Shown in pieces: positions 1 through 64,000 of a stretch of 64,000 bases of DNA. The notes beneath the pieces were generated by a model, which did no database searches, was not told where the DNA came from, and saw only the letters and a program-made list of their open reading frames with translations. Numbering within the stretch: position 1 is the stretch's first letter; each line of letters opens with the position of its first letter. The DNA comes from Methanosarcinales archaeon (GTDB lineage Archaea; Halobacteriota; UBA148; JAUWXC01), in NCBI GenBank assembly GCA_026016205.1, contig CP061209.1, positions 305,469 to 369,468 on the forward strand, read 5' to 3'. The position numbers and the translations under genes were made by a program.

Positions 1-136
1 CGTCGCGTCTGGAGGCGTTGCATCCCTGGACGATTTGACGACCATCAGGGACGCTGGCGCGGCTGGTGCAGTCGTGGGGACCGCGCTTTATAAGGGTAAT
101 TTTACGTTGAGGGAAACAATAGAGGTGGTGAAATGA
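1..136 (+). CDS. hisA: HisA C-terminal end (partial)
   Basis: The window opens inside an open frame (from base 2) that ends at the TGA at 134-136. Its 44 residues contain SGGV and [14 protein letters not shown], the last phosphate-binding loops of the beta/alpha barrel in phosphoribosylformimino-AICAR ribotide isomerase, which carries out the fourth step of histidine synthesis. The stop overlaps the hisB start as ATGA, so both sit in one his operon. HisF has similar loops, but the GTALYKG ending and the direct junction to hisB fit HisA. Only the end is visible. Confidence 0.8.
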
Positions 137-708
137 GAACTGCTGAGGTGGAAAGGCGGACAAAAGAAACGGACATCAAAGTATCTTTGAATCTAGATGG
201 AAAAGGAAATTATGAGATAGACACGAGTATAAAATTCTTTGACCACCTGCTTTCAAGTTTTGCCAAGCACGGATTATTTGATTTGAACATACGGGCATCT
301 GGAGACAACGAACATCACATCATTGAAGACGTTGCAATCTCACTCGGGGATGCTTTTAAGAAAGCCTTGAAGGACAAAGCGGGTATAAGGCGGTTTGGGT
401 ATGCCATTATTCCCATGGATGATGTGCTTATGTTGGCTTCAGTGGACATAGGTGGCAGAAGTCACTGCGTTTTGGACATACACTTCAAGAGAAAGAGCAT
501 TGAAGGCCTGAGCGTTGAGATGATTCCTCACTTCCTTGAAACCCTCGTTTCCGAGTGCAGGATAAACCTCCACGCAAAACTGCTGGACGGAAAGAACGAC
601 CACCACAAGAGCGAGGCGCTGTTCAAGGCGCTGGCAGTAGCCTTGGATAATGCCACTCAAATAGACCCACGAAGAAAGGGCGTGCCCAGTACGAAAGGGA
701 TGCTGTGA
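133..708 (+). CDS. hisB: Imidazoleglycerol-phosphate dehydratase
   Basis: This 191-residue protein is the normal length of the stand-alone HisB dehydratase that makes imidazole-acetol phosphate in histidine synthesis. Its two metal-binding repeats are clear: HHIIED at residues 61-66 and DHHKSE at 156-161, plus FFDHLL near residue 35. There is no fused phosphatase domain, as expected in Archaea. Its ATG overlaps the hisA stop, so it is translationally coupled to it. No his gene follows, so this is the operon end. Confidence 0.97.
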
Positions 709-717
709 TGTTCTACA

Positions 718-792
718 CTACGATTTCACTATCTCCCTTGTCCTTCTAATCGCCTCTTTTGCATCCTCCATTGCAAGCTCTGCATCCTTCAT
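718..792 (-). pseudogene. Out-of-frame C-terminal end of the HEPN gene
   Basis: Just past the stop of the HEPN frame, another minus-strand frame reads 24 residues starting MKDAELAMEDAKEAI and ending at 718. It is a charged amphipathic helix of the kind that closes HEPN domains. Adding one C to the C run at 804-807 joins the two frames into about 120 residues, the usual HEPN size. A one-base deletion, or a sequencing error, explains this best. A separate tiny gene is the alternative. Confidence 0.5.
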
Positions 793-794
793 GG

Positions 795-1076
795 TCAGCG
801 CAAGGGGTCATCGTAGGTATCTCTGTGGATCCTCCTTAAATCGTTATAAATGCCCAGAAGCATCATCTCAGATGGGTAAGAGCGTAGGAATAATTCGCCA
901 ATTCGCTTATGATCAAAAATCTTTTGCGTTCCTTTCTCTTCTAGCAGGGCTTGGATGCATTCTGATATTGCAAGCCAGCATTGAGAGATCATACTGGCAG
1001 GGCATCCTCCATGCTGGCGAAGTCTAATGGCATCGTCTAAGTATGCCTCGGCCGCTTTGATATATCTATTCTCCAT
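795..1076 (-). CDS. HEPN-domain protein, probably frameshifted
   Basis: This 93-residue helical protein looks like the HEPN partner of a minimal nucleotidyltransferase (the small half of HEPN/MNT pairs, many of which act as toxin and antitoxin). Features include the MENRYIKAAEAYLDDA start, a CW pair in the middle and a YNDLRRIHRDTYDDP segment. I do not see the RNase-type R-x4-6-H motif in standard form. The start overlaps the MNT stop by 11 bases. The frame stops early, and a helix that looks like its missing end lies in another frame at 718-792, so the product may be inactive or the sequence may hold an error. Confidence 0.65.
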   Translation of the reverse strand: MENRYIKAAEAYLDDAIRLRQHGGCPASMISQCWLAISECIQALLEEKGTQKIFDHKRIGELFLRSYPSEMMLLGIYNDLRRIHRDTYDDPLR

Positions 1077-1605
1077 ACAATATCTTTCCCTTCAGCAGAA
1101 ACCTCCTAGAACTGTCAACATCCTTCTTGGGAATCACCTCTAGATGGATGTCCCTGCTTATCATTTTCTCAAGTTCAGACAAAATATTGATGATTTTCTT
1201 GTAAGTAGCATATTTTGATAATTTCGATATAACAGAGATGTCTATATCGCTGTTTGGTCTGGCCGTTCCCTTGTAAGTACTTCCAAACCAGACGATCTTT
1301 TCGATATACTCCTTCGGCAATCTTTCTGCTATGAACCTCGCTGTTATTTCCTCCTCCCTCTTCATAGTAGAGGTGATAAGAGCAGCTGCTGGGTGTTTCC
1401 TGTTTATCCTTATCCTCCAGTTTTTCATGCTTTTGTCAATTGAAATAACACCAAGTTTTTCTAATTCAAGCACCCCTTCATAAATCACTTTTTTAGACAT
1501 GCCACATAGCTCAGCTAACTTTGAAACTGATTCGACATCATTTTCAGCTAAAGATTTGAGTATTCTGATCTTGGATCTATTGCCTAAGACATTTTCTAAT
1601 ATCAT
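1066..1605 (-). CDS. Winged-helix MNT nucleotidyltransferase-domain protein
   Basis: This 179-residue protein has an N-terminal winged helix-turn-helix (about residues 5-65, with SVSKLAELCGMSKKVIYEGV). A minimal nucleotidyltransferase domain follows, with the GS...DIDIS motif (GSTYKGTARPNSDIDIS near residue 107). Such proteins pair with HEPN proteins, and in some systems the MNT partner neutralises the HEPN toxin by AMP transfer. The fused DNA-binding domain suggests self-regulation, and a perfect palindrome lies directly upstream of the start. Family assignment is good; toxin-antitoxin activity is inferred. Confidence 0.8.
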   Translation of the reverse strand: MILENVLGNRSKIRILKSLAENDVESVSKLAELCGMSKKVIYEGVLELEKLGVISIDKSMKNWRIRINRKHPAAALITSTMKREEEITARFIAERLPKEYIEKIVWFGSTYKGTARPNSDIDISVISKLSKYATYKKIINILSELEKMISRDIHLEVIPKKDVDSSRRFLLKGKILYGE

Positions 1606-1606
1606 C

Positions 1607-1622
1607 GTTTACTTTAGTAAAC
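1607..1622. promoter_or_regulatory. Palindromic operator at the MNT-HEPN start
   Basis: GTTTACTTTAGTAAAC has two perfect 7-base arms and a 2-base centre. It sits 2 bases upstream of the MNT start. A TATA-like ATATTTATAC lies at 1629-1638 (minus strand), so the palindrome covers the expected transcription start. It is a likely binding site for the winged helix of the MNT protein. Confidence 0.5.
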
Positions 1623-1628
1623 AAAATA

Positions 1629-1638
1629 GTATAAATAT
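1629..1638 (-). promoter_or_regulatory. TATA box for the MNT-HEPN pair
   Basis: The minus strand reads ATATTTATAC about 25-30 bases before the expected start of transcription and just before the palindrome at 1607-1622. It is the right distance from the start codon at 1605 for an archaeal promoter. Identified by pattern only. Confidence 0.4.
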
Positions 1639-1690
1639 GTTTTGAAACAAAGTTATATGTCAAATCGCACCTACTAAGAAGTGAGTTTCA

Positions 1691-3358
1691 ATGAGCAAAA
1701 GAGTTCTCGTAACGACTGCATGGCCCTATGCCAATGGTCCACTGCACTTAGGGCATCTGGCTGGCTCTTATCTGCCGGCAGACATCTTTGCCAGGTATAA
1801 CCGGATGGTCGGAAACGAGACACTGATGGTATCGGGAACAGATGAACACGGCACACCGATATCAGTGCAGGCAGACAAAGAGGGATGCCCGCCAAAAGAA
1901 ATTGTCGACAAATATCACAAGGTCATCAAGCGCTCGCTGGAAGACATCGGTTGCTCATACGATTTGTTCACACGGACAACGACGGACAATCATCGCAAAA
2001 CAGCGCAGGAATTCTTTCTGGCGTTATCAAAAAACGGCTACATCTACGAAAAAGCCATGGAGTTATTCTACTGTCCTAAGTGCAGGAGATTTTTGCCTGA
2101 CAGGTATGTAGAGGGCGCATGTCCAAAATGTGGTGCCGAAGAAGCAAGAGGGGATCAGTGCGATGCCTGCGGCAGGACGCTTGAGTCTACAGAGCTCGTA
2201 AACCCGCGCTGCAAACATTGTGAGTCAGCTCCGGAAATACGGGAGCGGACGCATTACTTCTTTAAACTCTCTGCGTTTCAGGATAGGCTCATAAAATGGA
2301 TAGACTCAAAGAAGGATATATGGCGCTCCAATGTATACCAATTTACCATCAACTGGTTAAAAGAAGGGTTGAAGGACCGCCCCATCACACGTGATTTGGA
2401 GTGGGGGGTTTCTGTACCAATTGAGGGCGCAGAGGACAAAGTCCTATATGTATGGTTCGAAGCAGTTATCGGTTATATCTCTGCAACGAAGGAATATTTC
2501 ATCAACAAAGGCGATCCGGACGGATGGGTTGAATGGTGGAAATCTCCTGATACTGAGACACATTATTTCATCGGAAAGGACAACATCCCCTTTCATACGA
2601 TTATATGGCCGGCGATGCTGTTAGGTCATGGCGGATTAAATCTCCCGACCAATGTGCCTGCAAATGAATTCCTGAACCTTGAAGGGGGCAAATTTTCTAC
2701 CAGTAGGGGCTACGCGGTCTGGCTGAACGAGTATCTAGACTATTTTGACCCCGATCCACTGCGATATTGTTTATCGATTAACATGCCAGAGTCCAAGGAC
2801 GCTGACTTTTCATGGGACGAGTTTCAACGTAGAAATAATGAAGAACTCGTGTCAACATTGGGCAATTTTGCGCACAGGGTGCTGACGTTTATCGGCCGCT
2901 TCTATGATGGCGCCATACCAGAGTCAGGTACCCTTGGCCAAAGGGACAAATCCGTAATGGAAGAAATCAGTACAACAGTAGATATTGTTGGAATACACAT
3001 CCAAAACTGTGAGTTCAAGAAGGCCATGGCAGGTGTGATGGGTTTGGCATCGCTTGGCAACCAGTACTTCAACGAGAAAGCTCCCTGGAAGGCTGATAAA
3101 AACGCCGGTGCGAGTACGCTTTACGTGAGTGCATGCATCGTGAAGGCTTTATCTATTTTGATGGTACCATTCCTGCCTTTTTCAGCGCAAAAACTTTGGA
3201 ACATGCTGGGATACGACAACTCCGTTCATGAGCAACACTGGCACTCTGCGATAGAACCTATTAAGCCCCAACCCATAAAAGACGTAACGCCACTATTCAA
3301 AATGCTTGAAGATAAAAATATTGCAGAACAAAAAGCTAGGTTAGAATCTATAAAATGA
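1691..3358 (+). CDS. metG: Methionyl-tRNA synthetase
   Basis: This class I synthetase of 555 residues charges tRNA-Met. It has WPYANGPLHLGH at residues 11-22 (HIGH motif as HLGH), a zinc knuckle region with several CxxC pairs (about residues 130-185), and the KMSKS loop as KFSTS near residue 335. It ends after the anticodon-binding domain, without the C-terminal EMAP-like tRNA-binding domain, which in many Archaea is a separate gene. It runs divergently from the MNT gene. Confidence 0.97.
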   Translation: MSKRVLVTTAWPYANGPLHLGHLAGSYLPADIFARYNRMVGNETLMVSGTDEHGTPISVQADKEGCPPKEIVDKYHKVIKRSLEDIGCSYDLFTRTTTDNHRKTAQEFFLALSKNGYIYEKAMELFYCPKCRRFLPDRYVEGACPKCGAEEARGDQCDACGRTLESTELVNPRCKHCESAPEIRERTHYFFKLSAFQDRLIKWIDSKKDIWRSNVYQFTINWLKEGLKDRPITRDLEWGVSVPIEGAEDKVLYVWFEAVIGYISATKEYFINKGDPDGWVEWWKSPDTETHYFIGKDNIPFHTIIWPAMLLGHGGLNLPTNVPANEFLNLEGGKFSTSRGYAVWLNEYLDYFDPDPLRYCLSINMPESKDADFSWDEFQRRNNEELVSTLGNFAHRVLTFIGRFYDGAIPESGTLGQRDKSVMEEISTTVDIVGIHIQNCEFKKAMAGVMGLASLGNQYFNEKAPWKADKNAGASTLYVSACIVKALSILMVPFLPFSAQKLWNMLGYDNSVHEQHWHSAIEPIKPQPIKDVTPLFKMLEDKNIAEQKARLESIK

Positions 3359-3646
3359 AGTGGCGAGACTTGGCCCGGGGAGTACTTATCGATTAGATAT
3401 AATCTATCGGGTTTTCTTCCTTTGGGTCTTTTTCCTACGTGTTTCGCTTCAACGTCTTACTGCCAAGACGTTTAGTTGCACCCTTCCCTGGTTGTTAACC
3501 CAGGTTTATGTACAACAGTTGCCATCCGTAGATGACAAGTTGGCTTTCTTCGCAGGCTTCATCTCGCCAACTATGCATAGTCCTGTTACATTAAAAAAAT
3601 TTTGGTAAAGATTCTGGTATAGAGTCTGATAACAAAAGAATTAGAT
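3359..3646. other. Hairpin-rich non-coding stretch
   Basis: No convincing gene lies between metG and the next gene. The stretch holds several inverted repeats: a perfect 8-bp stem with a 6-base loop at 3451-3472, CCTGG/CCAGG at 3487-3504 (extendable to about 7 bp with a bulge), and AGTTGGC (3538-3544) pairing with GCCAACT (3566-3572), all within about 120 bases. It is pyrimidine-rich on the plus strand. It could be a structured RNA, the 3' region of metG, or the worn end of a mobile element. I recognise no known RNA family. Confidence 0.4.
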
Positions 3647-4213
3647 ATGTTTTATCACACACAATATACAATGTTGATTATGCCGATGTCCATAGAATTT
3701 GGTGACAGCTATCCAGATATCGCCAAGTTTGATCTCTCCAAGGCTGACCAGGTGGTATCCTCGATAGCGATGGGCACAGATGACATCACCATGACCTGTA
3801 CTCAGGGCAAGGTAACGATATGGTTCGGGAAAAAGACACCAGAGAACCAGGTCACCTGGATTTTAACCGCAATCTCAAACGTCGACTCTTCTATGACACA
3901 TGAAATGGAAGTCATCTGCGATTTTAGCGATATTGAAAAATACGAAGGCAAAGAATACATTCTGGTTTCATATGCAAAGGCCAGGGGCGGCTACAGGGCA
4001 ATATTTAACATACCGTTCTCTAAAAGAGAGGCATTAGAACATCTTGCTGAAGCCATCTTTGAGCAACTTCAGCATGACCCCATTCGCAAGGATTTTTTCT
4101 GGGACGGTTGTGCTGCAAAGATTATGCTGCTCTTCGACGAGTTAAGTAGTATCGATGGCTGGCGAATCAAGAAGGTCGATTTCAGGAAGGACATAACGGC
4201 ATCTGGCGAGTGA
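3647..4213 (+). CDS. Conserved-looking protein of unknown function
   Basis: I do not recognise this 188-residue protein. It is soluble and acidic, with alternating strands and helices and no obvious metal or nucleotide motif. The first Met may be too far upstream: Met codons at residues 10, 13 and 15 precede SIEFGDSYPDI, which looks like the natural start, and no ribosome site marks the first one. Its stop overlaps the next start, so it opens the operon of endonuclease IV-like protein, hexuloisomerase and M42 peptidase. Confidence 0.7.
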   Translation: MFYHTQYTMLIMPMSIEFGDSYPDIAKFDLSKADQVVSSIAMGTDDITMTCTQGKVTIWFGKKTPENQVTWILTAISNVDSSMTHEMEVICDFSDIEKYEGKEYILVSYAKARGGYRAIFNIPFSKREALEHLAEAIFEQLQHDPIRKDFFWDGCAAKIMLLFDELSSIDGWRIKKVDFRKDITASGE

Positions 4214-5013
4214 TGAATTTGATTAAGGTAGGTATAGCTGGAATCCCATTGGCAAAGAAGGGGAAGGGAATGGAAGCCGGAATTCAGTACCTATTTAACA
4301 TTGGACTGGATGCAATGGAGGTCCAGTTTACCAGGGGCATTTTTATGGATAGTGTTGCTGCGAAGAAAGTTGGCCAGCTGGCGAAGAAGTTAGGTATCAA
4401 ATTATCGGTGCATGCGCCCTACTACGTAAATCTTGCATCCACGAAAAAGAAAATAATCGAAAAGAGCAAGCAATTTATCATCAATTCAGCAAAAATAGCA
4501 AGCAAGATGGGTGCAACTATCGTCGTATTTCATGCCGCTTATTACTTGAACGATACGAACGACACATTTGCATTGGTCAGGGACGCCTGTGAGGTGGTGG
4601 GGAATGAGATAAGCGATGACGTCCGCCTTGGCATCGAGACAACCGGCAGGCAAAAGCAGTTTGGCACCCTTGACGAGATTGCACGTCTCATGACTGATGT
4701 AGATAAAATCATCCCAGTGCTTGATTTTGCTCACATCCATGCCAGGGGCAACGGCTCGTTGAGGCGAAAAGAAGACTTTATTGCCGTCTTTGATAAATTC
4801 GACCAAACGAAGTTCCATATTCATTTCACCGGGGTGGAGTATTCAAATGGCAATGAGAAAAAGCACATACCATTAAATGATGAACTAAACTTCAGGCATC
4901 TGGCGGAGGTATTGGTTAAGAGAGAATATGATGCCACGGTAATCTGTGAATCACCTTTATTAGAGAGGGACGCATTAAAGATGAAGGAGATTATTGTCGA
5001 TGTCCAAGGATGA
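4213..5013 (+). CDS. Endonuclease IV-like AP-endonuclease/TIM-barrel protein
   Basis: A 266-residue xylose-isomerase-like TIM barrel related to endonuclease IV. Metal-ligand segments expected for the family are visible: VHAPYYVNL, VVFHAAYY, GIETTG, DFAHIHARG and HIHFTG in that order. Endonuclease IV cleaves DNA at abasic sites, but this subgroup is divergent, so the substrate is uncertain. The ATG at 4213 is preferred over the GTG three bases earlier. The ATG overlaps the preceding stop, and the hexuloisomerase gene follows at once. Confidence 0.8.
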   Translation: MNLIKVGIAGIPLAKKGKGMEAGIQYLFNIGLDAMEVQFTRGIFMDSVAAKKVGQLAKKLGIKLSVHAPYYVNLASTKKKIIEKSKQFIINSAKIASKMGATIVVFHAAYYLNDTNDTFALVRDACEVVGNEISDDVRLGIETTGRQKQFGTLDEIARLMTDVDKIIPVLDFAHIHARGNGSLRRKEDFIAVFDKFDQTKFHIHFTGVEYSNGNEKKHIPLNDELNFRHLAEVLVKREYDATVICESPLLERDALKMKEIIVDVQG

Positions 5014-5608
5014 GAACAAAGCGACGAGAAACGTCCGATTGGCGATGAAGCTAATAGGAAAACATATCACCAAGACGGCAGATAGTATCCAAGATGCCAG
5101 TGTATGCGAGATGATCGACCAGATTCTTCGTGCTAACAAAATTTTTGTGATGGGTGCTGGCCGGTCTGGCTTGGTTGGCAGGGCATTTGCCATGCGATTG
5201 ATGCATCTTGATTTGTCGGTATTCGTGGTTGGCGAGACCGTAACGCCTGCCATAGAACAGGGTGATGTTCTGGTCATCATATCTGGGTCTGGAGAAACGA
5301 AATCCATCGTTGAACTTGCCAGGGTTGGCAAGCAGTGTGGGGCTAAATTGATTTCAATTATATCGAACACAAGCTCATCGTTGGCTAAAATATCGGATGT
5401 AGCAATCGAGGTTAAGGGGCGCACCAAGATAGATAAGATTGATTATTTGGAGCGCCAGGTGAGGGGTGAATATTACAGCTTGGCACCTTTGGGAACGCTC
5501 TTTGAAACCACGAGCATGGTATTTCTAGATGGAGTGATTTCAGGGTTGATGAGTATCACCAAGAAGGATGAAACGTATCTCAGATTGCGGCACACCAGTT
5601 TGGAGTGA
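5000..5608 (+). CDS. hxlB: 6-phospho-3-hexuloisomerase (SIS domain)
   Basis: A single SIS domain of about 202 residues, with GAGRSGLVGRAFAMRLMHL and SGSGETKS, matches the hexuloisomerase family. It interconverts hexulose 6-phosphate and fructose 6-phosphate in the ribulose monophosphate route, used by Archaea to make ribulose 5-phosphate or handle formaldehyde. The ATG at 5000 is chosen because AAGGAGA at 4983-4989 lies about 10 bases upstream; a TTG at 4994 is also in frame. It overlaps the end of the previous gene. The partner hexulose-phosphate synthase is not nearby. Confidence 0.88.
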   Translation: MSKDENKATRNVRLAMKLIGKHITKTADSIQDASVCEMIDQILRANKIFVMGAGRSGLVGRAFAMRLMHLDLSVFVVGETVTPAIEQGDVLVIISGSGETKSIVELARVGKQCGAKLISIISNTSSSLAKISDVAIEVKGRTKIDKIDYLERQVRGEYYSLAPLGTLFETTSMVFLDGVISGLMSITKKDETYLRLRHTSLE

Positions 5609-5613
5609 GTACT

Positions 5614-6666
5614 ATGAAAGAAATGAGAAGTTTGCTGGAAAAGTTGTCAAATGCTCATGGAATCTCAGGACATGAGGGTAACATTTGCGAGTTAGTTAGG
5701 GCTGAATTGAAACCATATGTTGACGAGACCCGAGTGGATTCACTTGGGAATCTCATTGCTACGAAAAAAGGATCGTCCCCTTCAGTCATGCTCGCTGCCC
5801 ACATGGATGAGATTGGACTAATGGTCAAGTGCGTTGAAGATTCTGGTTTCATCAGATTCGTTAAGGTTGGTGGATGGTTTGACCAGACGTTGCTTAATCA
5901 GAGGGTGATTCTACATTCTAAAAAGGGGCCTTTAGTTGGCGTCATTGGGTCCAAGCCGCCGCACAAGATGGAGGCTGAAGAGGCTAAACGCGTGGTAAAA
6001 GCAGATGACATGTTTATCGATGTTGGCGTTTCCAGCAAAAAAGATGCCGAGAAACTGGGCGCAATTCCGGGGGTACCAATAACCATTGACAGGGAGTTCC
6101 GTACATTAACAGATAATATGGTCACTGGCAAGGCATTTGACAATAGGGCAGGTTTGGTCATGATGATTGAGGCGCTAAAGCGAACAAAGGCAAAATCAAC
6201 GATATATGCTGTTGGCACGGTCCAGGAAGAGGTCGGGCTCAAGGGTGCAAAAACGTCTGCATTCGGTTTGAGTCCAGATGTGGCCCTGGCAACGGATATT
6301 ACAATCGCTGGCGACCACCCAGGTATCGAGAAGAAGGACTCCTCCATCGAGATTGGCAAAGGCCCCTCGATAACGGTGATGGATGCTGCAGGGCGGGGTA
6401 TTATCACACCAGCGCCTGTTTTAAGATGGTTGGAAGAGACCGCAAAGAAGAACAAGATTCCTTATCAACTAGACGTTTCTGATGGAGGCACGACGGATGC
6501 GACCGCGATTCAGCTTACAAAAGCGGGTATTCCCTCTGGAACCCTTAGCCTGCCAATGAGGTATGCACACTCCCCTGTCGAAGTGCTCAGCCTAAAGGAC
6601 TTGGACACGTGTGCAGAATTGATGGCGCGTGCCCTCGAGACTATGAGCAACTATTTTAGGGCGTAA
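5614..6666 (+). CDS. M42-family metallo-aminopeptidase
   Basis: About 350 residues of the M42 family (tetrahedral aminopeptidase/deblocking peptidase type, with two metal ions). Metal and catalytic motifs are in order: AAHMDEIG, DNRAG, VGTVQEEVGLKGA, ATDITIAGDHPG and the final RYAHSPVEV. It probably trims peptides released by the proteasome. The ATG at 5614 follows GGAG at 5602-5605; a GTG at 5605 is possible but overlaps that site. It closes the four-gene operon. Confidence 0.92.
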   Translation: MKEMRSLLEKLSNAHGISGHEGNICELVRAELKPYVDETRVDSLGNLIATKKGSSPSVMLAAHMDEIGLMVKCVEDSGFIRFVKVGGWFDQTLLNQRVILHSKKGPLVGVIGSKPPHKMEAEEAKRVVKADDMFIDVGVSSKKDAEKLGAIPGVPITIDREFRTLTDNMVTGKAFDNRAGLVMMIEALKRTKAKSTIYAVGTVQEEVGLKGAKTSAFGLSPDVALATDITIAGDHPGIEKKDSSIEIGKGPSITVMDAAGRGIITPAPVLRWLEETAKKNKIPYQLDVSDGGTTDATAIQLTKAGIPSGTLSLPMRYAHSPVEVLSLKDLDTCAELMARALETMSNYFRA

Positions 6667-6731
6667 GATGGTAAATATTATATAAAGGAAGAGCAAGAGG
6701 ACGGTGCAGTATATTTTAAGGAGGACATCAA

Positions 6732-8699
6732 ATGCAATTAACGTTATTCGCACCCGTTATCAGTATAGTAGGTCTAATATTCGCTGCATTCTTAGCGCTG
6801 CGCATTCTTAAAGAAGACGTAGGAACGCCCGAGATGAAGGAGATATCTGAGGCGATTCAAGAAGGGGCGATGGCATTTTTAAACACGGAGTACAAGACCA
6901 TAGCGATTTTTATCACTGTGGTTGCATCGGCAATCTTTGTAATCCTAAATGCCGAGACGGCACTGGTGTTCATCATTGGAGCATTGCTCTCGGCGTTGGC
7001 AGGAAACATAGGCATGAGGGTTGCCACCAGATCCAATGCAAGAACTGCTAATGCATGCAAGAAAGGACTGAACGACGGATTGAGAGTTGCATTTTCAAGT
7101 GGTGTAGTGATGGGATTATCCGTCGTAGGTTTGGGATTGCTGGGTGTGAGTGTTTTATATTACGTTTTCAGAGACCCGGGCATACTTTTCGGGTTTGGAT
7201 TTGGTGCCAGTTCGATTGCGCTTTTCGCCAGGGTTGGAGGAGGAATATATACCAAGGCGGCAGATGTTGGCGCAGACCTGGTCGGAAAAATCGAGGCGGG
7301 CATTCCCGAGGATGATCCGCGGAATCCTGCTGTCATTGCAGATAATGTTGGGGATAATGTTGGCGACGTAGCTGGCATGGGCGCAGACCTGTTCGAATCA
7401 TACGTGGATTCCATCATCGCGGCGATGGCGATAGGTCTCGTTGCGTATACTGGCGGCATGGGAATAAAGGCTGCAGAACTTCCGCTGATGTTGGCGGCTG
7501 TGGGAATTTTTGCATCGATTATCGGAACGTTCTTTGTGGGCGTTGGCAAGAGGGCAAACCTGCACGCTGCACTCAATAAAGGCATATTTGCGAGCGCCGT
7601 TCTGATGGCGGCAATGGCATACTTTGTGATTATGGCTACTATTGGTGATATCGGTATATTTTATGCAACGCTTGCCGGTTTGATCGCAGGGATTTTGATT
7701 GGACTAGTCACGGAGTACTACACGTCTTCTGAACGTGCACCAACAAGAGCGATTGCAGAATCCGCACAGACAGGTGCCGCGACCAACATCATCAGTGGAC
7801 TGGCGGTCGGTATGCAGAGCACAGCAGTGCCGATTGTCGTGGTATGTTCTGCCATCCTGCTTGCACACCACTTCGCTGGATTGTATGGAATTGCCATTGC
7901 TGCTGTGGGAATGCTTTCCACGTTGGGCATAACGCTCGCTACTGACACCTATGGTCCTGTGGCAGACAATGCCGCAGGCATTGCAGAGATGGCACATATG
8001 GGAAAGGAGATAAGAGAGAGGGCCGAAGCGCTGGACGCGGTGGGAAATACAACCGCTGCTATTGGAAAGGGCTTTGCTATCGGCTCTGCGGCACTGACCG
8101 CCCTGGCGTTATTTGCGACGTACTGTATTGCAACCAACCTCCAGAGCATTGACATTACCCGTCCAACAGTTATCGTGGGCTTATTTATAGGCGGTCTGCT
8201 GCCATTTTTATTCTCCTCGATTACGATGAGGGCAGTTGGGACGGCAGCGTTTCAAATCGTCAACGAGGTGCGCAGGCAATTTGATGAGATCCCCGGTCTG
8301 ATGGAAGGCAAGGCAAAACCGGATTATGCAAGATGTATTGATATAAGCACGAGCGCAGCCCTGAAGGAAATGATAGTTCCTGGCATATTGGCTGTTACCG
8401 TGCCGATTATCGTGGGACTGGCACTTGGTGCTGAGGCGCTTGGCGGTCTGTTGACCGGTGCGATAGTCACGGGATTTTTGCTTGCGATTATGATGGCTAA
8501 CGCTGGCGGTGCCTGGGACAATGCAAAGAAATACATTGAGGCTGGGAATTTGGGCGGTAAAGGCTCTCAGACGCACAAAGCCGCGGTGGTGGGCGATACA
8601 GTGGGCGACCCGTTCAAGGATACCTCGGGTCCATCATTGAACATCTTAATCAAGTTAATGTCCATCGTTGCGTTGGTCTTCGCTCCGTTATTCATCTGA
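6732..8699 (+). CDS. hppA: Membrane-bound ion-translocating pyrophosphatase
   Basis: This 655-residue protein, with many hydrophobic segments, pumps H+ or Na+ across the membrane with energy from pyrophosphate hydrolysis. The substrate site DNVGDNVGD with [18 protein letters not shown] is near residues 165-215, and [14 protein letters not shown] lies near the end. The K+ determinant reads [10 protein letters not shown], with Ala where K+-independent pumps carry Lys, so the K+-dependent class is expected. H+ or Na+ cannot be told by eye. A strong AAGGAGG at 6718-6724 marks the start. Confidence 0.97.
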
Positions 8700-8752
8700 G
8701 CACCCAAAACTTGATATTTGGTAAAATCGATTTAGGTGCGGTGTGAAGAGAG

Positions 8753-10234
8753 ATGACCGCCTCATTTAAGGATGTAAGATTTTTTGATACCACGCTTAGG
8801 GACGGAGAGCAGACGCCTGGCGTGTCTTTAACGGCAGAGGAGAAGCTCTGGATTGCCAAAAAACTCGATGAGTTAGGCGTTCATGTCATCGAGGCAGGCT
8901 CTGCGATTACCTCAGAGGGCGAAAGGGCATCGATTAAGGTTATTGCAAATGAAGGTCTGCGTGCAGAGATATGCAGTTTTGCCAGAGTATTAAAAAAAGA
9001 CATAGACCTCGCCCTGAAATGCGATGTAGATTCTGTACATCTGGTCGTGCCGGTTTCGGATTTGCACATCACACAAAAGCTGAGGAAGGATAAGAAAACG
9101 GTAAAAGAGATGGCTGTTGATGTTACGGAATATGCCAAGGACCATGGCCTAATCGTTGAGTTAAGTGGAGAGGATGCTTCGAGGGCGGATTTGGATTATC
9201 TCATGTCGTTATATAAAGAGGGTATCTCCGCAGGTGCAGATAGGATATGCTTCTGTGATACTGTCGGCGTGTTGCTCCCGGAGCAGACGGAAAAGATATT
9301 TGCCAAGCTGAAAACCTTGCCTGTGCCGGTGAGCGTACACTGTCATGATGACTTCGGGTTGGCGACGGCAAACTCAATTGCAGCACTGCGTGCTGGTGCA
9401 CAGCAAGTGCATGTGACCATCAACGGTCTTGGCGAGAGGGCAGGCAATGCATCTCTGGAGGAAGTTGTGATGACATTAGAAGCGCTGTATGACTGTGATA
9501 CGGGCATAAATACCAAAGACCTTTATACGACATCCAGATTGGTAAGTAGATTAACTGGTGTGCCAGTTGCGCGTAACAAAGCCGTCGTTGGAGATTATGC
9601 GTTCACGCATGAGTCGGGAATTCACACTCACGGTATATTGGCATCTCCAGAGACATACGAGCCCATTGCGCCTGAAAAAGTTGGCAGAACGAGAAAGATC
9701 ATACTCGGCAAGCATGCGGGAAAAAGCTCTGTTAAGATGGCATTGAAGGAATTCGGACTCGAGGCGAGCGAAGAGCAGGTTGGCGAGATCGCGAACCGGG
9801 TCAAGGAGCTGGGCGATAAAGGAAAAAGGGTTACGGACGCAGATTTGCAGGCGATTGCGGAAGCAGTGTTAGGAATCTGCAAAGAAGCCAAGGTGAAACT
9901 TGACGAGTTAACTGTCATATCTGGGAACAAGGTCACACCAACTGCATCGGTTAAGTTGGTGGTGAATAATAAGGACGTGATAGAGTCCGGCACAGGTGTA
10001 GGGCCAGTTGATGCAGCGATAAGTGCGCTGCGCAGGGCAATATCAGGTATAGCGGATATACAGTTGGAGGAATACAGGGTCGAAGCCATCACTGGCGGTA
10101 CGGATGCGCTTGTCGAGGTGTGGGTTAAACTGAGCAAGGACGGAAAGATGGTTACCGCAAGAGGGGCAAGAGAGGACATCATCATGGCATCTGTGGAAGC
10201 CGTATTAGAAGGGATCAATCGATTGATGGAGTAG
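8753..10234 (+). CDS. cimA: (R)-citramalate synthase / 2-isopropylmalate synthase family
   Basis: A 493-residue DRE-TIM metallolyase with [16 protein letters not shown] at the N terminus, [14 protein letters not shown] and [13 protein letters not shown], then a LeuA-type allosteric domain (about residues 360-493). It resembles the CimA of methanogens, which condenses pyruvate and acetyl-CoA into citramalate for isoleucine. A 2-isopropylmalate synthase role (leucine) cannot be excluded from sequence alone. It directly precedes ilvBNC, which supports a branched-chain amino acid role. Confidence 0.85.
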
Positions 10235-10240
10235 AGTGAA

Positions 10241-11929
10241 ATGTCCAAGAAGCAGAAAATGAGTGGGGCAGAGGCATTCGTCGAGTGTCTGAATAAGGAA
10301 CAGGTGGAAGTAATCTTCGGAATACCTGGAGGTGCACTACTGCCGATATACGATGAGCTGTATGATTCGGACATACGACACATCCTCGTAAGACATGAAC
10401 AGGCGGCGGCGCATGCAGCAGACGGTTATGCAAGAGTAACGGGAAAGGTAGGCGTATGCATAGCAACCTCTGGTCCAGGGGCTACGAATCTGGTTACGGG
10501 CCTAGCGAATGCGTACATGGATTCTGTGCCCATGGTGGCATTTACCGGACAGGTTCCAACAAGCATGATAGGCAACGATGCGTTTCAGGAGGCAAACATC
10601 ACAGGCATCACGCTTCCAATCACCAAACACAATTATCTCGTAAAAGATGCTAAGATGCTGCCCGATATCATGAGGGAAGCGTTCTATATCGCTTCAACAG
10701 GGCGCCCCGGTCCTGTGCTGATAGATTTGCCAAAGGATGTACAAACAGATGCAATTGAATTCGAATATCCCAAGAGCATCAAGTTAAGGGGGTACAAGCC
10801 CACATCTAAAGGGCACCCCCTACAGATTAAAAAAGCTGCCAAGGTTATAATGGAGGCAGAACGACCCATCATCTATGCAGGCGGGGGAGTTGTAATTTCT
10901 GGAGCCCATGCAGAACTTCTTGCTCTGGCAGAGACTCTCATGGCTCCGGTGACCACAACATTGCTGGGCATCGGCGCCTTTCCGGGCGCGCATCCTTTGT
11001 CGCTTGGAATGGTCGGAATGCACGGCACGAAATACGCAAATTATGCAATGACAGAATCGGATTTGATTATCGCTGTTGGAGCAAGATTTGATGACAGGGT
11101 GACCGGCAGGCTTGATGGCTTCGCGCCTAATGCGAAGGTCATTCACATCGATATAGATGCGGCCGAGATCAGCAAGAACGTTGCCGCACACATACCAATC
11201 GTTGGAGATGCCAAGAATATTCTTACAGAATTGATTAAAGAGATAAAGCGGAAGCCTAAATCGAAGTGGAATGAAAAAATTGAAAAATGGCAAAAAGAAT
11301 TTCCGTTGGAATACGACAGGAAGAGCAAGGAGCTCAAGCCGCAATATGTGGTCGAGCAAATTTACGATATGTGCCCGGATGCCATCATCACCACCGAAGT
11401 TGGTCAGAATCAGATGTGGGCAGCTCAATACTTCAAATATGCCAAGCCGCGCACGTTCATAACCTCTGGTGGATTGGGCACGATGGGATATGGATTCCCA
11501 GCTGCCATAGGCGCTAAAGTTGGGTGCCCTGACAAGACAGTCATTGACATTGCAGGCGATGGTAGTTTCCAGATGAATTCTCAGGAACTGGCGACCGCCG
11601 TCATCAATGACATTCCGGTCAAGGTAGCAATTCTCAACAACAAGTTTTTGGGAATGGTCAGGCAGTGGCAGGAAATGTTCTATGATAAGCGGTATTCTGC
11701 TACGCGTTTGGACACGAGCCCGGACTTCACAAAGTTGGCAGAGGCATACGGTGCGCTCGGCATAGAAGTGACAAAACCTGGCGAGGTACGAGATGCGATA
11801 AAGGAAGCGCTCGCCTCTGACAAGCCAGTGGTAATCGACTTCAAGGTTGCTCCAGAGGAGAACGTATTTCCAATGGTGCCAGCAGGAGCAGCTATAAATG
11901 AGGTCATAGACTATGGGGGGAAGATATGA
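10241..11929 (+). CDS. ilvB: Acetolactate synthase large subunit
   Basis: A thiamine-diphosphate enzyme of 562 residues that makes acetolactate or acetohydroxybutyrate for valine, leucine and isoleucine. It shows [14 protein letters not shown], the catalytic Glu in [15 protein letters not shown], and the cofactor motif [15 protein letters not shown] near residue 440. It follows cimA by 6 bases and overlaps ilvN by 4 bases, so the set is one operon. Confidence 0.97.
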
Positions 11930-12420
11930 AACACACACTTTCCGTCTTGGTTGAAAATAAACCAGGTGTGCTTGCACGAGTCTCTGGCTTATTCTCCAGA
12001 AGGGGTTTCAATATCGACAGCTTGGCGGTGGGCGTCACGGAAAACCCCGAGATATCGAGAATGACCATCGTTGTAGAAGGAGATGACCGCATCTTGGAGC
12101 AGGTAATCAAGCAGTTAAATAAACTCGTAGATGTAATCAAGGTTTCAGACATCAAGCCAGAATCATCGATTGACAGGGAGCTTGCGTTGATTAAAGTAGA
12201 AGCAGGACCCAAAGAGAGGTCTGAAGTCATGCAGATTGCCGACATCTTCCGGGCTAAAATCATTGATGTTGGTACGAAAACTCTCGTGATTGAACTTACT
12301 GGTGACGTGTCCAAGATAAATGCAATGACAGATTTATTGAGGCGCTTTGGGATTAAGGAAATGGTGCGAACCGGCAAAGTCTCGATGCTCAGGGGCATAA
12401 AAGCAGCAAGAGGGGAATAA
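11926..12420 (+). CDS. ilvN: Acetolactate synthase small (regulatory) subunit
   Basis: At 164 residues this is the usual length. The N-terminal ACT domain ([30 protein letters not shown]) binds branched-chain amino acids and gives feedback control of IlvB; the C-terminal half is the typical second domain. The ATG overlaps the ilvB stop, so synthesis is coupled to the catalytic subunit. Confidence 0.96.
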
Positions 12421-12423
12421 GTT

Positions 12424-13413
12424 ATGGTGCAGGTTTACTATGAGAAAGATGCGGATTTGACGCCGCTGAAGAATAAGAGGATTGCAGTCATTGGCTACGG
12501 CAGCCAGGGGCATGCGCAGGCACAGAATTTAAATGATTCCGGATTGGACGTCGTGGTTGGAGTTCGCAGGGGAAAATCATGGGATAAGGCAAAGGCAGAT
12601 GGCTTAAAAGTCCTACCGGTCAAGGACGCTACTGCGGGGGCAGATGTTATCCAAATCCTTGTACCAGACCACTTACAGTCTGCAATCTATAGGGACGACA
12701 TCTTGCCTGGATTGAAAACCGACAATGCACTTGGTTTTTCGCATGGATTTGGCATTCATTTCAAACAAATCGTGCCGCCAGAAGATGTAGATGTGTTCAT
12801 GGTTGCGCCAAAGAGCCCTGGCCACCTGCTCAGAAGAATGTATACAGAGGGCAAAGGTGTGCCGGGATTGCTCGCAGTTCACCAGGACTTTACTGGGGCG
12901 GCAAAGCAGTTGGGGCTTGCATATGCTAGGGGGATTGGATGCACCAGAGCAGGCGTTATAGGGACCACGTTTGCAGAGGAAACGGAAACTGATTTGTTCG
13001 GCGAGCAGGTGGATTTGTGCGGCGGTGTCACCGAGATGATCAAGGCGACGTTTGAAACTCTCGTAGAAGCCGGGTATCAGCCGGAGGTTGCGTACTTTGA
13101 ATCATTACACGAACTCAAACTAATCGTTGACTTGATCTATGAGGGCGGGCTGACTAATATGTGGCATTCTGTGTCAGATACTGCAGAATATGGCGGCTTA
13201 ACTAGGGGAAAAAGGGTCATTAACCAGCAGTCCAGAGAATCCATGTGGGAAATCCTGAGGGAGATTCAAGAAGGTGAATTTGCCAAGGAATGGATCCGGG
13301 AGAATGAATCAGGGCGTCCTATATTTACTACACTGGTCGAGCAGGAATCCGAGCACCAAATCGAAAAGGTCGGCAAAAAACTCAGGGCCATGATGCCTTG
13401 GTTGAAGAAGTGA
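12424..13413 (+). CDS. ilvC: Ketol-acid reductoisomerase
   Basis: A short-form (class I) reductoisomerase of 329 residues. The nucleotide-binding motif [13 protein letters not shown] starts near residue 24, followed by VRRGKSW, the basic/hydroxyl loop typical of NADPH users. The knotted C-terminal domain carries the metal sites ([12 protein letters not shown] and the later [10 protein letters not shown]). It converts acetolactate to dihydroxyisovalerate. It starts 3 bases after ilvN and ends the operon. Confidence 0.97.
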
Positions 13414-13427
13414 TTTCCCCAATCACT
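13409..13427. terminator. Hairpin between convergent ilvC and hicA
   Basis: AGTGATT and AATCACT form a perfect 7-bp stem with a 5-base loop across the ilvC stop and the hicA end. It lies exactly between two converging genes. Archaeal termination relies mostly on U-tracts, and there is none here, so the role is only suggested. Confidence 0.25.
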
Positions 13428-13662
13428 ACAGTAATCTCATGAATTCTTTCACTGTGAGATCAGCCTCTTTAATAACGGCCCTCAAAGTGCCTCTTGCGAT
13501 TTCATCATGATATGGAATCGTCAATGGCTTTCGGTGGGGATGTCGCAAATGTACGTGACTACTCTTCTGATCACGCACATAGTAGCCAATTTTAGAAAGG
13601 GCTTTAATAACCTCTTTACCAGAAACAACTGGGAGTTTGGTCAAGTTGACTCTAACCTCCAT
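13426..13662 (-). CDS. hicA: HicA-family toxin
   Basis: This 78-residue protein has the double-stranded-RNA-binding-like fold of HicA mRNA interferases. The catalytic His lies in SSHVHLRHP, followed by LTIPYHDEIARGTLRAVIKEA. It lies 37 bases downstream of hicB, so the antitoxin gene comes first. Length and motifs are intact, so it may be functional. Confidence 0.88.
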   Translation of the reverse strand: MEVRVNLTKLPVVSGKEVIKALSKIGYYVRDQKSSHVHLRHPHRKPLTIPYHDEIARGTLRAVIKEADLTVKEFMRLL

Positions 13663-13699
13663 CGACGTTTAAATTTTTCTAAAAAACTTCCCCATGTGT

Positions 13700-13921
13700 C
13701 TATATCATCACAGCCACAGTCGTTTCTTTAACTTCCTTAGATGGTTTAATGGGGATACCCTCCTCAGCAAGGGCACTTAAATGTAATTTGATGGCTTCTT
13801 TGATGTTTTTCTTAGCCCCCTCCTCTGTTTTGCCCTGAGAGATACAGCCAGGCAGAGAGGGTACGGTTGCAACATACCAGCCATCCTCATCTCGTTCGAT
13901 TATAACTTTGAATTTCATCAT
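13700..13921 (-). CDS. hicB: HicB-family antitoxin
   Basis: About 73 residues forming the partial RNase-H-like HicB fold: KFKVIIERDEDGWYVATVPSLPGCISQG, then GKTEEGAKKNIKEAI. It should bind and neutralise HicA. It lacks the C-terminal DNA-binding domain of longer HicB proteins. The start at 13921 (ATGATG) is chosen because AAGGTG lies about 3 bases upstream; a longer reading to 13954 has no such site. Confidence 0.87.
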   Translation of the reverse strand: MMKFKVIIERDEDGWYVATVPSLPGCISQGKTEEGAKKNIKEAIKLHLSALAEEGIPIKPSKEVKETTVAVMI

Positions 13922-13976
13922 ACGCACCTTTAGAAGCGTATAAGTTTGTTTCACCTTAAAAACTTTGCATCAACTT

Positions 13977-14609
13977 TCACTCGCCCACCTTCATAACCGT
14001 CGCGACAAATATGTCCATCATGACGGCGGCAATACCCGCAATGAATATCGCATCAAATATGCCAGCGCCGCCTATCGTTACGTAGGTCATCGTATGCGGC
14101 TGGTACGAAAGAATTTCCCTTAAACGGAGCAGGTCGCAACCGACCAAGATGCCCATTGAGCTCGAGACATAGGCTATAGGCCCTATGCGCTCCCATTTTC
14201 TTGACAGTGCGATGCTGATTAAACAGGCTGCCAGTGAGGGCACATATATGTCGCTGATGATTACTCCTTTTTCAGGTATGAAGGATGAGAGGTGATTTGC
14301 CATGATTGATACAATGACAATTCCGACGATACATGCCGCAGGTGATGCCCTGCCGGTTTTCAGCACTCTCCATGAAATGAACAGCGGTATTAAACAGCCA
14401 GCTACGTTAAGGCAAAGGACTACATTTCCCTGCGAAAAAACTGGGATATTGGGGATAAATATAAATGCTGCAATCGAGCCAGGCAGCAATACAAGTGTTT
14501 CGTAGGCGGTAAACCCCACGCTCTTGAACGCCTCGATGAGCAGGTATAACATAAGCGCTATAGCTAAAACAGTCAGTCCAGTGACCATCAAAACTGGATG
14601 TATCAGCAT
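13977..14609 (-). CDS. DUF1614-type membrane protein
   Basis: A hydrophobic 210-residue protein with about six membrane segments and the late GGAGIFDAIFIAGI motif, as in the archaeal DUF1614 family, whose function is unknown to me. It begins 2 bases after the small basic gene at 14612 and is the last gene of the argH-gatD-gatE run. Confidence 0.75.
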   Translation of the reverse strand: MLIHPVLMVTGLTVLAIALMLYLLIEAFKSVGFTAYETLVLLPGSIAAFIFIPNIPVFSQGNVVLCLNVAGCLIPLFISWRVLKTGRASPAACIVGIVIVSIMANHLSSFIPEKGVIISDIYVPSLAACLISIALSRKWERIGPIAYVSSSMGILVGCDLLRLREILSYQPHTMTYVTIGGAGIFDAIFIAGIAAVMMDIFVATVMKVGE

Positions 14610-14611
14610 GC

Positions 14612-14836
14612 CTATTCCGTCGATTCCGTGGACTCCACAGGCCTTCTAGCGGGTTTGGCTTTAGACCCAAGTATGGCCTTTTCAGACCGCTTGATTTGCC
14701 TTCTTATGCGACCAGACGAGTCATATCTCTGCGCAGGCCCAGGCCTCTTGGCTGCAGCATCGCGCTTGGGGACAAGCCTTGTTTGCCCCTTTCTACCCTT
14801 TATTTGAACCCATTCAATACTGCCGGTTTTTCCCAT
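14612..14836 (-). CDS. Small basic protein, methanogen-type family
   Basis: A 74-residue, strongly basic protein starting MGKTGSIEWVQIKGRKGQTRLV and rich in Lys, Arg and Pro, ending in an acidic Glu/Ser/Thr tail. From memory it resembles a short conserved family in methanogens (DUF5350-like), but I am not sure. Nucleic-acid or ribosome binding is plausible from composition only. It is packed between gatE and the DUF1614 gene. Confidence 0.7.
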   Translation of the reverse strand: MGKTGSIEWVQIKGRKGQTRLVPKRDAAAKRPGPAQRYDSSGRIRRQIKRSEKAILGSKAKPARRPVESTESTE

Positions 14837-14837
14837 T

Positions 14838-16751
14838 TTATTTTTCCCTCATAATCGCTATAATTTTTTCTTTGAGGATGGAGTTAATAAGTTTTCCATC
14901 CGCCCTGCCCCTGAGCTGCTTCATAACTACTCCCATAAGGGGCTTTGTTGCTTCTAATCCTCGCTCCCTAATAAAGCCTTCCTTGGATTGCACGACCTTG
15001 TCTATAACACTTTCGATATCTTCCTTACTCGGTGCTTGCAACCCGATTTCTGCAGCTACTTTTTCTGCGCTTTTGCTTGGACTGGATGCCAGGCCTTTTA
15101 GCACTTGTGGAATCCCCTCTTTCGCTATTTTCTTCGCATTTATCAATTTGAATACACCTATAAAATGCTCATCTGCAAGGTGCTGAACTGGTACTCCCTC
15201 TCTGCTGAGCTCAGATGTAGTGCCTTCCAACGTCCTGACGACCAACGTTGGTGATATGCCCAATGCCACTATGCGCTCAAAGAGGAGTGCTCTCTTGGAT
15301 CTGGCAATCAACCCTGCAAACTCCTCGCTTAAGCCATATTCTTTAATATATCGTGCCCTCTGCTCTGGAAGCAATTCAGGCAGTGCGCTTTTAATTTGAT
15401 CCAATCGCTCCGGGGGAATAGATACGGGCAGCACATCCGTCTCGGGGTACATTCGCGCCGGTCCTGGCAAAGGCCTCATATATGCTGAGTTGCCATCTTC
15501 CAACGCCCTCCTAGTCTCTTCGGGCATCCCCTTCAACGCCATATTGGCCCTCTCGACCACTGCCTTTAACGAAAGGGTTGCTTTAAACCTCTCCCCTGCG
15601 ACGAATATTATGCAATTCTCCGAGGTTGCATGAGTTCTCTTCTTGAGCGCTGATACCTCCCCGCTAGTTATTCCATATCCTGGCAATTCGTCCGTATGAA
15701 AAACGCCGCCTATATCAAATCGCCTCGCTCTATCTGAGAACTCGGCACCAAACCTGCGACCCGGCTGGATTTCCTGTCCTACCAAACCACCAAACTTGGG
15801 AAGGCAAACTGCAAAAATACCACCCTTTTTGAGGGCATTTTTAATAACTTTGCACTTCGTAGCAGCGAAGACATCACTCACATCGATTATCTCCGTTTCA
15901 ACCTGCTTGGCACCTCTCTTTTTAAGTTCGTCCCGGATATTCAGCAGATTTACCTGCCTTAGCGCTTCGCGCTCTACAATAGTTTCGATTAAATTGAGAG
16001 TTTGCACGCCCTTTATCTCAGTCCTGGCACCTTTTGCAATTGAGATGTTTATATCTTGGCGTATTGTGCCTATGCCCCTCTTTACCTTGCCAGTCGAGCG
16101 CAGTATCATACCAAGATGCTCAGCAACGATGCGCGCCTGCCTTGGCGTTGTGATGTCTGCCTTGGTTGCGATCTCCACCAATGGAATCCCTAACCTATCA
16201 AGAGAATATGTCGTGCTACTTCTGTCCTCCACCACCTTTTGTGCCGCCTCCTCCTCTAAGCAAAGAGTTGCAATTCCAATATCGCCCTCTGGAATGCTTA
16301 TTTTTCCATTAGAAGCGACCAGAGCAGTTCGTTGAAACCCAGCTGTGTTTGAACCATCAATGACGATTTTTCTCATGGTGTGCACTTCGTCGACTGGCGT
16401 CATGCCTAACAGCAGCGCAACCTCGAGTGCGACATCCAGCGCCTCCTGATTCAAGGGCTGGGGAGGCTCTTCATCGTTCTCGACCAAGCACGTTGTATCG
16501 TATCCTTTGTATATGAACAGCCTTCTTCTTCTGGCTTCTTCCAATGCCGCCCTGTCGATTTCACCCAACTCGCTCTCAGTCAGGTGAAGATATCGTCGTA
16601 CCTCGTAAGTGGATTCGTCTCTATTCCTGAGTCTGGTAGGGCAGTTGCAGAACAATTTTGTCTTTGTGTCCAATTGCTGGTGAATCTCCAGCCCTGCTTT
16701 CAGGCCAAGTTGCCGATAATCAAGCCTGTTTTGACCTTTCACTGAGTTCAC
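14838..16751 (-). CDS. gatE: Glu-tRNA(Gln) amidotransferase subunit E
   Basis: A 637-residue GatE, the archaea-only subunit that, with GatD, converts Glu-tRNA-Gln to Gln-tRNA-Gln. It has the GatB/E core ([22 protein letters not shown] at residues 16-37), the inserted AspRS-like region and the C-terminal helical YqeY-like tail (about residues 510-637). Its start overlaps the gatD end by 32 bases. The longer start before NRLDYRQLG may be slightly too early. Confidence 0.97.
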
Positions 16752-17958
16752 CTGCTATATTTGTCTGCATCAACTGGCGCACTTCGGCAGAATTCTTGGT
16801 CTGAGCGAGTACCCACATCAGTTTAACGAGTGCAACCTCTGGCAGCATATCCTCTCCTTCAATGACGTTCGCCTTGAGCAGGTCCCTGCCCGTGTCGTAC
16901 ACTCTATCACAAACCCTGCCGCCGAGGCACTGGGATGCCATCACTATATGTACGCCATTATCAATCGCCCTCTTAATTGCCGGGATCCACTCTGTGGAAA
17001 CATGCCCCAATCCTGTACCCTCTATTACCAGCCCTTTGTATCCCTTATCTGTGTAATAATTGATTACGTCGGGCTCGGCACCAGGTGAGAATTTAACCAG
17101 CGCGCATTTTGCCTCTAATTTATCATTTATGGCTACTTTCTGCTCGCCCCTTTTGCGATACTCTTCACTGGTGTGAATCTTCCGCGTTTTATAATCAACT
17201 GTGCCAATGGGCTTTGCATTAATTGATTGGAATGCATCCCTTCGCGAGGTATGCATCTTCCGCACCCTTGTGCCCCTGTGTATCAGGCATTCATCGTCTG
17301 ACATGCCTGCGTGCATCACGACCGCAACCTCGGCGATATCGCTTGTGGCTACCTTTGCAGCGCAGACCGCATTTACAACGTTATCGCTGCTCGGCCTGTC
17401 CGCGGAGCGCTGCGAACCCACAAACACGATGGGCACGGGTGTTTTCAGCATGAATGATAACGCAGCAGCGGTATATGTCATGGTGTCTGTGCCATGAGTG
17501 ACCATTATCCCGTCTGCGCCTTTCGTAATCTCATTTGCGGCAGCCCTTGCCAATTTTTGCCAGTACTTAATCTGCATGTTCTCGCTCAAGATGTTGTAGA
17601 TGGCCTTGCCTCTAAAATTGGCAATTTCCGTCAGTTCTGGTATCGCGCTGAGTATATCCTCGACATCGAATTGCGATGTCACCGCTCCAGTCCTATAATC
17701 AACCTTGCTTGCAATCGTGCCGCCGGTGGATAGTATTGAAATGGTAGGTAAAGCAGGATTTGGTGATGGAGACGACACCTTTTTATGCGGCATGGCCACA
17801 CCCTCCTTGAGCACTGTGACTTTCGTCTTTGCATCTTTTTTCAGGCCGATATTGTATCCGCTATTCAATTTTAGAACAATGCATGCCCCTCTACTGGGCA
17901 TCAGGAGCCCGGTATAGGTGATGCCTTCTCGTTCAACATTGACTCGTTTGACCTTCAT
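16720..17958 (-). CDS. gatD: Glu-tRNA(Gln) amidotransferase subunit D
   Basis: GatD supplies ammonia from glutamine to GatE. This 412-residue protein has a small N-terminal beta domain, then the asparaginase-like domain with [19 protein letters not shown] (first catalytic Thr) and [12 protein letters not shown] (second Thr and Asp). The ATG overlaps the argH stop by 4 bases, so argH, gatD and gatE are co-translated. Confidence 0.97.
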
Positions 17959-19415
17959 CTTTCACGCACCGGTGCGTCCATCTGCTTCAGCGCAGCCTTT
18001 ATCTTGTTAACATTTTGGTCCAAGAATTTTGTATCACTATCAACTTGCTTCATCCTGTCCTTGGCCATCCTGAGCGTCTCCTTTGGTGCAGGACCCCCTC
18101 TAATGCATCTTATTTGGATATTCTGCTCTGGGTCAAGCGCTTTGTCAAGCGATGCTTGCGTAAGTCCCAGTTCACTCAACTTCTTTCCAATTATTCTATT
18201 CGCTATTCTATCGATTTGGTCCAGCGTTGGTTTTTGCCCGCTTTTTGCAAGAGTTCCAACTATCTGGTGGGCCGTTCTGAACGAAATACCCGTCTCTCTG
18301 ACAATGGTATCTGCCAATTCGGTTGCGGTGATAAGGCCAACACGTGCTGTAGCGGCCATCCTATCACTTTTGACCTGCATTGTATCAACTATGCCACTCA
18401 TAACCCTAAGGGATGAACGCACTGTTGAGACTGCACTTATCAAATGTGGCGTGGCCTCCTGCAAATCCCTGTTGTAACTATACGGCAGCGCCTTGCAGAT
18501 GGAGAGGACGGACTGTAACGCACCACAAACAGAACCAGTCCTGGCGCGTATCAACTCCAGCGCATCCGGATTCTTCTTCTGGGGCATGATGCTGCTTACA
18601 GAAGCATATCTGTCATCCAATTCAATGAAGTCAAATTCGGGAGTATTCCAGAGGATAAGTTCCTCTGCCATCCTGCTTAAATCTACCATCGTGTTTGCGA
18701 AGGCGGAGATACATTCTATGGCGAAGTCTCTTGTACTAACTGCGTCCATCGAATTCTCGATTAAGCCATCAAAGCCCAGCAGCTGTGCCGTTCTCTCCCT
18801 ATTGATAGAAAATCCAGTTGAGGCGAACGCTCCCGCTCCCAGGGGGCATAGGTTGACGCGTGAATACGCATCCATGGTACGGTCCAAATCCCTCTTGAAT
18901 GCATCCGTGTGTGCAATTAGATGGTGTGCAAGCGTGGTTGGCTGCGCATGTTGAAGGTGCGTAAAGCCTGGCATTATCGTATTGATGTGCTTGTCTGCCA
19001 CATTGAGCAGCGATTTTCTAAGCGCAATCAACTCGTGCATTATTTCCAGCAATTCTCCCCTGAGTGCAATTCTGATGCATGTTGCAACCTCATCGTTGCG
19101 CGATTTGGCGGTGTGCATTTTGCCACCTGCATCACCAGCCAATTTAATTACCTTCGACTCTATGGCGACGTGAACATCTTCATGTGTCATGTCAAGGGAG
19201 GAGAATCCTTCTTTTTTGATAATGTCAAGCGCTTTCAGTATCGATGAACAATCTTCCTTAATAACGATGTTCTGCTCACACAGCATCATGACGTGCGCTT
19301 TGTTCACAAGTATATCAGGCGCGAAAATCCATCTATCGACGTCCATCGAAGAAACGAACCTCGCCATATCCTTATTCATGCTAGATTTCAACCGGCCCCG
19401 TAAAATATCATTCAT
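17955..19415 (-). CDS. argH: Argininosuccinate lyase
   Basis: A 486-residue member of the fumarase/aspartase superfamily that releases arginine and fumarate in the last step of arginine synthesis. The family signature [13 protein letters not shown] lies near residues 270-282, with [12 protein letters not shown] near residue 100 and HLQHAQPTT near residue 155. It leads a minus-strand operon with gatDE. Confidence 0.96.
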
Positions 19416-19539
19416 TCCACTCGCACTCCGCTAACATGGCTTATTATAACTCCTATTCTGCATTTAATTATGTAGTGAAAAAGGTTTTGTCTTTAAGGCG
19501 TGGAGTAGGTTGTGCAGATAAGAGCAACGTTATAGCTAT

Positions 19540-19695
19540 TCACACCAATAAGCTGGTAATGGGGATAAAGAGGGCGATGATGGTGTTAAAACAGAATTTT
19601 TCCCTTTTTTCTTCAAAAAAACTCTTCGCACTCGTGTGTTCAGGATAGTTTTCATCGCTGGCGAACATGAAAATGTTGGAGTCTACGAAGATCAT
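19540..19695 (-). pseudogene. Truncated VapC-type PIN toxin
   Basis: The frame starts at the vapB stop (ATGA overlap) and reads MIFVDSNIFMFASDENYPEH, the classic start of a PIN nuclease with the first catalytic Asp. It stops after 51 residues, while VapC toxins have about 130. The later catalytic acidic residues are missing, and I find no continuation in other frames through 19416. It is probably a dead toxin beside an intact antitoxin gene. Confidence 0.7.
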
Positions 19696-19937
19696 CCTGA
19701 CCAGAGCTCTTCTTTCAGCTTAGAGGGCTTAATCGCTTTGCCTTTTTTTGGCTTGCAAATAATTCTAAGAAAAGGGTCCTCGCCCCTTATTACCTTGACC
19801 CGCAATTCTTCCTTTGAAATGTTCTCAAATAATAGCGTGTCGCCCTTCTTGACACCAAGGTCATCTCTGACATTTTTGGGTATTACAACCCTTCCATTCC
19901 CCCCAATCTCGGCAGTTTTTATTGCCATTTTTACCAT
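19692..19937 (-). CDS. vapB: AbrB/VapB-type antitoxin
   Basis: An 81-residue protein with a swapped-hairpin AbrB domain (KTAEIGGNGRVVIPKNVRDD) and a basic C-terminal tail that would bind a PIN toxin. The start is taken at 19937, with another Met at 19928. The following PIN gene is cut short, so this antitoxin may be an orphan kept for regulation, or a remnant. Confidence 0.8.
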   Translation of the reverse strand: MVKMAIKTAEIGGNGRVVIPKNVRDDLGVKKGDTLLFENISKEELRVKVIRGEDPFLRIICKPKKGKAIKPSKLKEELWSG

Positions 19938-20047
19938 TATATATTGACATTTTCTCAAATATAAAGATTTGGGTGCATAGAATTATCATCTCGCACAAAA
20001 CCTTTGTACAGGGACTTCAATGTATATCTTTGAGCGGTGAAGTTGAT

Positions 20048-20551
20048 ATGTGGGCCAAAATCCTAGAGAAATTCAGTAAGTTTCCTGCGCAGGAAAAGGT
20101 CATCCGCCTCCTCATCGAGCGGGGTTTTCAGGTAAATACCGAGGGCAAGGTGGTTTCCGGTAGCATCGAAATCCCGCATACGCAGGTTGCAAAGGAAGTC
20201 GGTGTAGACCGGAGGGTCGTTGATGCAACGGCTGAATTGGTGTTGGGGGATGAACTGCTCAAAAAGGTGCTTCAGAACATAAAGTCAGTGGCTTTTTTGA
20301 AGGACGTCGCACCGGTGCTCGGCCTTGGCGTCATAATCATCACTCCGACTGATGCTAGGGAAAAAGGCATACTGGGTAACGTCGCCACTATTGTTGCAAA
20401 GCATGGTGTCAGCATCCGGCAGGCCATAACAGATGACCCATATTTCACGGATGGCCCTAAACTCACGATAATCACGGATACGAAAATTCCCGGAACGCTC
20501 GTGGATGCGCTGACAAAGATACCGTCTGTAAAAAGCGTTACTGTCTACTGA
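20048..20551 (+). CDS. ACT-domain regulator (COG2150 type)
   Basis: About 167 residues: an N-terminal helix-turn-helix-like part (IPHTQVAKEVGVDRRVVDAT) and a C-terminal ACT domain (VIIITPTDAREKGILGNVATI..HGVSIRQAI). Archaeal proteins of this kind are thought to sense amino acids and regulate their metabolism. The ATG at 20048 follows a GGTGA site; the open frame extends much further upstream but without coding character. The ligand is unknown. Confidence 0.85.
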   Translation: MWAKILEKFSKFPAQEKVIRLLIERGFQVNTEGKVVSGSIEIPHTQVAKEVGVDRRVVDATAELVLGDELLKKVLQNIKSVAFLKDVAPVLGLGVIIITPTDAREKGILGNVATIVAKHGVSIRQAITDDPYFTDGPKLTIITDTKIPGTLVDALTKIPSVKSVTVY

Positions 20552-21033
20552 TACAACTCCGCGTGAAGTTTTTTCATTCGTTGAATCGCTGGATGCAGTT
20601 TTCCTAATGTATTCTGCATATTTTTGATTACTTTGTCGATGGATACCTTCTTAGTACCCATCACGAGATTGTCGGCGTGCGCGACGATTTTCTCTTCGAG
20701 CGTTTCGGGCACATAATCTTTTTTAGGCAAACCCAATTTCTGGGCTTCGTCGGCTGGGATCCCGGCACCTATATGGCGCTCTATGATTCTAACAATCTTC
20801 TCATCGAGGCCGAAATCCCTTGCGATATCCGCACCGACCACTGCATGGTCAACGCCGTGCGTTTTTGCCCTTCCAATGTCGTGAAGCAGGGCAGCGGTCG
20901 TGATCAGGTCATAATCGGCACTATGGCGTCTGGCCAACTCTCCTGCAAGCTCTGCGACCGCGATACAATGATCGATTACTTTCTCTGAGCAGCCAGCTCT
21001 CCTAAGCAGATTGATGGCGCCCTCTTTTTTCAC
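20545..21033 (-). CDS. HDIG-domain phosphohydrolase (TIGR00295 type)
   Basis: A 162-residue HD-superfamily protein with H..CIAVAELAGELARRHSAD, LLHDIGRAK (the HD pair) and a later EKIVAHADN metal-ligand Asp. It matches the archaeal HDIG family of unknown substrate, probably a nucleotide or phosphomonoester hydrolase. It converges with the ACT regulator, overlapping it by 7 bases at the 3' ends. Confidence 0.88.
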   Translation of the reverse strand: MKKEGAINLLRRAGCSEKVIDHCIAVAELAGELARRHSADYDLITTAALLHDIGRAKTHGVDHAVVGADIARDFGLDEKIVRIIERHIGAGIPADEAQKLGLPKKDYVPETLEEKIVAHADNLVMGTKKVSIDKVIKNMQNTLGKLHPAIQRMKKLHAELYQ

Positions 21034-21079
21034 AAAATTAAACCATTCATAGGGGGCTATTAAACTTATTCTTCCAAAA

Positions 21080-21118
21080 CTCTTATATCATAAGAGTAAT
21101 TAAAGAGTAAGAGAGTAA
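21080..21118. promoter_or_regulatory. Inverted repeat over a TATA box, plus tandem repeats
   Basis: CTCTTAT (21080-21086) and ATAAGAG (21090-21096) form a perfect inverted repeat that includes the likely TATA box TTATAT, about 35 bases before the ATG at 21120. AAGAGTAA then repeats at 21092-21099 and 21103-21110, with GAGAGTAA at 21111-21118. It is a likely operator for the AbrB-like protein of the pair downstream. Confidence 0.5.
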
Positions 21119-21119
21119 A

Positions 21120-21281
21120 ATGGATAGAGCACAAGCACTGGAGCTATGGAAATCACGGAATTACAGAATATCAGGGCGCGCCAAGCTCAGGATGCTGGAA
21201 GAGGGCGTGAGCGCTGAGGACGTCAAGCTCAAGTTTTCGGTTCGAAATAACCTGCTGCTAATAACGCTGGAGGAATCATGA
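21120..21281 (+). CDS. Small partner protein (possible toxin) of the zinc-finger gene
   Basis: This 53-residue open frame starts MDRAQALELWKSRNYRIS and ends overlapping the next start as ATGA. It has helix-strand character and no recognisable motif. Its position first in a two-gene unit ahead of a YgiT/AbrB-like protein is the layout of toxin-antitoxin pairs of the MqsR/MqsA kind, although it is much shorter than MqsR. The function is inferred from position only. Confidence 0.6.
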   Translation: MDRAQALELWKSRNYRISGRAKLRMLEEGVSAEDVKLKFSVRNNLLLITLEES

Positions 21282-21619
21282 GATATGCATGCCAGATATG
21301 CGGCGCAAACGTTGACGAATCCAGTGATTTGACTTTCATAGCACCCATCGGGGGCAGAACACTCGTCATAGCCAACCTGTCAGGCGAAATTTGTCCGAAG
21401 TGCGGCGAAATATACTTTGACCCGGAGTCAGACGAAAAGATCGACGTGATATGGCATAGATTTAAGCAACCCTCTATCGTCTTCGAGCGCAAGCTGACTC
21501 AGTCTGGCGGGCGCAGGGTGGTCGGCATCCCTCTGGAAATAGAAAATGCGATACTCAAAGGAAAAAAGAACGTGAAGGTATGGTTGGAGGGCGAGAATAT
21601 CATTGTGCGCCCTGTGTAG
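21278..21619 (+). CDS. YgiT-type zinc-finger protein with AbrB-like C terminus
   Basis: A 113-residue protein with CQIC and CPKC (residues 5-8 and about 38-41) forming a YgiT/MqsA-type zinc finger. An AbrB/SpoVT-like DNA-binding half follows (LTQSGGRRVVGIPLEIENAIL..KVWLEGENIIV). MqsA-like antitoxins join a zinc finger to a DNA-binding domain, so this is probably the antitoxin and autorepressor of the 53-residue protein before it. It converges with tfe, overlapping it by 20 bases. Confidence 0.8.
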   Translation: MRYACQICGANVDESSDLTFIAPIGGRTLVIANLSGEICPKCGEIYFDPESDEKIDVIWHRFKQPSIVFERKLTQSGGRRVVGIPLEIENAILKGKKNVKVWLEGENIIVRPV

Positions 21620-22118
21620 CGCACACGCATTTTTGTATTTTGTTGACCCTATTTTCAAGCGCTTTAACGAGTTCGGTGTTATCCTGGTATTCAAGTGTTG
21701 CTCCGCAAATCGGGCAAACGAAATTAGTTTCTGCCGCTAGGGTAAACAAAAATCGTCCACAACCATCAGCGCACGCGTAAAACATATTGTCTTTTTCAGC
21801 TTCCAATCGTTTCTGGAGGTTTTTTAACAGCTTTTGCATCTCTACATCTAAAACATCGTAGATATTGCTCAAATCGATCTGCCATAGGTAGGTTAGCCAT
21901 CCACTGTCCTTATCCCTCTCCCGGCGATACGATGCTAATCCGTTTTCATACAGAATGTACAGCGCCCGTCTCACCGTGTTTAGAGCTATACCCGTTGACT
22001 CTGCCACTTTTTCATCGGGCATCTCGCCTTTTGGTGCCTTGTTGACCATCGTGAGACCATCTTCACCGATTAATTTCGTAAGATATGCCCTAGCAACTGC
22101 ATCTTTCAATCGTGCCAA
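21600..22118 (-). CDS. tfe: Transcription factor E, alpha subunit
   Basis: A 172-residue TFE that helps RNA polymerase open promoter DNA. The N-terminal winged helix carries DEKVAESTGIALNTVRRALYILYENGLA, and the C-terminal zinc ribbon has CADGCG...CPICG (about residues 117-140). Length and layout are those of archaeal TFE. The promoter region contains a long-armed inverted repeat around the TATA box. Confidence 0.92.
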   Translation of the reverse strand: MARLKDAVARAYLTKLIGEDGLTMVNKAPKGEMPDEKVAESTGIALNTVRRALYILYENGLASYRRERDKDSGWLTYLWQIDLSNIYDVLDVEMQKLLKNLQKRLEAEKDNMFYACADGCGRFLFTLAAETNFVCPICGATLEYQDNTELVKALENRVNKIQKCVCATQGAQ

Positions 22119-22138
22119 AACTTGTCACCATTATTAAT

Positions 22139-22175
22139 AACGCGCTCGAAGGACTTTAAACTTGCCCAGCGCGTT
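22139..22175. promoter_or_regulatory. Inverted repeat flanking the tfe TATA box
   Basis: AACGCGCT (22139-22146) and AGCGCGTT (22168-22175) are perfect 8-base inverted arms. Between them, at about 22153-22160, lies TTTAAA, a plausible TATA element for tfe, whose start codon is at 22118. The layout fits a regulator bound as a dimer across the promoter. No matching regulator can be named. Confidence 0.35.
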
Positions 22176-22218
22176 TAATTAAAAGCGCATTTTTCATCAC
22201 CATGTGTACAGCCTTCAT

Positions 22219-22740
22219 TTAACCCCTCTTTACGCACTTGCCCTTTCTCTTGGGAATAATCTTCAATCCTCTCTTAAAACTACGTTTTAATTCTTCCCCT
22301 TCCTGCAACCTGTCAAGGAAAATTGCCAGCGCTGCCACTTCGGAGTGTGGTTGCTGACCGATGGCAACGTTCCAGTCTACCAGATCGTATACTTCTGCCG
22401 GGACCTTTTCCGCGCCCACAATAACCATGAGATTCTTTGTACCTTTGATTTCATCGATTACATCGGGCAAATTAATCCCATACATCGTGAGATGACAGAC
22501 CTTCCCGCCGGCATCCTTCCACTTTCTTATTTCGTCCCTCCAATTAACGCCACCCCTAACGTAAAACTCGCCTCCCCATCGTTTCCTGGCATCGCGCAAA
22601 CTCTGTTCCACAGTTTTGTCACCAGAAATGAACAACACACCCTCTGCGCCCAGTGCTCGTGCTGTCAGGGCGACATGCGTTGTCATCCTCTGGTCGCGAA
22701 ACAGGCGGTGTCCAAGACGGAGAACGACGATTCTTTTCAT
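22219..22740 (-). CDS. trm56: tRNA (cytidine(56)-2'-O)-methyltransferase
   Basis: A 173-residue SPOUT methyltransferase of the archaea-specific Trm56 family, which 2'-O-methylates C56 in the T loop of tRNAs. Features: [27 protein letters not shown] at the N terminus, FYVRGGVNW, and the knot region with VIVGAEKVP and [23 protein letters not shown] basic tail closes the protein. Confidence 0.93.
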
Positions 22741-22800
22741 TGCTTCTCCTTTGCTTTATTTGTAGTTAATTTTATGTGCATTCCAGCAATAGGTAAGGTG

Positions 22801-24066
22801 ATGTATCGTACATATGACGAGATGCCCAAGATAAAATTGTCTCATGATATGGAGGCAAAGATAAGTGACAGTACCATCCGGGATGGTGCCCAGATGCCGG
22901 GTATTGTGCTCAAAAAAGAACACAAATTACGCATCTACGAATTTTTACACGAGATTGGAATTGAGAAAATTGAGACGTTCCTGTTCAACGAAAGGGATAA
23001 GGTCGCGGCCAGGGCGATGCTGGATAAAAGCTACGAAGTTCCAGAGGTGACCGCATGGGCAAGGGCCGTTCCAGAGGACATAGATTTAGCCATAAATATG
23101 GACGGCATAAAAGAGACGGGCATATTGATGTCGGTTTCAGATGTGCACATATTTGATAAAATGAAACTCAAGAGCAGGGAGGAAGCCGAGGAAAAGTATC
23201 TAACTGCTTTAGACTATGCCATTGACCATGGCCTACGCGTTAGATGCCATCTTGAGGACACGACAAGGGCAGATATAGAGGGTTTTGTCATTCCATTAGT
23301 CAAAAAGATTATAGACCGTGCACCGGATGCAATCATCAGAATTTGCGACACCATAAATATGGGGTTGCCTTTCCCAGAGGTCGATTTGCCATATGGTATA
23401 CCCAAAATAATCAGTCGGCTCAAAGAGGTTGGTGTTAAAGACATAGAAACGCATATGCATGATGATTTTGGGTTTGGCATGGCAAATACTATGGTGGGGT
23501 ACTGGTACGGTGCGAACTGGTCCAGTTTGACGTTCCTGGGCATAGGGGAGAGGGCAGGAAATACTGAACTGGAAAAAGTTCTGCTGTTCTTGGTACACAG
23601 GGTCGAAGGATTCCAGAAATACAATCTAAAAAATCTTGTCAAATTTGCGAGATATATGGAAGACGAAGTAGGAATCAGGGTACCAAGAAACAAGTCGGTA
23701 GTAGGCAAGAATGTGTTTGCCCATGAAAGTGGTATTCATACTGCAGGAGTTATCAGAAATCCGTTTACATACGAACCGTTTCCGCCGGAACTGGTCGGCG
23801 CAAAGCGCGAACTGTTAATCGGTGACACATCCGGTGCGGAAGTCATACGGATGAAGGTCGAGAAGGCGCTATCCGAGTTGATGGGCGTTAAAACCAAGAT
23901 TAACAAAAAGGACCCGCGCATAAAAACTATCCATAGAGATATTCAAAGGCTTTATGACGAAGGAAGCAGGCGCTCGTGCATATCCGATGAAGAGATTAAG
24001 GCATATACTGAGAAGTATTTCATGTTCGCGCCCATCGTAGAGGACGACCTCTCCAGGGGGGAGTAG
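22801..24066 (+). CDS. Re-citrate synthase-like DRE-TIM metallolyase
   Basis: A 421-residue acyl-CoA/2-oxoacid condensing enzyme of the isopropylmalate/homocitrate synthase superfamily (SDSTIRDGAQMPG, HMHDDFGFGMANT, GIGERAGNTELE, HESGIHTAG). Several stretches resemble Re-citrate synthase of Clostridium kluyveri as I remember it: YDEMPKI near the start, TGILMSVSDVHIF, and RCHLEDTTRADIEGFVIPL. No LeuA regulatory domain follows. It may therefore make citrate from oxaloacetate and acetyl-CoA, though homocitrate or isopropylmalate synthesis is possible. The open frame extends upstream across trm56 without meaning. The start at 22801 follows AGGTAAGGTG closely. Confidence 0.7.
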   Translation: MYRTYDEMPKIKLSHDMEAKISDSTIRDGAQMPGIVLKKEHKLRIYEFLHEIGIEKIETFLFNERDKVAARAMLDKSYEVPEVTAWARAVPEDIDLAINMDGIKETGILMSVSDVHIFDKMKLKSREEAEEKYLTALDYAIDHGLRVRCHLEDTTRADIEGFVIPLVKKIIDRAPDAIIRICDTINMGLPFPEVDLPYGIPKIISRLKEVGVKDIETHMHDDFGFGMANTMVGYWYGANWSSLTFLGIGERAGNTELEKVLLFLVHRVEGFQKYNLKNLVKFARYMEDEVGIRVPRNKSVVGKNVFAHESGIHTAGVIRNPFTYEPFPPELVGAKRELLIGDTSGAEVIRMKVEKALSELMGVKTKINKKDPRIKTIHRDIQRLYDEGSRRSCISDEEIKAYTEKYFMFAPIVEDDLSRGE

Positions 24067-24068
24067 TT

Positions 24069-24629
24069 ATGACCTTAGAAATGAGGGCGGAATCACCTCT
24101 GAGAGGCACCATCGACTTTTATCAGGCAGCAGAAAAATTCACGAGATACTGCTCCATGTGCCAAAATTCTAAGTGCGTTGCGGACAAGGTTTTCTATTCC
24201 AGGGAGGCGAGGGAAAATTTAGACATTGCATATGGCGAATACTTAGGAAACTTTCCAGTGATATTCTCTACGAAAGATGGTGTGAAGCCGATGCCAGTTT
24301 CTATGGAAATTAAAACAGAGGAACTTAAGCGCTCTTTGGAGGCGCAGCTTGCGTCTTTGGATAAACAAAAGATAAAGAAATATCTCTCGGCGTTGAACAA
24401 CATCAAGAAGTACTGTCCTGGTAACTGCGACTATAAAAAAGTCAAGAAAGACGTCGAAAAGATTAAAAAACTGGCAGAGGGCGTGAAGAAGGCAACGGAG
24501 ACGATTTATCTTGACGACCTTTTGAACATAACCAGAAAGCAATTAAAGGAAGCAGCCGAAGACCCTGAAAAATTCAAGAGCATGTTCCCCATGCCTCCAA
24601 AGCCCCTGGAGATTGAATACAGGGGATGA
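24069..24629 (+). CDS. Cysteine-containing protein of unknown function
   Basis: I do not recognise this 186-residue protein. It starts 2 bases after the citrate synthase-like gene, so the two are co-expressed. It has C28, C31 and C36 (CSMCQNSKC) and C116, C120 (CPGNC), which could bind zinc or an iron-sulfur cluster. A long Lys/Glu-rich helical part follows (about residues 85-170). It could be a partner or regulator of the synthase. Confidence 0.75.
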   Translation: MTLEMRAESPLRGTIDFYQAAEKFTRYCSMCQNSKCVADKVFYSREARENLDIAYGEYLGNFPVIFSTKDGVKPMPVSMEIKTEELKRSLEAQLASLDKQKIKKYLSALNNIKKYCPGNCDYKKVKKDVEKIKKLAEGVKKATETIYLDDLLNITRKQLKEAAEDPEKFKSMFPMPPKPLEIEYRG

Positions 24630-24630
24630 C

Positions 24631-25020
24631 TTAATCGCCTACATATTCAACGTTTTTGAGTGTCTTGAAATGTTTGTCTCCGCTTAGAACCGTGCACCCA
24701 TGTCTCCTCTGTTTTGCGACTATGATAGAGTCAATCAATCCAAAATCTTTTATTTTTCTCCGCACTTTGTGTTTGATCTCGGCAGACTCTAGCCAGTCTT
24801 CTGTATAAATTGGCTCTATTTCCGAATCGCTCCTAATGATTAAATACGCTCTCTCAAAATCTCTTCTTTCTCGCATACACCATCCTTTCAGTTCTGCAAG
24901 GCAACATTCTGGCGTTACTATCTCACTTCCTTTGTCATGGATGATCTTTTTTACTTTTTGACCTTTCCCACTCCCAATAAAGTATTCAACCCACGCATAA
25001 GTGTCGATGACGTATTTCAT
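24631..25020 (-). CDS. vapC: VapC-type PIN-domain toxin
   Basis: A complete PIN nuclease of 129 residues: YVIDTYAW (first Asp), a central CCLAELKGW (Glu), and FGLIDSIIVAKQRRHGCTVLSGDKHF (last acidic residues). Such toxins cleave tRNA or rRNA. It follows its antitoxin gene by 9 bases. It converges with the gene at 24069, with one base between them. Confidence 0.9.
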   Translation of the reverse strand: MKYVIDTYAWVEYFIGSGKGQKVKKIIHDKGSEIVTPECCLAELKGWCMRERRDFERAYLIIRSDSEIEPIYTEDWLESAEIKHKVRRKIKDFGLIDSIIVAKQRRHGCTVLSGDKHFKTLKNVEYVGD

Positions 25021-25029
25021 GAAATCGCC

Positions 25030-25230
25030 TTACCAGAGATCTTCATGCTCTCTCTCCTCTCTGAAAGGTTTCGCTCCTGCGAATATCCTGAATCCATCTA
25101 TCTTGGCTTTCTTTCTTATGTCCACGTCTACCGACTCACCCTCTTTTATCCTCAGTTTTCGGGCTATTTTCACGGGAATCACTAAGCCAAGTGAGTTGCC
25201 CCACTTTTTGACTTCGCCTGATATATGCAT
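25030..25230 (-). CDS. vapB: AbrB-type VapB antitoxin
   Basis: A 66-residue protein with the MazE/AbrB swapped-hairpin domain (VKKWGNSLGLVIPVKIARKL) and a C-terminal toxin-binding tail (FREEREHEDLW). The ATG at 25230 is preferred over the GTG at 25239, which lies within an inverted repeat. It probably binds its own promoter, where two inverted repeats are seen. Confidence 0.88.
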   Translation of the reverse strand: MHISGEVKKWGNSLGLVIPVKIARKLRIKEGESVDVDIRKKAKIDGFRIFAGAKPFREEREHEDLW

Positions 25231-25234
25231 TAAT

Positions 25235-25290
25235 ACCACCTATGCTATATGTGGTGCTCGTTGTATTTAAAGTTATACTAAAAAGTATAA
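25235..25290. promoter_or_regulatory. vapBC promoter with two inverted repeats
   Basis: Reading the minus strand, a TATA-like CTTTAAATAC sits at 25263-25272. Upstream of it is a perfect inverted repeat, TTATACT (25273-25279) with AGTATAA (25284-25290). Downstream, over the expected transcription start, an imperfect repeat has ACCAC (25235-25239) and GTGGT (25251-25255). Two sites flanking the TATA box suit autorepression by VapB. Confidence 0.45.
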
Positions 25291-25307
25291 TATTAGGTCC
25301 ACAGACA

Positions 25308-26345
25308 TCATCCTAATATATCTGCTGTGCGTTTTGCAATCTCACCAGCCATCTCGCTGAGCGTTGCTTTTCCTCCCAAATCGTAGGTGACCTTGCCCTC
25401 TGAGATAACGTCTTCCGTTGCTCTGAATATTGCATTTGCGCCCTCTTTTTCGCCCAGATGTTCTAGCATCCATGCGCCCGCAAGGATCGTTGCCGTGGGA
25501 TTCACCTTGTCTTTTCCGGCATATTTGGGTGCAGAGCCATGAGCCGGCTCGAACATCGCATAGTCGTCGCCGAAGTTTGCTGAATATACCAGGCCAATGC
25601 TTCCTACCAGGGCAGAGCACTCCTCGCTGAGGACATCCATAAACAAATTGGTAGAAAGAAGCACCTTGTTATTGAATAGTTGGGGGTTTTTAATGAGTTG
25701 CTGCGCCATGTTGTCGATGTGATACTCCTCTCTTTCTATCTCGGGATAATTTTCTCCTACTTTCTTAACTGCATTTAAAAATGCACCACACGTCAACTTG
25801 AGGATATTGCTCTTATGAATCACTACTACAGTCTTCCAGCCCCTGCGTTTCGCCTCTTCAAACGCAAATTTGGCGATTTTTTCACTTGCAGATTTCGTGA
25901 TTTTTCTGAAGGCGATGTACGTGTCATCTTCCTTGGTTTCGAGGCCGGAATAAAGTCCTTCGGTCCCTTCTCGAACGCAGACGAAATTAACATCCCCCAA
26001 TGGCTTGGGCGTGTTCGGAAACGTTTTGATGGGCCTGACATTGGCATACAGGTTCAACCCCTGCCTTATCGAAACTGCCACGCTTTTTGGTGTACCCTCT
26101 CCGCCGGGTGTCGTTGTCGGTCCCTTGAAGCATGCATCCGTTTCTTTGAGAACGTCCCACGTCACATCTGGAATCAGTGAATCTCCTCCATGTTTCTCCC
26201 ACCACTCCATGCCAGCATCACATACGATAGTCTCAATATCTGGATTCGTAACCTCCAGGACTTTGAGCGTGGCATCGATGAGCTCTGGTCCCACGCCATC
26301 TCCTTTAATCACAGCTACTTTTTTGCCCATGTTTCTATTCTCCAA
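25308..26345 (-). CDS. leuB: Isopropylmalate/isocitrate-type dehydrogenase
   Basis: A 345-residue beta-decarboxylating dehydrogenase. The substrate helix reads SIRQGLNLYANVRPIK (about residues 92-107), and VREGTEGLYSG follows. The cofactor loop reads HGSAPKYAGKDKVNP (269-283), with Lys274-Tyr275 as in NADP-dependent isocitrate dehydrogenase, where isopropylmalate dehydrogenases usually have Asp-Ile and use NAD. It follows leuC and leuD, which would suit leucine synthesis, but the residues also allow isocitrate oxidation. The second Met (26330) is an alternative start. Confidence 0.85.
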   Translation of the reverse strand: MENRNMGKKVAVIKGDGVGPELIDATLKVLEVTNPDIETIVCDAGMEWWEKHGGDSLIPDVTWDVLKETDACFKGPTTTPGGEGTPKSVAVSIRQGLNLYANVRPIKTFPNTPKPLGDVNFVCVREGTEGLYSGLETKEDDTYIAFRKITKSASEKIAKFAFEEAKRRGWKTVVVIHKSNILKLTCGAFLNAVKKVGENYPEIEREEYHIDNMAQQLIKNPQLFNNKVLLSTNLFMDVLSEECSALVGSIGLVYSANFGDDYAMFEPAHGSAPKYAGKDKVNPTATILAGAWMLEHLGEKEGANAIFRATEDVISEGKVTYDLGGKATLSEMAGEIAKRTADILG

Positions 26346-26850
26346 AGCCGTTGTTCTTCAGCAGGTATGGCATCAGTCCGCCTGCATCCAGTAGTTTCTG
26401 CATAAACTCCGGGATTGGCTTAAACTTGTATGTCTCGTTTTTTGTAAGATTCTTAATGATTCCTGCGCTAAAATCTATCTCAAGTTCGTCGCCTTGAGAA
26501 ACATTCTTCGATATGTCCTTGCACTCCACCAGCGGCAGACCTATGTTAAAGCCATTCCTGTAGAATATCCTGGCGAACGAATCGGCGACGATACAGGATA
26601 CGTTGCATGCTTTAATAACCCATGGCGCCTGCTCTCTGGATGAGCCACATCCGAAATTCTCAGAGGCGATAAGTATCGGGTTTTTCACCTTCTTTGCATC
26701 TTCGTAGAACTTGGAGTCAATAGCTTCGAATGTATGAAATGCCAGCTTCTTGATGTCCAGCTCGTCGTACTTGTATTTCCCGGATATTATCTCGTCTGTA
26801 TTAACATCCTTTGCAAATACTCGCAACACAGTTCCCTTGATTTTATCCAT
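26335..26850 (-). CDS. leuD: LeuD-like small subunit of (homo)aconitase-type dehydratase
   Basis: A 171-residue swivel-domain subunit that pairs with LeuC. ASENFGCGSSREQAPW (about residues 62-77) is the family signature. The specificity loop reads GKYKYDELD (residues 24-32), where isopropylmalate isomerases and homoaconitases of methanogens have YLVY- or YLRT-like loops. The substrate may therefore be something other than isopropylmalate, for example citrate. It lies 1 base after leuC and overlaps leuB. Confidence 0.88.
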   Translation of the reverse strand: MDKIKGTVLRVFAKDVNTDEIISGKYKYDELDIKKLAFHTFEAIDSKFYEDAKKVKNPILIASENFGCGSSREQAPWVIKACNVSCIVADSFARIFYRNGFNIGLPLVECKDISKNVSQGDELEIDFSAGIIKNLTKNETYKFKPIPEFMQKLLDAGGLMPYLLKNNGFGE

Positions 26851-26851
26851 T

Positions 26852-28117
26852 CTATGCGCCCCGTGGGTCTGTTATATGTCCTGTTATCGTACTCGCTGCT
26901 GCAGTGGCAGGACTGCACAGGTATATCTCTGCATTATCGTTGCCCATTCTCCCTTTGAAGTTTCTGTTCTGCGTCGAGAGCGCTACCTCGCCATCTCCAA
27001 GGGCGACAGTTCTTCCAATACAAAAACCACATCCTGGCGCTCCGATGGATGCTCCTGCTTGTAAAAACGTTTCTATGATGCCCTCTTTGATTGCCTGGAG
27101 CAAAACTCCCCTGCTTGCAGGGTATACGACCAATCGAGTACCCTCTGCGGTCCTCTTTCCCTTTAGTATCTGTGCAGCGACACGCAGGTCCTCTATGCGC
27201 CCATTCGTACAGGTCCCTACGCATACTTGGTCGAGTTCTACGTCCTCGAACTGCGTCACAGGGGCGACGTTATCTACCTTGTGTGGAAATGCCACCATTG
27301 GCTCAATTTTTTCTGCTTCGACGGTGATTTCATCGGCATACGTTGCCCCTTTGTCTGGGGCAAGCGGTGCGTACTCTTTGCCTCTGCCATGAGACTCTAA
27401 AAATTCTCTGGCTTTTTCGTCAGCTTGACACATTCCCGCTTTAGCGCCCGCCTCAATTGCCATGTTGCACATTGTCAGTCTCGATGCGAGACTCATCCTG
27501 TCTACAGCGTCGCCAAGAAATTCCATGGACATGTACGTCGCACCATCTGCCGTTATCTCCCCGATTACATGCAGAATTACATCCTTGGAATGCACGTGCT
27601 CTGGCAACTGGCCTGTTATCTCAACTTTAAACGACTCCGGTACCTTGAGCCATGTTTTTCCATATACCATAATCGCTGCTACATCAGTAGAGCCCATGCC
27701 GGTTGCAAACGCGCCAAGCGCACCATGCGTGCAGGTATGACTATCAGCCCCTATGATGACTTTCCATGGGGCGGCAAACCTCTCTACTACTATCTGGTGG
27801 CATATGCCATCGCCGTTCTCGAAAAATTGCAAATTATTCTCAACGGCGAATTTACGCATGAAACTATGAACGTTGGACACTTTTTCACTCGGAGAGGGTG
27901 ATGCATGGTCGCATACGCCTACAACCCTATTAGGATCGAATACGCTTTGTTTCGATAATCCGGACCCCATCTGCTGTATTGCAAGCGGCATAGTACCATC
28001 ATGGGCAAAGACCAGGTCTACTGGAGCAATGATCAGGTCACCTGCGAAAACATCTGTACCACTCTTCTTTGAAAGAACCTTCTCTGCCATTGTTTTGCTC
28101 ATTGGTATCCCCAACAT
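26852..28117 (-). CDS. leuC: LeuC-like large subunit of (homo)aconitase-type dehydratase
   Basis: A 421-residue 4Fe-4S dehydratase subunit. Cluster-ligand cysteines lie in VGTCTNGR and GAPGCGFC, and ADSHTCTHGALGAFATGMGSTD is the usual N-terminal active-site stretch. It moves a hydroxyl group between carbons of isopropylmalate, homocitrate, citrate or citramalate-type acids together with the LeuD subunit. It is the first gene of the leuC-leuD-leuB run and is divergent from the diadenylate cyclase gene. Confidence 0.93.
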   Translation of the reverse strand: MLGIPMSKTMAEKVLSKKSGTDVFAGDLIIAPVDLVFAHDGTMPLAIQQMGSGLSKQSVFDPNRVVGVCDHASPSPSEKVSNVHSFMRKFAVENNLQFFENGDGICHQIVVERFAAPWKVIIGADSHTCTHGALGAFATGMGSTDVAAIMVYGKTWLKVPESFKVEITGQLPEHVHSKDVILHVIGEITADGATYMSMEFLGDAVDRMSLASRLTMCNMAIEAGAKAGMCQADEKAREFLESHGRGKEYAPLAPDKGATYADEITVEAEKIEPMVAFPHKVDNVAPVTQFEDVELDQVCVGTCTNGRIEDLRVAAQILKGKRTAEGTRLVVYPASRGVLLQAIKEGIIETFLQAGASIGAPGCGFCIGRTVALGDGEVALSTQNRNFKGRMGNDNAEIYLCSPATAAASTITGHITDPRGA

Positions 28118-28150
28118 AATCCTTATACGCCTCTTGTATGGTCACACACC

Positions 28151-28160
28151 TCTTATATAT
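28151..28160 (+). promoter_or_regulatory. TATA box for the diadenylate cyclase gene
   Basis: TCTTATATAT lies 34 bases upstream of the ATG at 28194, in the short gap to the divergent leuC gene. That spacing fits an archaeal promoter with a brief leader. Pattern only. Confidence 0.45.
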
Positions 28161-28193
28161 CTTAACCGATGATAATACTAAACGGGCAATAGG

Positions 28194-29018
28194 ATGAAGC
28201 GAAACGTAAAAACAGCCATCAGTAACGCTGCAGTGAAACTGGCAGAGGAGATTGGCGCCGCCGCAATCATCGTAGTCGATGATGGGTCAGAGAAAAAAAT
28301 CAAAACCGACATCCCGGTAATAGTAGCGTCTGTAGGCGGGGGCGCTGATATAATCAAGGACGACCTGGCAGTCAATTTGCTTTCTGGGGCATCCACTAGT
28401 GTCAATCAACTGAGGCATGCCGTGATGGATGCATATCTCAAGGGCAGCATAAAGGCAAGTGATGTGGTGGTGGGCGTTATTGGCGGTGAGCATGCCGACA
28501 CAATCATGGTGTACGACGTTAGCGAATCTCCCATAATCCGGGATATAGATAAAGACATTAGAATAAATGCAAGGGTGGCTAAAAACGTTCTTAAACTGGC
28601 TCTAGAACTGGGATATGAAGGACGGGAGAGCAGAAAAATTGGCACTGCCTTCATCATCGGCGACTCAGACGAGGTGCTTAAGCGTTCGCATCAAATGGTT
28701 TTGAATCCCTACGAAGGGCATAAAAAGAAAGATAGAGACATAACAAATCCTGACAACTGGGAATCGGTCAAAAATTTTGCACAGTTGGATGGCGTATTTG
28801 TCGTTAGAGCAGATGGGAATATCCTAGCAGCTGGAATGTATCTAGATGTAGATGCAAGTAGTATCAATGTTAAAACAGGACTTGGTGGAAGGCATGCAGC
28901 GTCTGCAGCGATAACCAGGGATACGCAGGCAATTGCCGTCACAGTGTCTCAAAGTGGCGGGATTGTACGAATCTACAAAGATGGGTTGCAAATCGCCGAG
29001 ATGGCGCCTACTATCTGA
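28194..29018 (+). CDS. dacZ: Diadenylate cyclase (archaeal DacZ type)
   Basis: A 274-residue protein with an N-terminal alpha/beta domain and a C-terminal DisA-type DAC domain that makes cyclic di-AMP from ATP. The two active-site motifs appear as DGVFVVRADG (residues 199-208, canonical DGA) and GGRHAASA (231-238, canonical RHRAA-like), so both deviate by one or two residues. In Archaea this signal affects ion and osmotic balance. The family is clear; activity depends on the altered motifs. Confidence 0.88.
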   Translation: MKRNVKTAISNAAVKLAEEIGAAAIIVVDDGSEKKIKTDIPVIVASVGGGADIIKDDLAVNLLSGASTSVNQLRHAVMDAYLKGSIKASDVVVGVIGGEHADTIMVYDVSESPIIRDIDKDIRINARVAKNVLKLALELGYEGRESRKIGTAFIIGDSDEVLKRSHQMVLNPYEGHKKKDRDITNPDNWESVKNFAQLDGVFVVRADGNILAAGMYLDVDASSINVKTGLGGRHAASAAITRDTQAIAVTVSQSGGIVRIYKDGLQIAEMAPTI

Positions 29019-29060
29019 TTTAGAAACCGTTATAAGTGTGTGTTGCATTTATCTGGTCAA

Positions 29061-30254
29061 ATGAAGCGAAATATCAGGGTAGAAAAAATTGCACAGGTGC
29101 CAATCGAACAACAAGAGATTGAACTGGTCGAGAGAAAAGGGATAGGGCATCCCGATTCAATGTGTGATGGCGTGGCAGAAGCCGTGAGTCGGGCGCTATC
29201 CAGAGAGTATCTAAAGCGATTTGGCCGAATTTTGCACCATAACACAGACCAGGTTGAGTTAGTTGGTGGCGAGTCTGCTCCAATTTTTGGCGGAGGAGAG
29301 GTCATACGACCGATGTATCTTTTGCTGAGTGGAAGGGCAACGACATACGTCGGTGATGAGAAAGTTCCTGTTGGAAGGATTGCCCTTGATGCTGCCAGAG
29401 CATATCTGGCAAAAGCCGTGAAAAATCTAGAAACCTCGCACATAGTCATTGACCAGCGACTAGGGCAGGGTTCCACCGACCTTGTAGACGTTTTTGAACG
29501 AGATGGAATCCCAAGAGCGAATGACACATCATTTGGCGTGGGACATGCCCCCTTTTCAGAGCTGGAGCGAATTGTGTACGGGGTTGAAAGAGCAATAACT
29601 AATGATTTGGGTAAAAAAGAGCTGGTCATTGGAGAGGATATAAAGGTCATGGGGCTGAGGGAAGGCGACAACATACATGTGACTGTTGCCAATGCCTTTG
29701 TCTCCAGGTATGTGGACGACCTCGAGCGCTACATGGCGATAAAAGAGGTGCTGACAAAACGTGCCCAAGAGGTAGCTGAGCAATACACAAAGAGGAATGT
29801 ATCGGTTGCCGTCAATGCGGCAGATAACTACGAGCGCGGGTGCGTGTATCTAACTGTCACTGGTACCTCTGCGGAAATGGGTGATGACGGTTCCGTGGGA
29901 AGGGGCAATCGCTGCAATGGGCTCATCACTCCTAACAGGCCCATGAGTATGGAGGCGACCAGCGGCAAGAATCCAGTTAGCCACATAGGCAAAATCTACA
30001 ATCTATTGGCAAACCAAATGGCCCATGATATGGTGGCGGCGATTGATGGTATTGAAGAGGTGTACATACGCATCCTGTCCCAGATAGGGCAGCCAATTGA
30101 CAATCCCAGGGTCGCAAGTGCGCAGGTCATACTCAAGAAAGGAGCCGATGTAAGTGCGGTTAAATCCAAAGCCGAAACCGTGGTTGACGAATGGCTCTCG
30201 GACGTATCTAAAATCACCGAAATGGTCGTAAAGGAAGAGTTAATGACCTTTTAG
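29061..30254 (+). CDS. metK: Archaeal S-adenosylmethionine synthetase
   Basis: A 397-residue archaeal-type methionine adenosyltransferase, very different from bacterial MetK. It starts [29 protein letters not shown] and HHNTDQVEL follow, with [20 protein letters not shown] in the middle. It makes SAM for methylation and for radical SAM enzymes such as the one at 33171. A TTATAAG box near 29029 may drive it. The start at 29061 is chosen over one 7 codons earlier. Confidence 0.97.
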
Positions 30255-30258
30255 CCTT

Positions 30259-30423
30259 TTATTTCTGTATTCTCCGGAGAATGGACTCTGAAAACGTGAC
30301 CTTCTTTCTAATTTTTGTCTTCTCGCTGCGCCCTTTCCATCGGGCGATTGCACTGTCTAAGGTGTCAGGCCTATGCCAATAATGAGATATTTTCTTTTTC
30401 TGAGTTGCATTATTCTCCCCAAT
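30259..30423 (-). CDS. Possible small basic protein without a standard start
   Basis: In the 200-base gap after metK a minus-strand frame stays open for 54 codons. It reads KKKISHYWHRPDTLDSAI and continues with a Lys/Arg-rich end. There is no ATG, GTG or TTG in frame; only ATT (30423) or CTG (30426) precede it, just before a stop. It could be a gene with a rare start, the remnant of a longer gene, or chance. Confidence 0.25.
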   Translation of the reverse strand: MGENNATQKKKISHYWHRPDTLDSAIARWKGRSEKTKIRKKVTFSESILRRIQK

Positions 30424-30457
30424 CAGTTATAACATATCATGTTAAAGATGACTTTTG

Positions 30458-31402
30458 ATGAAAATGAAATGCGATAAGTGTAACCGCAAGTCGATTGTAT
30501 ACCAAAGGTATTCTGGCATGCATCTTTGTGACTCTCATCTCAAAGAGGATGTAGAACGCAAGATCAAGAGGAGCATGCGGAAATACAAAATGATAGAAAG
30601 AGGCGATACCATCGCGGTTGCACTGAGCGGAGGGAAGGACAGCATGGTTGCGCTGCACGTATTGAACTCACTATTTGGCAACCGCTCAGACATCTCGATA
30701 ATGGCAGTATCGGTCGATGAGGGGATAAGAGGATATCGCAAGAAGACAATCAGGGCAGCGAAATCCCTGTGCAAAGAGCTTGATGTGCCGCATACCATAG
30801 TGTCATTCGACAAGAGTTTTGGATGGACGCTGAACCAAATAGTGCAGGTGAGAAAGGACAAATTCCCATGCAGTTTTTGTGCTGTGCTCAAAAGGACGCT
30901 TCTGAACAGGACTGCCCAGGCGTTGGGCGCCACCAAGGTGATAACAGGGCATAATCTGGATGATGAGGCACAATCGGTACTGATGAACGTCATGCGGGGG
31001 GACGTGGACAGACTGGTGAGATTAGTTCCCATGAGGCCCCGCCCAGGATTGGTGCCCAGGGTTAAGCCGCTGAGAGATGTTCCAGAGGCAGAGATTGCCC
31101 TGTATGCACGGGTTGAACGCCTGCCTGTAGATTTCACTCAGTGCCCCTACAAGGATTTGTCTCTCAGGGGAGAAGTAGAGTGCATATTAAACGATTTTGA
31201 GGACAGGCACCCTGGCACCATGTATGCAATAATGAGTGGCTTTTATAAGATGTTGGGCTTGCTGGAAGAAGGATTGCCGCAAGTTGAACTCAGGCAATGC
31301 AGCGTGTGTGGAGAGCCCACATTCGCTACAACATGTCAAGCATGTAAGCTATTAGGGGACTTAAAAAATAAAAAAGGGAAAAAAGAGAGTGCTACCGAAT
31401 AA
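30458..31402 (+). CDS. tRNA 2-thiolation ATPase of the TtuA/Ncs6 family
   Basis: A 314-residue PP-loop protein ([15 protein letters not shown]) with zinc-binding cysteine pairs at both ends (CDKCNRKS...C..H; CSVCGEP...CQAC) and active-site cysteines in CSFC and QCPY. This family adds sulfur to tRNA uridines (U54 or wobble U34), often with a ubiquitin-like sulfur carrier. Which position this one modifies cannot be told here. It converges with ftsZ, overlapping it by 11 bases. Confidence 0.9.
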
Positions 31403-32489
31403 TATCGATAAGCCGTCTCTCTTGTGCCTCGGGCACTCCGTGCATATCCAGCATTCTCGTTGGCCCAAGTACTTGTGCTGATTGCACGCCTGTCATGATG
31501 GCCATCACTCTGGCTCTGCCTTCAAAGTCAGGGTTAATCCGCGAGCCCCAGATTACGTTCGCCCTTGGATCAAGTTCGTACGTGATTTGCTGTGCGATGT
31601 TCTCCGCCTCGCTCAGCGTCAGGTCAGGTCCACCAGTTATGTGAATCAGTGCACCGGCCGCTCCTCTGTAATCAACATCTAACAATGGATGATTCAACGC
31701 AGCCCGCACGACATCATCAGATTTGTCCTGCCCTTTTGTCTCACCAACCAGCATGACCGCAACTCCGCCGCAACTCATTACTGTCTTGATGTCAGCGAAA
31801 TCCAGGTTGATTAACGATGGTTGAGTAATCGTTTCGGATATGCCCTTGACAGTTTCGGCAATCAGCTGGTCCATCACTGAGAACGCCTGTTCTATCGGAA
31901 GGTTTGGCACATATTCCAGGAGCCTGTTGTTATCCAGAACTATCACGGTGTCTACAGCATCCCTTAGGTCTTCTAACCCTTCCTCAGCTTGAACCATTCT
32001 GGCTCGTTCTACCCTAAATGGGGTTGATACCATTCCAACGACAATGGCGCCTTGTTTCCTGGCAATCTCTGCAACTACTGGCGCCGCACCGGTTCCGGTT
32101 CCTCCGCCCATGCCTGCCGTGAGGAAGACTAAATCCGCGTCTTTCAATATGTCTTCCAGCGTCCCTCTTGCGAGTTCGGTTGCACGCCTTCCAACATCTG
32201 GGTCGCCACCAGCACCAAGTCCCCTGGTAAGCGACTTACCGACTAAGATTTTTTTGTCTGCCTTGATGGCATCTAGGTGTTGTTTATCGGTGTTTAGGGC
32301 TATTGTTTCTGCACCCTCGACACCCATGCTGAACAATCTGTTAATGGTGTTGTTCCCTGCTCCGCCGCATCCTACGATCACTATTTGTGGTTGTCCAAAT
32401 TCATCAAAATTGTCAATGTCTTCAGTTGTTTGCGCTCGCTCTTTTTCAGCGTATTTTAACGCTTCTTCTACAATAGATTGCATCCCCAT
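31392..32489 (-). CDS. ftsZ: Cell division protein FtsZ
   Basis: A 365-residue tubulin-like GTPase that forms the division ring. It has [13 protein letters not shown] (about residues 36-48), the tubulin signature [10 protein letters not shown] near residue 122, and the T7-loop region [12 protein letters not shown] short linker and C-terminal tail follow. It is the second gene after a small ribbon-helix-helix regulator, 14 bases downstream. Confidence 0.97.
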
Positions 32490-32503
32490 CCCCCTCTTTT
32501 TAT

Positions 32504-32680
32504 TTATGCTAATGCAGATATTTTCTCTATTTTATTCAGGAGTTTATCACTCCTGTCATCTACTAAGCCTCTGACAGCCGCCCTGATTGCTTCACTCTTG
32601 GACGAAAACTCTCCCGCATCGACCATTAAGCCGATCATATTTATCTGTTGTTTCGGGAGCCTGATTGTTATTCGCTCCAT
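32504..32680 (-). CDS. cdrS: Small ribbon-helix-helix regulator upstream of ftsZ (CdrS-like)
   Basis: This 58-residue protein is a single ribbon-helix-helix domain: [20 protein letters not shown], then [17 protein letters not shown]. The ATG at 32680 has GGTGGGAG just upstream. In haloarchaea a small protein of this class, CdrS, is co-transcribed with ftsZ2 and controls division genes. Position and fold suggest the same role here, but orthology is inferred. It probably acts on the repeated sites upstream. Confidence 0.8.
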
Positions 32681-32702
32681 ATACTCCCACCTTGTATGAC
32701 GC

Positions 32703-32779
32703 TTGTCTGACACATGTCGTTTTTGCGTATGCCATACGTATGCGTTTTGTCTGGTACTGGCATGACATATGTCTGACAA
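32703..32779. promoter_or_regulatory. Paired operator sites upstream of cdrS-ftsZ
   Basis: TTGTCTGACACATGTC (32703-32718) and GACATATGTCTGACAA (32764-32779) are inverted copies matching at 14 of 16 bases. Each is built of alternating TGTC/GACA half-sites. The second covers the expected transcription start. Between them lies CATACGTATG (32733-32742), a perfect palindrome, with an overlapping CGTATG/CATACG repeat. They are probable regulator sites. Confidence 0.6.
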
Positions 32780-32794
32780 AAGATTGATTACAAT

Positions 32795-32804
32795 ATTATA
32801 TAAG
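32795..32804 (-). promoter_or_regulatory. TATA box for the cdrS-ftsZ operon
   Basis: The minus strand reads CTTATATAAT. Counting about 26 bases places transcription start near 32773, inside the operator copy at 32764-32779, giving a leader of about 90 bases before the ATG at 32680. Pattern only. Confidence 0.45.
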
Positions 32805-32901
32805 GCTATGGGTTCTTATATGATATATGAATACAATATTGGTAACAAATATGGTACCCATCACAAGAGCAAACTTAGACAATGCTACGCTAATGTACAA
32901 A

Positions 32902-32974
32902 CGCCCAGGTCGGGATTTGAACCCGAGTCGAAGCCTCGACAGGGCTTCATGATAGGCCACTACACTACCCGGGC
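32902..32974 (-). tRNA. tRNA-Asp (GTC)
   Basis: The 73-base minus-strand sequence folds as a cloverleaf. The acceptor stem is GCCCGGG with CCTGGGC (one G-T pair), the anticodon stem AAGCC/GGCTT with loop CTGTCGA, and the T arm TCGGG-TTCAAAT-CCCGA. The anticodon is GTC and the discriminator base is G. No CCA is encoded. A TATA-like AAAATATAA lies just upstream at about 32983-32991. Confidence 0.95.
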
Positions 32975-33004
32975 AAGGGGTTATATTTTCGAGCTAAGGG
33001 CAGA

Positions 33005-33120
33005 TCCCGCCTCCCGGATTTGAACCGGGGACATCGCGGTTTCTGCGCGGTAATGTGCGCTCTAAAGGGCGCATTAGCAAACTACAGCCGCGCACTCTAA
33101 CCAGGCTGAGTTAAGGCGGG
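33005..33120 (-). tRNA. tRNA-Tyr (GTA) with a 41-base intron
   Basis: The acceptor stem CCCGCCT/AGGCGGG begins with the C1-G72 pair that marks archaeal tRNA-Tyr. The D arm is ACTC/GAGT, the anticodon stem CGCGG/CCGCG and the T arm CCCGG-TTCAAAT-CCGGG. The anticodon loop begins CTGTAG and is then interrupted after position 37 by an intron at 33041-33081. Mature tRNA is 75 bases (exons 33082-33120 and 33005-33040). No CCA is encoded. Confidence 0.93.
33041..33081 (-). other. tRNA-Tyr intron (37/38 position)
   Basis: The 41-base insert sits at the canonical archaeal position, 3' of base 37. Internally TAATG-CGC pairs with GCG-(CA)-CATTA, giving a hairpin with a small bulge. Together with the anticodon stem it can form the bulge-helix-bulge cut by the tRNA splicing endonuclease. 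Ends are placed by keeping a 7-base anticodon loop. Confidence 0.8.
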
Positions 33121-33170
33121 TGCATTGGATAGTAGCAATGAGTATACTTATTCTTTTCCGTCAATAAATA

Positions 33171-34172
33171 TTATGCCTCCACCCATAATCTAAATTGCTC
33201 TAATCCGGTCTTGAAAATGTTGTTATATATAAGGGAGGCTTCAGCATAATTGGTGAGATAACACCGATGACATTCTTTGGATTTCATCAACGCCCTTTTT
33301 CTTTCGTCGCTCTCGATGATATCCTTGAGCGTCCTTTCATGGATTGTTCCGACCCTTGTTGTTACCTCTGGATGATAACACGGAACGATGACGTTTCCAT
33401 CCGGGTCCAGCCTAACGAGAAGAAAACTACAGCAATCAAACGTCTTGCTATCTCTGATTAGTTCCAAATATCTCTTCGAGTTCCAGATGGGGTAGTCAGA
33501 ATCTTTCATTTCGATTAGCGTATCAATGACGTGCTTAAAATCCTCATCATATGCCAATGTGGGTGATTCAGGGACCATGGTCACTACGGGCTCAAACGTG
33601 ATGCCGATGTCAAGTTCATCAACTAATTTGACCAGAGCATCTAAATCGTGCAGATTAATTTGAGAAATTACAGTGTTGATATTTACTTTGTGGTTTTTGT
33701 GCCTCTTTTTGCATTCTGCTGCCATCTCTATGTTTTTGCGTATTTTCCAGTACGTTTCTGCATCGCACCTGTGAGTCGAATGCTCTGCGAGATGTGAATC
33801 GAGGCTGATTGACAGCGCGTTCAGGTGTGGAGCGATACTCTCTAATTGTTTGTCAAGCAGGATGCCATTGGTTACCAATGTGGTGACCATGCCCTTGTCG
33901 TGGGCATGTTTCAGTATTTCGGGAATATCATCCCTCAAAAGTGGCTCTCCGCCTGTGACGGAATAGAATGAAATGCCGAGTTCCTCTGCCTGATCGATGA
34001 CGGAAAACACCTTATTGGTTGAGGGCTCCTCATCAAACTTGCGGCGCCAGAAGACACAGTATTTACATCGCAGATTACATCTATTTGTAATCACATGCGC
34101 GAGAATCGCAGGATTGAGGTGCCCAATCTTGTTTTCTACTATAGTTTCCAGTACTTTAAGGAAGGCAATCAA
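33171..34172 (-). CDS. Radical SAM/SPASM-type protein
   Basis: A 333-residue radical SAM enzyme: CNLRCKYC (C32, C36, C39) binds the 4Fe-4S cluster, and VTGGEPLL is the SAM-binding GGE motif. C-terminal cysteines (DCCSF, VPCYHPE, ECHRCYL) suggest a SPASM-like auxiliary cluster. MoaA/NirJ-type peptide or cofactor modifying enzymes look like this, but I cannot name the substrate. It lies 16 bases after the dihydropteroate-synthase-like gene on the same strand, so it may be co-transcribed with it. Confidence 0.85.
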   Translation of the reverse strand: MIAFLKVLETIVENKIGHLNPAILAHVITNRCNLRCKYCVFWRRKFDEEPSTNKVFSVIDQAEELGISFYSVTGGEPLLRDDIPEILKHAHDKGMVTTLVTNGILLDKQLESIAPHLNALSISLDSHLAEHSTHRCDAETYWKIRKNIEMAAECKKRHKNHKVNINTVISQINLHDLDALVKLVDELDIGITFEPVVTMVPESPTLAYDEDFKHVIDTLIEMKDSDYPIWNSKRYLELIRDSKTFDCCSFLLVRLDPDGNVIVPCYHPEVTTRVGTIHERTLKDIIESDERKRALMKSKECHRCYLTNYAEASLIYNNIFKTGLEQFRLWVEA

Positions 34173-34188
34173 GTCATTTCCCCTTCAA

Positions 34189-35631
34189 CTAAAACACATC
34201 ATCCTGCATATAACTCCTTCCAAGTTTTAAAGCCAATTCTGCCTTCATCAATTCTCGCCCCAGATAAGCGGCATGTTCAGTCAAAGATACAAATCCTAAA
34301 TCCTGTATGGTATCAAAAACGGCTTTGGCACTGGTGCCAGTTATGGTTATATCCTTCTCCTCGTGCTTGGCGACAATTTCCCCCTCCTGAAGCGAAATTC
34401 TAAAGCACCCCTTGGGGTCCTGTGTCCATTCTTTATGTGGTGTCGCTTCAACAGGATTTTCAACCTCTATTGCATCTTCCCTGCGCCTTTTCTCCTTGAT
34501 GATTAGGAGGTCTAATCCCAGATCCTTGGGGGCGGTGCCTCTCTCTTTAGCAAGAAGCATCATCTGGGCAGCAGTCTTAAGTTCCTTGATACTTCCTTTT
34601 GCCTTGTCGCTGTATTGGGGTGTGAATAGTATGCTGGCGCCAATCTCCATGGCTATGCCTGCCAGGGTTGCGTTGATACCAATAGAATCGGCATCCATCA
34701 GTTCTGTGATGTTTCCCGCACCGAAGAACAGCGGTAAATCGCTCGCCTCTCTAAATTTGTGATAAGATGTTAGCGAATCGACGAATCCATGCCCTATTGG
34801 GGCAAGAATCGGGTCTGCGATGATTCTCTTGATTCCGATTTCCTGCGCCACCTCTATATTTTTCAGCAGGCTTTCGAAATTGTCATCCGGCATCACCACA
34901 GCCGCTACACCCTGTGATGCGATTGCCCAGCCCACTGATTTGATATTGTCGCTGTTCAAGCTGAGCACCATGTCTGCGCCTGCTTCAACGCCTGCCAAAA
35001 TTAGATTCGGGTCCAGAGTATCGATGCTGATTGGAGCGCCTAAAGAGGAAACAGTCTCAACAGCACGCCTTACTTCAGCAGGAGTGGCATCCATGGGGAT
35101 TCCGAGATCGATGATGTCTGCGCCCTCATGAAGGTAACGTTCTGCAATTCTATGAAGATCCTCCTCGCCTAATCGGGTTGCGTCCACGATTTCCCCCATC
35201 ACTTTCATCCTGGAGTTGCCGCCAATTTTTACATCTTTAATGGTGAACTGTGGCTCTGCGTGTTCTTCCAGTCGATGAATCTTTTCCAGCGCATCGCTGC
35301 GCTTTTTGCCTGATAACAATTGGCACGCGGGTATGGTGTGCGAAAATTCAATCCCATCAACGTATTGTAGTGCCCAGCCAAGATCGCATGCATGTTTGGG
35401 TCCCAGTCGTATCTTGACGCCGAGTTCTTTCTCAAGAGATGCAAAATCACCTGTTGTCAGGCCGGGAATGAGGATTAGGTCGTATGAACTTATATTTGGA
35501 ATCGTTCGTAATAGCGAGGGCGTGATGAGCGCAGCCACATCTACGTCTAGTAAAAGAACATCCGCCTTATCGCCAACCGCACTTTTTACCGAATCATATG
35601 CCCTATGTCCAGTCGTCACCAAAATGCGCAT
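34189..35631 (-). CDS. Dihydropteroate synthase-like protein (methanopterin-associated)
   Basis: A 480-residue protein. An N-terminal domain (about 1-130, starting RILVTTGHRAYDSVKSAV) precedes a TIM barrel related to dihydropteroate synthase, with EGADIIDLGIPMDATPAEV, SIDTLDPNLILAGVEAGADMVLSLN and PILAPIGHGF. A C-terminal domain follows. Homologues occur in organisms with tetrahydromethanopterin, including methylotrophic bacteria, so a pterin role is likely; the reaction is uncertain. It is divergent from the PHP gene. Confidence 0.8.
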   Translation of the reverse strand: MRILVTTGHRAYDSVKSAVGDKADVLLLDVDVAALITPSLLRTIPNISSYDLILIPGLTTGDFASLEKELGVKIRLGPKHACDLGWALQYVDGIEFSHTIPACQLLSGKKRSDALEKIHRLEEHAEPQFTIKDVKIGGNSRMKVMGEIVDATRLGEEDLHRIAERYLHEGADIIDLGIPMDATPAEVRRAVETVSSLGAPISIDTLDPNLILAGVEAGADMVLSLNSDNIKSVGWAIASQGVAAVVMPDDNFESLLKNIEVAQEIGIKRIIADPILAPIGHGFVDSLTSYHKFREASDLPLFFGAGNITELMDADSIGINATLAGIAMEIGASILFTPQYSDKAKGSIKELKTAAQMMLLAKERGTAPKDLGLDLLIIKEKRRREDAIEVENPVEATPHKEWTQDPKGCFRISLQEGEIVAKHEEKDITITGTSAKAVFDTIQDLGFVSLTEHAAYLGRELMKAELALKLGRSYMQDDVF

Positions 35632-35675
35632 ATTAAGGTTTTATATCTCATCTAAAACAAAACGTTATTGATACA

Positions 35676-36347
35676 ATGCTTCGATTTGACTTGCATATTC
35701 ATTCGAATTTTTCGCGCGATGGATATGATTCAGTAGATACGATTCTTAAACGCGCCAAGGAGATTGGGTTGCATGGCATTGCAATCACCGACCATAATAC
35801 GGTTGAAGGTGGGTTAACTGCGATAAAGAGGGCAAAAGACCTTGGACTGGATTTGATGGTGATTCCCGGAGTTGAAGTTTCCACCGCTGAAGGCCATCTC
35901 GTTGCGCTTGGCATTACCAAGGACATCCCGCCCGACTTGCCCGTGGACGAAACGATTAAAATCATAAAGGGATTGGGCGGGATCGTCATCGTGCCCCACC
36001 CATTTCATCCGTTCAGGCATGGGTTGGGTTACGTTCCAAAGGATGTAGACGCTGTCGAGGTGTACAACTCCAGGTCTATCCTAGGTTATTCAAATGAGCG
36101 TGCAAGGAATGCTGCAGCGCGCATGGGCATGAGCATGGTCGCCGGCTCTGATGCGCATACTGCGTCTATGGTTGGCTATGCGATAACGGAGATAAACGCA
36201 AAGCCAGATGTGGGTGACGTTTTAGACGCGATTAAGGTAGGGGGCACCAAGATAAGGGCAAAAAAGATTCCATTGCATATATTTGCTAAACAAAGTATTA
36301 GGGGCGTGCCGCGCCGCATACATCGATTTATTTCAAAGCACCGTTAG
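35676..36347 (+). CDS. PHP-domain metal-dependent phosphoesterase
   Basis: A 223-residue PHP-domain protein with FDLHIHSNFSRDGYDS (first HxH), GIAITDHNTVEG, a Glu in IPGVEVST, VPHPFHP and GSDAHTASMVGYA, all metal ligands of the fold. The family includes TrpH/RNase AM-type nucleases and phosphatases. This one is short and lacks the inserted domain of TrpH, so the substrate is open. It converges with the flavoprotein gene, overlapping it by 15 bases. Confidence 0.88.
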   Translation: MLRFDLHIHSNFSRDGYDSVDTILKRAKEIGLHGIAITDHNTVEGGLTAIKRAKDLGLDLMVIPGVEVSTAEGHLVALGITKDIPPDLPVDETIKIIKGLGGIVIVPHPFHPFRHGLGYVPKDVDAVEVYNSRSILGYSNERARNAAARMGMSMVAGSDAHTASMVGYAITEINAKPDVGDVLDAIKVGGTKIRAKKIPLHIFAKQSIRGVPRRIHRFISKHR

Positions 36348-37016
36348 GATTTTGCTCGGACGCTCCAAGACAGTGATGCCTTTCATGGAGCGCAGTGTTT
36401 CTACGTTGTGCGCATCAACATCGCGTATGCGCAGCATCACATTCCCTCCCTTAATGGCATTGTGCGGGCAAAGGTCAATGCAGACACCACACCCAGTGCA
36501 TTTTAACAGGTCAATCTGGTCCAAGATTGCATGTTCCGGGCACTTATCCTTTGGCGGACATTCATCGCACTTTTTGCAAAGCTCCCTGTCTATATGATAC
36601 GGAAGCGGCGATGTTACCTCTCCGCTTATATCTACAGGCACTATGTAAACCGGCGTCCCACTTTTGTTGGCTTGCGCAACTGCATTCGTGATAAGAGAAT
36701 CCGCAATTCCGTGCACGATTTTGGCAACCGTGTTAGACGTTGCAGGTGAGACGATCAGCGCATCGTACTTGCCCAGCAGGAAGCGCCCTGCTTTTGGCGC
36801 GCTCGCTCCCGCTTCGCTCTCGAAGATGATTTCGCGCAGATATTCCCCGTTAGATATCTCGCCCAATTTATTGAATAGACTGTACATATACAGCACTTCT
36901 TCACCTGCACGCGATACAAACGTGGTGATTTGATGCTTCTGTGCGAGTGCTCTCATAGCACCATAGCTTTCCTGCAGAAAATGCCCTGCGCCGGTAATGC
37001 CCCATGCGATGTTCAT
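36333..37016 (-). CDS. Archaeoflavoprotein with ferredoxin domain (DmrX/MJ0208 type)
   Basis: A 227-residue flavoprotein of the Dfp/UbiX-like fold (WGITGAGHFLQESY; SPATSNTVAKIVHGIADSLITNA) followed by a ferredoxin-like part with CKKCDECPPKDKC and CTGCGVCIDLC (about residues 143-185). Related proteins reduce dihydromethanopterin to tetrahydromethanopterin in Methanosarcina. The assignment is by domain layout and neighbours. It overlaps the DUF447 stop by 4 bases, so they form an operon. Confidence 0.82.
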   Translation of the reverse strand: MNIAWGITGAGHFLQESYGAMRALAQKHQITTFVSRAGEEVLYMYSLFNKLGEISNGEYLREIIFESEAGASAPKAGRFLLGKYDALIVSPATSNTVAKIVHGIADSLITNAVAQANKSGTPVYIVPVDISGEVTSPLPYHIDRELCKKCDECPPKDKCPEHAILDQIDLLKCTGCGVCIDLCPHNAIKGGNVMLRIRDVDAHNVETLRSMKGITVLERPSKILTVL

Positions 37017-37576
37017 TGAATGCTCTCCTCCAACCTTCTCATCGCCTCTTTCTCGCGTTCACCGCCGCACTTTTTCACGATTTCCTCGTAATGCGCAATC
37101 CACTCTAGATATTTTTCATCCTTCGTAGCCAGATATCGCGTAGCATGTACTGTTGCCTCGATGATGGCATTGGCGCCCCTGTTGATTGTCCTCGCTCTCT
37201 TTCGAAGGATTTTGCCCTTTATGGGATGCAAATATATCAGGGTATTATCTTGCTTGTCCTCCTCACATTCAAATAATGCCCAGGCATCTGCGTATCTCAA
37301 TGCTGGCATTTCATCGACTGTGTAAAACTCCTTCTCGTCTAAATCTCCTAACGCGGATAACACGAACAGCAACGGGTCACTCACGACATTTGCAACAAGT
37401 TTTTTTGTTGCCTTAATGTTTGAGTAAGTGTGCGTATTGGGATATATTCTGGCGTACATCTTTCCATCAGATATAATGCCAATCGGCGCAGCGTTTGGCT
37501 TTCCAGTTGATGATATTGTGGTGGCAATGACCTCTGATATGCCCTCTAGGATGCCAAAATCACGCAGTTTCATCAT
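37013..37576 (-). CDS. DUF447-family protein (flavin-reductase-like fold)
   Basis: A 187-residue protein starting MMKLRDFGILEGISEVIATT, with NAAPIGIISDGKMYARIYPNTHTYSNIK, matching archaeal DUF447, which has a split-barrel FMN-binding-like core. The family is also present in tetrahydromethanopterin gene clusters of methylotrophic bacteria, as far as I recall. The biochemical step is unknown to me. It overlaps both neighbours by a few bases. Confidence 0.8.
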   Translation of the reverse strand: MMKLRDFGILEGISEVIATTISSTGKPNAAPIGIISDGKMYARIYPNTHTYSNIKATKKLVANVVSDPLLFVLSALGDLDEKEFYTVDEMPALRYADAWALFECEEDKQDNTLIYLHPIKGKILRKRARTINRGANAIIEATVHATRYLATKDEKYLEWIAHYEEIVKKCGGEREKEAMRRLEESIQ

Positions 37577-38402
37577 ATTCCTCCAGAAGATGCACGAACA
37601 GGGAGGCTGCTACGATGTCTGCCGTTGTACCCGGATTTACTCTCCCGCGAATCAATTCGTCATCAAATCGGCGTATGGCATCGATACCCTGCTCTTTCAG
37701 CACTGCGGATGCCTTTCTACTAACCTCTTCTGCTACTGACGAGCCGAACTTCTTTTGAACCAGGGTGTCGGGCCGCTCTGCAAGTAGTGTCAGATAACTA
37801 TGCACAATGGCATCGTTAATGCCCATCTCTTTTACCTTTTCCGCTAACATCCTGGCACCAGCGAATGTCCTTGGAAAACCACGCACCCATTCCTGCGCGA
37901 TTCCGTCCTGCCCTGCAGACATTTTCATGATATCATACAGTGTCAATCCTCTCCTCTCAATCTCATCAATTGATTTCGCATCCTTCACACTCAAATCATC
38001 AGCGTCCTCTAAATACACGTCAACGCATTTGAATGCTTTATAAAATTCAACTGCATCCTTGGCCGTAGTTTTTTGCACGATTTCGTTTGCCTGATGAACA
38101 TCTCCTTTGCCGGCTGCCACGGTCAACGGCATTAGCAAGAGAAATGTGCCAAAATGCGTGTTTTTACCCCCGTTCCATCTCGCGCTCTCTTCGATAGCCT
38201 CCCTAATCAGTGTCCCTACCCCTACATTGCTCATAGCAGCCTTCTCGAACACAGACCCAACGCCGATTGCAGATGCCAAAAAATGACCATATGTGATATC
38301 AGGAAAATCATGGTCTTTATCAACGTTGCCCGGTTTTGGCGTGGCGGAAACTTCCAACATCATGGCAAGTTGGGCGCATCTGGCGATGTGTTTCGGATTC
38401 AT
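37560..38402 (-). CDS. CitG-like (triphosphoribosyl-dephospho-CoA synthase family) protein
   Basis: About 280 residues of the CitG/MdcB fold, with CAQLAMMLEVSATPKPGNVDKDHDF near the start and GKNTHFGTFLLLMPL. Bacterial CitG makes a citrate-lyase cofactor from ATP and dephospho-CoA, but no citrate lyase is visible, and archaeal copies often sit near methanopterin genes. A related nucleotide or cofactor transfer is likely. The start at 38402 follows GGAGG; the longer frame to 38492 would overlap fic. Confidence 0.82.
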   Translation of the reverse strand: MNPKHIARCAQLAMMLEVSATPKPGNVDKDHDFPDITYGHFLASAIGVGSVFEKAAMSNVGVGTLIREAIEESARWNGGKNTHFGTFLLLMPLTVAAGKGDVHQANEIVQKTTAKDAVEFYKAFKCVDVYLEDADDLSVKDAKSIDEIERRGLTLYDIMKMSAGQDGIAQEWVRGFPRTFAGARMLAEKVKEMGINDAIVHSYLTLLAERPDTLVQKKFGSSVAEEVSRKASAVLKEQGIDAIRRFDDELIRGRVNPGTTADIVAASLFVHLLEEYDETA

Positions 38403-38463
38403 GAACGCCTCCTCACTTTCCCAATTAATACTTGGCCAGTTCAACGATAAATCTTGCCAGACC

Positions 38464-39387
38464 TCACTTTTCCCTCTTTTCAAATTCTCCATATGCTTTG
38501 AAATACTCCTTCTTGATGTAGTAGATGAACGGCTTTTCTATTTCCTTTATCTGGCATCTTTCCAATGAATCATAATAATCTTCCCTATCTCTGTATCTAA
38601 CATTGAGCATTGGAAAATCGTGTTTTTTCAGCATGAAATTCATCAAAAGACGTGAGATTCTACCATTTCCGTCCACAAAGGGGTGTATCGTCACAAATTT
38701 TAGATGGACTAGAGATGCTAATTCTAAGGGATGCAGAGTTTTTCTTGCTTTCTCATACCATCTGAAAAATTCCTCTAGTTCCTGATATAACACAGCATAA
38801 CTTGGAGGTTTAAACTCTGAACCATAGATCGCAACATCCACCTTTCTAATGGTTCCAGCAATCTCATCATCTATCCCTGTCATCAGGGTTTTATGCAATC
38901 TTAGAATGAATTTGAGGCTGATGTTTTTTTTGTAATTGAGCATCAGATCAAAGCATCTCTCCATGTTCTGAGCCTCGAGGATTTCCTCAATCATTTTTCC
39001 TTTCGGCGTGATACCATCTACCAAAATCAGAGAGGTATCTTTCAGTGTTAACGTACTGCCCTCTATGGCGTTCGTATTATATGTGAATTTCACTAAAAAA
39101 TTCCTCATGTACTTCTCTTTTTCAGATTTGGAGAACTGGGAGTAATTCCTGTTAAAATTCTTTTTGATGCTCTCTAGCCTTCGAACGTCCTCGAGAGATA
39201 GATACTTGGATTTTGTGGTAGTTAACTCTCGTAAAAAATCCTTTTTTATTCTATCCAATTCTACTGCACTTGGCAATTCTTTACCTATGTATCTACTCTT
39301 TTTTAAGAATTTGTTGCCTACTCTGACTGTGTGGAAGAAATACCAATACTCTCTACCTTTTATCTTTACCCTTTTTAGATATGCCAC
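38464..39387 (-). CDS. Fic-family AMP-transferase
   Basis: A 307-residue Fic protein with an intact catalytic motif HPFVDGNGR (residues 235-243) in a core that transfers AMP or a similar group to proteins. TNAIEG at 105-110 fits the autoinhibitory [S/T]xxxE[G/N] motif of N-terminally inhibited Fic proteins. The N terminus is a small basic domain. Direct repeats around its promoter suggest control. The role may be toxin-like or regulatory. Confidence 0.88.
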   Translation of the reverse strand: MAYLKRVKIKGREYWYFFHTVRVGNKFLKKSRYIGKELPSAVELDRIKKDFLRELTTTKSKYLSLEDVRRLESIKKNFNRNYSQFSKSEKEKYMRNFLVKFTYNTNAIEGSTLTLKDTSLILVDGITPKGKMIEEILEAQNMERCFDLMLNYKKNISLKFILRLHKTLMTGIDDEIAGTIRKVDVAIYGSEFKPPSYAVLYQELEEFFRWYEKARKTLHPLELASLVHLKFVTIHPFVDGNGRISRLLMNFMLKKHDFPMLNVRYRDREDYYDSLERCQIKEIEKPFIYYIKKEYFKAYGEFEKREK

Positions 39388-39395
39388 GATAATAA

Positions 39396-39440
39396 TTAAT
39401 TACCACAAATACATAAATATTTTGGTTAATTACCACAAAT
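39396..39440. promoter_or_regulatory. Two direct repeats around the fic promoter
   Basis: TTAATTACCACAAAT occurs exactly at 39396-39410 and again at 39426-39440, 30 bases apart (about three helix turns). A TATA-like AAATATTTATG (minus strand) lies between them near 39414-39424, and the fic ATG is at 39387. The repeats therefore flank the TATA box on one DNA face, as expected for a repressor or activator site. Confidence 0.5.
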
Positions 39441-40354
39441 TAGTTATCTTTGGGACTTCGCACTAATCCAACGATAAACCTTGCCAGCTCCATGCTTCTC
39501 TCCACAGAGCTCATCATCGTGTTTGTTTTTACTATCTCGATGTTTGGAAGAACACAATTATCCCTCCGGTCAACCACCAGCACATCCAAAAAATCTTCAT
39601 AACACTGCGCAACGCCAGCTGACGAAACCTCATAGCCTTTAGCGCGCATCAGTTTCCCTGCAGGACCGCTTACCGGCTTATTTCCGATAATTGGAGATAT
39701 GGCAATCACGTGCTTTTTTTGTAGTATGGGAATAACTCCTTCCAACCCCAAAATCGGACCGATGCTCGTAATCGGATTGGAGGGGCCGATGACGATGGTA
39801 TTCTCAGAGCTTAGTGCCTCTATCACTTCCGGTGTAGGTTCAGCTGTATCCATATCATCAAATTTAACATCCAATACATCCGGCTCTCCTTTATGTGCAA
39901 TCCAGAAATCCTGGAAATGCATCTTGCTGTTAGGTGTATCAACCATCGTTGCTACAGGGTCATTCGTCATCGGCAATACCCTCGCTTTTACGCCCAAAGA
40001 AGATCGCAACCTTTCTGTTGCCTCGGTTAAAGTATGGTCGTTCCTAATTAACTCCGCTCTAACAATGTGCGTCGTCCTGTCTTGATCGCCCAATTTCATC
40101 GATTCATGATATCCTAATTTTTTAAGTGTCTCGTGCGCGTGAAAAGTATCATTCTTAATGCCCCACCATTTTCTCTCATCGATTATGCCAGCGAACGTGT
40201 ACAAAACGGTATCGATATCCGGGCAAACCAGATTGCCTGAAACCCACCTGTCTTCGGCTGTGTTTACGATTACCGTAATGTCCTCTTCTGGGATTACGTT
40301 CTTCAGCCCACGCAACAACTTTGGCGTTCCTGTACCGCCAGATAGAACAATCAT
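39440..40354 (-). CDS. cofD: 2-phospho-L-lactate transferase (coenzyme F420 synthesis)
   Basis: A protein of about 304 residues that joins a phospholactate or phosphoenolpyruvate guanylate to Fo during F420 synthesis. It has VLSGGTGTPKLLRGLKNVI at the N terminus, NTAEDRWVSGNLVCPDIDTVLY and GPSNPITSIGPIL. The ATG at 40354 is placed where the family begins; a Met 7 codons earlier is possible. It shows that the cell uses F420. Confidence 0.95.
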   Translation of the reverse strand: MIVLSGGTGTPKLLRGLKNVIPEEDITVIVNTAEDRWVSGNLVCPDIDTVLYTFAGIIDERKWWGIKNDTFHAHETLKKLGYHESMKLGDQDRTTHIVRAELIRNDHTLTEATERLRSSLGVKARVLPMTNDPVATMVDTPNSKMHFQDFWIAHKGEPDVLDVKFDDMDTAEPTPEVIEALSSENTIVIGPSNPITSIGPILGLEGVIPILQKKHVIAISPIIGNKPVSGPAGKLMRAKGYEVSSAGVAQCYEDFLDVLVVDRRDNCVLPNIEIVKTNTMMSSVERSMELARFIVGLVRSPKDN

Positions 40355-40415
40355 GATTTCATCTGCTCCCGCCAAACCAATATATCCATCTAATATGAAG
40401 TATTACTTGTTGGCG

Positions 40416-41609
40416 ATGAAGGTTATCAGAGACCCTATTCATGGGTATATCGTATTAGACGATCTTGCGCTGGCGCTGATTGACACGCCAGAAATGCAAA
40501 GACTGAGGCGCATCAGGCAACTTGGTTTATCCAACTTCGTCTATCCAGGGGCGAATCATACCAGATTTGAGCATTCGCTTGGCACATTACACCTTACAGA
40601 CCAACTCCTACATCAATTACAGGTAACGGGTCCAGAGCGAGATGAAGTTAGGGCGGCTGCGTTGTTACACGATATTGGGCATGGACCGTTCTCACATGCC
40701 ACGGAAGAGTTGATACGTCAGCGTACAGGCAAGGGTCATGATGATGTGGAAGGACGGATTTCAAATGGTGCGATTGCAAACGTGCTAAAAGCACATTCGC
40801 TGGATTCTGTGCGTATCGCTCAACTTATCCAAGGCGAAACGGCATATGGGCAGCTGATAAACAGCGAGATCGATGTGGACAAAATGGATTACCTGGTGAG
40901 GGACGCTCATTATACGGGCGTCGCATATGGGACCATCGATTATGTGCGACTGATACACGAAATGGAACTTTGTGAAGAGCAACTGGTCATAAGAGAGGGT
41001 GGCATCCAGGCAGCGGAATCCTTGCTTGTCTCGCGTTTCTTGATGCATCCAACCGTGTATTATCACCATGTGAGCAGGATCGCAGAGGCGATGTTCGCGC
41101 ATGCAATTGAGGAGTTAATCCGCTCCGGATTGGACCCTGTGGAGTTGAGCGGGATGGACGATTATGAGCTGATGATGCTACTACGCAGTTCCAAAGGTTA
41201 TTCCAAGGAAATATGTGAGCGTATGGATAACCGCAGATTGTTCAAAAGGGCGCTCTATGTAGGCAAGGACTCTGTAAACGTGGAGCGGATGCTGAAGCTC
41301 AGGGACGAAGCCAGAAAAGTGGAGAGCGAAATTGCTAAAGAATCTGGTGTTCCAGAAGGTCATGTGCTGTTGGATATCCCTAAGCGGCCAGAAATGATTG
41401 AGATGAAGGCCAGGGTCATGGTTAACGGCGAGATGAAGCGCCTGGACGAGATATCACATCTCGTTCGCATCCTGGTGGACGCACAGTGGGACAACTGGAA
41501 GTTGGGCGTCTATGCGCCAGAGGAGTACAAGGAAAAGGTGGGAGAGGCAGCAAGCATCATACTAAGCGTCAGAAAACCGCCCGTTCAACATAAATTATCA
41601 GGGGATTAA
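40416..41609 (+). CDS. HD-domain phosphohydrolase (SAMHD1/COG1078-like)
   Basis: About 397 residues of the dGTPase-like HD family: KVIRDPIHGYI, TRFEHSLGTLHL (His), LLHDIGHGPFSHATEEL (HD pair) and SEIDVDKMDYLVRDAHYTG (Asp). SAMHD1 and related proteins hydrolyse dNTPs; the archaeal substrate is unproven. The start at 40416 fits the family; a Met 7 codons earlier is possible, while the longer open frame overlaps cofD. It ends directly before ubiX. Confidence 0.9.
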   Translation: MKVIRDPIHGYIVLDDLALALIDTPEMQRLRRIRQLGLSNFVYPGANHTRFEHSLGTLHLTDQLLHQLQVTGPERDEVRAAALLHDIGHGPFSHATEELIRQRTGKGHDDVEGRISNGAIANVLKAHSLDSVRIAQLIQGETAYGQLINSEIDVDKMDYLVRDAHYTGVAYGTIDYVRLIHEMELCEEQLVIREGGIQAAESLLVSRFLMHPTVYYHHVSRIAEAMFAHAIEELIRSGLDPVELSGMDDYELMMLLRSSKGYSKEICERMDNRRLFKRALYVGKDSVNVERMLKLRDEARKVESEIAKESGVPEGHVLLDIPKRPEMIEMKARVMVNGEMKRLDEISHLVRILVDAQWDNWKLGVYAPEEYKEKVGEAASIILSVRKPPVQHKLSGD

Positions 41610-42164
41610 ATGAAGGTAGTAATTGGAATAAGCGGTGCATCTGGTGCACAATATGGCATACGATTGCTAGAGGTGCTGAAAGGTCACGAGACATATCTAG
41701 TCATTTCTAAAACTGCGAAGCAGATTATCGAGGTTGAAACTGGATATAGTGCTAGCGATGTTACGAGGCTTGCATCTCATGTTTACGCCAATGATGACCT
41801 TGCTGCCGATATTGCATCAGGCTCATGCAAGTTCGACGCGATGGTCGTTGCACCATGCAGCATGAAGACGTTAGGAGCGATTGCAAACGGCATTTCCGAT
41901 ACGCTAATCGCGCGCGTTGCTGATATATGCCTAAAAGAAGGGCGAACGTTAGTCTTGGTGCCAAGGGAAACGCCTCTCAGCCTTATTCACTTGAGGAATA
42001 TGACTGGGGTAAAGGAAGCGGGAGCGATGATATTGCCTGCCTGTCCCGGATTTTATCCCAGACCAAAAAATGTTTCTGACGTCATCGATTTCATCGTGGG
42101 GCGCATTCTTGATGTTCTGGGTATTGAACACGAGTTATACAAGCGCTGGGAGGGCATACATTGA
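41610..42164 (+). CDS. ubiX: Flavin prenyltransferase (UbiX family)
   Basis: A 184-residue UbiX with GISGASGAQYGIRLLEVL, VVAPCSMKTLGAIANGISDTLIARVAD and LVPRETPLSLIHLRNM. It prenylates FMN to give the cofactor of UbiD decarboxylases. Its stop overlaps the ubiD start, and both precede the AcnX genes. In that setting it supplies cofactor for the decarboxylase of the archaeal mevalonate route. Confidence 0.95.
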   Translation: MKVVIGISGASGAQYGIRLLEVLKGHETYLVISKTAKQIIEVETGYSASDVTRLASHVYANDDLAADIASGSCKFDAMVVAPCSMKTLGAIANGISDTLIARVADICLKEGRTLVLVPRETPLSLIHLRNMTGVKEAGAMILPACPGFYPRPKNVSDVIDFIVGRILDVLGIEHELYKRWEGIH

Positions 42165-43426
42165 GTTTTAGAGGTTTCATCCAGCAATTGGCGGAAGCCG
42201 GCAACTTGGTTGAGATTCATAAACCCCTATCGCCCAATCTGGAAGCGCCAGCGATGGCAAAAAAGGCAGGACAACCGATTCTGTTCCATAATGTGAACGG
42301 CTCAAAGGCCGTGATGAACCTTCTAAACTCGCGCGATGTATTGGCTATGGTGTTGGATACGTCTCCTAATGGCCTCATTGACAAACTTCTCAGCATCAAA
42401 AAAGGAAGTACCGTTATAGTAGATGATTCGCCAACGAAGGAAGTTGTTTCCGAGCCGGACCTGAGCAAACTTCCCATAATGACTCACTTCGACAAAGACG
42501 GCGCACCATACATAACTGCAGGTGTGCTTGTATCCGAGTTTGAAGGCGTTATGAATGCGTCTGTACATAGATTGATGGTGCTCAGCAAGACTGAGCTGGT
42601 AGCAAGACTGGTGGCGCCACGTCATACATATCTTCTACACAAAAAGGCGTCAGAGCAGGGGAAGCCATTACCGGTAGCGATTGCGATAGGCATCGATCCA
42701 ATCACCATGTTCGCTGTATGCACCAGGGTGCCCGTAGGGGAGGAGTTCAATTATGCATCTATGTTGGGAAGGGCACCAGTTGAATTATTCAGATGCGAGA
42801 ATGGTATTCATGTGCCGCATGCTGAAATCGTATTGGAGGGTTACATTCATCCGACGAGGCGCGCCCCAGAAGGTCCTTTTGTGGACATCACCGGCACGTA
42901 TGACCTCGTGAGAAACGAACCTGTGATAGAATTGACGAGAATGATGCACCGCAAGGACTTCATCTATCATGGCATTCTTCCCGCTGGGGGTGAGCACAAA
43001 CTTTTGATGGGCGTGCCGTATGAACCGAAGATTTACGAAGCGGTCAGTAAGGTCGCCAAGGTGAAAAATGTCATACTGCCGGAAGGAGGATGTTGCTATC
43101 TTCACGCCCTTGTTCAGATTGAGAAGCAGAAGGAAGAGGATGGCAAAAATGCGATATTGGCTGCACTTTCCGCACACCACAGCCTGAAACATGTGATGGT
43201 TGTCGATGACGACATAAACATCTTCGATCCAAATGATGTCGAATACGCGATGGCAACACGAGTGAGAGGTGACAGGGATATCATGATGCTTCCGCATGTC
43301 AGAGGCTCATCACTGGACCCGTGCAATGCACCAGATGGCACGACTACCAAGATGGGCATTGACGCTACCAAGCCCCTTGGTGAAGAAAAATTTGAGAGGG
43401 CTACGAACCGTTTTGAAAAAGCTTGA
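42161..43426 (+). CDS. UbiD-family decarboxylase, probable anhydromevalonate phosphate decarboxylase
   Basis: A 421-residue prenyl-FMN decarboxylase. Typical features are EIHKPLSPNLEAPAMAKK at the N terminus, APEGPFVDITGTYDLV and IELTRMMHRKDFIYHGIL. In Archaea with the modified mevalonate pathway a UbiD protein turns trans-anhydromevalonate 5-phosphate into isopentenyl phosphate. The adjacent UbiX and AcnX subunits make this the best reading. An aromatic acid decarboxylase is the alternative. Confidence 0.88.
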   Translation: MSFRGFIQQLAEAGNLVEIHKPLSPNLEAPAMAKKAGQPILFHNVNGSKAVMNLLNSRDVLAMVLDTSPNGLIDKLLSIKKGSTVIVDDSPTKEVVSEPDLSKLPIMTHFDKDGAPYITAGVLVSEFEGVMNASVHRLMVLSKTELVARLVAPRHTYLLHKKASEQGKPLPVAIAIGIDPITMFAVCTRVPVGEEFNYASMLGRAPVELFRCENGIHVPHAEIVLEGYIHPTRRAPEGPFVDITGTYDLVRNEPVIELTRMMHRKDFIYHGILPAGGEHKLLMGVPYEPKIYEAVSKVAKVKNVILPEGGCCYLHALVQIEKQKEEDGKNAILAALSAHHSLKHVMVVDDDINIFDPNDVEYAMATRVRGDRDIMMLPHVRGSSLDPCNAPDGTTTKMGIDATKPLGEEKFERATNRFEKA

Positions 43427-43433
43427 GGTCAAG

Positions 43434-44582
43434 ATGCATCTTACAAAAGAGGAAGAGGCAATCTACAATGGCGAGTTTGGCGCAACAAAACAAAAAGCCA
43501 TGGAAATACTCGTTGCATTGGGTGACATCTATGGCGCCGAATCTTTGATTGAAATAGAGAGTGCGCAAATATCGGGAGTTTCTTATAAAACCATAGGCGA
43601 TGCTGGCTTGGAGTGGATTTCAAGTTTGGATGGAGAGGTGAAGGTTCCTGCCATGCTGAATCCTATGGGGATGGACATGGAAAAGTGGAGTGCAATGGGC
43701 GTTTCAGAAGCATTCGCGGCAAAGCAAAAAGAGATATTAAAAGTCTATGAACGACTCGGCATTTCCCTAGAGTGCACATGTACCCCGTACTACCTCAATC
43801 CGCCTGCATTCGGCGCTCATCTTGCCTGGGCAGAATCATCTGCGGTGGCATATGCGAACTCCGTCTTGGGAGCGAGGACAAATAGGGAAGCCGGTCCAAG
43901 TGCCTTGGCGGCAGCACTAATAGGGAAAACTCCTTGCTATGGGCTCCACTTAGATGAAAACAGGGCTCCAGAGGTGCTGGTAAGGGTTGATGCAGAACTG
44001 CATGACGCGGATTATGGCGCATTAGGATATGCAGTTGGAAAGATAGTTGGTGATAAAGTGCCTCTGTTCAGATTGCCGTTAAGTCCGAGCAAGGATGAAC
44101 TCAAAGCGCTCGGCGCTGCCTTGGGGGCCTCAGGGGCGGTCGCACTTTATCACGTAGAGGGTGTCACGCCAGAGTCCAGCAATTTTGACGTGCCTATAGA
44201 ATGCATATCTGTGGACTCAGAGGACATCAAGAAAGCATATGGTGGCAACACGCCAGATTTAGTTGCACTTGGCTGTCCGCACTGCTCGGGTGCTGAGTTA
44301 GGCAAAATCGCGGATTTACTGGAAGGTAAAAAAGCGCGTACTGAACTATGGATTTGCACATCTCGCAGGGTGAGGGAACAGAATAAGGAGATAGTAACGC
44401 GAATAGAGCAATGTGGCGCCAAAGTTATCTGCGATACGTGCATGGTGGTGTCGCCTGCCACTGAAAAATTTGAAAGGGTAATGGTGAACTCCGGCAAGGC
44501 TTTGCAGTATTTGCCTACTATGTGTGGCGTTGATGCCATGCTTGCAAACACCGAGGACTGCATAAAAACTGCGTGTGGTTAG
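43434..44582 (+). CDS. AcnX large subunit, probable phosphomevalonate dehydratase
   Basis: A 382-residue aconitase-X large subunit (DUF521). Cluster-ligand cysteines lie in CTCTPYYLNPP, LGCPHCSGAELGKI, and the late CDTCMVVSP and MCGVD. It begins HLTKEEEAIYNGEFG, as the family does. In Aeropyrum such a protein with its small subunit dehydrates mevalonate 5-phosphate. It lies 7 bases after ubiD and abuts the small subunit gene. Confidence 0.93.
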   Translation: MHLTKEEEAIYNGEFGATKQKAMEILVALGDIYGAESLIEIESAQISGVSYKTIGDAGLEWISSLDGEVKVPAMLNPMGMDMEKWSAMGVSEAFAAKQKEILKVYERLGISLECTCTPYYLNPPAFGAHLAWAESSAVAYANSVLGARTNREAGPSALAAALIGKTPCYGLHLDENRAPEVLVRVDAELHDADYGALGYAVGKIVGDKVPLFRLPLSPSKDELKALGAALGASGAVALYHVEGVTPESSNFDVPIECISVDSEDIKKAYGGNTPDLVALGCPHCSGAELGKIADLLEGKKARTELWICTSRRVREQNKEIVTRIEQCGAKVICDTCMVVSPATEKFERVMVNSGKALQYLPTMCGVDAMLANTEDCIKTACG

Positions 44583-44981
44583 ATGAAAGTCAAAGGAAGG
44601 ATGATATCTAAAGGAATTGCAAGTGGGCCAGCGCTGATGACATCTCAGCCGATTTCATTTCTCGGCGGTGTTGACCCGTCTACAGGGCAAATCGTCGAGC
44701 ATGGGCATGAATTGGAAGGAATTTCAATTAAGGATAAGGTTCTGATTTTTCCGCATGGCAAGGGCTCTACCGTCGGATCATATGTGATGTATCAACTCAA
44801 GAAAAATGGCGTCGCACCATGCGCGATAATCAATCTCAGATGTGAGGCGATAATTGCGATAGGTGCTATCATATCCGATATTCCAGCGGTGGATCAACTG
44901 GAGATTAACCCATTCGAGATAATCCACAATGGTGATATCATTCTGGTAAATGGGGCTGATGGGTATATTGAAGTCGAATAA
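44583..44981 (+). CDS. AcnX small subunit, probable phosphomevalonate dehydratase
   Basis: A 132-residue swivel-domain protein (DUF126) with the family stretch FPHGKGSTVGSYVMYQL (catalytic Ser) and PAVDQLEINPFEII. It completes the mevalonate 5-phosphate dehydratase with the preceding gene, whose stop it directly follows. In some organisms the two halves are fused; here they are separate, as in other Archaea. Confidence 0.92.
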   Translation: MKVKGRMISKGIASGPALMTSQPISFLGGVDPSTGQIVEHGHELEGISIKDKVLIFPHGKGSTVGSYVMYQLKKNGVAPCAIINLRCEAIIAIGAIISDIPAVDQLEINPFEIIHNGDIILVNGADGYIEVE

Positions 44982-44998
44982 TAGAATAATACATAACC

Positions 44999-45199
44999 TC
45001 ATCTATGTGTCTTATAAAGGCGATAGAGGCCGCCGACGAGTCCCAGGATAACGCCGAGTGCTATGCCAACCGCCGACCACTTCCCACCGAGCATATTCCC
45101 TATGAAATGTCCTATGAATGCGCAGATGATTATAGAAAAAGTCAGTTCAGTGCCAATCGAAAGCGCTTTGACGACTTGTGGCATCATATCTTCTGGCAT
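44999..45199 (-). CDS. Small two-helix membrane protein (AtpI/AtpZ-like)
   Basis: A 66-residue protein with two hydrophobic helices rich in Gly (about 16-36 and 40-58: FIGNMLGGKW between them). This resembles the AtpI/AtpZ-type small membrane proteins linked to ion transport or ATP synthase assembly. No ATP synthase genes are near. The assignment rests only on size and helix pattern. Confidence 0.6.
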   Translation of the reverse strand: MPEDMMPQVVKALSIGTELTFSIIICAFIGHFIGNMLGGKWSAVGIALGVILGLVGGLYRLYKTHR

Positions 45200-45255
45200 G
45201 ACAAGACCTATTATCGCTGAAGTTATATAGATTTGTGCAGTGGTAGGTGAGTGAT

Positions 45256-45897
45256 ATGAAGATATTGGCCATTTCGGATCTGCACGGAAATTTCTCTAAA
45301 ATTACGCCCATGTTAGAGAAAGCAGGAGACGTGGATGCGATTCTTGTTGTTGGAGACATCACAAATTTCGGTCCAGAGGGAAAGGCAAAAGAGCTATTTA
45401 ATCTCCTTGCAGGAAAGACGGTATTAGCAATTCCAGGAAACTGTGACCCAAAGGAAGTGCTTAACGCCATAAAGTCATCAGGAGTAGTCAGTCTTCATAA
45501 TTCATCATTCAAATTGGACGATGTGACCTTTATCGGATTGGGTGGATCAAATCCAACTCCGTTCAACACGCCATTTGAGTATTCGGAAGATGAGATCCAG
45601 GAAATGCTGAGAGAATTACTTTTGCGTACGCCACGCACCAGCAGGATGGTATTAGTATCTCATGCGCCGCCAAGAAATACGCTGGACGAAACACCACACG
45701 GCAACGTTGGCAGTGAAGCAATACGGGAAGTATTGAATCAAATTGATTTAGTCGTGTGCGGCCACATACACGAGGCGAGAGGCGTCAAGAAGGTGGGGAA
45801 CACGACGATTGTCAATCCAGGAAAAGCATCAGATGGATATGCAGCCGTCATTACCTTTAATGGTGCGGTAAACGTAGATTTCATCGACGTAGAATAA
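45256..45897 (+). CDS. Metallophosphoesterase (YfcE/MJ0037-like)
   Basis: A 213-residue calcineurin-like phosphoesterase with the metal motifs ISDLHGN, VVGDITNFGPEG, PGNCDPKE, VSHAPPRN and CGHIHEARG in order. Members cleave phosphodiesters or nucleotides. The ATG at 45256 has GGTGAG just upstream. It converges with the CYTH gene, overlapping it by 17 bases. Confidence 0.9.
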   Translation: MKILAISDLHGNFSKITPMLEKAGDVDAILVVGDITNFGPEGKAKELFNLLAGKTVLAIPGNCDPKEVLNAIKSSGVVSLHNSSFKLDDVTFIGLGGSNPTPFNTPFEYSEDEIQEMLRELLLRTPRTSRMVLVSHAPPRNTLDETPHGNVGSEAIREVLNQIDLVVCGHIHEARGVKKVGNTTIVNPGKASDGYAAVITFNGAVNVDFIDVE

Positions 45898-46405
45898 GCT
45901 CCAGGTATGACTCGCGAATTGTGTCTTCCTTTCTCATGCCCAACTTGCGCAATATTTCAAAAATGCGGTTGAGCGCTGGTTGATACTCTTTATGTGCTAC
46001 TATTGCCTCTATTTCCATATACGTTCCCAGGCCTTGTACGTCATCGATTGATATGGTGAGATCATGCAGTCGATATACCTGTCTGCGTTTTATCACGGTT
46101 GCAACTTCTTCGAAACCAAGCGCTTTAAGCATGGCCATTGCCCGCTCCGCATCTGCTACTGGCACTGTTATTTCCTTGCGCGTCTTGCTCACTTTGTCTA
46201 ACTTTGGACCTTTGTATGTCAGCGTTATATCTTTACTGGAACGTATCCGCAGTGCCTCATCCGTCTTGGCAAAGTCGCAGTGGGGTGCATTAAAATACAC
46301 ATCTCTTTCATCCTCTTCTGCAATAAATTGGGTGCCAAGCTCTTCCAGTCTGCGCTTCAATGCCCCTATATCCTTTATGGGTGCTTTAATTTCAACTTCG
46401 ATCAT
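45881..46405 (-). CDS. CYTH-domain protein (class IV adenylate cyclase-like)
   Basis: A 174-residue CYTH (CyaB/thiamine triphosphatase) domain. It starts MIEVEIKAPI with the ExExK motif (residues 3-7), followed by ALRIRSS and TYKGPKLDKVSKTRKEI. The fold makes cyclic AMP in a few bacteria but usually hydrolyses triphosphates. In Archaea the role is not settled. Confidence 0.88.
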   Translation of the reverse strand: MIEVEIKAPIKDIGALKRRLEELGTQFIAEEDERDVYFNAPHCDFAKTDEALRIRSSKDITLTYKGPKLDKVSKTRKEITVPVADAERAMAMLKALGFEEVATVIKRRQVYRLHDLTISIDDVQGLGTYMEIEAIVAHKEYQPALNRIFEILRKLGMRKEDTIRESYLELILRR

Positions 46406-46458
46406 GTGATACTAGAGATGGAAACTTTGAAGTATAAAGCATTGCTTTAGGCTATATC

Positions 46459-47223
46459 ATGCCGATTAAAAAAGGAGATTTTATCAAGATATCATATACA
46501 GGACGGGTTAAGGACGGTGATGTCTTTGACACAACAGACGAAAAGGTTGCGAAAGAGGCGGATATATTCAATGAAAATGTCAAGTATGGCCCTCAGCTAA
46601 TTGTGGTTGGTTCAGGGTATTCCGTCAAAGGATTGGAGGGCGATATTATTGGCAAAGCCGTCAGCTATAAAGGCACAGTTGAGGTCTCACCAGAAAAAGG
46701 ATTTGGGGAGCATAACCCAAAATTGGTCGAGACATTTTCTATAACCAAGTTTAAGGAAAGGCCTATAATGGGGGCAAGGGTTAACCTAAATGGAAGGGTA
46801 GGCACCATCAGCACTGTCATAGGGCGGCGTGTAAGAGTCGACTTCAACCACCCTCTGGCAGGCCAAACCGTTGTGTACGATTACACTATCGAGGAGCAAG
46901 TCAAGGATACTAAAAACAAGATCAATGGGCTTGTAGAGATGTATGCCCACACCAATCTAGATGTTGATGTTAAGGGCGACGCGGCCATTATCAGCGTCCC
47001 ATATGCATTATCGTTTGACCAGCACTGGTTGTTATCGAAGAAGCAGATCGCTGACGATGTTTTAGCCCATACCAATCTCAAGGAAGTCCAATACATGGAG
47101 AAGCATATGGCTCCAAAGGCAGAGCAAGAAGTCAAAAAGGCGGCTAAAGTATCCAAGAAGCCAGCAAAGAAGGCAACAAAGCAAAGAAAAACATCAAAGC
47201 CCGAGAAGGCTGCTAAGAAGTAG
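46459..47223 (+). CDS. FKBP-type peptidyl-prolyl isomerase (SlyD-like)
   Basis: A 254-residue folding helper. The FKBP domain (KKGDFIKISYTGRVKDGDVFDTT) holds an inserted IF chaperone domain, as in SlyD and archaeal long FKBPs; VSPEKGFGEHNPKLV is in it. A middle alpha/beta part and a Lys-rich tail (about 215-254, repeated KKAAK/KKPAKKA) follow. The tail suggests nucleic-acid or ribosome contact. Confidence 0.9.
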   Translation: MPIKKGDFIKISYTGRVKDGDVFDTTDEKVAKEADIFNENVKYGPQLIVVGSGYSVKGLEGDIIGKAVSYKGTVEVSPEKGFGEHNPKLVETFSITKFKERPIMGARVNLNGRVGTISTVIGRRVRVDFNHPLAGQTVVYDYTIEEQVKDTKNKINGLVEMYAHTNLDVDVKGDAAIISVPYALSFDQHWLLSKKQIADDVLAHTNLKEVQYMEKHMAPKAEQEVKKAAKVSKKPAKKATKQRKTSKPEKAAKK

Positions 47224-47665
47224 ACCTTTTCAATTCAGCCAATTTGAGTGAGCGCTTGCAATCATGCTCAGGCATCTCGCTAACTACTTTGACAATCGTG
47301 CACTTATCGCCATTTTGTAGCCCAGCCGGATGGCAAAAATCATATGCTCTGCACATCTTTTCATCACATTTTTGCATTTCAAATGATATCTTGGCGCCCT
47401 TTAATGCTCTCTTGACATCTATCGCTGCCACAATTGGGGCTTCCATCACTTCGACAACAGTTGCCCCAGACTCATGCACAGGACACTCGTGTTGCACATT
47501 TCTCAAACCTGTTATTACGTATCTCCTTCCAGCATCGAGATTCATGCATGTCTTTCTGAGTTTGCAGTTTTTGCACTCAGTGCTCGTGCCCAGGAACACG
47601 AATTCCGCTCCAATCATAGCTTGCCTTTTTCCAATGAGGGTTACTTTCGTATTCGTGCCTCTCAT
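47213..47665 (-). CDS. UPF0179-family cysteine-rich protein
   Basis: A 150-residue archaeal protein with conserved cysteines: CKNCKLRKTC in the middle and KCDEKMCRAYDFCHP near residue 100. It fits the UPF0179 family of unknown function, with metal or Fe-S binding likely. It overlaps the FKBP end by 11 bases and follows egsA on the same strand. Confidence 0.85.
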   Translation of the reverse strand: MRGTNTKVTLIGKRQAMIGAEFVFLGTSTECKNCKLRKTCMNLDAGRRYVITGLRNVQHECPVHESGATVVEVMEAPIVAAIDVKRALKGAKISFEMQKCDEKMCRAYDFCHPAGLQNGDKCTIVKVVSEMPEHDCKRSLKLAELKRSTS

Positions 47666-47674
47666 TAAAACACC

Positions 47675-48733
47675 TTAAATCACTTTGGTGGCTTTCGCGA
47701 GATTTTCTGCTGCCTTTCTGGTCAGTCCATCTCCCAGAATCGTGTATCTCTCCGGCCGAATTTCATGTGCGTGTACCAGTGCTTCAACGATGTAATGCTC
47801 ATCGATACCGAGCTCTTTCGCATTTGTCGGCGCTCCTACTGTTTTCAATGCATTCCTAATGAGTTGCCAGTCGCCGTTATGCAGGTACATCATCATAATC
47901 GTACCAACGCCGCATTGCTCGCCGTGTAACGCCGGCTTGGGCGCTATTTTATCCAATACATGGCTGAATTTGTGCTCCGAGCCGGAAGCAGGTCTACTGC
48001 TCCCAGCAATACTCATCGCCACTCCAGAAGAGATGAGCGCCTTGGTTACAATTCGCGCAGATTTTTCGAATCCAAGCTTGATTGATTCTGCTGCATCAAT
48101 CGTAATCTGTGCAGTCATCTGGGCGAGGGCTGTGGCATACTCGCTGTACTCTTCGCCATATAGTTTGTGTGCGAGTTGCCAGTCTTTTATCGCGGTGTAG
48201 TTTGAGATGATATCTCCGCAGCCGGATGCAAGCAGCCGGTATGGTGCAGATGCGATTATCTTTGTATCGGCGATTACGGCTAGCGGTGCCTGTGCAGATG
48301 CCGAAACGCTTCCTTTGCCCTGGGATATTGACGCCCTTGAAGATGCAATTCCATCATGGGATGCAGCTGTGGGGACACTCAAGAATGGTATATTTAATTG
48401 CATGGATGCGAGTTTGGCGGCGTCTATCGATTTGCCGCCTCCAACGCCGAGCAAAAAGGATGCCTTGCTCGCCTTTTCCTTTACCCTCTCAACCTCCTGC
48501 ATGGATGCAGACGAAATCTCGATTATGCTGGTGCCATGCCCTTCACTTGATATTATGTCAGCGACGGTCTCGCCTGCGATCTTCCTGGTGGTTGGGCCGG
48601 TTACCACTATCGCTTCTCCCTCCAGTCCAAGGTCTTTACAGACCTTGTCGACGCTGTTTATTGCATCATGCCCTATAACTACGTACCTCGGCAGTTGCAT
48701 CCATTTAGTGAGATTTAAGCCCTCTTGGTTCAA
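47675..48733 (-). CDS. egsA: sn-glycerol-1-phosphate dehydrogenase
   Basis: A 352-residue enzyme that makes the G1P backbone of archaeal lipids from dihydroxyacetone phosphate. It has [12 protein letters not shown] at the start, [15 protein letters not shown] (nucleotide motif near residue 98), [17 protein letters not shown] and [12 protein letters not shown]. It is the lipid counterpart of the mevalonate module 3 kb away and is divergent from the DUF63 gene. Confidence 0.95.
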
Positions 48734-48744
48734 ATTGACACCTC

Positions 48745-49581
48745 ATGAGTCTTCTATCAATCCAAGATCTCATCGTCAAATACTACATCGACCCCATTGT
48801 GTATGATACAGGGTATAATCCTGTGAATACACTAACATGGGGCATTTTGTTAGGCATTAGCCTCTTTGGACTATTAAAGTTACTGGAAAAATTGGACATT
48901 GGCGTAGGTCGGCGGTTTGTACTTGCGACCGTGCCGTACGTCCTTGTTGGCAGCATGCTCAGGGTCATGGAGGACGCAGAGTTATTTCCATCACCTCTGA
49001 GTTATCTGTTCGTAACACCGCTGGTATACTTCGTCGTATTTGCTGGATGTGCTGGCGTATTGCTGGCGCTAGCACGATTACGTAGTGCCAGCAAGATAGA
49101 TAACATTGAGTCAGTCTTTGCCTCCATTGGGGCGTTCTGGGCACTGCTGTGTCTGGCTGCCCTATTATGGGACCAGGAAATCCTTTTTGCTTGGATACCA
49201 TTTGCGGCCATTAGCATCGCCACACTTTTAGCCGTCATAATTTACGCCACTGCCAGAAGTTTACGCATTCATTTCCTGTCGGATGGACTTAATATACTCA
49301 TCATCTGGGCGCATATGTTTGACGCATCTTCTACGTTTATAGGGGTAAATTACGTGGGATATGTGGAGAAGCACGTATTGAGCGCACTCTTGACAAAGCT
49401 GTGTGGAACTGCACTGGTAATGTACCCGCTGAAAGTCGCGGTAATCATTCCGGCATTGTTCTTTATCGATTCATATCTGGGCGAAGACGACGACCTTAAA
49501 AACCTGGCAAAACTTGCGATTCTGGTTCTCGGACTCGCTCCTGGAACGAGAAATGTGCTCAGAATGATGCTTGGGGTGTGA
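48745..49581 (+). CDS. DUF63-family membrane protein
   Basis: A 278-residue archaeal membrane protein with about seven hydrophobic segments, starting with the soluble SIQDLIVKYYIDPIVYDTGYN, and with HMFDASSTFIGVNYVGY in the middle. It fits DUF63, a family of unknown function. It runs divergently from egsA, from which it is separated by 11 bases, and is followed by the SpoIIM-type gene. Confidence 0.88.
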   Translation: MSLLSIQDLIVKYYIDPIVYDTGYNPVNTLTWGILLGISLFGLLKLLEKLDIGVGRRFVLATVPYVLVGSMLRVMEDAELFPSPLSYLFVTPLVYFVVFAGCAGVLLALARLRSASKIDNIESVFASIGAFWALLCLAALLWDQEILFAWIPFAAISIATLLAVIIYATARSLRIHFLSDGLNILIIWAHMFDASSTFIGVNYVGYVEKHVLSALLTKLCGTALVMYPLKVAVIIPALFFIDSYLGEDDDLKNLAKLAILVLGLAPGTRNVLRMMLGV

Positions 49582-49588
49582 ATCTGGC

Positions 49589-50167
49589 ATGCTACTACAC
49601 AGGCCAACGTACGAGGAATTTCAAGAATATATTGTTACTATGAGGTATCATTTGCTCTTGGCGGTGCTGGTCTTTGCAGCATCCACGGTGACTGGATATG
49701 GATGCGCGGCTCTTAGTCCAGGACTCTCAGCCGAATTGATGAACAAGTTGAGCAGCCAGTTTGGTGCATTGGTCGGACTCCCCCCGTTATTGTTAATGCT
49801 CAGAATTTTTGCGCAAAACTCGGTTCTATGTTTTGCTGTAATGCTCTTGGGAATTTTATTTGGTATTATCCCAATGGTATTTCTCATTTATAACGGGTTC
49901 ATAATTGGCGCAGTAATCTACGCAGTAAGCCAGAAACATGGAATCGCGCTCGTCCTGCTCAATATTCTTCCGCATGGAGTTATTGAAATTCCAATGGTCC
50001 TCTTGAGTGCTGCTATCGGCATCCGCCTTGGTCATGAGACTATCAAAAAGCTCCTGGGAGAGGGGGTTATTAAAAAGACGCTCATAGACGGTCTTAGAAT
50101 ATACGCCTTCTGGATTCTGCCGCTCTTGTTCGTCGCAGCCGCCATTGAGGCAGCACTTGTCCTATGA
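49589..50167 (+). CDS. SpoIIM/DUF95-type membrane protein
   Basis: A 192-residue protein with five or so membrane helices and NILPHGVIEIPMVLLSAAIGIRLG, typical of the stage II sporulation M family, which in Archaea is widespread and not linked to spores. The ATG at 49589 is taken; the open frame starts 6 codons earlier. It ends about 50 bases before proS. Confidence 0.88.
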   Translation: MLLHRPTYEEFQEYIVTMRYHLLLAVLVFAASTVTGYGCAALSPGLSAELMNKLSSQFGALVGLPPLLLMLRIFAQNSVLCFAVMLLGILFGIIPMVFLIYNGFIIGAVIYAVSQKHGIALVLLNILPHGVIEIPMVLLSAAIGIRLGHETIKKLLGEGVIKKTLIDGLRIYAFWILPLLFVAAAIEAALVL

Positions 50168-50219
50168 GTAAAAATGATATATCTTATGGCCCCTTTAAAA
50201 GTTTGTAACAGGTGATTTC

Positions 50220-51632
50220 GTGGCAAAGGCACTCCCTAAAAAAGCGAATTTCAGCGAATGGTACAGTGAGATACTGTCAATGGCAGGGATTGTAGATGTC
50301 CGGTACCCTATAAAAGGCCTCTGTGTATGGCATCCCTTCGGTTTGGTCCTCAAAAACAAGGTGTATTTGATTCTCAGGTCGTTGCTGGATGTGGACCACC
50401 AAGAGGCGCTTTTCCCACTGCTCATTCCAGAAACCGAGTTCATGAAAGAGGCCGAACACATCAAGGGATTTGAAGAAGAGGTTTACTGGGTTACAAAAGG
50501 TGGAACCACGCACTTAGACGTTCCACTTGCGCTGCGCCCCACATCCGAAACTGCGATTTATCCCATGTTTAAATTATGGATACGCTCTCATGCGGATTTG
50601 CCGTTGAAGATGTACCAGATAGTGAACACGTTCCGCTATGAAACAAAGCATACCAGGCCGCTTATTCGCGTGAGAGAAATTACATCCTTCAAAGAGGCGC
50701 ACACCGCTCATGCCACATGGGAAGCTGCAGAAAAGCAGGTATATGAAGCCGTGCGAATTTATTCCAAGTTCTATGACAGGTTGGCGATCCCGCATATTAT
50801 CACGAAACGCCCGAACTGGGACAAGTTTCCTGGTGCGGATTACTCGATTGCAGTTGATACGCTCATGCCTGACGGCAAAACGCTACAGATAGGCACGATT
50901 CACCACTTAGGTTCCAATTTTGCCAAAACATTTGACATCACATACGAGGATGTGAATGGGGAGCAGCAATACGTCCATCAGACATGTTATGGCATCTCTG
51001 AGCGATGCATAGCGGCAGTCATCGCGATACATGGCGACGATAAGGGGCTGGTCTTTCCGCCAGAGGTCGCGCCGATTCAGGTTGTGGTCATCCCAATTCC
51101 ATTTGGCGAAGGAAAAGATGTGCTCGAGGCATCCAAGCGTGTTCACAAGATGCTTAGCGATGCAGGATTCCGCGTGGCGTTGGACGACTCGGATGAGAGG
51201 CCAGGTGCGAAGTTCTACAAGTGGGAGATGAAAGGCGTTCCCCTGCGAATAGAGGTAGGGCCGCGCGATTTGAAATCCAATTCAGTGACGCTTGTGCGAA
51301 GAGACACCTCTGAGAAGACTTCTATACCTGTGCCCGACTTAGTTCCAGCAATTAACCAAAAACTGAAAGACATACACGCGAATCTCTGTGTGAGAGCCAA
51401 AAAATCATTCGATGAAAGGGTTGTTGAGTGTGCTACCTTAAGCGAGGTAAAAACTGCGGTCAAAAAGGGCATTGCTAAAGTCAACTGGTGCGGCGATGAG
51501 CAATGCGGCATAAAGATGGAAGAGGGCACTGGTGCAGACGTACTGGGCGAATTGGCGCAGACTAAAAAGGGCAAATGCCCTGTCTGTGGCAAGAAGACTG
51601 ACACGGTCGTGCTGATGGCGAGGACGTATTAA
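50220..51632 (+). CDS. proS: Prolyl-tRNA synthetase (archaeal/eukaryotic type)
   Basis: A 470-residue class II synthetase that charges tRNA-Pro. The core has [16 protein letters not shown] (motif 2 area near residue 105) and [20 protein letters not shown]; the C-terminal domain has zinc cysteines in CGDEQC and CPVCGKK near residues 425-460. It begins with GTG, supported by AGGTGAT at 50210-50216. Confidence 0.96.
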
Positions 51633-51688
51633 TGCCGAGTACAGGGCAATATATCGCGTTTTCACCTATGGTCAAGGCCCACAAGTGC

Positions 51689-52198
51689 TTATGACCTCTT
51701 CAGCGATAACTTCTTCTTTAACTCATCCATCCTTTTTCTAATGTTATCCCAGTGGCTGCCTTCCCAGTAGACCTGCCCACAGTTATCACACACCCAGAAA
51801 TCGATGGTGCCAATCAGTCTGTCCGGTACATAATCCTTTTTTCTTAGTGAGTCTTCATCTTCTGCTCTTGCCTTTCTGATGGAGGTATTGCATATCGTGC
51901 ACCTGCTCATTTTTGGCTCCAGCTGAATATTGCAGCAGGAATACACTTCTTCCAGTTGCTCTATTGCCATGTCAGAGTGGATGAAACAAATCGGCATGCC
52001 CTGTTTCTCCGCTTTTGACCTAATCGCCCTATCTCTCGTGAGAAGTATTCTCCCCTCTTTTGTCAGGTTCAATAACAGGTCATCCTCGCCTGCGCTCGTG
52101 TCAAAATCATTTGCGCTGATTACATCGTATCCAAGTAGCCTTAGCCAGGTGGTCAGCTTACCCAACATCCTATCTACTACAAATTTCACGACAATCAC
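51689..52198 (-). CDS. Mut7-C RNase-domain protein
   Basis: A 169-residue protein with a PIN-like Mut7-C domain (KFVVDRMLGKLTTWLRLLGYDVISA; RILLTRDRAI) and a C-terminal zinc ribbon (CTICNTS...CDNCGQVYWEG). Such proteins are taken to be ribonucleases. It overlaps the wHTH gene by 4 bases, so three small genes form an operon here. Confidence 0.88.
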   Translation of the reverse strand: MIVVKFVVDRMLGKLTTWLRLLGYDVISANDFDTSAGEDDLLLNLTKEGRILLTRDRAIRSKAEKQGMPICFIHSDMAIEQLEEVYSCCNIQLEPKMSRCTICNTSIRKARAEDEDSLRKKDYVPDRLIGTIDFWVCDNCGQVYWEGSHWDNIRKRMDELKKKLSLKRS

Positions 52199-52479
52199 TT
52201 AATGAGTTTGACCAAAACGCCTTCTCCGTGCGGAGCCTTTTGAATCATGTCCTTCTTTTCCATATTCATGAGCAAAACCTCGACCCTTGCCTTAGAAAAG
52301 CCAGTTTGTTCCATGATGTTGGAGCAAAGCATCTCGCCGCCTGACTGTTGTAGCGCCTCTTTAATCGCATCTCTACCAGATTGTAGAATATTTTTAATTA
52401 AAAAGGCAAGTCTCATGGTCAACGTTATTGCAAAGAATGCACACATCCAAATTGCAAGGCGCGTGAAATCAGGATTCAT
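52195..52479 (-). CDS. Membrane-anchored winged-helix protein
   Basis: A 94-residue protein with one N-terminal hydrophobic segment (about residues 8-28) and a winged-helix-like part (LCSNIMEQTGFSKARVEVLLMNMEKKDMI). This looks like a small anchored DNA-binding protein. No target is evident. It overlaps both neighbours as ATGA. Confidence 0.75.
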   Translation of the reverse strand: MNPDFTRLAIWMCAFFAITLTMRLAFLIKNILQSGRDAIKEALQQSGGEMLCSNIMEQTGFSKARVEVLLMNMEKKDMIQKAPHGEGVLVKLIK

Positions 52480-52712
52480 TTTATCACAATGTATTTATCA
52501 TTCCCGTACAGGATGATCATCTGCCCCATAAGTACGATGATTAGGTCTATTTCGTGTCCTTTTGTCTCAAGATTTTTTATCGTATCATGTGCCCTTATAG
52601 TCAATTCCCGCTCAGGCGTATGTGTTGCTTTCAGGCTTTGTTGATGCGCCTCGTTAAATGCCTTGGCGGAGAATACAAGTACATTTTCCATGTACTTTCC
52701 TATCAAATTCAT
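52476..52712 (-). CDS. Short protein of unknown function
   Basis: I do not recognise this 78-residue protein. It has a predicted helix (ENVLVFSAKAFNEAHQQSLK) and a strand-rich end (DLIIVLMGQMIILYGNDKYIVIK). Met8 (MENVLV) is also a possible start. It opens the operon with the winged-helix and Mut7-C genes, which are joined to it by ATGA overlaps. Confidence 0.65.
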   Translation of the reverse strand: MNLIGKYMENVLVFSAKAFNEAHQQSLKATHTPERELTIRAHDTIKNLETKGHEIDLIIVLMGQMIILYGNDKYIVIK

Positions 52713-52905
52713 GATGCCATTATCCTATTACTCATATTTATATTTCGTCTCCATATTATATGCTTCTTTGATAGTTTTTATGGAACTAAGAGAGGGGCTT
52801 AGGATTTGCGATTTTAAAGATGGTATTTGCATAGCAAGGCTTAAATATGGAAATGACTAAAGGCTATGTAACTGGTTTTCCTAGTTTTGATTAAAGGGGA
52901 TAAAG

Positions 52906-53538
52906 ATGGTTAGCGACAATAGATACAAAGGAACTACTACGGTTGGCTTAGTCTGCGGTAACGGCGTTGTATTGGCAAGCGAAAAAAGAGCGACTATGGG
53001 CACTTTCATCGCGAGTAGAGACGCGAAAAAGATATATCAGGTTGACGATCGAATTGGCATGACTACTGCAGGTGCGGTTGGTGATGCCCAGGTTCTGGCG
53101 AGGATAATTACAATAGAAGCAAAACTCTATAAGATCCGAAGAGGGGAGCCCATGGCAGTTGGTGCAGTTTCTACACTGTTATCTAATATCCTAAGTACAC
53201 AGAGATATTTTCCATATATGACCCAGCTGATTATTGGAGGGGTTGATACCAAAGGGTCACGTCTCTTCTCGTTGGACCCACTGGGCGGCCAGATAGAGGA
53301 AACAAAAGTGGTTGCTACGGGCTCGGGCTCACCTATTGCATATGGCATCTTAGAAGACAGATATAAAGACGACATGTCGTTGGACGAAGGTGTCAATCTG
53401 GCAATACGGGCGCTACACGCTGCCATCAAGCGAGACGCCGCCTCTGGTGATGGAATAGAGGTAGTCACGATCACGCCAGATAAATATAGAGTCTTAGGTG
53501 AAGAAGAACTCTCTAAAAGGGCGAGTCCATTGGCGTAG
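52906..53538 (+). CDS. psmB: Proteasome beta subunit
   Basis: A 210-residue peptidase subunit of the 20S proteasome. A 9-residue propeptide is removed before TTTVGLV, exposing Thr10 as catalytic Thr1; Lys33 lies in SEKRATMG, and [15 protein letters not shown] contains the later active-site residues. TTAAATATG near 52841 is a possible TATA box. No alpha subunit gene is adjacent. Confidence 0.96.
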
Positions 53539-53553
53539 TCGTTTTTATTTTTA

Positions 53554-53563
53554 TTTATATAAC
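53554..53563 (+). promoter_or_regulatory. TATA box for the beta-CASP RNase gene
   Basis: TTTATATAAC lies about 26-35 bases before the ATG at 53589. Start of transcription would be within a few bases of the ATG, so the message would be leaderless or nearly so. Pattern only. Confidence 0.5.
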
Positions 53564-53588
53564 AACACAGAATCGAGAGAAAAACTCA

Positions 53589-55493
53589 ATGACGGTAGAA
53601 GAAGTTTTAAGCGAGCTCAAAGAGAAAATTCAAAAGAGATTACCGGCAGGCATAACTATATCTAGCCTCGAGTTTGAGGGGCCGGAACTTGTTCTGTACA
53701 CAAAAGAGCCTCGGAAATTTGCAGATAATGGAGATATAATCAGGACGCTTGCTAAGGATATACGCAAGCGAATCACTGTGCGGCCAGACCCAGAAGTTCT
53801 TGCCGAGCCCGACGATGCCATCAAAAAGATCGAACAAATCGTTCCGGCAGAAGCCAAAATCACTGATTATTTCTTTGATATGGATAAAGGTGAAGTTGTC
53901 ATCGAGGCAGAAAAGCCGGGATTGGTTATAGGGCGGCATGGTGCCATGCTCAGGGATATTACGAAGAGCATTGGATGGTCACCAAAAGTGGCAAGGACAC
54001 CCCCTATCGAGTCGTCTATCATAAAAAATATACGCCAGTACATGCGCGTCGAGAGTAAGGCCAGAAAAACAATTTTAAGGCAAATTGGCAAAAAAATCCA
54101 CAGGGATTTAACCTCTAAGGATTCGTGGATACGCATAACAGCTCTGGGCGGCTGCAGAGAGGTAGGAAGAAGTTCATACTTATTATCAACGCCTGAGACA
54201 AGGGTTCTGATTGATTGTGGTGTTAACCTTGGATCAGAGAATAACGGAACTCCATATCTATATGCGCCGGAGGTCAGTCCGATTAATCAGATTGATGCGG
54301 TAGTTCTTACACATGCTCATTTGGACCATTCTGGTTTATTGCCCTTGTTGTACAAATATGGTTACGATGGTCCTCTTTATTTAACCCCGCCTACCAGAGA
54401 CTTGGCGTTATTACTACAACTGGATTACATCGAAGTGGCAGTCAGAGAGGGTAAAAAGGCGCCTTATGACTCTGCGATGATTAGAGAGGCGCTCAAACAT
54501 ACAATCATGTTAAACTATGGGGAAGTCACCGACATTGCGCCGGACATCAGGTTAACATTCTATAATGCGGGGCATATTCTCGGGTCATCGATAGCGCATT
54601 TTCACATCGGCGAGGGTCTATACAATATTGCCTTTACCGGCGATTTTAAATATGAGCCAACAAGGCTCTTTGATCCCGCAGTAAATGATTTTCCAAGATT
54701 AGAGGCGCTGGTAATGGAATCTACATATGGCGGTGCCAGGGACTATCAACCATCTCGCAGGGAAGCGGAACATAAGCTTCATACCGTCGTAAAGCAGACG
54801 ATTGATAGAGGCGGCAAGGTTTTGATACCAGCATTTGCCGTGGGCAGAAGTCAGGAAGTCATGATTGTTTTAGAGGAAGCAATTAGAACGGGCGTTCTCG
54901 GCGATGTGTCAGTATACCTGGATGGCATGATATGGGAGGCAACTGCGATTCATACTACGCATCCTGAGTACCTAAATAGTGAATTGAGGGCGCAAATCTT
55001 CCATAAAGGGTTAAATCCATTTTTATCAGATAATTTTATTCGGGTCAAATCAGCTAAACGTCGGGATATCATCAATGGTGGCCCTTGTGTTATACTTGCT
55101 ACATCGGGCATGTTGAATGGTGGTCCTGTGATGGAGTATCTCAAAGCGCTCGCTCCTGATGAGCGAAACACGCTCGTATTCGTAGGCTACCAGGCAGAGG
55201 GGACATTGGGAAGAAGAATTCAAAAGGGATGGAAAGAACTCCCATTTTCAATAGAAGGAAAGACAGAAACTGTCAAGGTTAATATGGATGTAGAGACCGT
55301 TGATGGGTTCTCTGGTCACTCAGATCGACGACAGTTAATGAATTTCGTCAGGAGAATGAACCCCTGCCCTGAGCGCATATTCCTCAGCCATGGCGAGGAA
55401 AGCAAGTGCTTGGACCTTGCGAGTTCATTGTACAAGAAATATAAAATAGAGACAAGAGTGCCAATGAACCTGGAGACGATACGACTTATCTAA
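53589..55493 (+). CDS. fttA: FttA/aCPSF1 beta-CASP ribonuclease
   Basis: A 634-residue enzyme of the archaeal aCPSF1 family that cuts RNA and ends transcription, moving with RNA polymerase. N-terminal KH domains (about 1-150, [19 protein letters not shown]) precede the metallo-beta-lactamase core with THAHLDHSG near residue 240 and the beta-CASP domain ([15 protein letters not shown]); FSGHSDR and LSHGEESKC lie near the end. Confidence 0.96.
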
Positions 55494-55538
55494 GTAACTT
55501 CAGAGCGCTTTTTTAAAGTAGTTTTTTGGTCAATACGG

Positions 55539-55550
55539 TAATATATATTA
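55539..55550 (+). promoter_or_regulatory. TATA box for the surface-protein gene
   Basis: TAATATATATTA ends 19 bases before the ATG at 55570, placing transcription start near the start codon. AGAAGGTTGAGGG between them may serve as a ribosome site. Pattern only. Confidence 0.4.
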
Positions 55551-55569
55551 AGAAGGTTGAGGGTAATAG

Positions 55570-56826
55570 ATGAATAACATGAAGCGGGTGATAGGAGCAT
55601 TTTTGGTTTTACTGATATTCTTTGGAGCTACACCCGTCCATGCATTAATAATAGAAGACATGGCGACGGACGTAGCAGAAACGATTGACTATCAAAATCC
55701 CACAACTAGGAATTTTGCTGTGCAATTAGCTGCTGAATATCCAGGAGAATACAATATCGGCCAGATTTGTTCTATTTATGAACATATAAGGGGGGAATGG
55801 AGATATGTGTCAGATCCTACAGAAGGCTATTATGCTCCCGCGAGTGAATCGATAGAAAACGGATTGGTTGGAGACTGTGATGATTTTGCGATATTGATGG
55901 CGGCCACAATTGAGGCAATCGGGGGTAGTAGCAGAGTTATATATGCCTATGGTCCAGAAGGGGGGCATGCGTATGCAGAGGTCTTTTTTGCTAAAGAAGG
56001 AGAAGAGAGCGCAGAGCAAAATCTTCAATATCTTACCAACAAATACCAAACGGCAGTGCACTATCACACAGATTCGAGGGGACGGATATGGTTAAACTTA
56101 GACTGGACTGCGAGACACCCTGGAGGTCCATTTTTTGAGGCAACCGATGCTTGGGCCATATACCCAAATGGATATTATGAGAAAATTATCGGTCCAACGC
56201 CAACTCCTACACCTGCACCACCAGCTGACTGGGTACCCATCGATACACCAACGTATGCTCCTACCGCACAAGACCTTCCCGCTGGTTGGACTGAAGATAG
56301 GATAATGCTTGCAACCCAGTCTGCACTAGACGACTTACAAGGACAAGGATGTTTCGGTATTAGGCCTGTTTACGCAGAAAGCCTGTGGATAGTAGATCCC
56401 TACAAAACGGTTGGTGGTGAGGTATATATCATAAAGTTTTCAACTAATCAAGATGCTAAGATAGCGTATTCAAATTTCGTGAAGAATCTGGACTACGATT
56501 ACAGTATCCTATATGGGATCGGCGATGAAGGACTCTCTATATTAGGGCCAGGCGATGATCGTGGAGTATTTTTCAGAAATGATAATTTTGTGGTGGCAAT
56601 AGAAGAGGGCATAGGTGTTAGGACACTAGCAGAGATAGTGGACGAAAAACTCGAATACGTATCTCCAACTCCTACGCCAACGCCACCACCACCTGCCCCC
56701 TTCCCTTATAAATATAAAAAAATTGTTGATGGGGAAGGCTATGAGATGGTGATTCCTGGATTTGAAGCAGCATTCACAATCATTGGACTCCTAGCAGTCG
56801 CATACCTGCTCAGAAGAAGGCGATAA
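55570..56826 (+). CDS. PGF-CTERM surface protein with transglutaminase-like domain
   Basis: A 418-residue exported protein. A signal peptide (about 1-26) leads into a transglutaminase-like domain with a possible Cys103-His133-Asp178 triad (GDCDDF, GGHAYAE, NLDWT). Two Pro/Thr linkers (PTPTPTPAPP and PTPTPTPPPP) surround a second domain. The end reads IPGFEAAFTIIGLLAVAYLL and then Arg/Lys, a PGF-CTERM signal for archaeosortase processing and lipid attachment. The target peptide or cell-wall bond is unknown. Confidence 0.88.
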   Translation: MNNMKRVIGAFLVLLIFFGATPVHALIIEDMATDVAETIDYQNPTTRNFAVQLAAEYPGEYNIGQICSIYEHIRGEWRYVSDPTEGYYAPASESIENGLVGDCDDFAILMAATIEAIGGSSRVIYAYGPEGGHAYAEVFFAKEGEESAEQNLQYLTNKYQTAVHYHTDSRGRIWLNLDWTARHPGGPFFEATDAWAIYPNGYYEKIIGPTPTPTPAPPADWVPIDTPTYAPTAQDLPAGWTEDRIMLATQSALDDLQGQGCFGIRPVYAESLWIVDPYKTVGGEVYIIKFSTNQDAKIAYSNFVKNLDYDYSILYGIGDEGLSILGPGDDRGVFFRNDNFVVAIEEGIGVRTLAEIVDEKLEYVSPTPTPTPPPPAPFPYKYKKIVDGEGYEMVIPGFEAAFTIIGLLAVAYLLRRRR

Positions 56827-56939
56827 GCGATTTTCTTTATCTAGTTACAAGTCAAACGGGATTGGTAGGTTTGATTGGAGTCCATTAAAAATAATATATG
56901 ATAACGACCAGCTTATAGCGCGTGACACATAAAAACCCA

Positions 56940-58013
56940 TTACAAAACCAGTTGTGCCAAAGCTCTCTGACTGAGCTTTTTGTATATTTCGAGCGAGTAT
57001 AGGTTTCCTAGGGAAGTAGTTTTGTAAGCAGTTTCAGTGGGGGGAATAGATTCGCTAGTCGTGGTGTATGGTGTGACAATCACTGCACCAATCATATTTC
57101 TATCATCTGGGCTGAATTGGTCCTTTAGTGCTCTTTGAATCTCGTCACTATATTTTTGTGCCTCCTCTTCAAAGAGCCGACTTGATGTTCTGATGATGAT
57201 CACTGATGGACTTTTCTTGGGTAATTGATTCTTAGCTTTTTCAAAAAGTCTCTTAGCTTCTCTGAAAAGATCATATTCCTCGCCTACAAATTTAACTTCT
57301 TTTCTAGTTCCGAGTTCAATCCTGATACCATATCTATTTATAATCAAAGGCAATGGATGGTCTCTCTTTGCTTTTTCACTCATTTCTTCTTTTATCTTGT
57401 TAAGAGCGTTTTCGACTTCTTTATTGGGGGGTAACTCGTCGATTTTTATGTCCATAGAGAAAGATTTTTGGTGCCTAGTCAGACGCGGAAGTAACTCTGA
57501 TATGTGCATATCTATTGCGCTGATAATACGCAGTTTCTTCCGTTCAGGGACGTCGGTCAGCGTCTTCACTTCAAAGTATACCCATACTCTATCAATTTCC
57601 ACCCTTAAGTCCAAAGCCCCATCCTTCTCTGGTAAAGGTGGTTCAAGCTCTATTTTGTCATCACCAAAGCCTTGGTTTCTATAACTTACCGCAAGCTTAG
57701 CGACCAAAAATGCATGACGATATTTCTTCTCATCCGCATTTCTAATCTCCTTTACGAGTCTATCAAAACCCTTGACCTTTTTAAGCTGAACTAATGTTTT
57801 TCCAAGCTCTGCTAGTGGAATGAATTTAGAGTAATTTATGCCTTCTACAGGAAATGGAAAGAGAGGGTGCCTACTATACCAATCCCTACACTTCTGTTTT
57901 TCTCGCCATTCTTCATCAAATACTCTCTCTATCATTTCAAAATCTTCCTCAGCATAGGAGAACGGTGAATACTCTTCACGACGCCACCAATCTTTTGCCA
58001 ATTTTTCACTCAT
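56940..58013 (-). CDS. Unknown protein, possible PD-(D/E)XK nuclease fold
   Basis: I do not recognise this 357-residue protein. Residues D135 and E148-V-K150, in LRVEIDRVWVYFEVKT with a preceding DGALD, fit the D...ExK core of PD-(D/E)XK nucleases such as restriction enzymes. A later alpha/beta part has SVIIIRTSS and IGAVIVTPYTT. It is close to nth on the same strand but probably a separate unit. Confidence 0.7.
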   Translation of the reverse strand: MSEKLAKDWWRREEYSPFSYAEEDFEMIERVFDEEWREKQKCRDWYSRHPLFPFPVEGINYSKFIPLAELGKTLVQLKKVKGFDRLVKEIRNADEKKYRHAFLVAKLAVSYRNQGFGDDKIELEPPLPEKDGALDLRVEIDRVWVYFEVKTLTDVPERKKLRIISAIDMHISELLPRLTRHQKSFSMDIKIDELPPNKEVENALNKIKEEMSEKAKRDHPLPLIINRYGIRIELGTRKEVKFVGEEYDLFREAKRLFEKAKNQLPKKSPSVIIIRTSSRLFEEEAQKYSDEIQRALKDQFSPDDRNMIGAVIVTPYTTTSESIPPTETAYKTTSLGNLYSLEIYKKLSQRALAQLVL

Positions 58014-58029
58014 TTATGATCACCCTTTT

Positions 58030-58692
58030 TTACTTATTAGATAGAGATCGGTCTAAAAATGAATCCCTAGACTCACACAGGTCAAGCAGCGGGCATTCAC
58101 CACACCCGGGATTACGCGCCCTACAAAATTCTCTGCCAAATGATATGAGTGCGATGTGCGCAGCTCCTCTTTTCTCTGGAGATATCTGCCTTTCTAGGGC
58201 AACCTTAACCTTCTCGTGATCAGCATCTGCGGGGGCAAGACCAAGTCGTTTTGCTATGCGAAATACGTGCGTGTCTACGGGCAGAACGGCATGCCCTCCT
58301 GCGAATAGAAGGATGCAATCTGCGGTCTTGGGCCCTATGCCTTTTATTTTCAGAAGGTCATTACGTGCTACATCCACGTTTTTGTGGACCAGTTTACTCA
58401 AATTATGTCCTTCAACGATCAACTTTGATATGTCCTTAATGCGCCTCGCTTTAATGTTGTGCAAACCAGCGGGCCTCAGAAGAGCAGTGAGCTCGTTTAT
58501 ATCAGCGTTGGCAATCTGCTCCGGTGTCTGAAATTTCGAGAACAGATTTTCACAGGCAATCCTCGTGTTGCGATAGTTGGTATTCTGAGAGAGAATCGTT
58601 CTGACCAGCACATGAAATGGGGCATCCTCCCTCTGCGCGGGATGCCCATAAATTTTAACCAGTCGATCTACGACTTTTTGTGCTTTGCTCAT
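58030..58692 (-). CDS. nth: Endonuclease III (DNA glycosylase)
   Basis: A 220-residue HhH-GPD glycosylase/AP lyase that removes oxidised pyrimidines. It has LLKIKGIGPKTADCIL (catalytic Lys), VDTHVFRIAKRLGL (catalytic Asp), and a 4Fe-4S cluster motif C-x6-C-x2-C-x5-C in RARNPGCGECPLLDLC. Size and cysteine spacing are standard. It lies 5 bases after the thermosome gene on the same strand. Confidence 0.93.
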   Translation of the reverse strand: MSKAQKVVDRLVKIYGHPAQREDAPFHVLVRTILSQNTNYRNTRIACENLFSKFQTPEQIANADINELTALLRPAGLHNIKARRIKDISKLIVEGHNLSKLVHKNVDVARNDLLKIKGIGPKTADCILLFAGGHAVLPVDTHVFRIAKRLGLAPADADHEKVKVALERQISPEKRGAAHIALISFGREFCRARNPGCGECPLLDLCESRDSFLDRSLSNK

Positions 58693-58697
58693 GCCTG

Positions 58698-60335
58698 CTA
58701 CATCATCGGTGGCATGCCATCCATACCGCCCATTCCCGGTGGCATCTCCGGTACATTTTTACCCAAACTACTAGCAGCCATCACATCATCGATTCTTAGA
58801 ATCATAACCGCCGACTCTGCAGCAGAACCTATGGCCTGCGTTTTTATGCGGAGCGGCTCAAGAACGTTAGCCTCTTGCATATCGATAACACTGCCAGTGT
58901 AGACATCCAATCCGGCATTTTTATCTCCTTTTTCGTGTTTTGAGCGTAGGCTCACTAGGGAATCGATGGTATTCAAACCAGCGTTTTCTGCTAATGTTCG
59001 GGGGATAACCTCCAGCGCGTCTGCGAATGCCTCTATAGCAAGTTGTTCTCTGCCGCCGACTGTTGATGCATATTTCCGAAGTTGTAGCGCCACTTCTACC
59101 TCCGAGGAACCGCCTCCTACAACCAGTTTTTTATCTTCTATTGCGACGCCCACGACACGCAATGCATCATGTATAGCCCTATCGACCTCGTCAACGACGT
59201 GCTCTGTCCCGCCGTGCACAATCATGGATACTGCCTTGGGATTCTTGCATTTCGTGACGAAAATCATATCTTCGTCAGCCACCTTTTTCTCCTCGACTAA
59301 ACCAGCCTCGCCCAAGTCACCTTTAGTGATATCGCCTGCCCTTGTTATGATAGAGGCGCCGGTTGCCTTGGCTAATTTATCTATATCCGACTTCTTGACT
59401 CTCCTTGCAACTAAAATGCCTGCCTTGGCAAGATAGTGCTGTGCCATATCATCGATACCCTTCTGACAGAAAACGACGTTTGCGCCGCTGTCCTTGATGG
59501 CATTTACTATCTTCTTCAGCATGCGTTCTTCTTCAGCGAGGAATGCCTGCATCTGTTCTGGGGATGTTATCGAAATTTCGGCATCCATCTCGGTTCCTTT
59601 TAATTCAATGGCAGTATCAAGCAACAGAATTTTTGCATTCTCGACCTTTTTTGGCATGCTTGAGTGTACCCTCTCCTTATCTATGACCATTCCCTCTATG
59701 AGTTCAGAGTCTTCGATGCCTCCGCCGACCCTCTTTTCGACTTTAATGTTATCCATATCAACTGTGTCATCTTCAACTATGGACCGGACAGCCTTCACGC
59801 ACAATTTGGCGAGATGCATTTTTGCCGCCTCTGCCCCTTTTCCGGTCATTGCAGTACTGGCAATATTCTCCAGTACACTTTCATCATCTGGTGCTATAGG
59901 TGATGCTATGGCATTCAAAATTTCATATGATTTTTGTGCTGCCATTCTGTAACCAGAGGCTATGATTACTGGGTGAACATCTTGGTCTAAGAGTGCCTCT
60001 GCCTTTTTAAGCAACTCTCCGGCGAGGACCACCGCAGTTGTCGTCCCATCGCCAACTTCATCCTCCTGGGTCTTTGCAATCTCAACCATCATCTTCGCCG
60101 CAGGATGTTCAATGTCCATTTCCTTTAAGATGGTCACGCCATCATTCGTAATCACGACGTCGCCCATGGAATCTACAAGCATCTTGTCCATGCCCTTTGG
60201 CCCCAATGTCGTCCTAACGGCCTCTGCAACGGCTTTTGCCGCCATAATATTCATGCTCTGGGCTTCTCTGCCCCTTGTTCTCTGACTGCCCTCTCTTAGA
60301 ATTAATACAGGTTGTCCGGATAATTGTCCTACCAT
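58698..60335 (-). CDS. thsA: Thermosome subunit (group II chaperonin)
   Basis: A 545-residue ATP-driven chaperonin subunit forming the double-ring folding cage. It has [23 protein letters not shown] (ATP-binding area near residue 45), [20 protein letters not shown], and a Met/Gly-rich tail ending [11 protein letters not shown]. Only one subunit gene is here; others may exist elsewhere. The promoter has a clear TATA element. Confidence 0.97.
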
Positions 60336-60382
60336 TTACTGCCTCCTCTATAGAATAATAGCGAAAAGGAATGTTTGTAGTT

Positions 60383-60391
60383 CTATATATA
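60383..60391 (-). promoter_or_regulatory. TATA box for the thermosome gene
   Basis: Minus-strand TTATATATA lies about 48-56 bases before the start codon at 60335, with AAG just upstream as a weak BRE-like flank. Transcription start would fall near 60360. It is a strong match to the archaeal consensus. Confidence 0.55.
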
Positions 60392-60401
60392 ACTTGGGGA
60401 T

Positions 60402-61343
60402 TCAGAGTTCAATCTTTCTGCTCTGGATTAACGTAACAAATTCATCTGAATCTTCCATGGATTCTAATTCACTTCTTTTGACTAAGGTGGTATTGTCTAT
60501 TTGTAGTGACTTGGATGTGCCTTCAATGATGAACACAGATTGCGTCTCGGTCACATCTGATATGCTGCTCATCAGTTTTGCCCTTTTGATCATATGCTTG
60601 CCATATTTACCGACACCTGTGAGTATTGTGGCCGTTTTGTCTTGAGATAGTGCATTAAACGGTGCCTGTACCATGGGCAACACATCGAATCCAATATCAA
60701 TCATCATCATGAAGACCGCCCGCTCAACAGGAGATATGGTCTTCTGGCTATGTGACGGCGTATCATAGGGCCTTGGGTGCAAGATGTCTATGGGGTGTGA
60801 CAATGCCATATTCAAAAAAGATTCGAGTTTCAGCGCCACTCTAATCGTTGCATTCATACCCTCTTCGTACTTGTTGATGGCTCTTCTGGACACGCCTAAC
60901 TGCGAGGCAATCTCACCAAGGGATATTCCCCGACTCGTTCTGGCTTCTTGCAGCGCATCGCCATCGATGTTAACGTATAATCCGCCTGGCGCCGCGTAAA
61001 TCAATGGCGGTATTTCAAAGACAAAAAGGTCGTGCAGGGTTTGCAGATTGATAGATGGGATGCCGTAGCGGAGGTATACCACGCCGTTGTCCAGTGGTTT
61101 GTTGCACGTTCTCTCGCCAACTATTAGCGGGGAGCAGTGAAGCCGCTCTGCAAGGCATCTCATCTCGTTGGCAGAGTCCATGCTTAACCCGCCGATGTTT
61201 AAAAGCACCTTCACCAATAGTAATACATGCCTCCTACTTGCAACCATATCAAAACATCTGGGGCGAACTTCACATGGTTCTGACGTAATGAATCCAGCGC
61301 GTTTTAATACATCTAAAACCCGATGTAATAATAATTCCTTCAT
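60402..61343 (-). CDS. COG1395-type helix-turn-helix regulator
   Basis: A 313-residue archaeal regulator. An N-terminal domain (about 1-115) precedes a helix-turn-helix (LGEIASQLGVSRRAINKYEEG near residues 142-162), followed by a conserved C-terminal domain. It matches a putative transcription regulator family found across Archaea; the genes it controls are unknown. It lies just upstream of the thermosome gene on the same strand. Confidence 0.85.
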   Translation of the reverse strand: MKELLLHRVLDVLKRAGFITSEPCEVRPRCFDMVASRRHVLLLVKVLLNIGGLSMDSANEMRCLAERLHCSPLIVGERTCNKPLDNGVVYLRYGIPSINLQTLHDLFVFEIPPLIYAAPGGLYVNIDGDALQEARTSRGISLGEIASQLGVSRRAINKYEEGMNATIRVALKLESFLNMALSHPIDILHPRPYDTPSHSQKTISPVERAVFMMMIDIGFDVLPMVQAPFNALSQDKTATILTGVGKYGKHMIKRAKLMSSISDVTETQSVFIIEGTSKSLQIDNTTLVKRSELESMEDSDEFVTLIQSRKIEL

Positions 61344-61388
61344 CTTATTATATTACTCATCCAATACTTCTATATAATATTATGTGTG

Positions 61389-62654
61389 ATGGTACTTGGA
61401 GCAACAGTGTATATTGGAATCGACGATACTGATTCAAAAAACGGCATGTGCACTACATATTTGGCTGCAGTGTTAGTGGAGCGGCTACAAGATTATGGGC
61501 AACTAATCGGCTGCCCCAGGTTGGTGAGGCTGAATCCAAACATCAGATACAAAACAAGAGGGAATGGTGCTGTTGCCATTCACTTTGAGGAAAAGGGCGG
61601 TTGCGCACCGCGAATTGAAGAGACTGTAGTTCGCACCGTGGAGGAGATGGCAGAGTTTGATGCCCCAAACACAAATCCTGGCATCGTAATCTTGGATGAG
61701 ATTCCTGAAGAAGTAAAGGAGTTTTCCAAAAGGGCGGTACAGGACATCATCAGCATCAAAGAGGCGATTGACCTTGCTGGGAGATATGGCAAGGTGCATG
61801 CATTTAAGAATGGGCGTGGGGTTATCGGTGCGCTGGCTGCGGTAGGCGCAACGCTGGAGGAAGACCATACCCATGAACTAATTGCCTACAGGCAGAGAGA
61901 GCGATGCGGTACCCCGAGGCACATCGACGAGAAATCGGTATTCGATGCGAACAGGGCAACATATCCACTGACATGGGGCACCGTAGACCTCGCCAACAAT
62001 ACAATCGTATTCTCGCCCAGTTCACCATGTCCCGTGCTCTTTGGTATCCGGGGTGATGATGTGGATGCGATTCAGAAGGCATTTGAGGTGATTAAATCGG
62101 AGCCAGTGGGGCGGCACATTCTCTTCAAGACCAATCAGGGTACCGATGCGCACCTCGTGGAGGGTGAAATGGCTTCAGTAAAGGATGAGCGTTCGTATAT
62201 CCTGGGAGGAGTCGTAAGCGCTCCACCGCGTACGATTGAAGGAGGGCATGTCATCTTCTCCATCGCAGAAAATGGGCATAAAATCGACTGTGCAGCATAC
62301 GAGCCAACGAAAAACTTCAGGGATGTGGTGCGAAAGCTACGCGTTGGCGACAAAGTAACCGTTTACGGCGCCGCAAAGAACCATACAATTAATCTCGAAA
62401 AGATTGAAATCACATCGCTTGTAGGGCGCTTCATTAGACAAAACCCGGTTTGTGACTGCGGAAAGAGAATGAAATCTGCCGGGCACAATCAGGGGTATAG
62501 GTGCAAGAAGTGTGGAACACATGCTGACGCACCGGAGTATGTCCCTATCGACGGGCAACCGGATTTGGGACTGTATGAGGTGCCTCCTTCTGCAAGGAGG
62601 CATATCTCTAAGCCACTAATTAGAATGAGCGGGAATGTGCACCCTAGTATATAA
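61389..62654 (+). CDS. tiaS: tRNA-Ile2 2-agmatinylcytidine synthetase
   Basis: A protein of about 421 residues that adds agmatine to C34 of tRNA-Ile2 so it reads AUA. It has the N-terminal YIGIDDTDSKNGMCTTYLAAV motif, a ferredoxin-like and an OB-fold domain (KVTVYGAAKN near residue 325), and a C-terminal zinc ribbon (CDCGKRMKSAG...CKKCGTH). The ATG at 61389 is preferred over the GTG at 61386. Confidence 0.95.
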   Translation: MVLGATVYIGIDDTDSKNGMCTTYLAAVLVERLQDYGQLIGCPRLVRLNPNIRYKTRGNGAVAIHFEEKGGCAPRIEETVVRTVEEMAEFDAPNTNPGIVILDEIPEEVKEFSKRAVQDIISIKEAIDLAGRYGKVHAFKNGRGVIGALAAVGATLEEDHTHELIAYRQRERCGTPRHIDEKSVFDANRATYPLTWGTVDLANNTIVFSPSSPCPVLFGIRGDDVDAIQKAFEVIKSEPVGRHILFKTNQGTDAHLVEGEMASVKDERSYILGGVVSAPPRTIEGGHVIFSIAENGHKIDCAAYEPTKNFRDVVRKLRVGDKVTVYGAAKNHTINLEKIEITSLVGRFIRQNPVCDCGKRMKSAGHNQGYRCKKCGTHADAPEYVPIDGQPDLGLYEVPPSARRHISKPLIRMSGNVHPSI

Positions 62655-62713
62655 GCATCAACTTTATAATTAAGCTATATTAAAAGGAGAAGCGAATTTA
62701 GAAGGGCGACACA

Positions 62714-63610
62714 ATGAAATTAGAAGAATTGCGACATGGGACCGAATTGCTCAAGAAAGGCTTTGCCAAGATGCAGAAGGGCGGCGTCATTATGGACGTC
62801 ACCAACGCCAAGCAAGCCAGAATTGCAGAAGAGGCTGGAGCTGTGGCTGTGATGGCGCTCCATGCCGTGCCAGCTGACATTAGGGCCGCTGGCGGAGTTG
62901 CCAGGATGGCTGACCCGGCGGTAATACTGGAAATTATGGATGCCGTCACGATTCCGGTAATGGCAAAGGTACGAATAGGGCACTTCGTCGAGGCGGAGAT
63001 ACTCGAGGCGCTGGGCGTGGACACGATAGATGAGTCTGAGGTGCTGACGCCTGCTGACGAAAAGTATCACATTGATAAGCTTAGATTTACCATCCCCTTT
63101 GTGTGCGGTGCACGAGATCTCGGAGAAGCGCTACGGCGCATAAACGAGGGGGCTGCAATGATCCGGACGAAGGGTGAGGCGGGAACTGGCGATGTAAAAG
63201 AGGCAGTCAGGCACATGAGGGCAATCATGGGTACCATCCGAGAATTGAGAGGAAAGACCGATGAGGAGCTATTAAGAGTTGCACGTGATATCGATGCGCC
63301 ATTTGAACTTGTAAAAGAAACCGCAGAGATGCAGCGTCTCCCTGTGGTGAATTTTGCTGCTGGTGGCATCGCCACACCTGCGGATGCGGCGCTGATGATG
63401 AAGATGGGTGCAGATGGTGTTTTTGTCGGATCAGGTGTTTTTAAGGCCGAGTCCCCAGAAAAAATGGCAAAGGCCATTGTTGAGGCGGTAAACAATTATG
63501 ATAAGCCTGAGGTACTCGCTGAGATTTCTAAAGGACTTGGCGGTGCGATGAAAGGGTTGGACACTCATACATTGAGTGAGGACGAAACCCTACAAACCCG
63601 CGGCTGGTAG
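62714..63610 (+). CDS. pdxS: Pyridoxal 5'-phosphate synthase lyase subunit
   Basis: A 298-residue PdxS, the barrel enzyme that builds PLP from ribose 5-phosphate, glyceraldehyde 3-phosphate and ammonia. [46 protein letters not shown] and [20 protein letters not shown] are characteristic. It lies 5 bases before pdxT, its ammonia supplier. Confidence 0.97.
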
Positions 63611-63615
63611 TTTTG

Positions 63616-64000
63616 ATGAGAGTCGGCATCATCGCGTTACAGGGCAGTGTAGAAGAGCATGTAAGAGCGGCAGAGAGGGCACTATCTGAAAGGGGCGGTG
63701 GTGAAGCTGTTTCAGTAAAACACGCCGGTATCATTCCGAGTTGCGATGCCATCATCTTGCCTGGCGGAGAGAGCACGACGATTGGTAGATTGATGCTCAG
63801 GGAGGGAATCGCCGATGAGATTAAGTCAGCTGCGAAGGGCGACGTACCGATCCTTGGAACGTGCGCAGGCCTAATCCTACTCGCCAGATATGGCGATAAA
63901 CAAGTGGAACAAACAAATCAATTCCTGCTTGAGTTGATGAATATTCATGTAACAAGGAATGCTTTTGGCCGCCAGAGGGAGTCGTTTGAAACCCCACTCA
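63616..64000 (+). CDS. pdxT: Pyridoxal 5'-phosphate synthase glutaminase subunit (partial)
   Basis: The first 128 codons of PdxT, running off the right edge of the window. MRVGIIALQGSVEEH, LPGGESTTIGRL and GTCAGLILLA (catalytic Cys) identify a class I glutamine amidotransferase that passes ammonia to PdxS. The C-terminal His-Glu dyad lies outside the window. Confidence 0.95.
   Translation, partial: MRVGIIALQGSVEEHVRAAERALSERGGGEAVSVKHAGIIPSCDAIILPGGESTTIGRLMLREGIADEIKSAAKGDVPILGTCAGLILLARYGDKQVEQTNQFLLELMNIHVTRNAFGRQRESFETPL

Follow-up and report, generated by a model that had tools for sequence, protein, structure and literature searches.

A Standard Archaeal Mevalonate Module and a Second Decarboxylase Candidate with an Altered Catalytic Residue in a Small Archaeal Genome and Its Relatives

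Gene Organization of the Locus

The window analyzed here is a stretch of 64,000 nucleotides from the genome of a Methanosarcinales archaeon. Between positions 41610 and 44981 it carries ubiX, ubiD, and the genes for the large and small subunits of AcnX as four contiguous genes on the plus strand (Table 1). Family searches returned E-values of 1e-35 to 1e-159 for the module genes, which excludes chance matches. The sequence-only reading had described four touching genes encoding UbiX, UbiD, and both AcnX subunits, and all of them lie where it had placed them, with scores far above curated cut-offs. Two gene starts were corrected. The ubiD gene starts with a TTG codon and overlaps the ubiX stop by 4 bases, and the large acnX gene was assigned the ATG that matches the start of its crystal-structure relative, as opposed to position 43296 for the longest ORF. 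The intergenic spacings are, in order, −4, +7, and 0 bases, and the four genes form one operon-like unit. The top PDB match of UbiX was 6m8v, a flavin prenyltransferase UbiX (E 8.5e-60), and UbiD carries the N, Rift, and C domains (PF20695, PF01977, and PF20696, respectively).

The HD-domain phosphohydrolase gene immediately upstream of ubiX is a conserved neighbor that is probably functionally outside the module. It is retained in a related family (f2) that lacks the module, so its linkage would be positional rather than functional. CofD is encoded divergently beyond the HD gene, and a metallophosphoesterase gene lies downstream of the module. The window also encodes glycerol-1-phosphate dehydrogenase, which belongs to the same pathway as the module (it makes the backbone of the isoprenoid-using archaeal ether lipids) but lies outside its operon. 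Near CofD, a minus-strand cluster encodes an AfpA-like flavoprotein with a ferredoxin domain, a DUF447 protein, and a CitG-like protein of the triphosphoribosyl-dephospho-CoA synthase family. The window further encodes a dihydropteroate synthase-like protein (TIGR00284); toward its C-terminal end there is a weak match to the MtrA subunit model.

Table 1. Coordinates of the features discussed (window positions unless a genome or contig handle is given).
Feature	Position	Strand	Evidence
Dihydropteroate synthase-like protein	34189-35631		TIGR00284
AfpA-like/DUF447/CitG-like cluster	36333-38492	-	
HD-domain phosphohydrolase	40368..41609	+	PF01966 and PF19276; abuts ubiX with no gap
ubiX, flavin prenyltransferase	41610..42164	+	TIGR00421, 249 bits, E 1.9e-74, cut-off 109
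ubiD, predicted anhydromevalonate phosphate decarboxylase (AMPD)	42161..43426	+	TIGR00148, 425 bits, E 3.5e-127
acnX large subunit, predicted phosphomevalonate dehydratase AcnX type II, domains 1-3	43434..44582	+	PF04412, 529 bits, E 6e-159
acnX small subunit, swivel domain of predicted phosphomevalonate dehydratase	44583..44981	+	PF01989, 119 bits, E 7e-35
Glycerol-1-phosphate dehydrogenase	47675..48733	-	NF002022, 536 bits, cut-off 413
PMD*, PMD-family gene	G000:C1:387395-388357	-	18 kb past the window end; phosphomevalonate decarboxylase model best
Decayed PMD* fragments, genus g4	L184:1045-1437; L185:1844-2323; L186:1105-1437; L187:704-853		
PMD homologues, genus g11	G017:C1:863933-864868, 1573794-1574738; G063:C1:1800472-1801407, 1020034-1020978		
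MVK-UbiD-AcnXL-AcnXS-IPK-UbiX, Aenigmatarchaeota MAG AUK145	L154:1256-6757		

Identity of the UbiD and AcnX Proteins

A family search identified a single UbiD in the 987 kb genome (assembly rated 86.8% complete). The protein is 65–68% identical to Methanosarcina copies that themselves adjoin acnX. The UbiD tree, which has some long deep branches and lacks the Aeropyrum pernix sequence, united the window protein with copies from Methanosarcina, Methanolobus, and Methanoperedens in a clade with support 100. This inner clade was nested in an archaeal branch (SH-aLRT 95), apart from the UbiDs of Bacillota and E. coli and from the indole-type enzyme; the protein groups with archaeal AMPDs rather than with aromatic UbiDs. 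Scores on the NCBIfam aromatic-type models were far below the cut-offs. Gene order was also compared. At nearly every Methanosarcina and Methanolobus locus checked, both acnX genes come after ubiD, and in Methanoperedens ubiX precedes ubiD. The window ubiX is joined to the cluster as in Methanoperedens, unlike in the Methanosarcina loci checked.

Among solved structures, the large AcnX subunit was closest to the T. kodakarensis AcnX with bound mevalonate phosphate (7cnr/7cns, E 2.8e-99), and bacterial cis-3-hydroxy-L-proline dehydratases ranked behind it. The small subunit matched 2hi6 and chain B of 7cnr. The large and small subunits are encoded by separate, adjacent genes (PF04412 and PF01989, 43434-44981), as in heterodimeric AcnX of type IIb. 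The Fe-S cysteines are kept as C116, C281, and C336 (Cys110, Cys283, and Cys342 in T. kodakarensis); the same cysteines hold the cluster in the T. kodakarensis AcnX, and mutagenesis showed this for the A. pernix enzyme too. "Site C" is occupied by V338 and not by a cysteine, as in type II enzymes. The small subunit has the motif GKGSTVGSY, with the catalytic Ser and the substrate-binding Thr, and Glu134, Ser135, Ser136, Asn76, Lys355, and Tyr359 are conserved as well. Substrate contacts were checked against the crystal structure (T. kodakarensis numbering: Gly48, Ser50, Asn53, Asn79, Glu129, Ser130, Lys361, and Tyr365), and all mevalonate-5-phosphate contacts are retained save Asn53, which is replaced by Thr. 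We rejected this replacement as a lost phosphate contact, as Thr occurs in all 15 other Halobacteriota and Aenigmatarchaeota sequences aligned. By these sequence features, the AcnX pair is assigned as a phosphomevalonate dehydratase, AcnX type II.

Mevalonate Pathway Genes Elsewhere in the Genome

The genome encodes the remainder of the pathway in two runs, HMGS-thiolase-DUF35 protein-HMGR and rpsB-MEMO-MVK-IPK-IDI2-RNase J-GGPP synthase. The assignments of HMGS, IDI-2, and GGPP synthase come from translations and gene order rather than from a family search. MVK and IPK, for which the sequence-only reading had proposed a genome search, are thus both present. That reading also called for the absence of a classical phosphomevalonate kinase (PMK) and of a diphosphomevalonate decarboxylase (DMD). 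The first part held, as no classical PMK was found among the GHMP kinases in a GHMP_kinases_N search of the 86.8% complete assembly. The four matches were MVK, shikimate kinase, beta-RFAP synthase, and pantoate kinase, and the last three, as weak GHMP matches, were rejected as PMK candidates. The second part needs qualification, since a decarboxylase homologue, of the PMD type and not the DMD type, is present.

This gene, referred to here as PMD*, lies outside the window (Table 1). Its product scored 270 bits on the phosphomevalonate decarboxylase (PMD) model, 167 on DMD, 98 on bisphosphomevalonate decarboxylase (MBD), and 43 on mevalonate 3-kinase (M3K). Although PMD was the best model, the score is under the NCBIfam cut-off of 475 bits, and the M3K score likewise lies under that model's cut-off of 440 bits. 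The closest solved structure was that of an Anaerolinea enzyme, 6n0x, which has been named as a PMD (PMC9254496), and identity to haloarchaeal PMDs is about 40%. PMD* keeps the residues of PMD-type specificity, namely KYHGL, which lacks the Lys of KYxGK, and TEEAH, with the His near the loop; the Lys/His signature separating PMD from DMD is taken from the literature (PMC11052028), and its position in the sequence was read here from our alignment. A basic residue is retained on the phosphotransfer loop. Where DMD, PMD, and MBD have a conserved catalytic Asp, each of the order's seven intact copies has Gln; the Asp is present in 23 of 23 haloarchaeal PMDs.

The seven PMD* copies form one clade (support 98), and the gene is vertically inherited within the order. 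In the genomes of the window's family (f1), omega was 0.09–0.12 for PMD*, 0.08–0.18 for UbiD, 0.12–0.19 for AcnX, and 0.16–0.28 for MVK. With PMD* as low as UbiD and AcnX, both routes are under purifying selection in f1. In the f2 pair, the omega of PMD* was 0.12.

Distribution of the Two Routes across the Order

We sampled 11 genomes of the order, 0.7–1.6 Mb in size ("Methanocellales archaeon" MAGs). Both the module and PMD* occur in family f1 (the window genus, four genomes) and in genus g3 (G006). Both genomes of family f2 encode PMD*, MVK, and IPK, and one of them (G001) also shows IDI-2 and GGPP synthase. Neither UbiD nor AcnX was found in f2, which was represented by two genomes, one near-complete (G001, a single 1.07 Mb contig, 97% complete) and one partial (G002, 76%). 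At the syntenic site, the HD gene is present in f2, as is CofD in G001, and the module is missing beside the HD gene.

Genus g4 shows the opposite pattern. The module is complete in three of its genomes (G007, G009, and G010), while the fourth (G008, 76% complete) has only acnX, at a contig end. In all four, PMD* is reduced to decayed fragments flanked by the genes for the ERCC4-like nuclease and SRP19, the same site that is occupied by the intact PMD* of G006. The simplest explanation of this distribution over f1, g3, f2, and g4 is an ancestor with both routes, from which f2 would have lost AcnX/UbiD and g4 PMD*. From the reciprocal loss, we infer that either route can stand in for the other and that PMD* is functional with Gln.

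Discussion

The four genes very likely constitute the standard archaeal mevalonate module, that is, mevalonate-5-phosphate dehydratase and AMPD, with enzyme activities predicted from sequence. AcnX would carry out the dehydration of mevalonate 5-phosphate, and UbiX would supply prenyl-FMN to UbiD, which would decarboxylate the anhydromevalonate phosphate intermediate to isopentenyl phosphate. IPK, encoded elsewhere with MVK, IDI-2, and GGPP synthase, would then phosphorylate isopentenyl phosphate to IPP. The sequence-only reading had recognized the enzyme set of this dehydration and decarboxylation variant, and the AcnX residues, the UbiD clade, and the flanking pathway genes support it. The archaeal (modified) mevalonate pathway known from A. 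pernix and M. mazei has the same two enzymes and the prenyl-FMN synthase; in M. mazei, the genes are MM_1526/MM_1525/MM_1524 with MM_1871 (PMC11816158). The AcnX/UbiD route is the dominant pathway in Archaea (PMC11052028), and the module by itself is ordinary, adding one more genome with the commonest archaeal isoprenoid route. A compact lower mevalonate operon was also seen in a DPANN genome, the Aenigmatarchaeota MAG AUK145 (Table 1).

What was unexpected is a second candidate enzyme for this conversion, with its catalytic residue altered, in this small genome and its relatives. PMD*, which the pathway of A. pernix and M. mazei does not have, would convert mevalonate 5-phosphate to isopentenyl phosphate in one ATP-dependent step, giving two candidate routes between these compounds in one genome. 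No publication on this order turned up in the literature searches. Like the PMD of the haloarchaea-type pathway, PMD* lacks the DMD Lys and has the PMD His, and f2 resembles that pathway in combining MVK, PMD*, and IPK without AcnX/UbiD. The order differs in having Gln for the conserved Asp of PMD, DMD, and MBD, and f1 and g3 also keep AcnX/UbiD. In a haloarchaeal-type genus (g11), each genome had two PMD homologues (Table 1) together with a UbiD relative (E about 1e-70), and the second PMD may have another role. The Thermoplasma-type pathway, with M3K and MBD, shares with PMD* the absence of the catalytic Asp in M3K; however, PMD* scores poorly on the M3K and MBD models, and the genome has MVK and a single DMD-family gene. 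Coexistence as such is not new, since Hodarchaeales with two pathway types also combine AMPD/AcnX with GHMP-family decarboxylase genes in one genome (PMC11052028). Theirs are a eukaryote-type PMK and DMD, whereas here the enzyme is of the PMD type, has an altered active site, and is part of a reciprocal loss.

Two other readings of the module were weighed. On the first, UbiD would be an aromatic-acid decarboxylase whose proximity to acnX is incidental; many bacteria use UbiX-UbiD pairs to decarboxylate phenolic acids, and such enzymes are among the PDB matches of UbiD. We consider this highly improbable, as the tree position, the low aromatic-type scores, the status of the protein as the sole UbiD found in the 86.8% complete assembly, and the adjacency to acnX, both in the window's order and at nearly all Methanosarcina and Methanolobus loci checked, speak against it. 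The earlier claim that this UbiD is of the isoprenoid type is supported by its place in the tree, its neighbors, and its being the only copy found in the genome. Alternatively, the module could be a remnant in f1, with PMD* doing the work and AcnX/UbiD disappearing as in f2, where the module is cleanly gone from the syntenic site. This also appears improbable, given the omega values of UbiD and AcnX in f1 pairs (0.08–0.19) and the fact that every f1 member has undisrupted reading frames and a complete set of active-site residues.

The role of PMD* is less certain. We somewhat favor an active decarboxylase that carries Gln at the Asp position, a prediction from sequence that is to be set against the possibility that it is no decarboxylase at all but an M3K-like mevalonate-phosphate 3-kinase or a regulatory relic, with the module carrying all the flux in the window genome. 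The Asp is also missing from M3K, a non-decarboxylating homologue, and the DMD of S. solfataricus (SsoDMD) became a kinase when its catalytic Asp was changed to Thr or Val (PMC9254496); the basic residue kept by PMD* belongs to a phosphotransfer loop. In Picrophilus MBD, both D309T and D309N abolish activity (PMC9254496). On the other hand, the D281N variant of SsoDMD stays active (PMC9254496), and Gln, like Asn, is an amide. The M3K model score of just 43 bits also speaks against a kinase, and such a role would leave f2, with no UbiD, no AcnX, and one DMD-family gene, without a known route from mevalonate 5-phosphate to isopentenyl phosphate. We therefore regard the kinase or relic reading as unlikely, though it is the main rival. 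The broader history is evenly poised on present evidence. In it, this uncultured order inherited both the AcnX/UbiD route and an ATP-dependent decarboxylase that works with Gln instead of a supposedly universal Asp; one family came to depend solely on that Gln enzyme, while in one genus its gene decayed in place.

So far, arguments on how the haloarchaea-type pathway replaced the archaea-type one have drawn on parsimony and on trees of the enzymes (PMC9254496, PMC11052028). The order described here includes genomes with both routes and with either one alone, plus pseudogene traces. If the proposed history is true, it would amount to a natural experiment on the exchange of one type of mevalonate pathway for another, with all three stages visible. 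PMD* also represents a naturally occurring active-site change in a much-studied family of decarboxylases, one that makes the necessity of the catalytic Asp testable.
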